A DNA stretch of 35,921 bases, taken from assembly GCA_012719415.1 (NCBI GenBank), contig JAAYAK010000242.1:1-35921 (forward strand). Direction: 5' to 3'. The translations under genes and the position numbers were made by a program. Origin of the DNA: Syntrophorhabdus sp. (GTDB lineage: Bacteria > Desulfobacterota > Syntrophorhabdia > Syntrophorhabdales > Syntrophorhabdaceae). The notes beneath the pieces are model-generated. The model was given only the letters and a program-made list of their open reading frames with translations. It ran no database searches and had not been told where the DNA came from. Shown one piece after another: positions 1 to 35,921 of the stretch (position 1 is the stretch's first letter; every line of letters begins with the position of its first letter).

Positions 1-211
1 GAGGTATCACCCTGTGGTCACACCACGAATAGCAGCTTGCAAAGCACCCTTTTGTCGGTCCCCGCGGTTGTCGGTCCACGGGAAGGGCACTTCGGCCGCC
101 GACAGTGTGGATCTGTCATCGGCCTCGTGCGAGAGAGATGTGAGGTGAAAGAAAAAGAGAGCTGGTAGACATTAACTGTTGACTTTTATCATAGCAACCG
201 CTTGAACCGTG

Positions 212-1390
212 CTAGAGAGTTAGGAATCCGTCCGGGGCGAGGCTTGTTGCCAGCATGACCATGTTTATGTCGCGGTGTTCCTTCCACACGTCGGTCTTCT
301 GATTGACCGGGTCGAGCCAGAAGGTCTCGATCTTCTCTCCCAGGGGCAGGTACTTCCAGAGGGTCTTCATGAGGATGGCTATGTCCCGGTCCTGTGCAAA
401 GGCCTCCCGGTTCTCTCCGATGAGCGATTCCAGTCTTTCGAGGGCGTTAAACCCGATCGACAACCCCAGTTCCCGGAAGGCAAGACGGAACCGCGCGGGC
501 GCGTGAAGGAAGTTCTCCCGGCCGGGATACCTGAGGCCGGGCAGGGAGGCGTCAAGGATCACCCTCAGTGTATCGGACCCCTCGATGTCGCCCTTCACGA
601 AAAGCTGCGCCACCCGGAATGCGTCGGCCAAAAGGCCCCCGAGGCCGAGAAGGTCATCTGTCTGCCAATCCTTCCCCTCACAGATGCCGGCGAGGTCATC
701 GATCTCGGCCGCGAGGCTGAGGTGTTCCTGCCTGTCAGGGTCCGCCATCCCCGTCGCTTCGAGCTGAATCAAGGTGATGAGGCCGTCCAGCGGGTCGTGG
801 TGCCCCATGGAGGCGACAAGGGGGTAGGAGAGGTCGGTGCTCATCTTCCAGAACATCCGCCTTGTCCGCGTTCCGGGAACGGTGTGGACAAACCCGCGGT
901 GCGCAGCCTTCGCCAGCTCCATGGCCCACCTGTTGTACGTGAATTCGCCGGTGGCGCGGGTGACCAGGTTGAGCGCGTGCATCCACTTCGTGAGGTAATG
1001 GAAGTACTGCCCGTCCCTGTCCCACTCCCCGTTCTCGTCGAGGGGCTCGTCGGGGCCGCGTTCGGCGAGTTTCTTGCCGATCCTCAGGCCCCCCGCCGTC
1101 GGATGGTCTTCACCCTCCGTATCGCCAAGCCCGCTGATCCAGCCCTGCCTCGCGTCGCCCTTGCGGTGCCTGCCGAGTACATGGTGCACCTCGTCCACCA
1201 GCCTCAGCGCAAGATCTCTGTAAGCGACGTCCCCGGTCTCCCGGTAGAGCCCGAGAAGGTTGCAGACCCCATACGCGTCCGTCCACAAATACCGCCTCTG
1301 AGACTCCCCCTTCGTCGTGAGCCCTGTAAGTTCCGCAAACAAATCCATGGTTTCCGCCGCCGCGGCGATCCTCCGTTCCCTTTCCATCAT
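212..1390 (-). CDS. Conserved protein of unknown function, possible alpha/alpha-toroid fold
   Basis: This is a 392-residue protein that I do not recognise by name. It has no signal peptide and no membrane segment. It is rich in aromatic, Asp/Glu and Arg residues (for example RRYLWTDAYGV near residue 32, DGQYFHYLTKWMHALN near 125 and RRMFWKMSTDLSYP near 175). Helical segments with recurring W/Y-rich turns suggest an alpha/alpha-toroid like that of six-hairpin glycosidases. That fold is inference and no catalytic residue can be assigned. Translation starts at an ATGATG pair; GAGGACG lies just upstream as a plausible ribosome-binding site. It is transcribed divergently from the CoA disulfide reductase gene and has no obvious operon partner in the window. 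The long open frame on the opposite strand (275-1507) is a GC-rich shadow. Confidence 0.8.
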   Translation of the reverse strand: MMERERRIAAAAETMDLFAELTGLTTKGESQRRYLWTDAYGVCNLLGLYRETGDVAYRDLALRLVDEVHHVLGRHRKGDARQGWISGLGDTEGEDHPTAGGLRIGKKLAERGPDEPLDENGEWDRDGQYFHYLTKWMHALNLVTRATGEFTYNRWAMELAKAAHRGFVHTVPGTRTRRMFWKMSTDLSYPLVASMGHHDPLDGLITLIQLEATGMADPDRQEHLSLAAEIDDLAGICEGKDWQTDDLLGLGGLLADAFRVAQLFVKGDIEGSDTLRVILDASLPGLRYPGRENFLHAPARFRLAFRELGLSIGFNALERLESLIGENREAFAQDRDIAILMKTLWKYLPLGEKIETFWLDPVNQKTDVWKEHRDINMVMLATSLAPDGFLTL

Positions 1391-1700
1391 CTCGTCCTCT
1401 TATTCGCTGTGATGTCGCCCCTGGGGCAACTAACCAAGACTATACCCCTCGGCCCCTCAAACGTCAATTGCCGGTTCCGGACCATGGGGAACGTCAAGCC
1501 CGGGTAGGTCTTGATCGGGAATGAACCCGTTGATTCACGCAGGCCAACACGCCCATTCAACCGCCATGCTTGCTTTTGAGGTTATGTGGATATATCATGA
1601 ACACTGACGGAACCGGTTTCGAAAGGTGGCCAACGAAAATGTGATCCGCCGGGTCAGGGATGATCAGGAGCCTTGCCCCGGTCACGACAAGGAGGACATC
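1391..1700. other. Divergent intergenic region
   Basis: About 310 bases separate two divergent genes and must hold both promoters. No convincing pair of -35 and -10 boxes with a 16-18 bp spacer was found. The most AT-rich part is around 1567-1600, with TATATC near 1590. An in-frame extension of the downstream gene to a GTG at 1626 is open but has no ribosome-binding site. Confidence 0.4.
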
Positions 1701-3401
1701 ATGGGTAAGACAAAACGGATCGTGGTGATCGGCGGATCGGCTGCCGGTCCCAAGGCTGCGGCACGGGCTCGCAGAATGGATGAGGAGGCGGAGATCGCGA
1801 TCATACAGAAGGACCCCGATCTCTCCATGGCATCCTGTGGATATCCTTATTATGTGGGCGGCTTCTTCGATGACAGGAACATGCTGCTCAGCACGCCCAC
1901 GGGCGTCACCCGGGACCCCAGGTTCTACATCAACGCCAAGGGCATAATCGCGAAGACAGAGACCGAGGCGATCGGCATCGACCGGAAGGCCAGGACCGTG
2001 ACAGTAAGGGACATGAGGTCCGATGAAGTGACAGCGATAGAATACGACAAACTCGTGATCGCGACAGGTTCGATCCCCAGGCTTCCTCCTGTCCCCGGCA
2101 CGGAGCTTTCGGGTATAACCACCCTGCAATCGATGCGTGACGCGGATTATCTCAGAAAGGTGCGGGACGAGGGAAAGATCAAGAAGGCCGTCATCATCGG
2201 CGGGGGCCTGATCGGCATCGAAACGAGCGAGGCCCTCGAGCTTGCCGGAATGGAGATCACCGTGGTGGAACTCCTGCCCCAGCTCCTCACCTTCCTTGAC
2301 TGGGAAATGGCAAAGCTCGTCGAGAACCACGTGAAAAGCAAGAACGCCAACGTGATAACCCGGAACGGCCTCGCAGCCTTCCTGGGCGAGGACGGCAGGC
2401 TCACCGCCGTCAAGCTCAGCAACGGGACGGAGCTTCCCTGCGAGCTCGCCGTCGTGGCAATCGGGGTGAGACCCAACGTGAAGCTTGCCAGAGAGGCGGG
2501 CCTCGAGATCGGGCAGACCGGAGGTATCACGATCGACAAACACATGCGGACCTCCGATCCCGATATCTATGCCGTGGGCGACTGCGTCGAGGTCACGAAC
2601 CTCATCACCGGCAAGAAGGTCCTCGCCCCCTATGGCGACCTTGCAAACCTGCAGGGACGGGTGGCGGGGGAGAACGCGATACTCGGCGACCACGCGACCT
2701 TCCCGGGGACGATCCAGACCGGCATCTGCAAGGTCTTCGATTACACGGCAGGTTCAACAGGCCTGTCGGAAAGGGCGGCCCGGGAATCGGGTTTCAACGA
2801 GATCGAGACCGCCATCAACGCAAGTCCCGACAAGCCGGGTTTCATGGAAGGAAAGATACTCGTCACAAAGGTCGTTGTCGACAAGCCTTCGGGCAGGATC
2901 CTCGGCGCGCAGTGCGTCGGCCTGGGCGACGTGAGCAAACAGGTCGCCCAGTGGGCGATGGCGATCAAGGGCGGGCTGACGGTGGAAGACATGGTCAACG
3001 CCGATCTGCCCTACGCGCCGCCTTTCTCCCTCGCCATAGACCATGGGATCGCGGCGGCACACATCGTCCAGAACAAACTGCGGGGCTTCATGAAGGGGAT
3101 ATCATGCGCCGAGGTAAAAGAAAAGATCGACAGGAAGGAAAAGGTCTTCTTCCTCGACACGCGTGGCCCCGATGAGTACGAACAAATGCGGCTCGGCATA
3201 GGAGAGACGCTGATACCGATCGGGATGTTGAGAAAACGTCTCGACGAGATACCCCAGGACAGGGACTCCGAGATCGTCTGCTACTGCAAGATATCCCTGC
3301 GCGGCTACGAGGCGGCCCGCCTCCTGGAGGCACGCGGCTGGAAGAACGTGAAGGTCATGGAAGGCGGGATCATGGCCTGGCCTTTCCCCCGGGAAAAGTA
3401 G
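1701..3401 (+). CDS. CoA-disulfide reductase / NAD(P)H oxidase-like flavoprotein with C-terminal rhodanese domain
   Basis: The 566-residue protein is a pyridine-nucleotide disulfide oxidoreductase of the CoADR/NADH-oxidase/persulfide-reductase group fused to a rhodanese. The N-terminal FAD-binding motif is IVVIGGSAAG (7-16). The single redox cysteine is Cys46 in SMASCGYPYYVGG, typical of enzymes using CoA-SH or CoA-persulfide. A second dinucleotide motif (VIIGGGLIGIE) lies near 164 and the FAD-contacting IYAVGDC near 290. The rhodanese domain occupies about 470-566, with active-site Cys529 in CKISLR. Family knowledge suggests NAD(P)H-dependent reduction of CoA disulfide, persulfide or polysulfide, with the rhodanese passing sulfane sulfur; the exact substrate is not visible. 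The ATG at 1701 was chosen because AAGGAGG sits just before it; a longer frame from GTG 1626 lacks such a site. The gene stands alone and converges with the dnaJ-like gene 7 bases downstream. Confidence 0.93.
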   Translation: MGKTKRIVVIGGSAAGPKAAARARRMDEEAEIAIIQKDPDLSMASCGYPYYVGGFFDDRNMLLSTPTGVTRDPRFYINAKGIIAKTETEAIGIDRKARTVTVRDMRSDEVTAIEYDKLVIATGSIPRLPPVPGTELSGITTLQSMRDADYLRKVRDEGKIKKAVIIGGGLIGIETSEALELAGMEITVVELLPQLLTFLDWEMAKLVENHVKSKNANVITRNGLAAFLGEDGRLTAVKLSNGTELPCELAVVAIGVRPNVKLAREAGLEIGQTGGITIDKHMRTSDPDIYAVGDCVEVTNLITGKKVLAPYGDLANLQGRVAGENAILGDHATFPGTIQTGICKVFDYTAGSTGLSERAARESGFNEIETAINASPDKPGFMEGKILVTKVVVDKPSGRILGAQCVGLGDVSKQVAQWAMAIKGGLTVEDMVNADLPYAPPFSLAIDHGIAAAHIVQNKLRGFMKGISCAEVKEKIDRKEKVFFLDTRGPDEYEQMRLGIGETLIPIGMLRKRLDEIPQDRDSEIVCYCKISLRGYEAARLLEARGWKNVKVMEGGIMAWPFPREK

Positions 3402-3408
3402 AACGCGG

Positions 3409-4215
3409 TCAATCCGCCTTCTCTTTGAGGAGACTCCTGATCTTCTGGAAGAAGGGCTTCGAGATCTCCACGTGCAGGTAGAGGTCTCCGGGCGCCGCGA
3501 AGGGTCCACCCGGTGATCCCACTCCTTTGAGACGGATCATCTGCCCGGGGGAGACACCGGGAGGAACGGTGATGAGGATGCTCCGCGAGCTTCCTTTGTC
3601 CGTGTAGGGCACCTTGCCCCCGTTCTTCGCCTGCTCCGGGGTGAGCCTCAGGGAGTCGTGCCGGTCACCTCCGTTGTCGGACCCGATCCCGGTCATCTTC
3701 TTCAGGGCATATCCCGCCAGCTTTCCCAGGATGCGGGAGCCGATGCCCGGTTTGGCGCCGGACCGGAAGGCACCCTGGCCCATGCGGCCGGTAAATATGA
3801 AACCTTTACCGAAAACACCGCCGTTCCTGAACTCGAAGGTCCGGTAGCCGGAGCCGTAGACCTCCCTGAATATGTCTTCGAATCCCCTGAAACCGAAGGA
3901 GCGGGAGATCTCCTCGAATATCTGATCGATGTCGGACCCGCGGAAGATATCGTTCTCCGAGTAACCCTCGCGGAACCTGTCGTAGGCGGAGGTGCCGCAA
4001 CTTTGCCTCAGGCTGTCATACCGCTGTCTCTTCACCGGGTCGGACAGAACGGCATATGCTTCGTTTATGCTCTTCATCCGATCCACGGCGCCGGGATCCG
4101 ACCCGTTCCTGTCCGGGTGATACTGGAACGCGAGCCTCCGGTACGCCTCCTTGACCTGCCTGTCCGTGGCCTCGACGCTTATCTCGAGAACCTCGTAATA
4201 GTCTTTTCCGTCCAT
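3409..4215 (-). CDS. DnaJ-domain co-chaperone without zinc finger
   Basis: A 268-residue J-domain protein. The J domain spans about residues 4-68, with the invariant HPD at 33-35 that stimulates Hsp70 (DnaK) ATPase. A Gly/Phe-rich segment follows (about 75-170, repeated FRGF, FGF and GFIF patterns). The C-terminal part (about 190-258) resembles one DnaJ substrate-binding beta domain (ILITVPPGVSPGQMIRLKGVG and GDLYLHVEI). The four CxxCxGxG zinc-binding repeats of classical DnaJ are absent, so this is a CbpA-like or shorter type rather than DnaJ itself. It is also shorter than CbpA (about 300 residues) and seems to carry only one beta domain. It is the last of four minus-strand genes between 6531 and 3409. 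The partner Hsp70 is not in the window. Confidence 0.9.
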   Translation of the reverse strand: MDGKDYYEVLEISVEATDRQVKEAYRRLAFQYHPDRNGSDPGAVDRMKSINEAYAVLSDPVKRQRYDSLRQSCGTSAYDRFREGYSENDIFRGSDIDQIFEEISRSFGFRGFEDIFREVYGSGYRTFEFRNGGVFGKGFIFTGRMGQGAFRSGAKPGIGSRILGKLAGYALKKMTGIGSDNGGDRHDSLRLTPEQAKNGGKVPYTDKGSSRSILITVPPGVSPGQMIRLKGVGSPGGPFAAPGDLYLHVEISKPFFQKIRSLLKEKAD

Positions 4216-4305
4216 ATTCCTTCCGTCTCAAGGGTGTCCCCGCCATGCCTCGATCGGGGCCTCTCGGGCGGGCACCGTTTCCGCGTGTTCGATCGGAACA
4301 CCCTG

Positions 4306-4692
4306 CTATTCTTCTCTTGTTATCGTGATCTCGCCCTGCTCATCGCACTGGTCCACCATGAGCACAGCGCGAAGCGCGAGGGGCGAGAGCCCTTCAACCA
4401 CCTCGTCATCGGTGTTGAGTCCGCAGGCCCCGCTCGGGGCCACCACCTGGTGGTGGACCTTATTATCCCCGCTCTCCACGTAGAGGATGCCCCTCTGCCC
4501 GGCAATGCCGATGTTGCTCTCAAGCGTGTGGGAGGTCCGGGTAAGCAGAAATTCCCTGCCGTCCTGATCGACCCTGTATGTGTTCACCCTTCCCGGCGCG
4601 TTGCCCGTCAGGGTGCTCGAACCCACTCTCCTGATCCTTATTTCCATGCGAGATTTGTCCTGATCGAAGACCTTCACGAATGGCAACGCCAC
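4306..4692 (-). CDS. Small protein of unknown function
   Basis: An unrecognised 128-residue soluble protein (113 if the internal ATG is used). It is beta-rich by eye, with alternating hydrophobic segments (MEIRIRRVGSS, EFLLTRTSHT, ILYVESGDNK, VLMVDQCDEQGEITI), and has no signal peptide or membrane segment. The long form starts at GTG 4692, where no good ribosome-binding site is seen. The ATG at 4647 has AGGAC nine bases upstream and is an equally plausible start. The gene follows the small zinc-ribbon gene by 13 bases, so the two are probably co-transcribed, with the dnaJ-like gene further downstream. Two cysteines (in GACGL and DQCDE) do not form a metal-site pattern. Confidence 0.6.
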   Translation of the reverse strand: MALPFVKVFDQDKSRMEIRIRRVGSSTLTGNAPGRVNTYRVDQDGREFLLTRTSHTLESNIGIAGQRGILYVESGDNKVHHQVVAPSGACGLNTDDEVVEGLSPLALRAVLMVDQCDEQGEITITREE

Positions 4693-4705
4693 CCTTTTTC
4701 TACTT

Positions 4706-4876
4706 TCAGGTCGGCACGGCCTCTTTCTTGCGCATGATCCATTGCGGCAACGGACGGGCCTGCCTTATCGTCACATTCCCGCCTTCGCAGCCCGGGCACC
4801 TCGGCTCCCTCTTCTCCTCTTCATCCACCCGGAAGGCGCGGCCGCAGTCCTTACATTCGTACTCGATGCCAAACAT
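4706..4876 (-). CDS. 56-residue zinc-ribbon protein
   Basis: A short gene read directly from the sequence. The product begins MFGIEYECKDCGRAF and carries a second cysteine pair in RCPGC, giving CxxC-x15-CxxC, a classic single zinc ribbon. The fold resembles the N-terminal ribbon of FmdB-like or rubredoxin-like small proteins. A basic C-terminal tail (IMRKKEAVPT) follows. The start is well supported: GGAGGTGA lies 6 bases before the ATG. The gene lies 13 bases upstream of the unknown gene ending at 4306, and the two are probably one transcript. The target (nucleic acid or protein) is unknown. Confidence 0.85.
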   Translation of the reverse strand: MFGIEYECKDCGRAFRVDEEEKREPRCPGCEGGNVTIRQARPLPQWIMRKKEAVPT

Positions 4877-4971
4877 CCTGTGTCACCTCCATAAAGCGGA
4901 GCTTATGTGAGTATAGTACTTCCGCGGCCCTTTTTCCACACCCCCTGTCTTCCCCCGGGAAGGCACCATCC

Positions 4972-6531
4972 CTACAGGAACTCCCTCAGCGCGTGGACTA
5001 TGTCATGGATAGCGTCCTCGGTGTTGATGCGAAGGGTGCGGTAGCTCGGAAGCTCTTCCGGGTCCTCAAGGTGTTCGAGCTGGTGCTCGAGAACGGCGAT
5101 GTCCGCGTCGGAAACATCCGTACCCGCCTCCATCCTCTTTCTGATCCTGTCCTTCAGGACGGTCTCACCGGCGAAGCAGTGGATAAAGAAGGGGTTCAGG
5201 CCCTCGGCGATGCAGGTTTCGTGGAAATCCTGTCTCTGCTCCGCCTTGAGGTAGGTCGCGTCAACGATCACCTTCCTGCCCATCCTCGCGCACTCCACCG
5301 CCCGCTCGAGCATCAGGCAATAGATCCGGTTCGTGAGCTCGGAGGTGTAGATCCCCTCTCCGAAGGAGCTGTACGCGTGCCTGCCTCTTCCGACACCCGT
5401 TATCTCCTTCCTCATCTCGTCGGACCGGAGGATCACCGCGTTAGGCGAGAAATCCCTCGCGATCGTCGATTTACCCGATCCCGACAGGCCCATGAAGACG
5501 ATGGGATTGAAGGGCTTCTTGAAATGACTGATATAGTGGCCGGCAAGGCCGAAGTAGTCCCGGGCCCTGGCCACCGCCCTCTCCCTTTCCGACGCGTCCT
5601 CCACTCCCCTCGCGGCAAACCCCTCCACCTTCCCCCGGACGACAGCGCGATAGACCTTGTAGAACCTGAGCAATTCCTCATCGAGGGCCTTCGGCAGGCG
5701 GGCAAAGTAGGCCTTGTGGAGCCTGGCGGAGAGGTCGAACCTCCCCCGGTATTCGAGGTCCATGAAGAGAAAGGCTATGTCCTCGAGGATGTCTATCGTC
5801 CGGAAACCCCTGTTGAACTCGATGCAGTCGAATATGACCGGAGGGTGTTCAAGACAAACATGCTGGCAGTGAAGGTCCCCGTGGCCGTCCCGGATAAACC
5901 CGTTCTTCTTTCTTTCGGTGAACCGTGCCCTGTGGCCGGTTATGAACGTCCTCGTATATCTCTCGATCGACGCAAGGGTCTTTCTGCCAACGGTCAGCGC
6001 CGTGTAGGGCCGTATCTGCTCGAAATTCTCCTCCGTGGCGGCGATCACGGATTCGACACCCCCGAACCTCGCGCCCCTGTATGGAACGATACCCTCGTGG
6101 AACCCGGCGAGGGTCCTGCCCACGTCCTCCAGCGAACCATACAGGGGCCTTCCTTCACCGATCAGCTTGAAAAGCAGCCTGTCGAGGGGAATACGCTTCA
6201 TTTTCACCGCGTACTCCACCGGCCGTCCATCTCCCTCTGAAGCAAAGCTGAATCCGCCCCCGCTCCTGTACAGGGGTACCACGCCGAGGTAGATGCCTTT
6301 TGCCAGACGGGAGTTTAGAAGCACCTCCTGCTCGCAAAAAAAGTGCCGTTTTCTCAACGTTGAAAAATCCAGAAAACCGAAATTCACCGGCTTCTTGACC
6401 TTGTAAACGAACCTGTCCCCGACGAAAACATGGGATATGTGTGTTTCCAGGTGAGAGACGGCACGCGTCCTCTCGGGATAGTTTCGGGAATCGAGGAGAA
6501 AATCTATGAGTGCCCGTTCTGTTCCTGCCAT
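4972..6531 (-). CDS. Two-domain kinase-like protein: aminoglycoside-phosphotransferase fold plus P-loop kinase
   Basis: A 519-residue fusion of an N-terminal APH/choline-kinase-like domain and a C-terminal P-loop kinase of the gluconate-kinase/Zeta-toxin-like class (the COG2187 + COG0645 arrangement). The APH-type catalytic loop HGDLH is at 217-221 and the metal-binding Asp is in IFDCIEFN near 235. The second domain starts near 340 with Walker A GLSGSGKST at 348-356, and VIVDATYLK is the Walker B-like strand. Proteins of this architecture are widespread but uncharacterised; small-molecule phosphorylation is inference. The start was placed at ATG 6531 (MAGTERALIDFLL), preceded by GGTGGA. An open extension to 6648 encodes a Cys/Pro-rich stretch without family resemblance and intrudes into the upstream gene's promoter region. 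Antibiotic resistance should not be assumed. Confidence 0.9.
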   Translation of the reverse strand: MAGTERALIDFLLDSRNYPERTRAVSHLETHISHVFVGDRFVYKVKKPVNFGFLDFSTLRKRHFFCEQEVLLNSRLAKGIYLGVVPLYRSGGGFSFASEGDGRPVEYAVKMKRIPLDRLLFKLIGEGRPLYGSLEDVGRTLAGFHEGIVPYRGARFGGVESVIAATEENFEQIRPYTALTVGRKTLASIERYTRTFITGHRARFTERKKNGFIRDGHGDLHCQHVCLEHPPVIFDCIEFNRGFRTIDILEDIAFLFMDLEYRGRFDLSARLHKAYFARLPKALDEELLRFYKVYRAVVRGKVEGFAARGVEDASERERAVARARDYFGLAGHYISHFKKPFNPIVFMGLSGSGKSTIARDFSPNAVILRSDEMRKEITGVGRGRHAYSSFGEGIYTSELTNRIYCLMLERAVECARMGRKVIVDATYLKAEQRQDFHETCIAEGLNPFFIHCFAGETVLKDRIRKRMEAGTDVSDADIAVLEHQLEHLEDPEELPSYRTLRINTEDAIHDIVHALREFL

Positions 6532-6660
6532 GTGAAGTCCACCGCTACGTTCTATGTTATTCCCTGTCTCTACGGAAAGCAAGGCATGCTTTCCGCGCGA
6601 GAGTGCGCAGGAGACAGGGTCCGCCAGTTCCGGGGGGACTTCCGGCATTACGGGATTGTC

Positions 6661-6689
6661 TTGACACGACAGATCGTTGTCACTACACT
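6661..6689 (+). promoter_or_regulatory. Sigma70-like promoter of the hydroxyacid dehydrogenase operon
   Basis: TTGACA at 6661-6666 and TACACT at 6684-6689 are separated by exactly 17 bases and lie about 45 bases before the start codon of the dehydrogenase. The -35 is perfect and the -10 matches four of six positions. Confidence 0.7.
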
Positions 6690-6731
6690 CTCTCTCACAA
6701 GAATACTTCCCAAAAAGGAGGAGCTCCCGGA

Positions 6732-7670
6732 ATGAGCATCCGCATCCTCAGCACGTCACTCCTCATAGGTCGACATGTCGAAAACCTCGGCCGCGACTTT
6801 CCTGAATTGCGAATTGCTCCTTACCGCTCCGCCGCCTGGACGGAGGCGCTCCCCGGAGCGCAGGCGCTTGTCGTCCTCCTGTCCGAACCCCTGACGGAGA
6901 TTGACCTGAAACCCTGCGGGAACCTCAAGGTCATCGGCACATATTCCGTGGGCACGAACCACCTTCCCCGGGACCATTGCGAAGCACGGGGCATCCACGT
7001 CGTGAACACGCCGGGCGTGTTGACGGATGCAACGGCCGACCTGGCGCTGACGCTCCTTATGGCACTCACCCGGCGGGTGCGTGAAGGCGAGGCGCTCGTG
7101 CGGTCCGGGGAGTGGAAAGGTTGGGCCCCCGATCTTCTCCTGGGATCGGGCCTCGCGGGGAAGACCTGCGGGATCCTCGGCTCCGGCCCCATCGGCCGTG
7201 CCTTCGGCAGGCGCGTCCGGGCCATCGGCATGGAGGTCGTCTTCTGGGACCGCGAAGGCACCGGCGAGCCGGTGGACCTCGGGGCAGAGACGGCCCGGCG
7301 CCTGCCGCTCGATGACCTGCTGCGTTCGAGCAACGTGCTGTCCCTGCATTGTCCGCTGACGGACCGGACACGCGGGCTCCTCAGCCGCCAGAAGCTGGCG
7401 CTCCTCCCCGAAGGGGCCTTCATCATCAACACGGCGCGCGGCGGGATCATGGATGAGAAGGCAGCGATCGAATTGCTCCATGGCAGTAAGATCGGCGGCG
7501 TGGGCCTCGACGTCTACGAGAACGAGCCGGACATAGATGACGAGTGGCGCGGGGCACCGCGGACGGTCCTCCTTCCCCACCTTGGTTCAGCGACAAGGGA
7601 AACGAGGGAAGAGATGTCCAGGCTTCTCTGCGACGGGATCAGGAACGTCCTGAAGAGCTCAGGCACGTGA
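6732..7670 (+). CDS. D-2-hydroxyacid dehydrogenase, NAD(P)-dependent
   Basis: A 312-residue enzyme of the D-isomer-specific 2-hydroxyacid dehydrogenase family (glyoxylate/phosphoglycerate dehydrogenase-like). It interconverts a 2-keto acid and a D-2-hydroxy acid using NAD(P)H; the substrate cannot be told from sequence. The Rossmann motif GSGPIG is at 150-155. The catalytic triad is visible: Arg236 in NTARGGI, Glu265 in VYENEPD and His283 in LLPHLGSAT. No ACT domain follows, which argues against full-length SerA. The start at ATG 6732 follows AGGAGGAGC; the frame is open further upstream (to 6510) but that part reads as antisense of the neighbouring gene. The stop codon overlaps the start of the next gene (TGATG), so the two are translationally coupled. 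Confidence 0.93.
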   Translation: MSIRILSTSLLIGRHVENLGRDFPELRIAPYRSAAWTEALPGAQALVVLLSEPLTEIDLKPCGNLKVIGTYSVGTNHLPRDHCEARGIHVVNTPGVLTDATADLALTLLMALTRRVREGEALVRSGEWKGWAPDLLLGSGLAGKTCGILGSGPIGRAFGRRVRAIGMEVVFWDREGTGEPVDLGAETARRLPLDDLLRSSNVLSLHCPLTDRTRGLLSRQKLALLPEGAFIINTARGGIMDEKAAIELLHGSKIGGVGLDVYENEPDIDDEWRGAPRTVLLPHLGSATRETREEMSRLLCDGIRNVLKSSGT

Positions 7671-8374
7671 TGGTCAATCCCGGTGCCGCACGGCTCATCC
7701 TCATGCCCGGCCTCGACGGCACGGGGGTATGTTTCGGGCCGCTCACCCGGGCACTGCCGCCGGATGTCCCGCGAACCGTCATAACCTATCCCGATGATGA
7801 GGGCCTCTCCCTCAAAGACCACGCCGACTTCGTCGCCGCCCGGCTTACCGGTGAAAACACCGTCCTTGTTGCCGAATCGTTCTCCGGTCTCGTCGCGCTG
7901 ACTCTGCTGCACGAGAGACCCGCCCGCGTCAAAGGGGTCATCTTCAGTGCCACTTTCGCGGAACCTCTTCATCCCTTCCTGATCCGTACCGCCGCCTCGA
8001 TCCCCGGGGCACCATTCCTGGCAAAAAGATTGCCCGCGTGGCTTCTCAACGTCTTCTTCTTTCACTCCTATGCCGACAGGACCCTGGAAAACATGCTGCG
8101 CGAATCCCTGCTGCAGATGGGACCCGCGGGGCTCAGGCAACGGGCGAGGCTTATCGCTGCCGGATACCCGTCCCCCGATGACCGCTTCGCCGTCCCCTGT
8201 CTTTACCTTCAGGCGACACAGGACCGGGTGGTCCCCGCCAGTGCGGCCGACTGGTTCAGGTCCCGCTTTGCCTCTTTCGAGCTTGTGAGACTCGACGCGC
8301 CGCACTGCCTGCTGCAGACAAGACCGGCGGAATCCGCGGAGGCGATCATGGCGTTCGCAAGAGGGTTACCATAA
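7670..8374 (+). CDS. Alpha/beta-hydrolase family protein
   Basis: A 234-residue soluble alpha/beta hydrolase. The nucleophile elbow is AESFSG with Ser70, replacing the usual first Gly of GxSxG by Ala. The acid is probably Asp185 (TQDRVVP) and the catalytic His is His212 (DAPHCLL). An N-terminal LILMPGLDGTG segment near 9-19 resembles the oxyanion-hole strand of esterases and thioesterases. The substrate is unknown. The ATG shares bases with the dehydrogenase stop codon (TGATG), which fixes the start and implies a two-gene operon. A longer frame from 7544 lies inside the dehydrogenase gene and is not used. The gene converges with the PNPOx-like gene 25 bases further on. Confidence 0.88.
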   Translation: MVNPGAARLILMPGLDGTGVCFGPLTRALPPDVPRTVITYPDDEGLSLKDHADFVAARLTGENTVLVAESFSGLVALTLLHERPARVKGVIFSATFAEPLHPFLIRTAASIPGAPFLAKRLPAWLLNVFFFHSYADRTLENMLRESLLQMGPAGLRQRARLIAAGYPSPDDRFAVPCLYLQATQDRVVPASAADWFRSRFASFELVRLDAPHCLLQTRPAESAEAIMAFARGLP

Positions 8375-8399
8375 GGAGAGAGCCGGCGGGCCAATCGCC

Positions 8400-8837
8400 T
8401 CACGCGGGAAAATCTACCCATGGCCCGGGGTTGACGTTGTTCTCCCAGGACCAGAGATTGAATCGTCCCGAGGATATCCTGAAGACCAGGATAGTAGGGG
8501 AATCGGGGGTTCCCGTGCCTATCTGCTTCAACCAGTCGAACGTCTCATAAAGCCTCGCGCGAATGTTCATGTCCTCCACGAGTTCCATCCTGCCGGCGAT
8601 CCGAAGCACCGTGCCGATATCGGGAGGCATGCCCGGCTGGTGAAAAGCGATCTCGACATTCGGGTTTGCCAGAAGCTGTGACGCAAGAGGCTTGACCGCG
8701 GAGGTGTAGAAATAGATCCCGCTCGAGTCCGCGAGCCACACGGTCATGGGACGCACGTGCGGCCTCTCACCCTCCACCGTTGCAAGGAAACCGTCAGGGA
8801 TCCTTGCAATGTATCGAAGACAATCCTCAAAGGTCAT
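8400..8837 (-). CDS. Pyridoxamine 5'-phosphate oxidase-like FMN-binding protein
   Basis: A 145-residue single-domain split-barrel protein of the PNPOx-like superfamily. Family features are the N-terminal helix followed by GFLATVEGERPHVRPMTVW (about 17-35), the strand IYFYTSAVKPLASQL with Lys at the FMN-phosphate position, VEIAFHQ, and a C-terminal FRISSGRFNLWSWENN. Members bind flavin or related cofactors and act as small oxidoreductases or general stress proteins; the substrate here is unknown. GAGGG precedes the ATG at 8837. It converges with the alpha/beta hydrolase gene and appears monocistronic. Confidence 0.85.
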   Translation of the reverse strand: MTFEDCLRYIARIPDGFLATVEGERPHVRPMTVWLADSSGIYFYTSAVKPLASQLLANPNVEIAFHQPGMPPDIGTVLRIAGRMELVEDMNIRARLYETFDWLKQIGTGTPDSPTILVFRISSGRFNLWSWENNVNPGPWVDFPA

Positions 8838-8974
8838 GGCCAGCCCTCCCGCATCATTATCATCCCCACATCTGCGGGGACTCTGTCAAGTTGTTTCCCG
8901 GGAGCGGACGGACCCGGGTTGCACTGAAACCCGGATCTCCGGCAGAAGGGATTCGTTTTTGAAAAGGGCCTCCC

Positions 8975-10684
8975 TCAATGGTCGAAGTGGAGGTCCACCC
9001 TTGTCCGCTCGCCTTCCCGGGACACTTTCATCCGGTCCGAGTAATGGCGGACGAGGAATCCGGACATGCGGGCGAGCGCCTCCGGGTCCTCGACGATGGC
9101 AGCCATGTCGGGACGCTCCCCGGGAAATTCCACCGGCGGGTTCTCGTAGGTGATCCGGATATCCAGGCTGAGTTCATCGAAGATGGCGGACATGACGATC
9201 TGCCTTCCCTCCATTCCGCAATGGACAATGGCCTCCGCAAACTCGTTCATGGCGGCAACCGCCCTGTAGACAACGTCCTTTCGGGCCCCCCAGCCGGCCC
9301 CAAGATTCTCCATGAACCGGAACATTGTATCCGAGGAATGTTCACCGGAGGTCAGCTTCAGGGTCGCGCGTCGGGAGATCCCGATGCGCATGATGAGGTT
9401 GAGGCCGATGGCGAGCACCGTGGTCACCGTCAGGGAGGAGCTGAGGAAGGGCTGCAGCCAGGGATGGGCGTGGCGGTACAGGTCGGGGAATATGTCCACG
9501 CTCATGCCGAACATGAGGGAGACAGCGATGACAAAGGTCTTGCGGTTGTCGATCATCCGGGAGGTCATCATCTGAATGCCGGAGATCACCATGAAGGCGA
9601 CCATATAGACCATGGCCCCGCCCATGACTGGCTTTGGCATGATACTGAAGACCGCCGCCAGTTTCGGCAGAAAAGCCAGCGCGATGAAGATGAACCCGAT
9701 ATACCAGGCGATGATCCTGCTCGTCGCGCCGGTGGCCACCGTGAGACCGACGCTGGCGGCGTAGAGGGACTTTCCCAGGGCCCCCAACCCACCGCCGATG
9801 ATGGAGGCAAGCCCGTCGGCCAGGGTGCCCTTTCCGATATTGACGAGGTCCGGGCGGACCCAGGCCGTGTCGTTGACCTTCTGGCACATGGTGAGAGAGG
9901 CGACGGATTTCAGGGTGGAGGCCAGGGTGACGATCACCATGGGGATGATAAGTGCCGGGTCGAAGGAATAGCTGACATGCGAGAAGTCAGGCACGGAAAC
10001 CACCGGCGCATCGATCACCTCACGCATCTGTGCTACCGTCAGCACCCCGAGGAGGATGGAGGCCGCGTAACCGCCCGCAATGCCCACAATGACAGAGTAG
10101 AGACGCAGCTTGCCTTTGCCCCACACGCTCATACCCACCATGATGGCAAGGGTGATCGACGCGACGAGAACGTTCGCCGTCTCGACGGGACTCACCCTGT
10201 CCTTGACGCCCATGAAGTCGAGGATCATGATGGGGACAATGTTAAGACCCACCATGGTGAGCACCACCCCGGCGACGTCAGGGGGGAAGATGACGCGAAG
10301 ACGGTGCATGACCCGCGACAGCAGGCATTCGATGACGCCGGAGACGATGGTCATGCCGAAGATAAGCGGCAATCCGCCCACGCTGCCTGCCAGGATGGAG
10401 ATGGAGAGGAAGCTCGGGTCCGTACCCTCGGTGCAGAGGTAGCCGCTGCCCACGGGGCCGCGGTTCAGGGCCTGGAGGATCGTTGCTATGCCGCCCGCGA
10501 TCATTGTCATGGACACAACGTTGCGTATGAGCTCGGGACTGCAGCCCATCTCACCCATGACAATGGCCACCACGATGAAACCGCCCGTCAGGAAGAAGAT
10601 ATGCTGGATCGCCAGCACCACGCAGACACCGGCCGGGGGCCGGTCGTCGACACCGTAAAGAAGATTGGCTGGTTTTTTTGCCAT
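8975..10684 (-). CDS. NCS2-family nucleobase permease (xanthine/uracil type) with soluble C-terminal extension
   Basis: A 569-residue integral membrane protein of the nucleobase:cation symporter-2 family. About 12-14 hydrophobic segments occupy residues 20-435. Family signatures include QHIFFLTGGFIVV near 25, GYLCTEGTDPSFLS near 85 and the GGGLGALGKSLYAASVGLTVATGATSR helix-turn segment near 300. The last 125 residues are soluble. VYRAVAAMNEFAEAIVHC followed by alternating strands and VDLHFD resembles the N-box region of a GHKL/anti-sigma-type ATPase; this assignment is tentative. The usual NCS2 length is about 430-460 residues, so this tail is an addition. The start at 10684 is supported by AGAGGTGA just upstream. 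Proton-coupled uptake of a purine or pyrimidine base is inferred from the family. Confidence 0.88.
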   Translation of the reverse strand: MAKKPANLLYGVDDRPPAGVCVVLAIQHIFFLTGGFIVVAIVMGEMGCSPELIRNVVSMTMIAGGIATILQALNRGPVGSGYLCTEGTDPSFLSISILAGSVGGLPLIFGMTIVSGVIECLLSRVMHRLRVIFPPDVAGVVLTMVGLNIVPIMILDFMGVKDRVSPVETANVLVASITLAIMVGMSVWGKGKLRLYSVIVGIAGGYAASILLGVLTVAQMREVIDAPVVSVPDFSHVSYSFDPALIIPMVIVTLASTLKSVASLTMCQKVNDTAWVRPDLVNIGKGTLADGLASIIGGGLGALGKSLYAASVGLTVATGATSRIIAWYIGFIFIALAFLPKLAAVFSIMPKPVMGGAMVYMVAFMVISGIQMMTSRMIDNRKTFVIAVSLMFGMSVDIFPDLYRHAHPWLQPFLSSSLTVTTVLAIGLNLIMRIGISRRATLKLTSGEHSSDTMFRFMENLGAGWGARKDVVYRAVAAMNEFAEAIVHCGMEGRQIVMSAIFDELSLDIRITYENPPVEFPGERPDMAAIVEDPEALARMSGFLVRHYSDRMKVSREGERTRVDLHFDH

Positions 10685-11126
10685 ACGCGCATCACCTCTC
10701 TCTTTTTTCTGCATCGGCCGGTGAGGCCTGCCCTCTCAAGATTGTGCGAAGCCTTCGCCCCGCGCCCGTCGAGCCGGCACACTGCCCATACTGCGTGTCA
10801 AACACCCGTTTGTTGCCTGTCGGAATACTTGAGAGATCGCAAACCACCTGAAAAACGTCCACCGGACCCGATACTGTGGGAATAGTCTGTCAGGCCGGGA
10901 CACCGGGCACCACAATGATGGGACCAACCGGACTCGACAAGGGACCGGAAAGCTATCGGGGAGATATATTCACTCGAGGCGTTATGACACCTTATCCGAA
11001 CACCGCCCATCTGTCCCGGACCTGCATCAATACTTCCGGACGAGCGCCGGCACCCATGCCTCTCCTCCATCTCTCCCGGTCAGGAGGCTGCGATCCACTT
11101 TCCACGCTTTTGTATGCATAATTCAC
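10685..11126. other. Divergent intergenic region without recognised gene
   Basis: About 440 bases lie between the permease gene (-) and the XRE operon promoter (+). TTGACA occurs on the minus strand near 10800, but no matching -10 box was found. I looked for a purine riboswitch upstream of the permease and did not see its conserved core. Small open frames here have no ribosome-binding sites or recognisable sequence. Confidence 0.4.
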
Positions 11127-11155
11127 TTGACATTATGTAATATCAACTGTACTAT
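11127..11155 (+). promoter_or_regulatory. Sigma70-like promoter of the XRE/membrane-protein operon
   Basis: TTGACA at 11127-11132 and TACTAT at 11150-11155 are separated by 17 bases in a conspicuously AT-rich stretch, about 30 bases before the regulator's start codon. The -10 overlaps the first of two direct repeats, as expected for an autoregulated promoter. Confidence 0.75.
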
Positions 11156-11178
11156 AAGTAATATTAACTATACTTCAG
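11137..11178 (+). repeat. 21-bp direct repeat, probable operator
   Basis: Two adjacent copies (11137-11157 and 11158-11178) share GTAATAT-AACT-TACT with only a few differences and are exactly 21 bp apart, two helical turns. They cover the -10 and the expected transcription start. Autorepression by the HTH protein encoded immediately downstream is the natural inference. Confidence 0.6.
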
Positions 11179-11187
11179 GTGGGAGAA

Positions 11188-11418
11188 ATGGGAAGATCAT
11201 GCGAGCCGTTAAGGATCATCAACCGGTTGAACGTATTGCGTGCGGAGCATCGCATCACCCAGGAAAAGCTGGCGAAAGAGGTCGGGGTAACGCGGGCCAC
11301 CATTGTCGCCATCGAGAAGGGTGACTACAACCCTTCCCTGGGGCTTGCCTTCCGCATTGCCCGGTATTTCAAAAGAGATATCAATGACATTTTTTCCGTT
11401 GAGGAGGAAGAGAAATGA
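11188..11418 (+). CDS. XRE-family HTH transcriptional regulator (YozG-like)
   Basis: A 76-residue protein that is almost entirely one Cro/CI-type helix-turn-helix domain: LNVLRAEHRITQEKLAKEVGVTRATIVAIEKGDYNPSLGLAFRIARYF. The recognition helix lies in VTRATIVAIEKG. An acidic tail (SVEEEEK) follows. Such short XRE proteins are commonly paired with small membrane proteins, and here the stop overlaps the start of a membrane-protein gene (ATGA). The start was set at ATG 11188 because AGGTGG lies at proper spacing; GTG at 11179 is the alternative. The direct repeats over its own promoter suggest autoregulation. Confidence 0.9.
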   Translation: MGRSCEPLRIINRLNVLRAEHRITQEKLAKEVGVTRATIVAIEKGDYNPSLGLAFRIARYFKRDINDIFSVEEEEK

Positions 11419-12008
11419 AAAGACTGGATCCGATCATGTTGAAGGTGTTCCTCTGGGGGCTTCCCGTTCTGGCGGCAGGGGCCTTTTTCAACCATATCTT
11501 CGATACGGGGCTCGCAGCCGCACCGATGAGGGCGGTGTACAACGCCAGCGGGTTCGCCTATGCCCTCTGGATGCTCCTTTCCATCTACCTGGGCGTCCGG
11601 CTGATCCTATCGGAGACATTCCGCGACAGGGTGCTCGCCAGACTGACCTTCATGAGGGAGCGTGACGAACGCGAGGCCCTCCTCACGGGCAGGGCCACGA
11701 AGACAACGCTCATGACCTCGCTCGCCATCCTGATCGTTCTCTTCTGCCTGTCCTGCTTTCAGGTATCCTTTTTCAAACTGCCGCCCGAGCAGGCACTCGA
11801 CGGAAAGACCCGCGGGTTTTCCCTGGGCCTCAAGTTCTCCCTCCTCAAAAATTTCGAGGCGAACAGGACCGATGCAGCCCTCAGAAGATACGATGTGTTC
11901 TCCTACGACGGACTGCCTGTCTCCAGTTCCGCGATCATCCTGCTCCTCATCGCCTGGCAGATCGTTTCTTACAACTGCACGATGCGGCGCCTGACCAAAC
12001 CGGAATAG
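11415..12008 (+). CDS. Membrane protein paired with XRE regulator (DUF2178-like)
   Basis: A 197-residue protein with about four hydrophobic segments: residues 9-26 (VFLWGLPVLAAGAFF), 45-66 (FAYALWMLLSIYLGVRLIL), 96-115 (MTSLAILIVLFCLSCF) and 175-190 (AIILLLIAWQIVS). The cytoplasmic loop RERDEREALLTGRATKTT resembles the DERE loop of small membrane proteins encoded beside YozG-type regulators; that family link is tentative. Its ATG overlaps the regulator's stop by 4 bases, so the genes are translationally coupled. Its role is unknown; it may sense or respond to a membrane condition or control the regulator. Confidence 0.8.
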   Translation: MKRLDPIMLKVFLWGLPVLAAGAFFNHIFDTGLAAAPMRAVYNASGFAYALWMLLSIYLGVRLILSETFRDRVLARLTFMRERDEREALLTGRATKTTLMTSLAILIVLFCLSCFQVSFFKLPPEQALDGKTRGFSLGLKFSLLKNFEANRTDAALRRYDVFSYDGLPVSSSAIILLLIAWQIVSYNCTMRRLTKPE

Positions 12009-12055
12009 AACGCATGCGACCTCTGCGCGTACCGGCGGCCGCGATGAAAAAACAT

Positions 12056-12084
12056 TTGCGCGCTATCCCGTTGTGCGTTATAGT
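12056..12084 (+). promoter_or_regulatory. Sigma70-like promoter of the hydrogenase-maturation genes
   Basis: TTGCGC at 12056-12061 and TATAGT at 12079-12084 are separated by 17 bases. They lie about 75 bases before the TM1266-like gene and are the best promoter candidate for that gene and hydG. Confidence 0.6.
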
Positions 12085-12157
12085 GTGAAGGACTGAGAAA
12101 TAGATTTTATCTCTTTCGAAGTATCAACGTTCATTCTGATCTAGAGGAGAAGGTCCG

Positions 12158-12412
12158 ATAGAAAAGAGATTTGGTGCAATTCTCATCCTTCTGACGAACA
12201 AGACGAGCGTGCCCAGGGTCAACACCCTGCTCACGGAGCATTCGGAGATCATCCTGGGAAGACAGGGGATCCCCATCCGCGACCACGGCATCAACATCAT
12301 CTCTCTCGTCATCGAAGGAGACACGGACCGGATCAACGCCCTTACCGGCAAGATCGGAAAGCTCGAAGGAGTGGAGGTAAGATCTATTCTCACAAAATAC
12401 CGTGAGCAGTGA
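12158..12412 (+). CDS. TM1266-like putative iron-only hydrogenase system regulator, apparently starting at ATA
   Basis: The frame encodes about 84 residues of the small ACT-like family that accompanies hyd maturation genes. The family start (EKRFGAILILLTNK) is followed by HSEIILGRQGIP, GINIISLVIEGDTDRINALTGKIGKLEGVEVRS. No ATG, GTG or TTG occurs in frame between the upstream stop at 12137 and the GTG at 12209. Beginning at that GTG would delete the first beta-strand and leave 67 residues. AGAGGAGAAGG sits at good spacing before an ATA at 12158, exactly where the family's initiating Met would be. So either ATA is used as start, or the original ATG has mutated. hydG follows 48 bases later, presumably on the same transcript. 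Its function is only inferred from genomic association. Confidence 0.8.
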   Translation: MEKRFGAILILLTNKTSVPRVNTLLTEHSEIILGRQGIPIRDHGINIISLVIEGDTDRINALTGKIGKLEGVEVRSILTKYREQ

Positions 12413-12460
12413 GACACAAGAGCGGCGTCTCGCGTCTGACGGCTGATAAGGAGAATAGAC

Positions 12461-13867
12461 ATGGACCGTCACGAGAAAGAAAAGCCCTTCATCGACAGGG
12501 ACAGACTGTACAGCCTCATGGAGGAAAAGGCCCCGTCAGAGAACGAACTGAACGCCATCCTGAACAAGGCCTTGCAGTTCAAGGGCCTTGACCAGCGGGA
12601 GGTCGCCTCCCTTCTCCGGGTCAGCGACCCGGGCCAGATACGCCGGATAATGGAGGCGGCGCGAACCGTCAAGGAGCATATCTACGGACGGCGTCTCGTC
12701 TTCTTCGCGCCCGTCTACACCGGGAATGTCTGCGTCAACAACTGTCTTTACTGCGCCTTTCGCAGCGACAACAAGTCCTTGAAGCGCACCATCCTCACGA
12801 TGCCCGAGATCGAGGCCGAGGTGGCATCGCTCCTTAAGGACGGCCACAAGAGGATCCTGCTCATCTGCGGCGAATCGGCGAGGAACGGCACGGACTACAT
12901 GTGCGAGGCGATCCGCACGACCTATGCCGTCCGCGACGAGAGGGGGAACTACGTGCGCCGGATAAACATCGAGATCGCCCCTCTTCCCGTGGAAGACTTC
13001 AGCAGGTTGAAGAAGGAGAAGATCGGCACCTACGTCTGCTTCCAGGAAACCTACGATCCGGTGCTGTACAGGCAGTATCATCCCGCCGGGACGCCAAAGG
13101 CGGATTACGATTACAGGCTCACGGTCTTCGACAGGGCCATGCAGGGTGGGATCGACGACGTGGGGCTGGGCGTGCTCTTCGGGCTCGCCGACTATCGCTT
13201 CGAGGTCCTCGCCCTCATGGAGCACGCGCACCACCTCGAGGCCGTCTTCGGCTGCGGCCCCCACACGATAAGTTTTCCAAGGATCGAACCCGCCGACAAC
13301 GCGCCGCTCACGAAGAACATCCCCTACCCCGTCAGCGATGACGATTTCAAGAAGATCATCGCGATCATCAGGATCTCCCTTCCCTACACCGGCATGATCC
13401 TCAGCACAAGGGAGACCGAGGAGATGAGGACAGAGCTTTTCAACCATGGCGTCAGCCAGATATCGGCCGGATCCCGCACGAACCCCGGGGCATATTCGAA
13501 GGGGAGAGACCACGATTACGGAAGCCAGTTCTCCCTCGGGGACCACCGGAGCCTCGAGGAGGTCATATCGTCCATCATCGAGAAGGAATACATCCCCTCC
13601 TTCTGTACCGGCTGTTACAGGAAAGGCCGGGTGGGGAACGACTTCATGGACCTCGCCAAACCGGGGCTCATAAAGGAGTTCTGCATGCCCAACGCGATCT
13701 TCACCTTCAAGGAGTACCTGCTCGATTTTGCCTCTCCGGAAACGAAGGAGAAGGGCCTTCACCTCATCGACAGGCTCCTGTCGGACGTAAAGAAGAAGTC
13801 TCTCAAGACAAGAATGACCGCGGTCCTCGACCAGATCGACCACGGGGCCCGCGACCTTTATTTCTAG
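12461..13867 (+). CDS. hydG: [FeFe]-hydrogenase maturase HydG (radical SAM tyrosine lyase)
   Basis: A 468-residue radical SAM enzyme that cleaves tyrosine to p-cresol and supplies CO and cyanide ligands for the H-cluster of [FeFe]-hydrogenase. The SAM-binding cluster motif CxxxCxxC is Cys91, Cys95 and Cys98 (CVNNCLYC). The second, HydG-specific cluster motif CxxC-x22-C is Cys382, Cys385 and Cys408. GCGPHTISFPRIEPADN is typical of the HydG/ThiH barrel. The C-terminal cysteines separate it from ThiH. AGGAGA precedes the ATG at 12461. The TM1266-like gene lies just upstream. The other maturases (HydE, HydF) and the hydrogenase itself are not in this window, so they must be encoded elsewhere if the pathway works. 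A 448-residue open frame on the other strand (12536-13882) is a shadow. Confidence 0.97.
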   Translation: MDRHEKEKPFIDRDRLYSLMEEKAPSENELNAILNKALQFKGLDQREVASLLRVSDPGQIRRIMEAARTVKEHIYGRRLVFFAPVYTGNVCVNNCLYCAFRSDNKSLKRTILTMPEIEAEVASLLKDGHKRILLICGESARNGTDYMCEAIRTTYAVRDERGNYVRRINIEIAPLPVEDFSRLKKEKIGTYVCFQETYDPVLYRQYHPAGTPKADYDYRLTVFDRAMQGGIDDVGLGVLFGLADYRFEVLALMEHAHHLEAVFGCGPHTISFPRIEPADNAPLTKNIPYPVSDDDFKKIIAIIRISLPYTGMILSTRETEEMRTELFNHGVSQISAGSRTNPGAYSKGRDHDYGSQFSLGDHRSLEEVISSIIEKEYIPSFCTGCYRKGRVGNDFMDLAKPGLIKEFCMPNAIFTFKEYLLDFASPETKEKGLHLIDRLLSDVKKKSLKTRMTAVLDQIDHGARDLYF

Positions 13868-14000
13868 CGGCCAGCCGGGCAAGGCCCGGAGATACCCTTC
13901 ACAACTTCCGATTCCGTGGGGGGTTGTCCTATCGTCCCGTCATGTGAATCGCGGTCCCGAGAGACCCGCGGCGTGAAGGGCATCTCCGGAGCGGTCCCTA

Positions 14001-14411
14001 TTATTGGCCCTTGACCGTTATCCTCCGCGGTGTGGCGGCCTTCACCTTCGGCAGTGTCAACCGGAGGACACCGTCCTGAAGCCCGGCCTTTATCTCCGCC
14101 TGGTCGATGATCTCCGACAGTGTGAACTGCCTGTAGTATTTTCCCGTTCGGTACTCCCTGAACACGTCCACTTCGCCGGAGCATTCGGGAGGCCTCACGT
14201 TGCCATCGAGGGTCAGAACATTCTCGTGGAGGTCAACGAGGAGATCCTCAGCCTTCACGCCCGGCATGTCGGCAAGCAGGGTGATCTCCTTATCCGTTTC
14301 AAATATGTCGACCGCCGGGGTGAACGCGAGCCCCGGCCTCGTCTGCTCGGCCGGTGTGGCCGCTTCCGTTTTGCCTTTCGCCTGAATGGCCTTGCTTTCC
14401 GCGTCTGTCAT
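14001..14411 (-). CDS. Small heat-shock protein, Hsp20 family (second of a tandem pair)
   Basis: A 136-residue alpha-crystallin-domain chaperone. The domain spans about residues 30-135. It has the family signatures PAVDIFETDKEITLLADMPGV, the strand VLTLDGNV and the C-terminal GVLRLTLPKVKAATPRRITVK, containing the A-x-x-x-G-V-L motif of sHsps (here AGLQDGVLRLTLPK). The N-terminal arm is short and Lys/Ala/Glu-rich. Such proteins hold unfolding proteins in an ATP-independent way. AAAGGAGGG precedes the ATG at 14411. It lies 20 bases downstream of the other Hsp20 gene and should be co-transcribed. The two share the domain but differ in the N-terminal arm, consistent with an old duplication. Confidence 0.93.
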   Translation of the reverse strand: MTDAESKAIQAKGKTEAATPAEQTRPGLAFTPAVDIFETDKEITLLADMPGVKAEDLLVDLHENVLTLDGNVRPPECSGEVDVFREYRTGKYYRQFTLSEIIDQAEIKAGLQDGVLRLTLPKVKAATPRRITVKGQ

Positions 14412-14431
14412 TGTATATCCCTCCTTTCCGA

Positions 14432-14899
14432 TCAGGACAGCTTCACGGCGATGCGTTTCGGCTTTGCAGCTTCCGCTTTGGGCAATGTGACCGTGAGAAC
14501 TCCGTCGGCGCAGCGCGCCTCCACCTTCTCCGATTCGATCTGGGCAGGCAGGCTCACGATCCGGTTGAATGTCCCCGCCTCTCTCTCCCTGCGGTGATAC
14601 TGGGCCTTGTCGTCTTCGGCGGAGAGCTTTCTCTCCCCCGAGATGGAGACGGAGTTGCCCGTCACGGAGATGACAAGCTCTTCGGCCTTCATACCGGGAA
14701 GCTCGGCGCGCACGTAGTAGGTATCCTTGTCCTCGGTAACGTTCATCATGGGGAAGACACCCGCTGTGGTCTCGCCCGAAGGGGCCCTGAAAAAAGTGCT
14801 GCCCATCAGGTCCATCTGCCGTCTCATCCGTTCCAATTCTTCGAAGGGATCTCTCCATCCCGACGCGGGCCAATGATCAGGTCTTCGCAGCAAAAACAT
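14432..14899 (-). CDS. Small heat-shock protein, Hsp20 family (first of a tandem pair)
   Basis: A 155-residue alpha-crystallin chaperone. The N-terminal arm MFLLRRPDHWPASGWRDPF with EELERMRRQMDLM is typical of bacterial class A sHsps. The alpha-crystallin domain spans about 48-150 (VFPMMNVTEDKDTYYVRAELPGM, SVSISGER) and ends with CADGVLTVTLPKAEAAKPKRIAV. AAAGGAGG precedes the ATG at 14899. In-frame codons up to 15019 lie in the leader and lack family resemblance, so they were excluded. The leader is about 140 bases from the predicted promoter and unusually A/T-rich at its start. Confidence 0.94.
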   Translation of the reverse strand: MFLLRRPDHWPASGWRDPFEELERMRRQMDLMGSTFFRAPSGETTAGVFPMMNVTEDKDTYYVRAELPGMKAEELVISVTGNSVSISGERKLSAEDDKAQYHRREREAGTFNRIVSLPAQIESEKVEARCADGVLTVTLPKAEAAKPKRIAVKLS

Positions 14900-15045
14900 A
14901 GTTCGTTCCTCCTTTCTCGATTCGTTCCAACATCCATTGGCAATCAAAAAGCTCCGGGAACAGCCTCGTAAGATCGCCGGCAAACGACGATTTTCGTCAA
15001 CTATTTTCAGAGCTTTCACATCACTGCCAACGCGTTTCGAAAAAA

Positions 15046-15073
15046 AATATAATCAAGTTTCGGAGCTTGTCAA
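15046..15073 (-). promoter_or_regulatory. Sigma70-like promoter of the Hsp20 operon
   Basis: On the minus strand, TTGACA (complement of 15068-15073) and TATATT (complement of 15046-15051) are separated by 16 bases. A run of eight T follows the -10. No CIRCE element or sigma32-type box was seen. Confidence 0.7.
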
Positions 15074-15212
15074 GATGGGGACGGAATCAAAAAAACAAAG
15101 GGTCCTTCCGATCGACAATTCGGGAATGACAGGACCGCGTCAATGGTGGTAGAAATGAGGATGGCACGTTCCCATTCTCCGGGAAGACCGGATTTTACGC
15201 TTCGGAGGGTAT

Positions 15213-15830
15213 ATGAGTGATAACCGCATCATGGGCGGGTGGCTGTCCGCGATCCTTGTCATCATCGCCATGGCCGTTTACCCCCTCACCTGCCGCGCCC
15301 TCGATGAACAAGCGGAATTCAGGGAATATACCTCTCAGGGGAATTACTTCAGGTGCTCCGTTCCCCGGGCCTGGAGCGAATATCACCAGAGTTTCGGACT
15401 TTCCCAGGAGGAGAAGAAGGTTTACGGGGTGACTCTCTTCGGGCCATCCGACGGCGGCCCCGTGCCCCCGACCATCTCCCTCCACTATTACGCTCCGGGA
15501 AATCTCCTGCACAGGACGATGGACAAGTTCATACGGGGCCATTCCCAGCCCGTCCCTGGTCCTCCGTCAGAAGGTGGATCTCATGGAGAGGTGCGTCCTG
15601 TCGCCATCGCGGGCAGGCCGGCCGTGACCTTCGAGCGAACGAACGTCAGGTACACCGGGGGACGCACCCTCAACCCCGATAAGGTGGTCCTCTTCGAACG
15701 CTTTGTTGTGGTCCCCGACGAAAATGACCGGGGCTTCTACGTTCTAAGCCTGTCTGTCCAGGACAGGACAAGGTCGAAACATGCAGGAATCTTTGAGGCC
15801 GTCACAGAGTCTTTCCGACCGGGAAGGTAA
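15213..15830 (+). CDS. Exported protein of unknown function
   Basis: A 205-residue protein with an N-terminal signal sequence (hydrophobic stretch WLSAILVIIAMAVYPLTC, probable cleavage near CRA-LDE, residue about 30). The mature part looks like a beta-rich domain (GNYFRCSVPRAWSEY, KVYGVTLFGPSDGG, TISLHYYAPG, GFYVLSLSVQ). The layout recalls PsbP/DUF1795-like lipid- or membrane-associated folds, but this is a weak resemblance. GGAGGG lies just before the ATG. It has no clear operon partner; the zinc-ribbon gene downstream has its own promoter. Confidence 0.8.
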   Translation: MSDNRIMGGWLSAILVIIAMAVYPLTCRALDEQAEFREYTSQGNYFRCSVPRAWSEYHQSFGLSQEEKKVYGVTLFGPSDGGPVPPTISLHYYAPGNLLHRTMDKFIRGHSQPVPGPPSEGGSHGEVRPVAIAGRPAVTFERTNVRYTGGRTLNPDKVVLFERFVVVPDENDRGFYVLSLSVQDRTRSKHAGIFEAVTESFRPGR

Positions 15831-15856
15831 CGGGGCCGGAGGGAAGCACCGACCCA

Positions 15857-15885
15857 TTGTCCATCCCCGGACGTTGTGCTACAAT
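15857..15885 (+). promoter_or_regulatory. Sigma70-like promoter of the zinc-ribbon protein gene
   Basis: TTGTCC at 15857-15862 and TACAAT at 15880-15885 are separated by 17 bases. The start codon of the downstream gene is about 125 bases away. Confidence 0.6.
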
Positions 15886-16009
15886 CTGTGCACTTCCGGC
15901 GTTAGAGCATGAACCCTCCATTCTCTTGCGGGGTCAACCGGGCGTCGGATCCGGCATCGTCAAGCAGAGGTACTGCAACGGGTCGTCAGGACCGTGGAAA
16001 GGAGAGACC

Positions 16010-16660
16010 ATGAAAGAGTTGAGATTCAGTGATAATTACAACGACCTCTGCGTCGAAACGGGCGTTAACGCGGGTTTCCAGTTTGAGTTCTTCTGCGAAC
16101 GCTGCAGCGAGACATGGAGGACGGAATTCGTTCCTTTCCGGAGCGGTCAGGCCACGGGTTGGCTCCAGAAGGCCTCGGGCATGTTCGGCGGATTGCTGGG
16201 CGGAGCCGCGGACGCCGTCGACGGGTTGGCGCGCTCCGGTTTCGGAAAGGCACGGGACGAGGCCTTTCAGGCGGCCATCGAGCAGGCCACGCACCACTTC
16301 CACCGCTGCGCGCGCTGCTACCAGTATGTCTGCGATGTGTGCTGGAACGGCGACGCGGGGCTGTGTCTGAACTGTGCCCCTGACGTCCAAACAGAGGTCG
16401 AAGCGGCCCGTATTCAGGGCGAGATCTTCGGCGCGACGGAAGAGGCTGCCAGAACCGGCGTGGCAAAAGGTAAAAAGAGGGATGTCAAGACCGCGCATCA
16501 ACTGAAATGCCCGCAATGCGGAGCCGAGACGAAGGGCGCGAAGTTCTGTCCCGAGTGCGGCTTCAAGCTGGCGCAGAAGAACACCTGTCCGGCCTGCTCC
16601 GCCGAGATCTCCCCATCGGCGAAGTTCTGCCCCGAGTGCGGACAGAAGATAGATAGATAG
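16010..16660 (+). CDS. Multi-zinc-ribbon protein
   Basis: A 216-residue cytoplasmic protein with several cysteine clusters. They are CERC near residue 28, CARC/CDVC/CLNC between about 102 and 124 (a treble-like cluster after a small Gly-rich helix), and two C-terminal zinc ribbons, CPQCGAETKGAKFCPECG and CPACSAEISPSAKFCPECG, about 165-214. The C-terminal pair is the double zinc ribbon found in many bacterial proteins of unknown role. ATG 16010 is preceded by GGAGAG. An open frame extends upstream to 15857 but overlaps the predicted promoter. The stop codon lies within a GATA tetranucleotide run. The product's partner is unknown. Confidence 0.85.
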   Translation: MKELRFSDNYNDLCVETGVNAGFQFEFFCERCSETWRTEFVPFRSGQATGWLQKASGMFGGLLGGAADAVDGLARSGFGKARDEAFQAAIEQATHHFHRCARCYQYVCDVCWNGDAGLCLNCAPDVQTEVEAARIQGEIFGATEEAARTGVAKGKKRDVKTAHQLKCPQCGAETKGAKFCPECGFKLAQKNTCPACSAEISPSAKFCPECGQKIDR

Positions 16661-16668
16661 ATAGATAA
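16648..16668 (+). repeat. GATA tetranucleotide run at a stop codon
   Basis: About five consecutive GATA units span the end of the zinc-ribbon gene and include its TAG stop. Slippage could change the last residues by one or two, but every reading frame of the repeat contains TAG, so no read-through product is possible. Confidence 0.85.
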
Positions 16669-16719
16669 GAGGAGGTGTTCTGTCTGCTCCTCCGGTTATC
16701 GAAGAGAGCTCCCTTCTCC

Positions 16720-17538
16720 TCAGCCCTCCAGTCCCAATAGCCGCGCCGCGTTGGAGGAACAGATCTTTTCCTTGTCGGCATCCGTCAGAAAGGGCAATTG
16801 CAGCAGGAACCGGAGCTCTTCTCCCTGATCCATCCATGGACTGTCCGATGCGAACAGCAAACGGTCCGCCGGATGTTCCCTGAGAATGAGCTCCCGGAAC
16901 GTTCCGGGCATCTGGCGCAGCACGAAGGCGGTGTCCAGGTAGACGTCCCTGCCCAGCAGATATTCCGCCGTCTCCTCGTAGGCGTCTTCCCCTCCCAGGT
17001 GGGCAGCGATCATGCGGAGTTCCGGAACCGCTTTCTGGACCGCGGCGAGGCGTTTCGGTGTCCCATGCACCGGATAGGGAAGCCCCCGGTCCACCCCGGC
17101 ATGGAACAGAATGAACATGCCCGCCTCCGCCACCGTCTCATAGACGGGATACATGCGAGGATCGTCGACGAAGAAATCCTGATAGTCGGGATGGAGTTTG
17201 AAACCCCGAAAACCCTGCTGCTTGAGCCCTTTCATCTGCGTGAGGGTCAGGGGGTCCGCGGGATGCATCGCTGCCAGGGTTTCAATGCCCGGCTGTCGAA
17301 TGTCCGTCAGCCATCGTTGGATGGATCCCACCTGTTCCGGCTTTGTCGCCACGGCCGCCACGACGGAGAGATCGATCCCCGCGGCCGCCATGGACCTTTT
17401 CAACCCCTCCAGCGTTCCGTCGGAACTTGCCTTGATCCCCGACCGCTCGCAGACCGCGGAAACCGTGCTGTGTGCCACGCGATCGGGCCAGACGTGGGTA
17501 TGGAAGTCGATCTTCACGGTGTGATTTCTATACGCCAT
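16720..17538 (-). CDS. Amidohydrolase family protein (PF04909-like metal-dependent hydrolase)
   Basis: A 272-residue TIM-barrel amidohydrolase. The metal-binding HxH is His13 and His15 (IDFHTH). Further family residues are in GFKLHPDYQ (near 115), LFHAGVD (near 145), IAAHLGG (near 178) and the C-terminal FASDSPW (near 230) carrying the catalytic Asp. The family includes decarboxylases and hydrolases of aromatic or lactone substrates, as well as many of unknown role. The chosen start (17538) has GGTGGA unusually close, so the exact start is uncertain. The gene converges with the zinc-ribbon gene and appears monocistronic. Confidence 0.87.
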   Translation of the reverse strand: MAYRNHTVKIDFHTHVWPDRVAHSTVSAVCERSGIKASSDGTLEGLKRSMAAAGIDLSVVAAVATKPEQVGSIQRWLTDIRQPGIETLAAMHPADPLTLTQMKGLKQQGFRGFKLHPDYQDFFVDDPRMYPVYETVAEAGMFILFHAGVDRGLPYPVHGTPKRLAAVQKAVPELRMIAAHLGGEDAYEETAEYLLGRDVYLDTAFVLRQMPGTFRELILREHPADRLLFASDSPWMDQGEELRFLLQLPFLTDADKEKICSSNAARLLGLEG

Positions 17539-17857
17539 TCCACCGGTCTTTTCAAGACATAATCATTCCCCTTCGATCGATCCCGTGGAATATGGTCAGA
17601 AGCGGAACCGGGTGCGTTTCTGTTCGAGAAGGTTTGGTCCTTCATTGATAGTTTTCCTATTGCATAAGGCTAAGAAGTCAGTTAAGAAATAGTAGCAGCA
17701 AGGACGCGGAATTCCACACACAAGACAGGCACCGACCCGCGGCAGACATATCGCCCTCCGTAGCCAGGGGGGGTTGAAAAGGTACTGCCGCACGGAGACC
17801 GCGCCGGGGGAATCCCTTGAAAGACGAACCTGACCAGTATCGGGGAGGACACTCACC
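17539..17857. other. Divergent intergenic region
   Basis: About 320 bases lie between the amidohydrolase (-) and the lipoprotein (+). A comparatively AT-rich section at 17630-17700 probably holds promoters, but no well-spaced pair of boxes stands out. GC-rich pairing segments at 17740-17810 could form a structured leader; it does not match any riboswitch I know. Confidence 0.4.
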
Positions 17858-18862
17858 ATGACACGCTCAAGATCGTTGGTCGCATCATTTCTTGCATTCT
17901 TGTGGGTCTTCGGTTTGGCCCTGCTTTCCGGGTGCGGGGAGTCCAAACCCTCGAGGAGCGAGGCCGCGAAGGTGCTTGAAACGTACCTGGCGAGATGTTA
18001 CGGGCTGGCTGTCCCGGCGAACCTGACGCTCACATCCACCTCGGACCCCCGGTACATACATATCAACCTGGCACGAGACCTTGAACTGGTGGAGACGAAC
18101 CAGACCACCGGCCCCCATGGACGGGCAGTTCTCGAGATCACCCTCACCCAGAAGGGCAGCTCCACCCGGGTCTTTGAAGACATTCACAAGAACATCCTCT
18201 TCCTTGTATCGGAGAACAGGATAGACGAGATAGTGGAGATCGTGAAGCAACCCGGCAACACCAGGCAGTTTATCGTCTCTTTCGCCTATACGCAAAGCTA
18301 CAACGAACTGGGGAGGAAGATAGCCGCCGAGATGAGTCAATACGGCTACTCCTGGATCGACGACAACACGAAGCTTCGCGGCAAGGCCACCATGGCCTAC
18401 GATACATACCTGAAGCGCTACGTGGTCCAGAACATGGTGTGGAGCGAGTGGGAGCAACAGAGGTGGAGGCCGGCATATTTCGTCGTTAACGCCAACAAGG
18501 AAACAGCGCTCTACTACAGCTACGAACACCGGGAGCAGCTGGTTGGAGCACCCGCCGCGCAGGAGCCTCCGGTCAACCAGGACCGCCAGTGGGAGATGGA
18601 AAGGAGAAATGCCGAGAGGGCGGAGAGGTTTCAGCAGCAGCGCGCCGAAGCGGAAAAGAGGACGGAGGCGATGCGCCAGGCCCAGGAAGAACGCCAGAAG
18701 GAGATGGAAAGACAGAGGACCTCCCGGGAACTCAGGCAACTCGAGCGTGAGGCGGAGATGCAGAGAAGAAATCAGGAACGGGCTGAAAAGATCCAGCAGC
18801 AGCGCGAGGAATATGAGCGCCGGAGAACGGAACGGGAACTGAACAAGAAACTCTTGAGATGA
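17858..18862 (+). CDS. Lipoprotein of unknown function with long charged coiled-coil tail
   Basis: A 334-residue lipoprotein. The signal peptide ends in the lipobox LLSGC with Cys26, followed by GES. Without an Asp at +2 an outer-membrane location is likely if the cell is Gram-negative. Residues 30-225 form a globular region that I do not recognise, with strands such as IHINLARDLELVE and a WSEWEQQRWRPAYFVV segment. Residues about 235-334 are almost wholly E/R/Q/K/M, with heptad-like repeats (RRNAERAERFQQQRAEAEKR, then REAEMQRRNQERAEKIQQQREEYERRR), predicting a long helix or coiled coil. The two similar blocks suggest internal duplication. GGGGAGG lies about 11 bases before the ATG. It may anchor or bridge envelope components; that is inference. 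Confidence 0.87.
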   Translation: MTRSRSLVASFLAFLWVFGLALLSGCGESKPSRSEAAKVLETYLARCYGLAVPANLTLTSTSDPRYIHINLARDLELVETNQTTGPHGRAVLEITLTQKGSSTRVFEDIHKNILFLVSENRIDEIVEIVKQPGNTRQFIVSFAYTQSYNELGRKIAAEMSQYGYSWIDDNTKLRGKATMAYDTYLKRYVVQNMVWSEWEQQRWRPAYFVVNANKETALYYSYEHREQLVGAPAAQEPPVNQDRQWEMERRNAERAERFQQQRAEAEKRTEAMRQAQEERQKEMERQRTSRELRQLEREAEMQRRNQERAEKIQQQREEYERRRTERELNKKLLR

Positions 18863-19310
18863 TCCGGAGTACATTCTGCTGCGCCGGACAGACAACGGAC
18901 AGATGGAGAGGCGCCGGAAAGGATGGGACTGGTCTCGTACACACCGATGCACCGTTCATGTTCAATCTCACGAAGAAAAGGAGAAGGCAATGAAGAGAAC
19001 ACTGGCAGGAAGCGCGCGTTCCCAAGGTGCCGATATACAAGCAGATACAGGAGAGGCGACTGCTCCTGGAAAGCAAGCGGCACTTTCGGGCCGACCTTGA
19101 TCCCTCCGTCCCGGCAATGCCCGGCCGGCGCAAAGTCGCATGCAGTCCCTCCATTACGTCAATAAAACACAGAAAATGCTTGCATTGTTGGAAAATTGTA
19201 GTACTATTACTCGCATATTGGTCAACTGAGCGAAGATACATCGTACAGGCACAGGATGTTGGTCTGTTAATCATAGATACACCTATACTTTATCCAAGGA
19301 GGTATCAAGT
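18863..19310. other. Intergenic region upstream of HU with a possible degraded coding fragment
   Basis: About 450 bases. A 36-codon frame from ATG 18990, preceded by AGGAGAAGG, ends near 19100. A different, overlapping frame (about 18994-19140) reads like a genuine protein end (VPIYKQIQERRLLLESKRHF). The strong ribosome-binding site in one frame and protein-like text in another suggest a frameshifted gene remnant, but the case is weak. The last 130 bases hold the HU promoter. Confidence 0.35.
19180..19207 (+). promoter_or_regulatory. Probable promoter of the HU gene
   Basis: TTGCAT at 19180-19185 and TACTAT at 19202-19207 are separated by 16 bases in an AT-rich stretch, leaving a leader of about 95 bases before the HU start codon. 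Confidence 0.6.
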
Positions 19311-19640
19311 ATGACCAAGGCAGAGTTAGTTGAGAAGATCGCGGCAGAGATCAAGATCTCCAAAGCGGCAGCGGCAAAGGCACTTGCGGTGGTCACAGGC
19401 AGCATCACACAGGCAATGAAGAAAGGCGACAAGGTGACCCTTGTTGGGTTCGGTACGTTCTCTGTTGCCAGCCGTGCGGCCCGGAAGGGAAGAAACCCCC
19501 GGACAGGAAAAGAGATCAAGATAGCCGCGAAAAAGGTTCCCAGGTTCTCCGCGGGAGCAACGCTGAAGGCTGTGGTCAACGGCAAGGCGATCGCGAAACC
19601 GGCCAAGAAGAAACCGGTGGCCAAAACGAAAAAGAAATAG
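19311..19640 (+). CDS. HU-family DNA-binding protein with lysine/alanine-rich tail
   Basis: A 109-residue nucleoid-associated protein. The HU/IHF fold covers residues 1-90. It has the N-terminal [11 protein letters not shown] helix, the [31 protein letters not shown] arm that intercalates DNA (RNPRTG is the tip signature), and [15 protein letters not shown]. The last 19 residues ([14 protein letters not shown]) form a basic extension like the histone-H1-like tails of some bacterial HUs. It probably compacts DNA as a dimer. AAGGAGG precedes the ATG. It is a single-gene unit closed by a strong terminator-like hairpin. Confidence 0.96.
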
Positions 19641-19649
19641 ATCACGTGG

Positions 19650-19695
19650 AGCGGGCCTTCGGGCCCGCTTCTTCCCCCTCCTTTTTTTATGCCCC
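19650..19695 (+). terminator. Intrinsic terminator of the HU gene
   Basis: A perfect 8-bp stem, AGCGGGCC-TTCG-GGCCCGCT (19650-19669), has a stable UUCG tetraloop. It is followed by a pyrimidine stretch and, after a short gap, TTTTTTT near 19682-19688. Confidence 0.8.
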
Positions 19696-19748
19696 TGGCG
19701 CTTCTCTTCAGCAGCGTACCCCCGTCTAAAAACCTTGTGTTGCAAGCA

Positions 19749-19857
19749 CTGTTGACATTTTCAGGGAACAATTATACCATGCTGATATCATCCACGATCA
19801 TCGTTGCTCGTGCAAACCTGGTGGAGTGAAGGATCCGGGAACATGAAGCATGTCCCA
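19749..19857 (+). repeat. Dispersed promoter-bearing repeat, copy E (left part missing)
   Basis: This copy carries TTGACA at 19752-19757, a 17-base spacer and TACCAT at 19775-19780. The family core CCACGATCATCGTTGCTCGT and ACCTGGTGG follow, and it ends in GAACATGAAGCATGTCCCA, matching the right terminus of the full copies. The left half seen in copies A and B is not recognisable. The small exported-protein gene begins 80 bases downstream and could be transcribed from it. Confidence 0.7.
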
Positions 19858-19937
19858 CGAGTCAGTCCTCATTCATGGGCGTGTTGCATTCAGAAAAATG
19901 ACGGGACTCAATCACACACTGGAGGAGGTGTAATGAT

Positions 19938-20309
19938 ATGAAGAAAGCATTGGTGTTTTTCTTTGCGGTCGTGATCGGGATCTGCTTCGCATCCACGGGG
20001 TTTGCACAGGAGACCTCCGGGCCTGCCAAGCAGCCGAAGAAGCTGCCGAAGGGAAGGTACGTGAAGACGAAGAAGACGCAACAGACCGGGACAGCGTCCG
20101 CCGCGCAGCAACCGGCCCAGGCGGCGACGCCCGCGACGCCCGCAAAACCCGCGACGCCCGCGACGCACGTTACGTCCTCGTCGTCCACGGCACCCACGAA
20201 AGTGCAGGATGGGACCGTTGGACCCGGCAGTACCGAGGGGAAGAAGCTGGCCAAGGGAAAGTACACGAAGCAGAAGAAGAGTACCGGCGGAGGTCCCGCC
20301 GGGCAATAA
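19938..20309 (+). CDS. Small exported low-complexity protein with repeated KKLxKGxYxKxKK motif
   Basis: A 123-residue protein with a signal peptide (MKKALVFFFAVVIGICFASTGFA, cleavage near residue 23). The mature chain has two copies of a basic motif, KKLPKGRYVKTKK (about 34-46) and KKLAKGKYTKQKK (about 101-113). They flank an Ala/Pro/Thr-rich linker built on ATPATPAKPATPAT. Isoelectric character is strongly basic. The linker resembles extended cell-envelope spacers. I do not recognise the family. GGAGGAGGTG precedes the ATG. Copy E of the promoter-bearing repeat lies just upstream and a clear terminator lies downstream, so this is a one-gene unit. The paired basic ends might bind an anionic surface polymer; this is speculation. 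Confidence 0.82.
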   Translation: MKKALVFFFAVVIGICFASTGFAQETSGPAKQPKKLPKGRYVKTKKTQQTGTASAAQQPAQAATPATPAKPATPATHVTSSSSTAPTKVQDGTVGPGSTEGKKLAKGKYTKQKKSTGGGPAGQ

Positions 20310-20367
20310 CCGTCCGAAACAAAGCAGGCAGGCAAGCGAATACCCGGAGAATTGTTTCAGAAAAAAA

Positions 20368-20397
20368 GAAGGGGGAAGAGATTCCCCCCTTTTTTTA
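20368..20397 (+). terminator. Intrinsic terminator of the small exported-protein gene
   Basis: The stem GGGGGAA-GAGA-TTCCCCC (20371-20388) is followed directly by C and a run of T (20390-20396). A matching A-rich run lies upstream, so it could act in both directions. Confidence 0.85.
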
Positions 20398-20563
20398 TCT
20401 CTTCCCTCGCCCTCTCGGGTTCCTCCCGGTCAAACTGGAATGTCCGTTTCATTTTTCCTGTTCTCGGGGAAATACCTGCTCAAAATCAGGGAAACCCCGA
20501 TTGCTATAGTCTTTGACGAGGTCTAGACTTTATACAGCTTGGTCCGAAGGAGAAGATGCCATC

Positions 20564-21037
20564 ATGGAGCTGACACAGATAACACAGGATGAGCTGGAAA
20601 TGATCCTCTTCAGGCATGAGCGATGGACGAAAGGCGGCGGTGAGGGTGCGCGCGCCGATTTCTCCGGCATTGACCTTTCGGGCATTGATCTTTCCGGTGT
20701 CAGGCTTTGCGGGGCCAATCTGACCTTTGCCAGGCTTTGCGGGGCCAATCTTATCGGCGCCGATCTTTCCCGCGCGAACTTCATAGGGGCCGATCTCAGT
20801 CACGCCAGGCTCACCGAGGTCGACTTTTACCGCGCCAACCTGTACCGCGCGTTCGTCATGAATGCCAATCTTACCGGCGCACAGCTGAGCTGCGCCAAAC
20901 TCGCCCGCGCCAGCTTCGTTGGCGCCGACCTTACCCGCGCGGACCTCACGGATGCCAATCTGACAGGCACCGACTTCACAAACGCCACGTGGATCGACGG
21001 AACAAAGAGAACATCGGCGTCCTCTGGCTGTCTCTGA
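20564..21037 (+). CDS. Pentapeptide-repeat protein
   Basis: A 157-residue protein whose residues about 30-145 consist of A(D/N)Lxx pentapeptides (ADFSG IDLSG IDLSG VRLCG ANLTF ARLCG ANLIG ADLSR ANFIG ADLSH and so on). Some 22 repeats are visible, which should fold into a right-handed quadrilateral beta-helix. A short N-terminal helix (MELTQITQDELEMILFRHERW) caps it. Some family members mimic DNA and protect gyrase, but most have no known role and nothing here decides it. ATG 20564 has AAGGAGAAG at good spacing; the frame extends back to 20513 without such a site. A 30-bp direct duplication at the DNA level (20701-20751) shows recent repeat growth. Confidence 0.9.
   Translation: MELTQITQDELEMILFRHERWTKGGGEGARADFSGIDLSGIDLSGVRLCGANLTFARLCGANLIGADLSRANFIGADLSHARLTEVDFYRANLYRAFVMNANLTGAQLSCAKLARASFVGADLTRADLTDANLTGTDFTNATWIDGTKRTSASSGCL
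20701..20751 (+). repeat. 30-bp in-frame tandem duplication inside the pentapeptide-repeat gene
   Basis: The same 21 bases occur at 20701-20721 and 20731-20751, encoding VRLCGANL/ARLCGANL, with a period of exactly two pentapeptides. Confidence 0.9.
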
Positions 21038-21138
21038 GAACTCCGCGGGCCCCCATCCGGCGAAGAAACCATTTGACGCGCGGGAACGGTCGGAAGTAGG
21101 CTTTATACTGTACCGACAACGTGGCACAAGGACGCGCG

Positions 21139-22557
21139 ATGAACAAAAAACCTGTTCTGGATCTTACCGCGACATATACCGACCTGTACGAGCTCACCAT
21201 GGGGCAGGCCTATTTCCTGACCGGACGAAAGGATGAGCCCGCCGTATTTGATTACTTTTTCCGCAAGAACCCTTTCAAGGGCGGATACACGATCTTCGCC
21301 GGCCTGTCGGACCTGCTGGCCGTCCTGGAGGGCTTTCGCTTCAGCAAGGACGATCTCGATTTTCTGAAAGGCCAGTCTTTTCATCGGGACTATCTGGCCT
21401 ATCTTAAGGGCTTCCGATTCAGAGGCACCATTTATTCTCAACGGGAAGGCGATGTGGTATTCCCGACGCGCCCCATCCTGAGGGTCGACGGCGACCTGAT
21501 CGAGACCCAGCTCATCGAGACCGTGCTGCTCAACATACTCAATTTTCAGTCGCTCATCGCCACCAAGGCAAGCCGGATGCGCCTTGCCGCGGGAGATGGC
21601 GTGCTCATCGATTTCGGCTTGCGCCGCGCGCAAGGATTGGGTGGGTACCACGCCAGCCGAGCGGTCGTCATCGGCGGGTTCGCCGGGACCAGCAACGTAC
21701 GGACGGCACGGGACTACGACCTGCAGGCATTCGGCACCATGGCGCATTCCTACGTGCAAAGCTGCGAGAGCGAGATCGAGGCCTTCCGGAGCTTCGCCGC
21801 CGCCCGCCCGAATGATTGCGTGCTGCTCGTGGATACGTACAACACCCTGAAGAGCGGCATACCCAACGCGATTACGGTGGCAAGGGAAATGGAAAAAAGG
21901 GGTCATCGACTGAAATCTGTCCGCCTGGACAGCGGGGACCTGGCCTACCTGGCCAAGCGAAGTCGTGTCATGCTGGATGAAGCGGGATTACACTACGTCA
22001 GGATCGCCGCGTCCAACCAGCTCGACGAGTATGTCATCAGAAGCCTTGTGGCGCAGGGGGCGCCCATCGACACTTTCGCTGTGGGAACCAACCTGGTCAC
22101 GGGACAACCCGATGCCGCCCTTGATGGCGTCTACAAACTCGCGTGGACCAACGGACATTCGGTCATCAAGCTCTCGGAGACCGTCTCCAAGATCACCTTG
22201 CCCGACAAGAAGCAGGTATGGCGGGCCATCAATGGTCAGGGACTGTTCCTGGGCGCCGATGTGATCGGATTCGATGATGAAACGAACATTGACATCATGC
22301 ACCATCCATTCGAACCCCATAAGTCTTTGGCCCTCCATCCTTACGAGATCGAGCCGTCACTGCAACTTGTCATGGCCAAAGGCAAGATCGTCCATGATCC
22401 CCCTGCCCTGTCCCAAACGGTGCAATACAGCCGCGAACGCCTGGCGATGCTCCCCGCGGAGTACAAACGCTTCGAAAACCCGCACGTCTACAAGGTGGGT
22501 ATCAGCGGCAGACTCAAGGCCCTAAGGGACAGCCTGGTCGCACAACACGGAGGATGA
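21139..22557 (+). CDS. pncB: Nicotinate phosphoribosyltransferase
   Basis: A 472-residue enzyme that converts nicotinate and PRPP to nicotinate mononucleotide in the NAD salvage (Preiss-Handler) pathway. The N-terminal LTATYTDLYELTMGQAYF is typical. The active-site His is His203 in FGTMAHSYVQ, the phosphorylation site in characterised members. The PRPP-contacting segments VLLVDTYNTLKSGIPNAI and SVRLDSGDLAYL are intact. Further signatures are RIAASNQLDEYVI and FAVGTNLVTG. Its length places it with the long bacterial NAPRTases rather than nicotinamide phosphoribosyltransferase. ATG 21139 is preceded by AAGGA; the frame extends back to GTG 21121. It converges with the universal stress protein gene and is probably a single-gene unit. 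Confidence 0.95.
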   Translation: MNKKPVLDLTATYTDLYELTMGQAYFLTGRKDEPAVFDYFFRKNPFKGGYTIFAGLSDLLAVLEGFRFSKDDLDFLKGQSFHRDYLAYLKGFRFRGTIYSQREGDVVFPTRPILRVDGDLIETQLIETVLLNILNFQSLIATKASRMRLAAGDGVLIDFGLRRAQGLGGYHASRAVVIGGFAGTSNVRTARDYDLQAFGTMAHSYVQSCESEIEAFRSFAAARPNDCVLLVDTYNTLKSGIPNAITVAREMEKRGHRLKSVRLDSGDLAYLAKRSRVMLDEAGLHYVRIAASNQLDEYVIRSLVAQGAPIDTFAVGTNLVTGQPDAALDGVYKLAWTNGHSVIKLSETVSKITLPDKKQVWRAINGQGLFLGADVIGFDDETNIDIMHHPFEPHKSLALHPYEIEPSLQLVMAKGKIVHDPPALSQTVQYSRERLAMLPAEYKRFENPHVYKVGISGRLKALRDSLVAQHGG

Positions 22558-22610
22558 TCGGACGAGACACCGTCCTCGCGAGAGAACGGGACATCCCTGA
22601 AGACGGGTCT

Positions 22611-23060
22611 TCATTTCGTCAGCAACACAGGGCAGTTGGAACCCTTGAGGACGTTGCGGGCAACGCTACCCATCAAATATTTCGAAATGTTCGATCTCCC
22701 GAGAGACGCGATAACGATCAGGTCGATCCCCTGCTCTTCTCCTTCCTTCAATATCTCGTCGTAGGGAACTCCCCAGCGGACATGCGCGGTCGCTTCGACC
22801 TCCGTGGACTGCGGGAATCTGCCGAGCTGCGCCTGCAGGCTCTCCCGGGCCGAATCTGTCGCCCTGTCCCGGATCTCGTGGCGTACCTTCTCTTCAAGGA
22901 AGACCACCTCCAGGCCGCTGCGGTAAATGTCCTCGGGAAGAACATGGAGGAGGATGAGCTTTGCCCTGTATTGCTTCGCTATGTCCAAGCCCTGCGCCAA
23001 TGCCCTGTCGGAATGCTCCGAAAAATCAGTCGGTACCAGGATCCTCGTTGGTTTCAGCAT
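22611..23060 (-). CDS. Universal stress protein, UspA family
   Basis: A 149-residue single-domain Usp. The N-terminal strand and loop ILVPTDFSEHSDRALAQGLDIAK and the C-terminal nucleotide-binding region LIVIASLGRSNISKYLMGSVARNVLKGSNCPVLLTK match the ATP-binding Usp pattern (G-2x-G-9x-G-S). The first Gly is replaced by Ala here, so ATP binding is likely but not certain. Such proteins promote survival under starvation or respiratory stress. AGGTGG lies before the ATG at 23060. A TATAAT box lies about 36-41 bases upstream on the minus strand (complement of 23096-23101), but the -35 region is GC-rich and poor, which may mean activator or alternative-sigma control. Confidence 0.93.
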   Translation of the reverse strand: MLKPTRILVPTDFSEHSDRALAQGLDIAKQYRAKLILLHVLPEDIYRSGLEVVFLEEKVRHEIRDRATDSARESLQAQLGRFPQSTEVEATAHVRWGVPYDEILKEGEEQGIDLIVIASLGRSNISKYLMGSVARNVLKGSNCPVLLTK

Positions 23061-23371
23061 CTTCCACCTCCTTGCGCCGTCACTGTCTATCTCTAATTAT
23101 AGCAGCGCCCGGCCACGCTTTGGGGATTCGGGGAACCCTCCATATCTTTTCATTACCATAAGCATCGATCAGCACCCGCCGGAATGTTCCCGGAAAGAAC
23201 AGCGCATGGGTTGTCCACTCTCTGTTGTCAATCCGCGATAAAGACGTTATGATGAGGTGAGCATGTCTCCATCTGCCCACCGGGAAGGCGAATCCGGGAG
23301 GGTTCGAACATACGGTGACCGAAAAGGGCCGGTGTCGAGAGGGCAGGAGGTGGGGGCCGGGGAGGAAGGCC
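23061..23371. other. Divergent intergenic region with possible decayed repeat copy
   Basis: About 310 bases hold the promoters of the stress-protein (-) and PAS (+) genes. At about 23120-23215 the order GGGGA, CCCTCCATATCTTTTCATTA, AGCATCG, CCGGAATGTTCC, AAAG, GCGC loosely follows the left half of repeat copies A and B. The match is too degraded to be sure. Confidence 0.35.
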
Positions 23372-24025
23372 ATGGACCCGAAAAAGGATGAACTCGACCC
23401 ACGGAGAATGGAAGAACTCCTCAGGGATGAGATCGCACGGTGGCGGCTTCTGATCGAGCAGTCACGGGACGGGATCGTTGTCCTCGATCAGAATGGCCAG
23501 GTGTATGAGGCGAACAGGCGGTTCGCGGACATGCTCGGCTACTCCATGGATGAGGTCCATCAGCTCTACGTGTGGGATTGGGACCACGAGTTCTCAAAGG
23601 AGGAACTGCTGGGGATGATCAGGGCGATCGACCCCGCGGGCGATCACTTTGAGACCCGGCACCGTCGACAGGATGGCGCCATAATCGATGTGGAGCTCAG
23701 CAACAACGGGTGCGTCTACCGGGGACAGAAGCTGATCCTCTGCATATGCAGGGACATAACCGAGCGGAAGCGGACCGAAAAGGAACGGGAGGAGCTTATC
23801 GCCGAGCTTCAGACGGCGCTGGCGGAGATCACGACCCTGAGGGGGATCATCCCTATATGCTCCAACTGCAAGAAAATAAGGGACGACAAGGGGTACTGGG
23901 AACAGGTCGAAACCTACGTCTCCAGGCACACACCGGCCGAGTTCACCCACGGCCTCTGCCCGGAATGCGTGGGGAAGCTCTACCCTGAATTGACCGTGGA
24001 CCCGGACGCTGACAAGGGGGAATAG
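23372..24025 (+). CDS. PAS-domain sensor protein with C-terminal CSNCKKIR...CPEC module
   Basis: A 217-residue soluble signalling protein. An N-terminal helix is followed by one PAS domain at about 25-140 (WRLLIEQSRDGIVVLDQNGQVYEANRRFADMLGYSMDEV ... ILCICRDITERKR), a short coiled coil (RTEKEREELIAELQTALAEI) and a cysteine module at about 155-205 (PICSNCKKIRDDKGYWEQVETYVSRHTPAEFTHGLCPECVGKL). The two CxxC pairs could bind zinc or iron. I associate this module with the C-termini of PAS and response-regulator proteins of deltaproteobacteria; its role is unknown. No kinase or cyclase output domain is present. ATG 23372 has GGAGGAAGG just before it. The exported HExxH gene starts 9 bases after the stop, so the two are probably co-transcribed. 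Confidence 0.88.
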   Translation: MDPKKDELDPRRMEELLRDEIARWRLLIEQSRDGIVVLDQNGQVYEANRRFADMLGYSMDEVHQLYVWDWDHEFSKEELLGMIRAIDPAGDHFETRHRRQDGAIIDVELSNNGCVYRGQKLILCICRDITERKRTEKEREELIAELQTALAEITTLRGIIPICSNCKKIRDDKGYWEQVETYVSRHTPAEFTHGLCPECVGKLYPELTVDPDADKGE

Positions 24026-24034
24026 GAGCAGGTA

Positions 24035-25981
24035 ATGATGGACAGGAAACAAAGGACCATATGGATAGGTGTGATAGGGACGATAGCCCTTTCCCTTTTT
24101 TGCTTCGCCGCGTCCGCCCAGTCTCCGGGTGACCTCGAGCAGAAGGCGCGGCAGCTTGAGCAGGACCTGCAGGGCACAACGGACATGAACAAGCTCATGG
24201 AGGCGTATCGGGATGCCATGCAGACGATGGATGACGCCATGAGGAGAGCCGGCGGGGTCACCGGAACGCAGGCTATGCCCATCCAGCCGGCCACGACACC
24301 GGAAAAGGAAATGGAGCGCCGCCGCGAGATCATCAACAGGCAGTACCAACAGGCGAAAGGCATGATGGGCGGTCTTCAGGGAGGCGCTCAGAAACCTCAG
24401 CTTCCTGAAGCCTTTCCCCTGGAAGGGTACATTGTGGTCAACGGGGGAGAGAAAGAGCTCTTCTCCCGTGAAGTGAAGACGGACCTTCTCTACACGATCA
24501 AAGAGGGGTTCGTCGGCAATCTGATCGTCACGCACACCTACGATCCGGTGAAAGGACAATTCGACAGGGAAAAGGGGTACGAGATCCATTCCCTGTCAAC
24601 GAAGATCAACGTGTCGGGCGTGATGGGAAAGAAGTGTGTGCGCAGGAGCTCATATTCGTCATCGTCCTGCACCGGCTGGGCCCACTTCCTTCGTTACGAG
24701 ATCTCGAAGGGAGAGCGTTACCCGCAATTCTATGCCGAGGTGGTGAGCGCCACCCCCGCTGAAAACGGTCATATCAAGCTCACGGCCACCGCGCCCAAGG
24801 TCACCTTCCTGGGTGATGACGGAAAAACGAATCTGGGGATGGGATGTTTTGATGCCACGTGGACGCTAAGCAGGCCGGAGTTCGAACAATTGCTCAAAGT
24901 GGGCGAGGTGACGCTCCGCAAGGACATCGGCAGGCCGATGGGGCCCTCGCCCGGTTGTCGTCCCGGCTCCACTATGACGCTCTATCTCAAGGTCAGGGAG
25001 GAGCCCGAGGAATGCAGGGACATGAGATCGGTGGAGCTCGTCATCGTCAGTCCTGAAGACAGGAGCAGGCATGTCTTCAGTGACGAGTACCTCTTAAGCG
25101 AAAACTCCAACAAACTTACCCTGGAGCTTGAGGCGAGGACGGTACCGGAGCGGTATGCCGATTCCGTCGAATGGACGATTCCCGAGATAGAAGGCTCCCA
25201 TCGAACCATTACGCCCGTATCAACATCATCAACCCCGAAGGGGAGAAAATTCACCGTTGTCTACAAGGGATTGCCCGAGGACAACAACGAGTTCGGCAGG
25301 AAGACGGTGAAGGCGACCCTGAAGGTGGATTCATGCAAGATAGAAAAGACACGAGAGGTGCAGTTCTTCTATCCCAGGGATGAAAAGAACAACCCCGAGG
25401 GAAAGTATCCCAACTGGTTCTATTACTGGAAGCAGACCCCTGCGGCACGGCCGTTCGGACAGAACGTCAGGATCGCGTATCAGTGCGAAGGGATCCCGGG
25501 CGACAAATGCCAGTGTGTCAACCGTGGTGTTATCGGCCAGTACAATCCCTACTATTCCGGCTACAAGACCATTAACGTCTGCAACCTGAAGACGAACACC
25601 TGGAACCCTGACACATTCTACGTGGAACTGCCCGCGATCAAACGGTCAATACCGTCAACGCTCTCGGGGAGGAGATTCTTGAGCTATACCTACATCGACA
25701 CCTTCGCTGTCGATGTCATGCATGAGTTCACCCACTTCAATAATTTTCACACCTTCTGGCCCGACGGCTGGAAAAGCGCCGAAGACACCGACAAGGACGA
25801 TGTTCCTGACCGGCTCGAGGAAGGACTGGGTTTTCGTCCGGGAGTGAAACAGACGTACTGGCAGGATGTCGACCTCAATGGCGACGAGGAGCTGCTGACG
25901 CTCGAGGCCACCTACGACTACCGGGTGGGGACATTCGACGAGTACGACTGGGCAAGACCGGGCAAGAACTGGCCCAAATGA
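24035..25981 (+). CDS. Large exported protein with HExxH motif and calcium-loop-like repeats
   Basis: A 648-residue protein with a signal peptide (IWIGVIGTIALSLFCFAASAQS, cleavage near residue 29). Residues about 30-120 are helical and Gln-rich. A long beta-rich middle part follows, with several cysteines (CVRRSSYSSSSCTGW, GMGCF, PGCRPGS, CQC). The C-terminal part carries HEFTH at 563-567 with a further His at 572, the pattern of a zinc metalloprotease (HExxHxxxxH). Just after it come Asp-rich loops, DTDKDDVPDRLEEG and DVDLNGDEELL, like thrombospondin type 3 or EF-hand calcium sites. I do not recognise the family. Protease activity is inferred only from the motif; no third ligand is proven. 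The gene follows the PAS gene by 9 bases and is followed by another exported-protein gene. Confidence 0.85.
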   Translation: MMDRKQRTIWIGVIGTIALSLFCFAASAQSPGDLEQKARQLEQDLQGTTDMNKLMEAYRDAMQTMDDAMRRAGGVTGTQAMPIQPATTPEKEMERRREIINRQYQQAKGMMGGLQGGAQKPQLPEAFPLEGYIVVNGGEKELFSREVKTDLLYTIKEGFVGNLIVTHTYDPVKGQFDREKGYEIHSLSTKINVSGVMGKKCVRRSSYSSSSCTGWAHFLRYEISKGERYPQFYAEVVSATPAENGHIKLTATAPKVTFLGDDGKTNLGMGCFDATWTLSRPEFEQLLKVGEVTLRKDIGRPMGPSPGCRPGSTMTLYLKVREEPEECRDMRSVELVIVSPEDRSRHVFSDEYLLSENSNKLTLELEARTVPERYADSVEWTIPEIEGSHRTITPVSTSSTPKGRKFTVVYKGLPEDNNEFGRKTVKATLKVDSCKIEKTREVQFFYPRDEKNNPEGKYPNWFYYWKQTPAARPFGQNVRIAYQCEGIPGDKCQCVNRGVIGQYNPYYSGYKTINVCNLKTNTWNPDTFYVELPAIKRSIPSTLSGRRFLSYTYIDTFAVDVMHEFTHFNNFHTFWPDGWKSAEDTDKDDVPDRLEEGLGFRPGVKQTYWQDVDLNGDEELLTLEATYDYRVGTFDEYDWARPGKNWPK

Positions 25982-25989
25982 ACAACAAA

Positions 25990-26020
25990 GCCGCGGGCTT
26001 CCCCGAAAAGCCCCGCGGCT
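25990..26020 (+). terminator. Hairpin after the HExxH protein gene
   Basis: AGCCGCGGG...CCCCGCGGCT forms a stem of about 9 bp with one bulge, just after the stop codon. No T run follows, so its role as a terminator is uncertain. It merges into repeat copy C. Confidence 0.5.
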
Positions 26021-26114
26021 CCTTATTGACATCTTCGGGGCAGAGGAATACCATTTGCCTAATACCACCAAAAGCATCATGGCCCGGTCAGGCCTGGTGG
26101 AAGGAGGAATGTGA
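26003..26114 (+). repeat. Dispersed promoter-bearing repeat, copy C
   Basis: CCGAAAAG...GCGGC matches the middle of copies A and B, then TTGACA (26026-26031), a 17-base spacer and TACCAT (26049-26054). The core continues with TAATACCACCA, CATCATGG and GGCCTGGTGG and ends GGAGGAATGTGAG. The final AAGGAGGAAT and GTG serve as ribosome-binding site and start codon of the next gene. The left terminus is absent. Confidence 0.75.
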
Positions 26115-26995
26115 GAGCGCAAAGGATTGCCCCAAAGCTGTTCCTCTTCCTTTGTCTGGTGGTTTTCGCCGTCTCCACCACCGGGACAGTACACGTTGCT
26201 CCCGCCCGCGCCGGCAACACATCGAAGGTGTACTGGCACTTCATCTTCAAGGCCTTCGTCCATATGCCGGACCGCAATGCCGTCGAGTGGGCCTGGGTAA
26301 CGATGGTGGAAATGCCCAAGGAGAAGGCATTCCCCGCGGAAGCTCAGACGGCCCGGCAATACGGGGGCACCCTGCAGGGAACTGTCCTTGCCTTTGTTCG
26401 GGGAGCTGCCTGGCGTTCTTCACACCGCTATGAATTGGATGATCGCTGTCATGACCGTCCGGCCAAGAAGATCATCTCCTGGGAGGACAGCGACAGCGAC
26501 AGCGTTTTTTGCGCGGGGCAATTGTATGAGCCCCAGCCATACAGGGATGGGACAGGCAGGGTCATACTGGGCCGGGAGATGTTCAGCCTGGGGTTCACCA
26601 ATCGCAGGGTCCTCCATGAGGACGGCAGGTGGGAAGACCTGAAGGCAGAGGCACAGGTCTTTGTGGGCGCGATCACTGTCGAAGGCAGATCCGGGGAAAG
26701 AACCAAGGGGCGTTTTCATCTGCAGGAGGTCAACTACCGTGACAACCTGAAGCATTACAGGTCCTGCGGGAAATCCTGGGTCGAGCAGTACAACACGGGC
26801 TTCAGGCATTTCGCCGTGCAGAACCTCAGGGACATCGTTGTGGATATCGGCCAGTCAAACTGGGGCGCCGTCAATTACGGCTTCCAGAACAGGAATCAGA
26901 TCCTGTACAACTACGATCGCTCAACATCCCGGGAACATCCGCACTGGAAACAACGGTACGAATGGGTATACCCCATCATCGATACAACAGAATAA
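26111..26995 (+). CDS. Exported protein of unknown function
   Basis: A 294-residue protein with a signal peptide (hydrophobic LFLFLCLVVFAVSTTGTVHV, cleavage probably after ARA near residue 34). The mature part is rich in aromatic residues, His, Arg and Trp, and contains four or five cysteines (DDRCHD, VFCAG, YRSCGKSW). I recognise no domain. The GTG start at 26111 is convincing because AAGGAGG lies 5 bases before it. Both signals and the nearest promoter lie inside repeat copy C. A fragment of the same repeat (copy F) lies after the gene. Position and export suggest a link to the preceding HExxH protein, but the repeat may give it independent transcription. Confidence 0.82.
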   Translation: MRAQRIAPKLFLFLCLVVFAVSTTGTVHVAPARAGNTSKVYWHFIFKAFVHMPDRNAVEWAWVTMVEMPKEKAFPAEAQTARQYGGTLQGTVLAFVRGAAWRSSHRYELDDRCHDRPAKKIISWEDSDSDSVFCAGQLYEPQPYRDGTGRVILGREMFSLGFTNRRVLHEDGRWEDLKAEAQVFVGAITVEGRSGERTKGRFHLQEVNYRDNLKHYRSCGKSWVEQYNTGFRHFAVQNLRDIVVDIGQSNWGAVNYGFQNRNQILYNYDRSTSREHPHWKQRYEWVYPIIDTTE

Positions 26996-27036
26996 GGAAG
27001 GTCCTTGCATCTCCCGTCAGTGACCTCCGTGAGCAC

Positions 27037-27100
27037 GCCATCGGTGATCATTACTGTTCGTTCGGATCTGGCGGAAGAAGGAATGTCAAAATGTACAGGG
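27037..27100 (+). repeat. Dispersed repeat, fragment F (right part only)
   Basis: GCCATCGGTGATCATTACTG, then TTCG-GATCTGGCGGAAGAAGGAATGT, aligns with the right half of copies A-E. The -35/-10 region is missing. The fragment lies between an exported-protein gene and the 108-residue unknown gene. Confidence 0.6.
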
Positions 27101-27208
27101 TTTCCCTTTCTGTCCCCTTGATGGGCGGGTCGACTTGCCTTTTCCGCTGGTCCTCCCTACATTATGAGTGACTGTAGTCGAATACACCTGCAGAAGGAGG
27201 AACGGGCG

Positions 27209-27535
27209 ATGGATAAGCAATGGTCGTACAAAGGCTATGGGATCAGCGAAGGCCTGAGGCCGGGAAGCAAGCATTTTCAGTACTTCTATGTTGTCTCCGA
27301 AGGGAAAAAGAAGAAGTGCCACTATTGCGTGTGGATAGTGGATGAAGCCCTGACTCGCTTTGACCGGTCGGGAGACTATGCTTCCATCGTGTCTTCCCAG
27401 AGAGACAAATGGAACAAATGGGTCGAGGCGAAGATCGATTCCGGGGATTTCGGCAACAAGGTCCTGAAGTATGACCCTGACGGCGAAAAGGAGATCGATC
27501 TGTCGGAAATGACGGCCCATCTGTCGATGGACTAG
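27209..27535 (+). CDS. Small protein of unknown function
   Basis: A 108-residue soluble, Lys/Asp-rich protein without signal peptide or membrane segment. It begins MDKQWSYKGYGISEG and contains one Cys-His patch (KKKKCHYCVWIVDEAL). It has several aromatic residues and an acidic C-terminus. I do not recognise the family. The ATG is strongly supported by AGAAGGAGG at 8 bases. Fragment F of the repeat family ends about 110 bases upstream. The gene converges with the short CSSCKR gene. Confidence 0.78.
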   Translation: MDKQWSYKGYGISEGLRPGSKHFQYFYVVSEGKKKKCHYCVWIVDEALTRFDRSGDYASIVSSQRDKWNKWVEAKIDSGDFGNKVLKYDPDGEKEIDLSEMTAHLSMD

Positions 27536-27582
27536 GTCCGCCGGCATTAAGAACGAGCGTCCCTTCAATACCGGAGATTGAT

Positions 27583-27930
27583 TCACTCCTTTTGATGGAG
27601 TTGAGAACGCAATTTTTCTGCGCATTCCGGGCAATAGGTATGGGAAAAGTCCACGCCTGAATGATTTCTTATGTATTCTTCCATCTGTTCCCAGCCTCCC
27701 TCATCGTTGCGTATTCTCTTGCAGGAAGAACAAATGCGGAGCGACCCGCTTAAGACTCTGGCATGAGAAAGCGCGATGCCCGTCGCGTCCGATGACTGAA
27801 CCTGGCTGGCGCGTAAGACTTCCTCCATCTTCTTGCGTTCGCCCTCCGATCGCTCCAGTTCCTCGACTCTCTGTCTTAACAGTGATATCTCGTTGATCAG
27901 TTCCTGACGTGTCTTGAACGAATCTTCCAT
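27583..27930 (-). CDS. Short coiled-coil protein with CSSCKRIR...CPEC module
   Basis: A 115-residue protein related to the C-terminal part of the PAS protein at 23372-24025. Residues 1-45 form a coiled coil (LINEISLLRQRVEELERSEGERKKMEEVL). Residues about 63-108 carry the module ICSSCKRIRNDEGGWEQMEEYIRNHSGVDFSHTYCPECAEKL with two CxxC pairs. In longer relatives a PAS domain sits between such a coil and the module; here it is missing, either by deletion or because this is a minimal form. The gene has an intact start (AGGAAGG before ATG 27930) and no internal stop, so it is probably functional. TATAAT occurs upstream on the minus strand in an AT-rich region. Confidence 0.8.
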   Translation of the reverse strand: MEDSFKTRQELINEISLLRQRVEELERSEGERKKMEEVLRASQVQSSDATGIALSHARVLSGSLRICSSCKRIRNDEGGWEQMEEYIRNHSGVDFSHTYCPECAEKLRSQLHQKE

Positions 27931-28112
27931 CTGGCCTTCCTATCGTAATGAGTGGTACCTATCGTATTATATAGATCACGCTCCACATAGTGGTATATGA
28001 TTGATATCACATAGTAAGTAAAAACTAGTAATCTCATTTTACATGTAGAATTGGTTTACAGGCGAAAGGGGCGTGGGGGCCTTGTGCCTCTGTCCCATTC
28101 TCCTTTGCCATC
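27931..28112. other. AT-rich divergent intergenic segment
   Basis: This stretch is markedly richer in A+T than its surroundings, especially 27955-28060. It contains several TATA-like boxes on both strands, including a perfect TATAAT on the minus strand near 27965, but no -35 box at proper spacing. It probably holds the promoter of the short CSSCKR gene. Confidence 0.45.
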
Positions 28113-28228
28113 AAAACACGGAGGGCGCGCTTCTTGTTGACATTTTCAGGAGAGAGGAATAGCATTGCAGTAATACACCATCCGTGATCGTTGTTGATTG
28201 TTCCGACCTGGCAGAAGCTGATTAGCAG
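28113..28228 (+). repeat. Dispersed promoter-bearing repeat, copy D
   Basis: GAGGGCGCGCTTCTTG is followed by TTGACA (28137-28142), a 17-base spacer and TAGCAT (28160-28165). The core continues with TAATACACCA, GTGATCGTTGTTG and CCGACCTGGCAGAAG. The right terminus is lost. The CoA-transferase gene begins 200 bases downstream. Confidence 0.7.
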
Positions 28229-28427
28229 GTGTTGATCCTCATATTCGACGGGCGGCACAGGGGCCTCGCACTTGATACCTTCAGAATGCCCATAACGCTT
28301 TGGGAGAATGACACAAGAGGGACCCGGGGATCGAGTTATTCGCTTATCAGCGAACGCCTCTCGTGTATCCCGCGCGTCCCCGGAAAAAAAGGATGAAAGG
28401 AAAGGAACAATAGCAGGGGGTGGATCC

Positions 28428-30413
28428 GTGAAACAGGTAAAGCATCCGATGCTTGATCCCATGACGGCCATGCGCTTGAAGAAGGGCAAGATCGTATCCG
28501 CCGCGGAAGCCATCGACCTTATCCGTGATGGTGACACCATCGTAACGGCAGGCTTCGTGGGGGCCGGCTTCGCGGAAGAGCTTGCGATAGCGCTGAAAGA
28601 GAGGTTCCTGAACACAGGTACGCCGAGGAATTTGACCCTCACCTATCCGGCGGGCCAAGGGGACGGCGAAACCAAGGGGCTCAATCATCTTGCCATCGAA
28701 GGCCTCGTGGGAAGGATAATCTGTGGGCACACGGGGCTCACCCCCGGACTGGGAGACCTGGTGAACGCCAATAAGATCCTTGCCTACAATGTTCCCATGG
28801 GAGCCCTGGTCCAGCTCTTCAGGGATATCGCCGCGGGCAAGCCGGGGAACCTGACGCATGTGGGGCTCGGCACCTTTGTCGATCCCAGGGTCGACGGCGG
28901 CAAGCTCAATGAGTTGACCAAATCCAGGGGAGAGGATATCGTCACGGTGATGAACGTCGATGGAAAGGATTACCTTCTCTACAAGGCGTTTCCCATAAAC
29001 GTGGCCTTTCTCCGCGGCACGACGGCAGACTCTGACGGCAACATCACCATGGAGAAAGAAGCGCTGACCCTTGACGCCCTCGCCATGGCCACGGCGGTCA
29101 GGAACTGCGGAGGCATCGTGATCGTGCAGGTCGAACGGCTGGCAGATCGCGGGACACTCAACCCCCGCCTGGTGAAGGTCCCCGGAATCCTCGTCGACTG
29201 CGTGGTCGTGGGCAAACCCGAGAATCACTGGCAAACATTCGGCGAGCCCTATAGTCCGGCATTCAGCTGTGAGATCAGGGTACCCATGCAGAGCATCCCT
29301 CCCATGGAAATGAGTCCGCGGAAGATCATTGTCAGGCGCGCCGCTTTTGAACTGAAGCCAAACAGTGTCGTGAACCTTGGGATCGGCATGCCCGAAGGGG
29401 TTTCCCAGGTGGCTCACGAAGAGCGGATACTGGAATACGCGACCCTCACCGCTGAATCCGGATTGATCGGCGGGCTTCCGATGGGAGGACTCAATTTTGG
29501 GACCGGTGTCAACTGCGACGCGCTCATCGATGAGCCCTATCAATTTGACTTCTACGATGGAGGCGGCCTCGACATCGCGTTTCTCGGTATGGCGGAGACA
29601 GACGCTGAAGGCAACGTGAACGTCAGCAAGTTTGGTCCGCGTTTTACCGGTCCAGGAGGTTTCATAGACATCAGCCAGAATGCCAAGAAGGTCTGTTTCG
29701 TCGGGTTGTTCACGGCCGGGGCCCGGATCTCGGTGGAAGACGGTGCGTTGAAGATCAACCAGGAAGGCAGGGAAAGGAAATTCGTCCGGAAGGTCGAGCA
29801 CAAGACCTTCAGCGGAAAGCACGCGGCAGGCAAGAAACAATCCGTGTTGTATATTACCGAGAGATGTGTCTTCTCGTTGTGCGAGGAAGGCCTCGAACTG
29901 ATCGAAATAGCTCCAGGAATTGACCTCAAAACCCAGGTCCTGAGGGTCATGGATTTCGAGCCCATCATGCGCACGCCACCAAGACTCATGGACGAAAGGA
30001 TCTTCCGGCTCGCCCCCATGGGAATCAAGGAAGACCTCCTGACGATTCCGATGGAGGATCGGTTTGCGTACCATGCGGCGGACAACATCTTCTTCATCAA
30101 TCTGGAGAACTATTACATGAAGACCAGTGAAGAGATCAAGAAGATGAAGGAGATCGTGGGGCGGATACTGGAGCCGATCGGCAAGAAGGTTCACACCATC
30201 GCCAACTATGACAACTTCAACGTCTCCCCGCACCTGCTGGATGAATACGTGGAGATGGTCAAGTATGCGGCAGGATTCTACGAGAGCGTCACCCGCTATA
30301 CGACCAGTGCCTTTCTCAGGATGAAACTCGGCGATGAACTCGAAAAGAGAGGCGTAGCCCCTCATATTTATGAGAGCAAAGAAGAGGCCCGAAAGGCCCT
30401 GGCAGGCGGCTAG
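28428..30413 (+). CDS. Family I acyl-CoA:acetate/3-ketoacid CoA-transferase (YdiF-like), alpha-beta fusion
   Basis: A 661-residue protein with both subunit domains of a family I CoA-transferase in one chain. The alpha-like domain covers about 1-260 (IVSAAEAIDLIRDGDTIVTAGFVGAGFAEELA and the GHTGLTPGLGDLVNANKI region). The beta-like domain covers about 285-525, with the catalytic Glu in LTAESGLIGGLPMGG and GGGLDIAFLGMAETDAEGNVNVSKFG. It should move CoA between short-chain acids via a glutamyl-CoA thioester; the substrates are not determinable. About 130 further residues (RFAYHAADNIFFINLENYYM ... VTRYTTSAFLRMKLGDELEKRGVAPHIYES) extend beyond the E. coli YdiF length of about 530. GTG 28428 was chosen because GGGGGTGG precedes it; ATG 28449 is an alternative. 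Repeat copy D upstream could be its promoter. Confidence 0.9.
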   Translation: MKQVKHPMLDPMTAMRLKKGKIVSAAEAIDLIRDGDTIVTAGFVGAGFAEELAIALKERFLNTGTPRNLTLTYPAGQGDGETKGLNHLAIEGLVGRIICGHTGLTPGLGDLVNANKILAYNVPMGALVQLFRDIAAGKPGNLTHVGLGTFVDPRVDGGKLNELTKSRGEDIVTVMNVDGKDYLLYKAFPINVAFLRGTTADSDGNITMEKEALTLDALAMATAVRNCGGIVIVQVERLADRGTLNPRLVKVPGILVDCVVVGKPENHWQTFGEPYSPAFSCEIRVPMQSIPPMEMSPRKIIVRRAAFELKPNSVVNLGIGMPEGVSQVAHEERILEYATLTAESGLIGGLPMGGLNFGTGVNCDALIDEPYQFDFYDGGGLDIAFLGMAETDAEGNVNVSKFGPRFTGPGGFIDISQNAKKVCFVGLFTAGARISVEDGALKINQEGRERKFVRKVEHKTFSGKHAAGKKQSVLYITERCVFSLCEEGLELIEIAPGIDLKTQVLRVMDFEPIMRTPPRLMDERIFRLAPMGIKEDLLTIPMEDRFAYHAADNIFFINLENYYMKTSEEIKKMKEIVGRILEPIGKKVHTIANYDNFNVSPHLLDEYVEMVKYAAGFYESVTRYTTSAFLRMKLGDELEKRGVAPHIYESKEEARKALAGG

Positions 30414-30531
30414 GCCGCGTGGATTCTCCGCTCTCCCTCTATCTCTTTCTGGATCAATTGCGTCTCATGTTTGAACTTGAACTCCATCCTTTCCGTTACA
30501 GTCTTCTCCGGTCGGACTTTGGGTACACACC

Positions 30532-31140
30532 TTATTGCTTTTCGAAGAGTTTCTTGTATTCCCCGTAGCCCTCTTCCTTGAGATCGTCTTTCGGGACAAA
30601 CCTCAGGGCGGCCGAGTTCATACAGTACCTGAGGCCCGTTGGTGCCGGCCCATCCGTGAACACGTGGCCGAGATGGGAATCACCATGCTTGCTCCGCACC
30701 TCGGTCCGGGTCCCGAGGATCCCCCGGTCTTCCCGGGTAACGATATTGTCCGGATCCAGTGGTTTTGTAAAGCTGGGCCAGCCGGTTCCGGAATCATACT
30801 TGTCGAGTGAGCTGAACAGCGGCTCTCCCGACACGATGTCGACATATATGCCCTCCGCCTTGTTGGCGTTGTATTCGTTCCGGAAGGCCGGTTCCGTCCC
30901 CTCTCTCTGCGTCACCTCATATTGAAGGGGAGTAAGCTGTTTCTTCAGGACCTCATCACCGGGTTTCTTGAAATTCCTCCAGTCGACGGGTTGCCGCTGT
31001 CCGGACCTCTCGCCCTGGTATCTTTCACCTGCCGCGTCCTTCACGATGGCCTCCTTCTGCAGTTCTCCCACACCGGGATTCTGACAACCATAGGGGATAA
31101 AGAGAATAACCGCGATCACGATAGAGGATAGAATCTTCAT
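30532..31140 (-). CDS. msrB: Peptide-methionine (R)-S-oxide reductase, lipoprotein form
   Basis: A 202-residue MsrB, which reduces methionine-R-sulfoxide in proteins. A signal peptide ends in the lipobox IPYGC (Cys19), so the enzyme is anchored in the envelope. The MsrB domain spans about 68-185, with the GWPSF motif at 120-124, the His-rich [10 protein letters not shown] at 152-161 and the catalytic Cys173 in RYCMNSAAL. The two CxxC zinc pairs of many MsrBs are absent, and the position just before EPLFSS has Ser-Gly instead of Cys, so regeneration may use another cysteine or an external thiol. It starts at ATG 31140, preceded by GGGAGG, and has its own promoter. It should repair oxidised envelope proteins. 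Confidence 0.93.
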
Positions 31141-31163
31141 TGTTCCTCCCTTTGATTGGGTGC

Positions 31164-31191
31164 AATATAATCATTTTCCCCTTGCATGCAA
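31164..31191 (-). promoter_or_regulatory. Sigma70-like promoter of msrB
   Basis: On the minus strand, TTGCAT (complement of 31186-31191) and TATATT (complement of 31164-31169) are separated by 16 bases, about 24 bases before the msrB start codon. Confidence 0.6.
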
Positions 31192-31272
31192 GACGTGCGT
31201 CCCCAGAGCTACGGGGAAACATCTTGAGAAGTTTTGGACTTTTATCTCTTCCCGGAAGTAATTGGCGGCTTC

Positions 31273-31478
31273 GGGAACGCCCTACACATTTTCACATTCG
31301 CCTTCCGTGCAAGATCAAAGGAGCATCGTGCAGACATTGAGCCCGGAGTTCCGAAAAGAGGCGCGGCCGTTCTTGATATTCTCGGGGGAGAGGGATAACA
31401 TCTGCCTGATACCACCAACAACCATCATTGCTCTTTCAGACCTGGTAGAAGAGAGAATGTGAAGATGTGAAGGGCCCC
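31273..31478 (+). repeat. Dispersed promoter-bearing repeat, full copy A (MITE-like)
   Basis: This 206-bp element has terminal inverted repeats: CCCTACACATTTTCACATTC (31280-31299) against GAATGTGAAGATGTGAAGGG (31455-31474), 18 of 20 paired. Inside are TTGATA (31373-31378), a 17-base spacer and TAACAT (31396-31401), then the core CAACCATCATTGCTC and CAGACCTGGTAGAAG. It aligns along its whole length with copy B at 35707-35907, at roughly 70-75 percent identity by eye. No open frame or transposase lies inside, so movement would need an enzyme encoded elsewhere. Confidence 0.8.
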
Positions 31479-31500
31479 AAAATACCACTGGGGCTTTCGT
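31471..31500 (+). terminator. Terminator-like hairpin at the right end of repeat copy A
   Basis: GCCCC (31474-31478) pairs with GGGGC (31490-31494) around an 11-base loop and is followed by TTTCGT. If used, it would end a short transcript of about 85-90 bases begun at the promoter inside copy A. Confidence 0.45.
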
Positions 31501-31525
31501 ACCTTCCGGGACGACCCTTTTCAGA

Positions 31526-31554
31526 TTGACGAGCCTGTATGCATATTTTATACT
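31526..31554 (+). promoter_or_regulatory. Sigma70-like promoter of the duplicated beta-lactamase-fold gene
   Basis: TTGACG at 31526-31531 and TATACT at 31549-31554 are separated by 17 bases, about 50 bases before the start codon. This promoter is separate from the one inside repeat copy A. Confidence 0.7.
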
Positions 31555-31605
31555 CCTTAATACCTGACAAATCCTGAAGGTTCACAAAGATAGGGGGACG
31601 AGTGT

Positions 31606-34600
31606 ATGAGGAGCGCCAAAAACCTGTCGACGGTTGGTTGTTTCCATTTCCTGTTTCTTGCGTGCCTTGCGCTGATCGTGCTCGCTCCTGTGCCGGTGCG
31701 CTGCGCAGACTTTCCTTACACGGCCACGATCGCCGAAGGACGAACGGCGGTCAAAGAAGTCATGGAGCAGACCGGCGCGTCTTCGGTCTCCGTAGCCTTT
31801 ACCGATGGCGACAGGCTTGTCTGGACCGAGACCTTTGGCTATGCCGACCGGGCGTCGGGGACGCTGCCAGCGAAGGAAACAATGTATTGCATCGGGTCGA
31901 CGAGCAAGATGGTGGCGACGATAGCCGTCATGAGGCTTGTGGACCAGAAGAAGGTCTCCCTCGACGCGCCTGTTGCGGACTACATAAGATCATTTACGAT
32001 GCTCTCCCCGGGATACCGCAAGATCACGGTCAGGATGCTCCTCAACCATTCAGCGGGGTTTCCCGGAACGGATGAGCGCAACGCCGAGACCACGTCTCCC
32101 CTGACCTTCGACTATTCCGCCCAGATCCGCGAGACCCTCGCCGCCGGACGGCTCAAGCACGACCCCGGCTGCATGAACATCTACTGCAATGATTGCTTCA
32201 CCATGGTGGAACAGCTCGTAGAGGCCGTGACGGGCAAGAAGTACGCGCAATTCGTCCATGACGAGATCTTTGCCCCGCTGGGGATGACGCACAGCCGCTA
32301 CCCCCTCGGCTATTTCCCCGAAGGGTCCTTCGCCGTGAGATACGATAGGGACGGCGCACTGCCCCAGCTGTTCCTCAACACGGGGGCCTCCGGAGGCCTC
32401 TATTCGACGCCGACGGACGTGGCGAAGCTTGCAATGATGCTCGCCGGCGGGGGGATAACGGCGAATACGCGCATCCTCTCCGAGGCCGCCGTGACCGAGA
32501 TGGGCAAGGACCAGACGCTTTCCACCTTTAACCCGGTCAGGCAGGACGGGATGAGCTTTGGTCTGGGGTGGGACACGGTGCGCCAGCCGGGCCTTCGCGC
32601 CGTCGGGGTAACGGGCTGGCAGAAGGGAGGAGACGTCCCCTTCTACGGCTCTGTTATGTCCGTCGCACCGAAGGAGAGGCTGGCTGTCGTCGTCCTCGGC
32701 GCATCGGGTCGATTCGGCTCCGGCAGCGCGACGATCGTTGCCGAGAGGATTCTCCTGAAGGCCCTCGCCGAAACGGGCAGGATAGCATCTATGCCGGGGC
32801 CTGTCGCAACGAAGCCGGCCCCCGCGAAGAAGTCATCCGGTGATGAGGCCGATTCATCCGGCGGTTATTATGCGAACAACAGCACTCTCCTGAAGGTGAA
32901 GGCCGGTCCCGGCGGATCGCTCGACATCGTCACGTATGATGCCGCGAAAGGCAGCTGGAAGGATTGGCTCGTCGGCGTCGGTCTTCGCGAGGATGGATAC
33001 TGGTCGACGGACGCCGCCGCCTCGCCGGCCGTATCGTTTGTCAAGGCCGAAGGGCGGTCATACATGGTTGTCAGGATGGCGAAGGGATACGGACACTACA
33101 CCGATTCCTTCACCTATGCCCAGAAGGTCGGCCCCACCTCGAAGCCACAGGCCGCATGGAATGAAAAACGGCTGGGGACCACGTGGCTTCTCGTGAACGA
33201 GCATCCGGACTTTATCGATAAATGGAAGACACCGGTCTTCAGACTGCGGTCTATCGATGGAATGATCTTCGCCGATTGGGCGGACCTGCAGATCGTCGAT
33301 GCCTCCACAAGCGACGCCAGGGCCGTCATGACCCTTCTTATCCCACAGTCCAACGGGACGGGGCTCAACGACGTCGTAATCGAGACACGGTCCGGCGAGG
33401 AATGGGTGCGCTTCGGAAGCTATCTCTTCCGTCCCGCACAGGGAATCGGTGTTCTTAAGCCCGGTGATAACCCCATCGCCCCTCCCGCCGGACAGATGTC
33501 GGAATGGCGCCGGTACGATGTGGGCGACAACCCGGCGAGGGTGAACATCGTACCGAATGGAAAGGACGGACAGTGGAAGATGTACGACGGGAGCTTTGCG
33601 CTCATCCACAAAGGGGCGGGCGGGAAGAGCATGGAACTTGCCGCCGGCACGTACTATTTCCTGTGCCACGACCCCGCAAACATCAGGATCACCCCCGCCG
33701 CAAAGGTGGTCTACAAGGCTACCATAGCCGATGCCGAGGCCGCCGTCAATGAGGTGCTCAAGAAGACGGGTGCCTCATCGTTAGCGATGGCTCTCGTTGA
33801 CGGCGACCGGCTCGTGTGGACAGAGGCCTTTGGTCTTGCCGACAGGGAATCGAAGACGGTGCCGAAGAAAGAGACGCTGTACGCCATCGGGTCGACGAGC
33901 AAGATGTTCGCCACCGTTGCCGTCATGAAACTCGTGGACCGGGGGCTGATCTCCCTTGATGAGCCCGTCGTGAAGCATCTCAAGTCTTTCCGGATGCTTT
34001 CTCCCGAATACCGGCAGATCACGGTTCGGATGCTGCTCAATCATTCGTCGGGATTTCCGGGAACCGATTATCGGAATGGCTTTACAACGACGCCTTTCAA
34101 GGACTATTCGGCACAGGTCCTCGAGACCCTTGCCACCTTGCGGCTCAAGCACCCGCCGGGATATCTCAGCGTCTACTGCAACGACGGTTTCACCGTTGTG
34201 GAGCAGCTCATCGCGTCTGTGACGGGAAAGAGTTATCCCCGGTTCGTTGAAGATGAGATCTTAAAGCCTCTCGGTATGAAGAACTCGAGGTATATGCTCG
34301 ACTATCCCCCCGAAGGGAGCACCGCAAAACGCTACGACGGGAAAGGCAGGGAACTGCCCTTCATGTTCGTCAACGTTCTTGCCTCGGGCGGCCTGTACTC
34401 AACGCCCTCCGACATGGCCAGATTCGCCATGATGCTCATCGGAAAGGGCAGGCTTGGTGACACCCGCATCCTGTCGGAAAAGGCAGTCGCAGAAATGGCC
34501 AAAGACCAGACCCTGGGGAGCTTCAACCCTGTCAGATCCAATATGGTCAGCTATGGGCTCGGATGGGACACGGTGCGCCAGCCGGGATTGGGGGCCGTCG

Positions 34601-35676
34601 GCGTGACGGCCTGGCAGAAGGGCGGGGCCATCCCGTACATGAAGGCGCTCTTCACCGTCGTTCCGGACGAGAGGCTGGCGGCCTTCGTCGTCGGTGCATC
34701 GGGGAATTTCGGCTCCGATGACACCATCGTGCTGATGGAGCGACTTCTCCTTAACGCCCTCGTCGAGAAGGGACGCATCGCGTCGGTTCCTTCCCCCCTG
34801 AAAGGAAAAGCCCTGCCGGAAAAGACGGTCTCCCCTGCGGAGCTCCGGTCTTTCGCCGGCTGCTACGGGCGCAGCGATTCCTTGCTGCGCGTCAGCAGAG
34901 GTCGTGGTCAAAGCCTGAGCATCTACCGCTACGATCCCGAAAAGAAGAGATGGGGCGCCTGGCAGAAGGGACTCACGATGCGCTCTGACGGTTATTTCGC
35001 TTCGAAGGCCGATCCCTTGCAGGCCTTTGCCTTCAGGACCGCGGACGGACGGCAGTACCTGATCAACCACTCTGTTGCCGGATACGGCCATTACCGGGAC
35101 AGCGAGGTCATTGGCCAGAAGGTCCCGTCTGCGGCGGCCCTGCCGGCCTCGTGGAAGAAGCGTTTGGCGCGGCACTGGCTCATATCAAATGACAACCCCA
35201 CTTCCGACGAATGGGAAGCCCCCGTCGCCGACCTTGCGAACTACAGGGGTCTGCTCCTTTCGAGCGGTTCGCAGGTCGTCGACCCCACTTTGAGCGATTC
35301 CCGGGCCGGCATGGTGCTCGTTATTCCTCAATTGAAAGGCAGGGACCTCAACGATCTTGTTATCGAGAACCGGGCCGGCGACGAATGGCTGCGCCTGGGC
35401 AGCTACCTTTACCGGCCCCGCGAGACTGTTCAGAAACTCGCCCGGGGCGAAACGACGATCGTGCTCGGTCCTGATGGAAACAGTGAGTGGCGTGTCATCG
35501 ACCGGCTAAACAAGGCGAAGACGCTGACCATTTCCCCTGACCGGCCCGACGGCTCCTGGAGACTCTACGATGCCAGACTGAAACAGCTCGAGAGGGGAAA
35601 GGGAAAAAAGAGTCTGCCTCTTGCCGGCGGTACGTATTATCTCCTTTTCCACGATAATGCCAGGGTGATTTTTTGA
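31606..35676 (+). CDS. Exported protein with two tandem serine beta-lactamase-fold units
   Basis: A 1356-residue protein: a signal peptide (about 1-34), then two homologous units at 38-702 and 703-1356, offset by exactly 665 residues. Each unit has a class C beta-lactamase/DD-peptidase/esterase domain (PF00144 type) of about 350 residues and a beta-rich region of about 300 residues. Catalytic motifs are intact in both. SxxK is Ser98-Lys101 and Ser763-Lys766 (GSTSK). YxN is Tyr193-Asn195 and Tyr857-Asn859 (YCN). A WQKGG motif (338-342 and 1003-1007) stands where KTG or HTG is expected. Family enzymes hydrolyse or transfer acyl groups on D-Ala peptides, esters or lactams; resistance cannot be inferred. 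GGGGGACG lies before ATG 31606. The gene is bracketed by repeat copies A and B in the same orientation. Confidence 0.93.
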   Translation: MRSAKNLSTVGCFHFLFLACLALIVLAPVPVRCADFPYTATIAEGRTAVKEVMEQTGASSVSVAFTDGDRLVWTETFGYADRASGTLPAKETMYCIGSTSKMVATIAVMRLVDQKKVSLDAPVADYIRSFTMLSPGYRKITVRMLLNHSAGFPGTDERNAETTSPLTFDYSAQIRETLAAGRLKHDPGCMNIYCNDCFTMVEQLVEAVTGKKYAQFVHDEIFAPLGMTHSRYPLGYFPEGSFAVRYDRDGALPQLFLNTGASGGLYSTPTDVAKLAMMLAGGGITANTRILSEAAVTEMGKDQTLSTFNPVRQDGMSFGLGWDTVRQPGLRAVGVTGWQKGGDVPFYGSVMSVAPKERLAVVVLGASGRFGSGSATIVAERILLKALAETGRIASMPGPVATKPAPAKKSSGDEADSSGGYYANNSTLLKVKAGPGGSLDIVTYDAAKGSWKDWLVGVGLREDGYWSTDAAASPAVSFVKAEGRSYMVVRMAKGYGHYTDSFTYAQKVGPTSKPQAAWNEKRLGTTWLLVNEHPDFIDKWKTPVFRLRSIDGMIFADWADLQIVDASTSDARAVMTLLIPQSNGTGLNDVVIETRSGEEWVRFGSYLFRPAQGIGVLKPGDNPIAPPAGQMSEWRRYDVGDNPARVNIVPNGKDGQWKMYDGSFALIHKGAGGKSMELAAGTYYFLCHDPANIRITPAAKVVYKATIADAEAAVNEVLKKTGASSLAMALVDGDRLVWTEAFGLADRESKTVPKKETLYAIGSTSKMFATVAVMKLVDRGLISLDEPVVKHLKSFRMLSPEYRQITVRMLLNHSSGFPGTDYRNGFTTTPFKDYSAQVLETLATLRLKHPPGYLSVYCNDGFTVVEQLIASVTGKSYPRFVEDEILKPLGMKNSRYMLDYPPEGSTAKRYDGKGRELPFMFVNVLASGGLYSTPSDMARFAMMLIGKGRLGDTRILSEKAVAEMAKDQTLGSFNPVRSNMVSYGLGWDTVRQPGLGAVGVTAWQKGGAIPYMKALFTVVPDERLAAFVVGASGNFGSDDTIVLMERLLLNALVEKGRIASVPSPLKGKALPEKTVSPAELRSFAGCYGRSDSLLRVSRGRGQSLSIYRYDPEKKRWGAWQKGLTMRSDGYFASKADPLQAFAFRTADGRQYLINHSVAGYGHYRDSEVIGQKVPSAAALPASWKKRLARHWLISNDNPTSDEWEAPVADLANYRGLLLSSGSQVVDPTLSDSRAGMVLVIPQLKGRDLNDLVIENRAGDEWLRLGSYLYRPRETVQKLARGETTIVLGPDGNSEWRVIDRLNKAKTLTISPDRPDGSWRLYDARLKQLERGKGKKSLPLAGGTYYLLFHDNARVIF

Positions 35677-35706
35677 AATGGTCCCATGAGGAGGGTGAAC
35701 GGACTT

Positions 35707-35907
35707 TGGGGACATCCCTTCACATCTTCACATTCGGCAACGATGCCAGACCAAAGCAGCATCCTGTAGGCATTGAATCCGAAGACCCGAAAAGAGGCGC
35801 GGCCGTTATTGACACTCTCGGGAGGGAGGGGTAACGTCTTCCCAGTACATCGACAATCATCGTTGCTCGTCAGACCCGGCAGAGAAAAGATGTGAAGGAT
35901 GTCCCCA
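35707..35907 (+). repeat. Dispersed promoter-bearing repeat, full copy B (MITE-like)
   Basis: This 201-bp element has nearly perfect terminal inverted repeats. GGGGACAT-C-CCTTCACATCTT (35708-35728) pairs with AAGATGTGAAGGATGTCCCC (35887-35906), differing by one extra C. It contains TTGACA (35809-35814), a 17-base spacer and TAACGT (35832-35837), then the core CGACAATCATCGTTGCTCGT. ATGCC...GGCAT inside the left half could form a further hairpin. The window ends 14 bases after it, so its downstream gene is unseen. Confidence 0.85.
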
Positions 35908-35921
35908 GGGTTCCACTCATC

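Follow-up and report, generated by a model that had tools for sequence, protein, structure and literature searches.

A Syntrophorhabdus gene for a predicted exported chain of two tandem Lip3-like units, a candidate two-headed D-stereospecific peptidase

Introduction

The enzymes of the PF00144 superfamily share one fold, which also serves esterases, carboxypeptidases, amidases and acyltransferases. In this fold the substrate carbonyl acylates the serine of an SxxK motif, a Lys and a Tyr assist, and water frees the product. The closest described systems are those of Paenibacillus, where Lip3 and Lip7 cut the DL-amide bonds of the lipopeptide syringafactin according to a commentary (PMC13188892). 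We describe here a gene of Syntrophorhabdus sp. in which two units of this kind follow each other in a single chain: a rare architecture, real, inside a known family. The gene lies in a stretch of 35,921 nucleotides (contig JAAYAK010000242.1 of assembly GCA_012719415.1), hereafter the window.

Results

One frame, two units

Between positions 31606 and 35676, the plus strand of the window holds one complete open reading frame of 1356 codons with zero internal stops. PF00144 is matched in two stretches of the encoded chain (Pfam; E 5.8e-126; 420.5 bits against a gathering cut-off of 27), and the two units, U1 and U2, are 53% identical across 655 residues (BLASTP, 679 bits). The preliminary description, made from the DNA letters, had proposed a single exported chain that has one signal peptide and holds two complete units, and this is what we find. 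Its 665-residue unit holds as the repeat period; U2 itself has 653 aa, because it stops at the stop codon of the frame. The parts of the gene are:

31606..35676, plus strand: complete open reading frame, 1356 aa
31606..31704, plus strand: predicted signal peptide, about aa 1-33, the sole one in the chain, read by eye as a hydrophobic N-terminus in the translation and aligning with the signal peptide of the UBA1386 gene (below)
31720..33714, plus strand: U1, aa 39-703, PF00144 domain and C-terminal beta-rich domains
32836..33696, plus strand: U1 C-terminal beta domains, about aa 411-697 (predicted strands; Lip3 match)
33715..35673, plus strand: U2, aa 704-1356, architecture as U1, without a signal peptide of its own
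34831..35673, plus strand: U2 C-terminal beta domains, about aa 1076-1356 (predicted strands; Lip3 match)

The units are joined by a short in-frame linker, about IRITPAAKVVYK. Reading of the sequence found no second signal peptide at this join and a promoter scan found no plus-strand promoter-like site near the start of U2, so that U2 as a separate exported product is unsupported. A frameshift or assembly error joining two genes had been named as the finding that would undo the description, and the window does come from a metagenome assembly, as one of 329 contigs. We nevertheless consider such an artefact very improbable: (i), the frame is open through the join and a second signal peptide is lacking there; (ii), U1 and U2 differ at about 40% of their bases, which makes it unlikely that an assembler joined two identical copies; and (iii), the simplest account of the mosaic gene of UBA1386 has the two halves side by side at some earlier time.

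Both catalytic sets are kept

Both units carry the SxxK, YxN and KxG motifs of PF00144 (S12-type) enzymes. SxxK starts at aa 98 in U1 and aa 763 in U2, and WQKGG at aa 338 and aa 1003:

31890..31911, plus strand: U1 22-nt block CATCGGGTCGACGAGCAAGATG, the same in U2, the inferred crossover site; contains the SxxK codons (31897-31908)
32182..32190, plus strand: U1 YCN motif, aa 193-195
32623..32631, plus strand: U1 KGG box, aa 340-342
33885..33906, plus strand: U2 copy of the 22-nt block; contains the SxxK codons (33892-33903)
34174..34182, plus strand: U2 YCN motif, aa 857-859
34618..34626, plus strand: U2 KGG box, aa 1005-1007

WQKGG had been taken for an unusual replacement of the KTG box, a view that must be given up: KGG is the normal KxG box of the whole family, Lys302 and Gly304 of this box (numbered as in unit U2) do not vary among 12 relatives, and the solved Lip3 has KGG at the equivalent position. 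The catalytic residues in general are likewise invariant in the family. The claim that both catalytic sets are retained stands. An alignment of 11 other relatives has 153 conserved columns, of which 137 are retained in U1 and 139 in U2. Where U1 and U2 differ, it is most often at the third position of a codon (229/184/366), and U2 compared with its UBA1386 sister copy gives a dN/dS of about 0.23.

Each unit departs from the consensus near the pocket, U1 by G159C, a Cys right after YCND, and U2 by Q216F and by Y309M and G310K, a Met-Lys that replaces Tyr-Gly past the KGG strand. These differing near-motif departures suggest that the heads differ in their preferences. They could also be read as the mark of a passive passenger, one head being structural or binding and the other alone catalytic; we think this unlikely, as the nucleophile, general-base and KGG residues are all kept in both units and the overall constraint is similar.

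Likeness to Lip3

AlphaFold models of the units, both of good quality (pLDDT 88.0 and pTM 0.89 for U2, 85.6 and 0.86 for U1), have the same top solved match, PDB entry 9sn1, "Lip3 DL-peptidase in the apo-state", with Z scores far above those of other chains (Z 46.5 over 632 residues and Z 45.7 over 631, essentially the whole unit). The sequence of U2 also matches 9sn1 (phmmer, 1.2e-74, residues 13-607). The full-length Lip3-type fold, catalytic plus C-terminal beta domains, is thus present in both predicted units; Lip3-type enzymes are single-unit chains, and this frame holds two units. The next structures (2qmi, a Pyrococcus PBP homologue; the esterase IS11; LACTB; D-amino acid amidase; AmpC; R61) align over about 320-410 residues, mainly the catalytic domain. 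The candidate activities of the preliminary description, DD-peptidase, esterase and beta-lactamase, omit the best lead, DL-peptidase, the activity of the nearest full-length relative with a solved structure.

A two-headed S12-type enzyme with another activity, either an AmpH-like peptidoglycan DD-carboxypeptidase/endopeptidase or a periplasmic esterase resembling EstG or IS11, is a serious possibility, if a lesser one. The top NCBIfam match is AmpH, at 190.6 bits, and the esterases IS11 and EstG as well as the R61 DD-peptidase match the catalytic domain with Z 34-37; however, every curated cut-off is missed (AmpH 266, PBP4B 385, class C 415 bits), and the IS11, EstG and R61 structures align over about 325-390 residues only, against 632 for Lip3.

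Three specific assignments are not supported: AmpH (NF007943) and class C beta-lactamase (NF033085, 106.1 bits), both below their cut-offs, and a bifunctional beta-lactamase of the LRA-13 type, as the chain has two PF00144 units instead and a class D domain is absent from its Pfam matches.

A mosaic single-unit gene in UBA1386

The relative of the gene in a sister species, Deltaproteobacterium UBA1386 (record L024; the sequence in G005 is the same), has a single unit and 691 codons, and it is a mosaic. Before the 22-nt block, in the stretch that begins with the signal peptide and runs up to SxxK, it is U1-like (57 of 60 informative sites, 57:3; 91% nucleotide identity); past the block it is U2-like (651 of 692 sites, 651:41; 95% identity; Fisher p 8e-55 for the pattern). 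The switch point falls inside this block, which U1 and U2 share letter for letter and which encodes SxxK, and the lengths fit exactly (1356-665=691; 763-98=665). Silent divergence is the same in both arms (dS 0.135 and 0.134), as expected if both come from one locus that split once. In the tree, the stems of U1 and U2 measure about 0.49 each against 0.033 for U2/UBA1386, so that the two units are much older than the split from UBA1386. The simplest reading of these sequences is that the double gene was ancestral and that UBA1386 lost one unit by recombination between the units.

Conversely, the single-unit form might be ancestral, UBA1386 never having doubled and the lineage of the window having gained a unit by internal duplication or by insertion from a diverged relative. 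Nearly every relative is indeed single-unit, and gain or loss of a unit at the 22-nt block would leave an identical pair of sequences. We still judge this improbable. An internal duplication after the split predicts units about equally close to UBA1386, whereas the N-terminal part of U1 and the C-terminal part of U2 are 91-95% identical to it and the C-terminal part of U1 and the N-terminal part of U2 60-66%; a later insertion would require a diverged piece running from a C-terminal part through into the N-terminal part of the next unit. The UBA1386 form could also be an assembler jump over the shared 22-nt block, since this genome too is a metagenome assembly, but such a jump needs a double gene in UBA1386 as well.

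As to the origin of the double form, tandem duplication, as first proposed, is favoured by the tree over fusion of two related genes, U1 and U2 grouping together with support 90/86. The proposal stands only in part: fusion with a close relative is unrejected, the alternative grouping of U1 with the G028 gene having a p-AU of 0.21, a value which also leaves room for a single-unit ancestor.

Single units are common, the double chain is not

The search for single-unit homologues called for by the preliminary description found them to be common. They occur in the phylum of the window, as single records in Pseudomonadota, Acidobacteriota and Bacteroidota, and in 190 of 297 Paenibacillaceae genomes (up to four candidates scored per genome), some there as adjacent genes. 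The unit itself is common and already known; what is unusual is its fusion into a double chain. No second fused chain was found among the matches listed in about 1,180 genomes, covering Paenibacillaceae, a sample of the same phylum, the family of genome G140 (to which the Geobacteraceae records belong) and the order that contains a beta-proteobacterial record; among these matches the frame in the window alone exceeds one-unit length, and the description of the double chain as uncommon is upheld to that extent. In a plasmid collection, relatives were at most about 38% identical and, among the matches listed, one unit long or less. We found no report of tandem units of this family in the literature.

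In the beta-proteobacterial metagenome record (L025, 4821-8905), two single-unit genes stand side by side as separate genes; they belong to different branches of the family, and in the tree they are not each other's nearest kin.

Expression signals and surroundings

Upstream of the gene lie two candidate expression signals:

31526..31554, plus strand: sigma-70-like promoter TTGACG-17-TATACT (scan, 10/12 matches; hexamers and 17-nt spacing kept upstream of the UBA1386 gene)
31592..31598, plus strand: likely ribosome-binding site AGGGGGA (read from sequence; found in UBA1386 as well)

The neighbours are an msrB-like gene upstream on the opposite strand, a CoA-transferase, NAPRTase and others. 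No operon and no gene hinting at a peptide substrate were found in this neighbourhood, and scanning the window with Rfam and for tRNAs gave no matches. Window and UBA1386 record have in common only the gene and about 110 nt upstream; the neighbouring sequence is unmatched, and therefore either the cassette moved or its surroundings were rearranged.

An element of about 200 bp occurs once before and once after the gene, both copies pointing the same way (window positions 31279-31475 and 35707-35907). Its terminal inverted repeats are CTTCACATCTTCACATTC / GAATGTGAAGATGTGAAG, extended by GGGGAC...GTCCCC; three further full copies occur in another contig (C38) and partial matches in others, and it looks like a MITE or a REP-like element. 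In UBA1386 the gene is closely followed downstream by a different repeat (8595-8741 and 10987-11138 of L024, 91% identity over 153 bp) and thus adjoins repeats too.

Discussion

With moderate confidence, we propose from the sequences and predicted models that the product of this gene is exported and acts as a D-stereospecific serine peptidase with two heads, each of the kind of the DL-peptidase Lip3, and that the double form predates the split from UBA1386, where a unit was lost by recombination. The peptidase assignment follows from the kinship to Lip3; against it weigh the low identity of about 28%, the range of other activities that this fold serves, and the neighbouring genes, none of which hints at a peptide substrate. 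We infer that the most likely role is that of a secreted or periplasmic enzyme with two slightly different pockets. Each head would form an acyl-enzyme on its own SxxK serine and cut amide bonds beside D-residues. Its substrates, met in the periplasm or outside the cell, could be non-ribosomal peptides, lipopeptides or fragments of the cell wall. Side-chain preferences may have drifted slightly apart, through changes next to YCND in U1 and just past KGG in U2, and a single chain with one signal peptide would ensure that both heads are exported and dosed together. In UBA1386, a crossover at the SxxK-coding block would have dropped 665 codons and left an open-frame single-unit gene.

A bolder version, which we put forward tentatively and regard as rather unlikely, is a DL-peptidase in which each of the two heads has side-chain or stereo-preferences of its own and a single mixed D/L-peptide is cut at two places, in a lineage that recombines at the active-site codons between the double and the single hybrid form. 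The suggestion in the preliminary description of two substrates, or of joint action on a polymer, is a conjecture.

With this gene, a newly described family of lipopeptide-remodelling peptidases would gain a form in which two heads are fused. The gene also offers a natural case of a tandem enzyme apparently collapsed to a single hybrid by a crossover within the catalytic-serine motif; the hybrid and its two parents thus make a ready set for testing the determinants of specificity.

Among known systems, Lip3 (Paenibacillus, PDB 9sn1) shares with U1 and U2 an S12-type catalytic domain followed by C-terminal beta domains, with SxxK, YxN and KGG in register; unlike the double chain it is a single unit, about 28% identical, from Bacillota and with a known substrate, syringafactin. 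The single-unit relatives in the phylum of the window, Pseudomonadota, Acidobacteriota, Bacteroidota and Paenibacillaceae are 30-55% identical to a unit, often multi-copy and sometimes neighbouring, but each is a separate chain. Class C beta-lactamase, AmpH, R61, LACTB and EstG have the same catalytic fold and motifs, but are shorter, with an incomplete C-terminal domain set, and their curated cut-offs are unreached where tested. Finally, the LRA-13 class C-class D beta-lactamases (PMC5967600) resemble the double chain in having two serine penicillin-recognising catalytic domains per chain; they differ from it in that two different classes are fused, rather than two units of one family, and in that beta-lactam resistance has been demonstrated for them.
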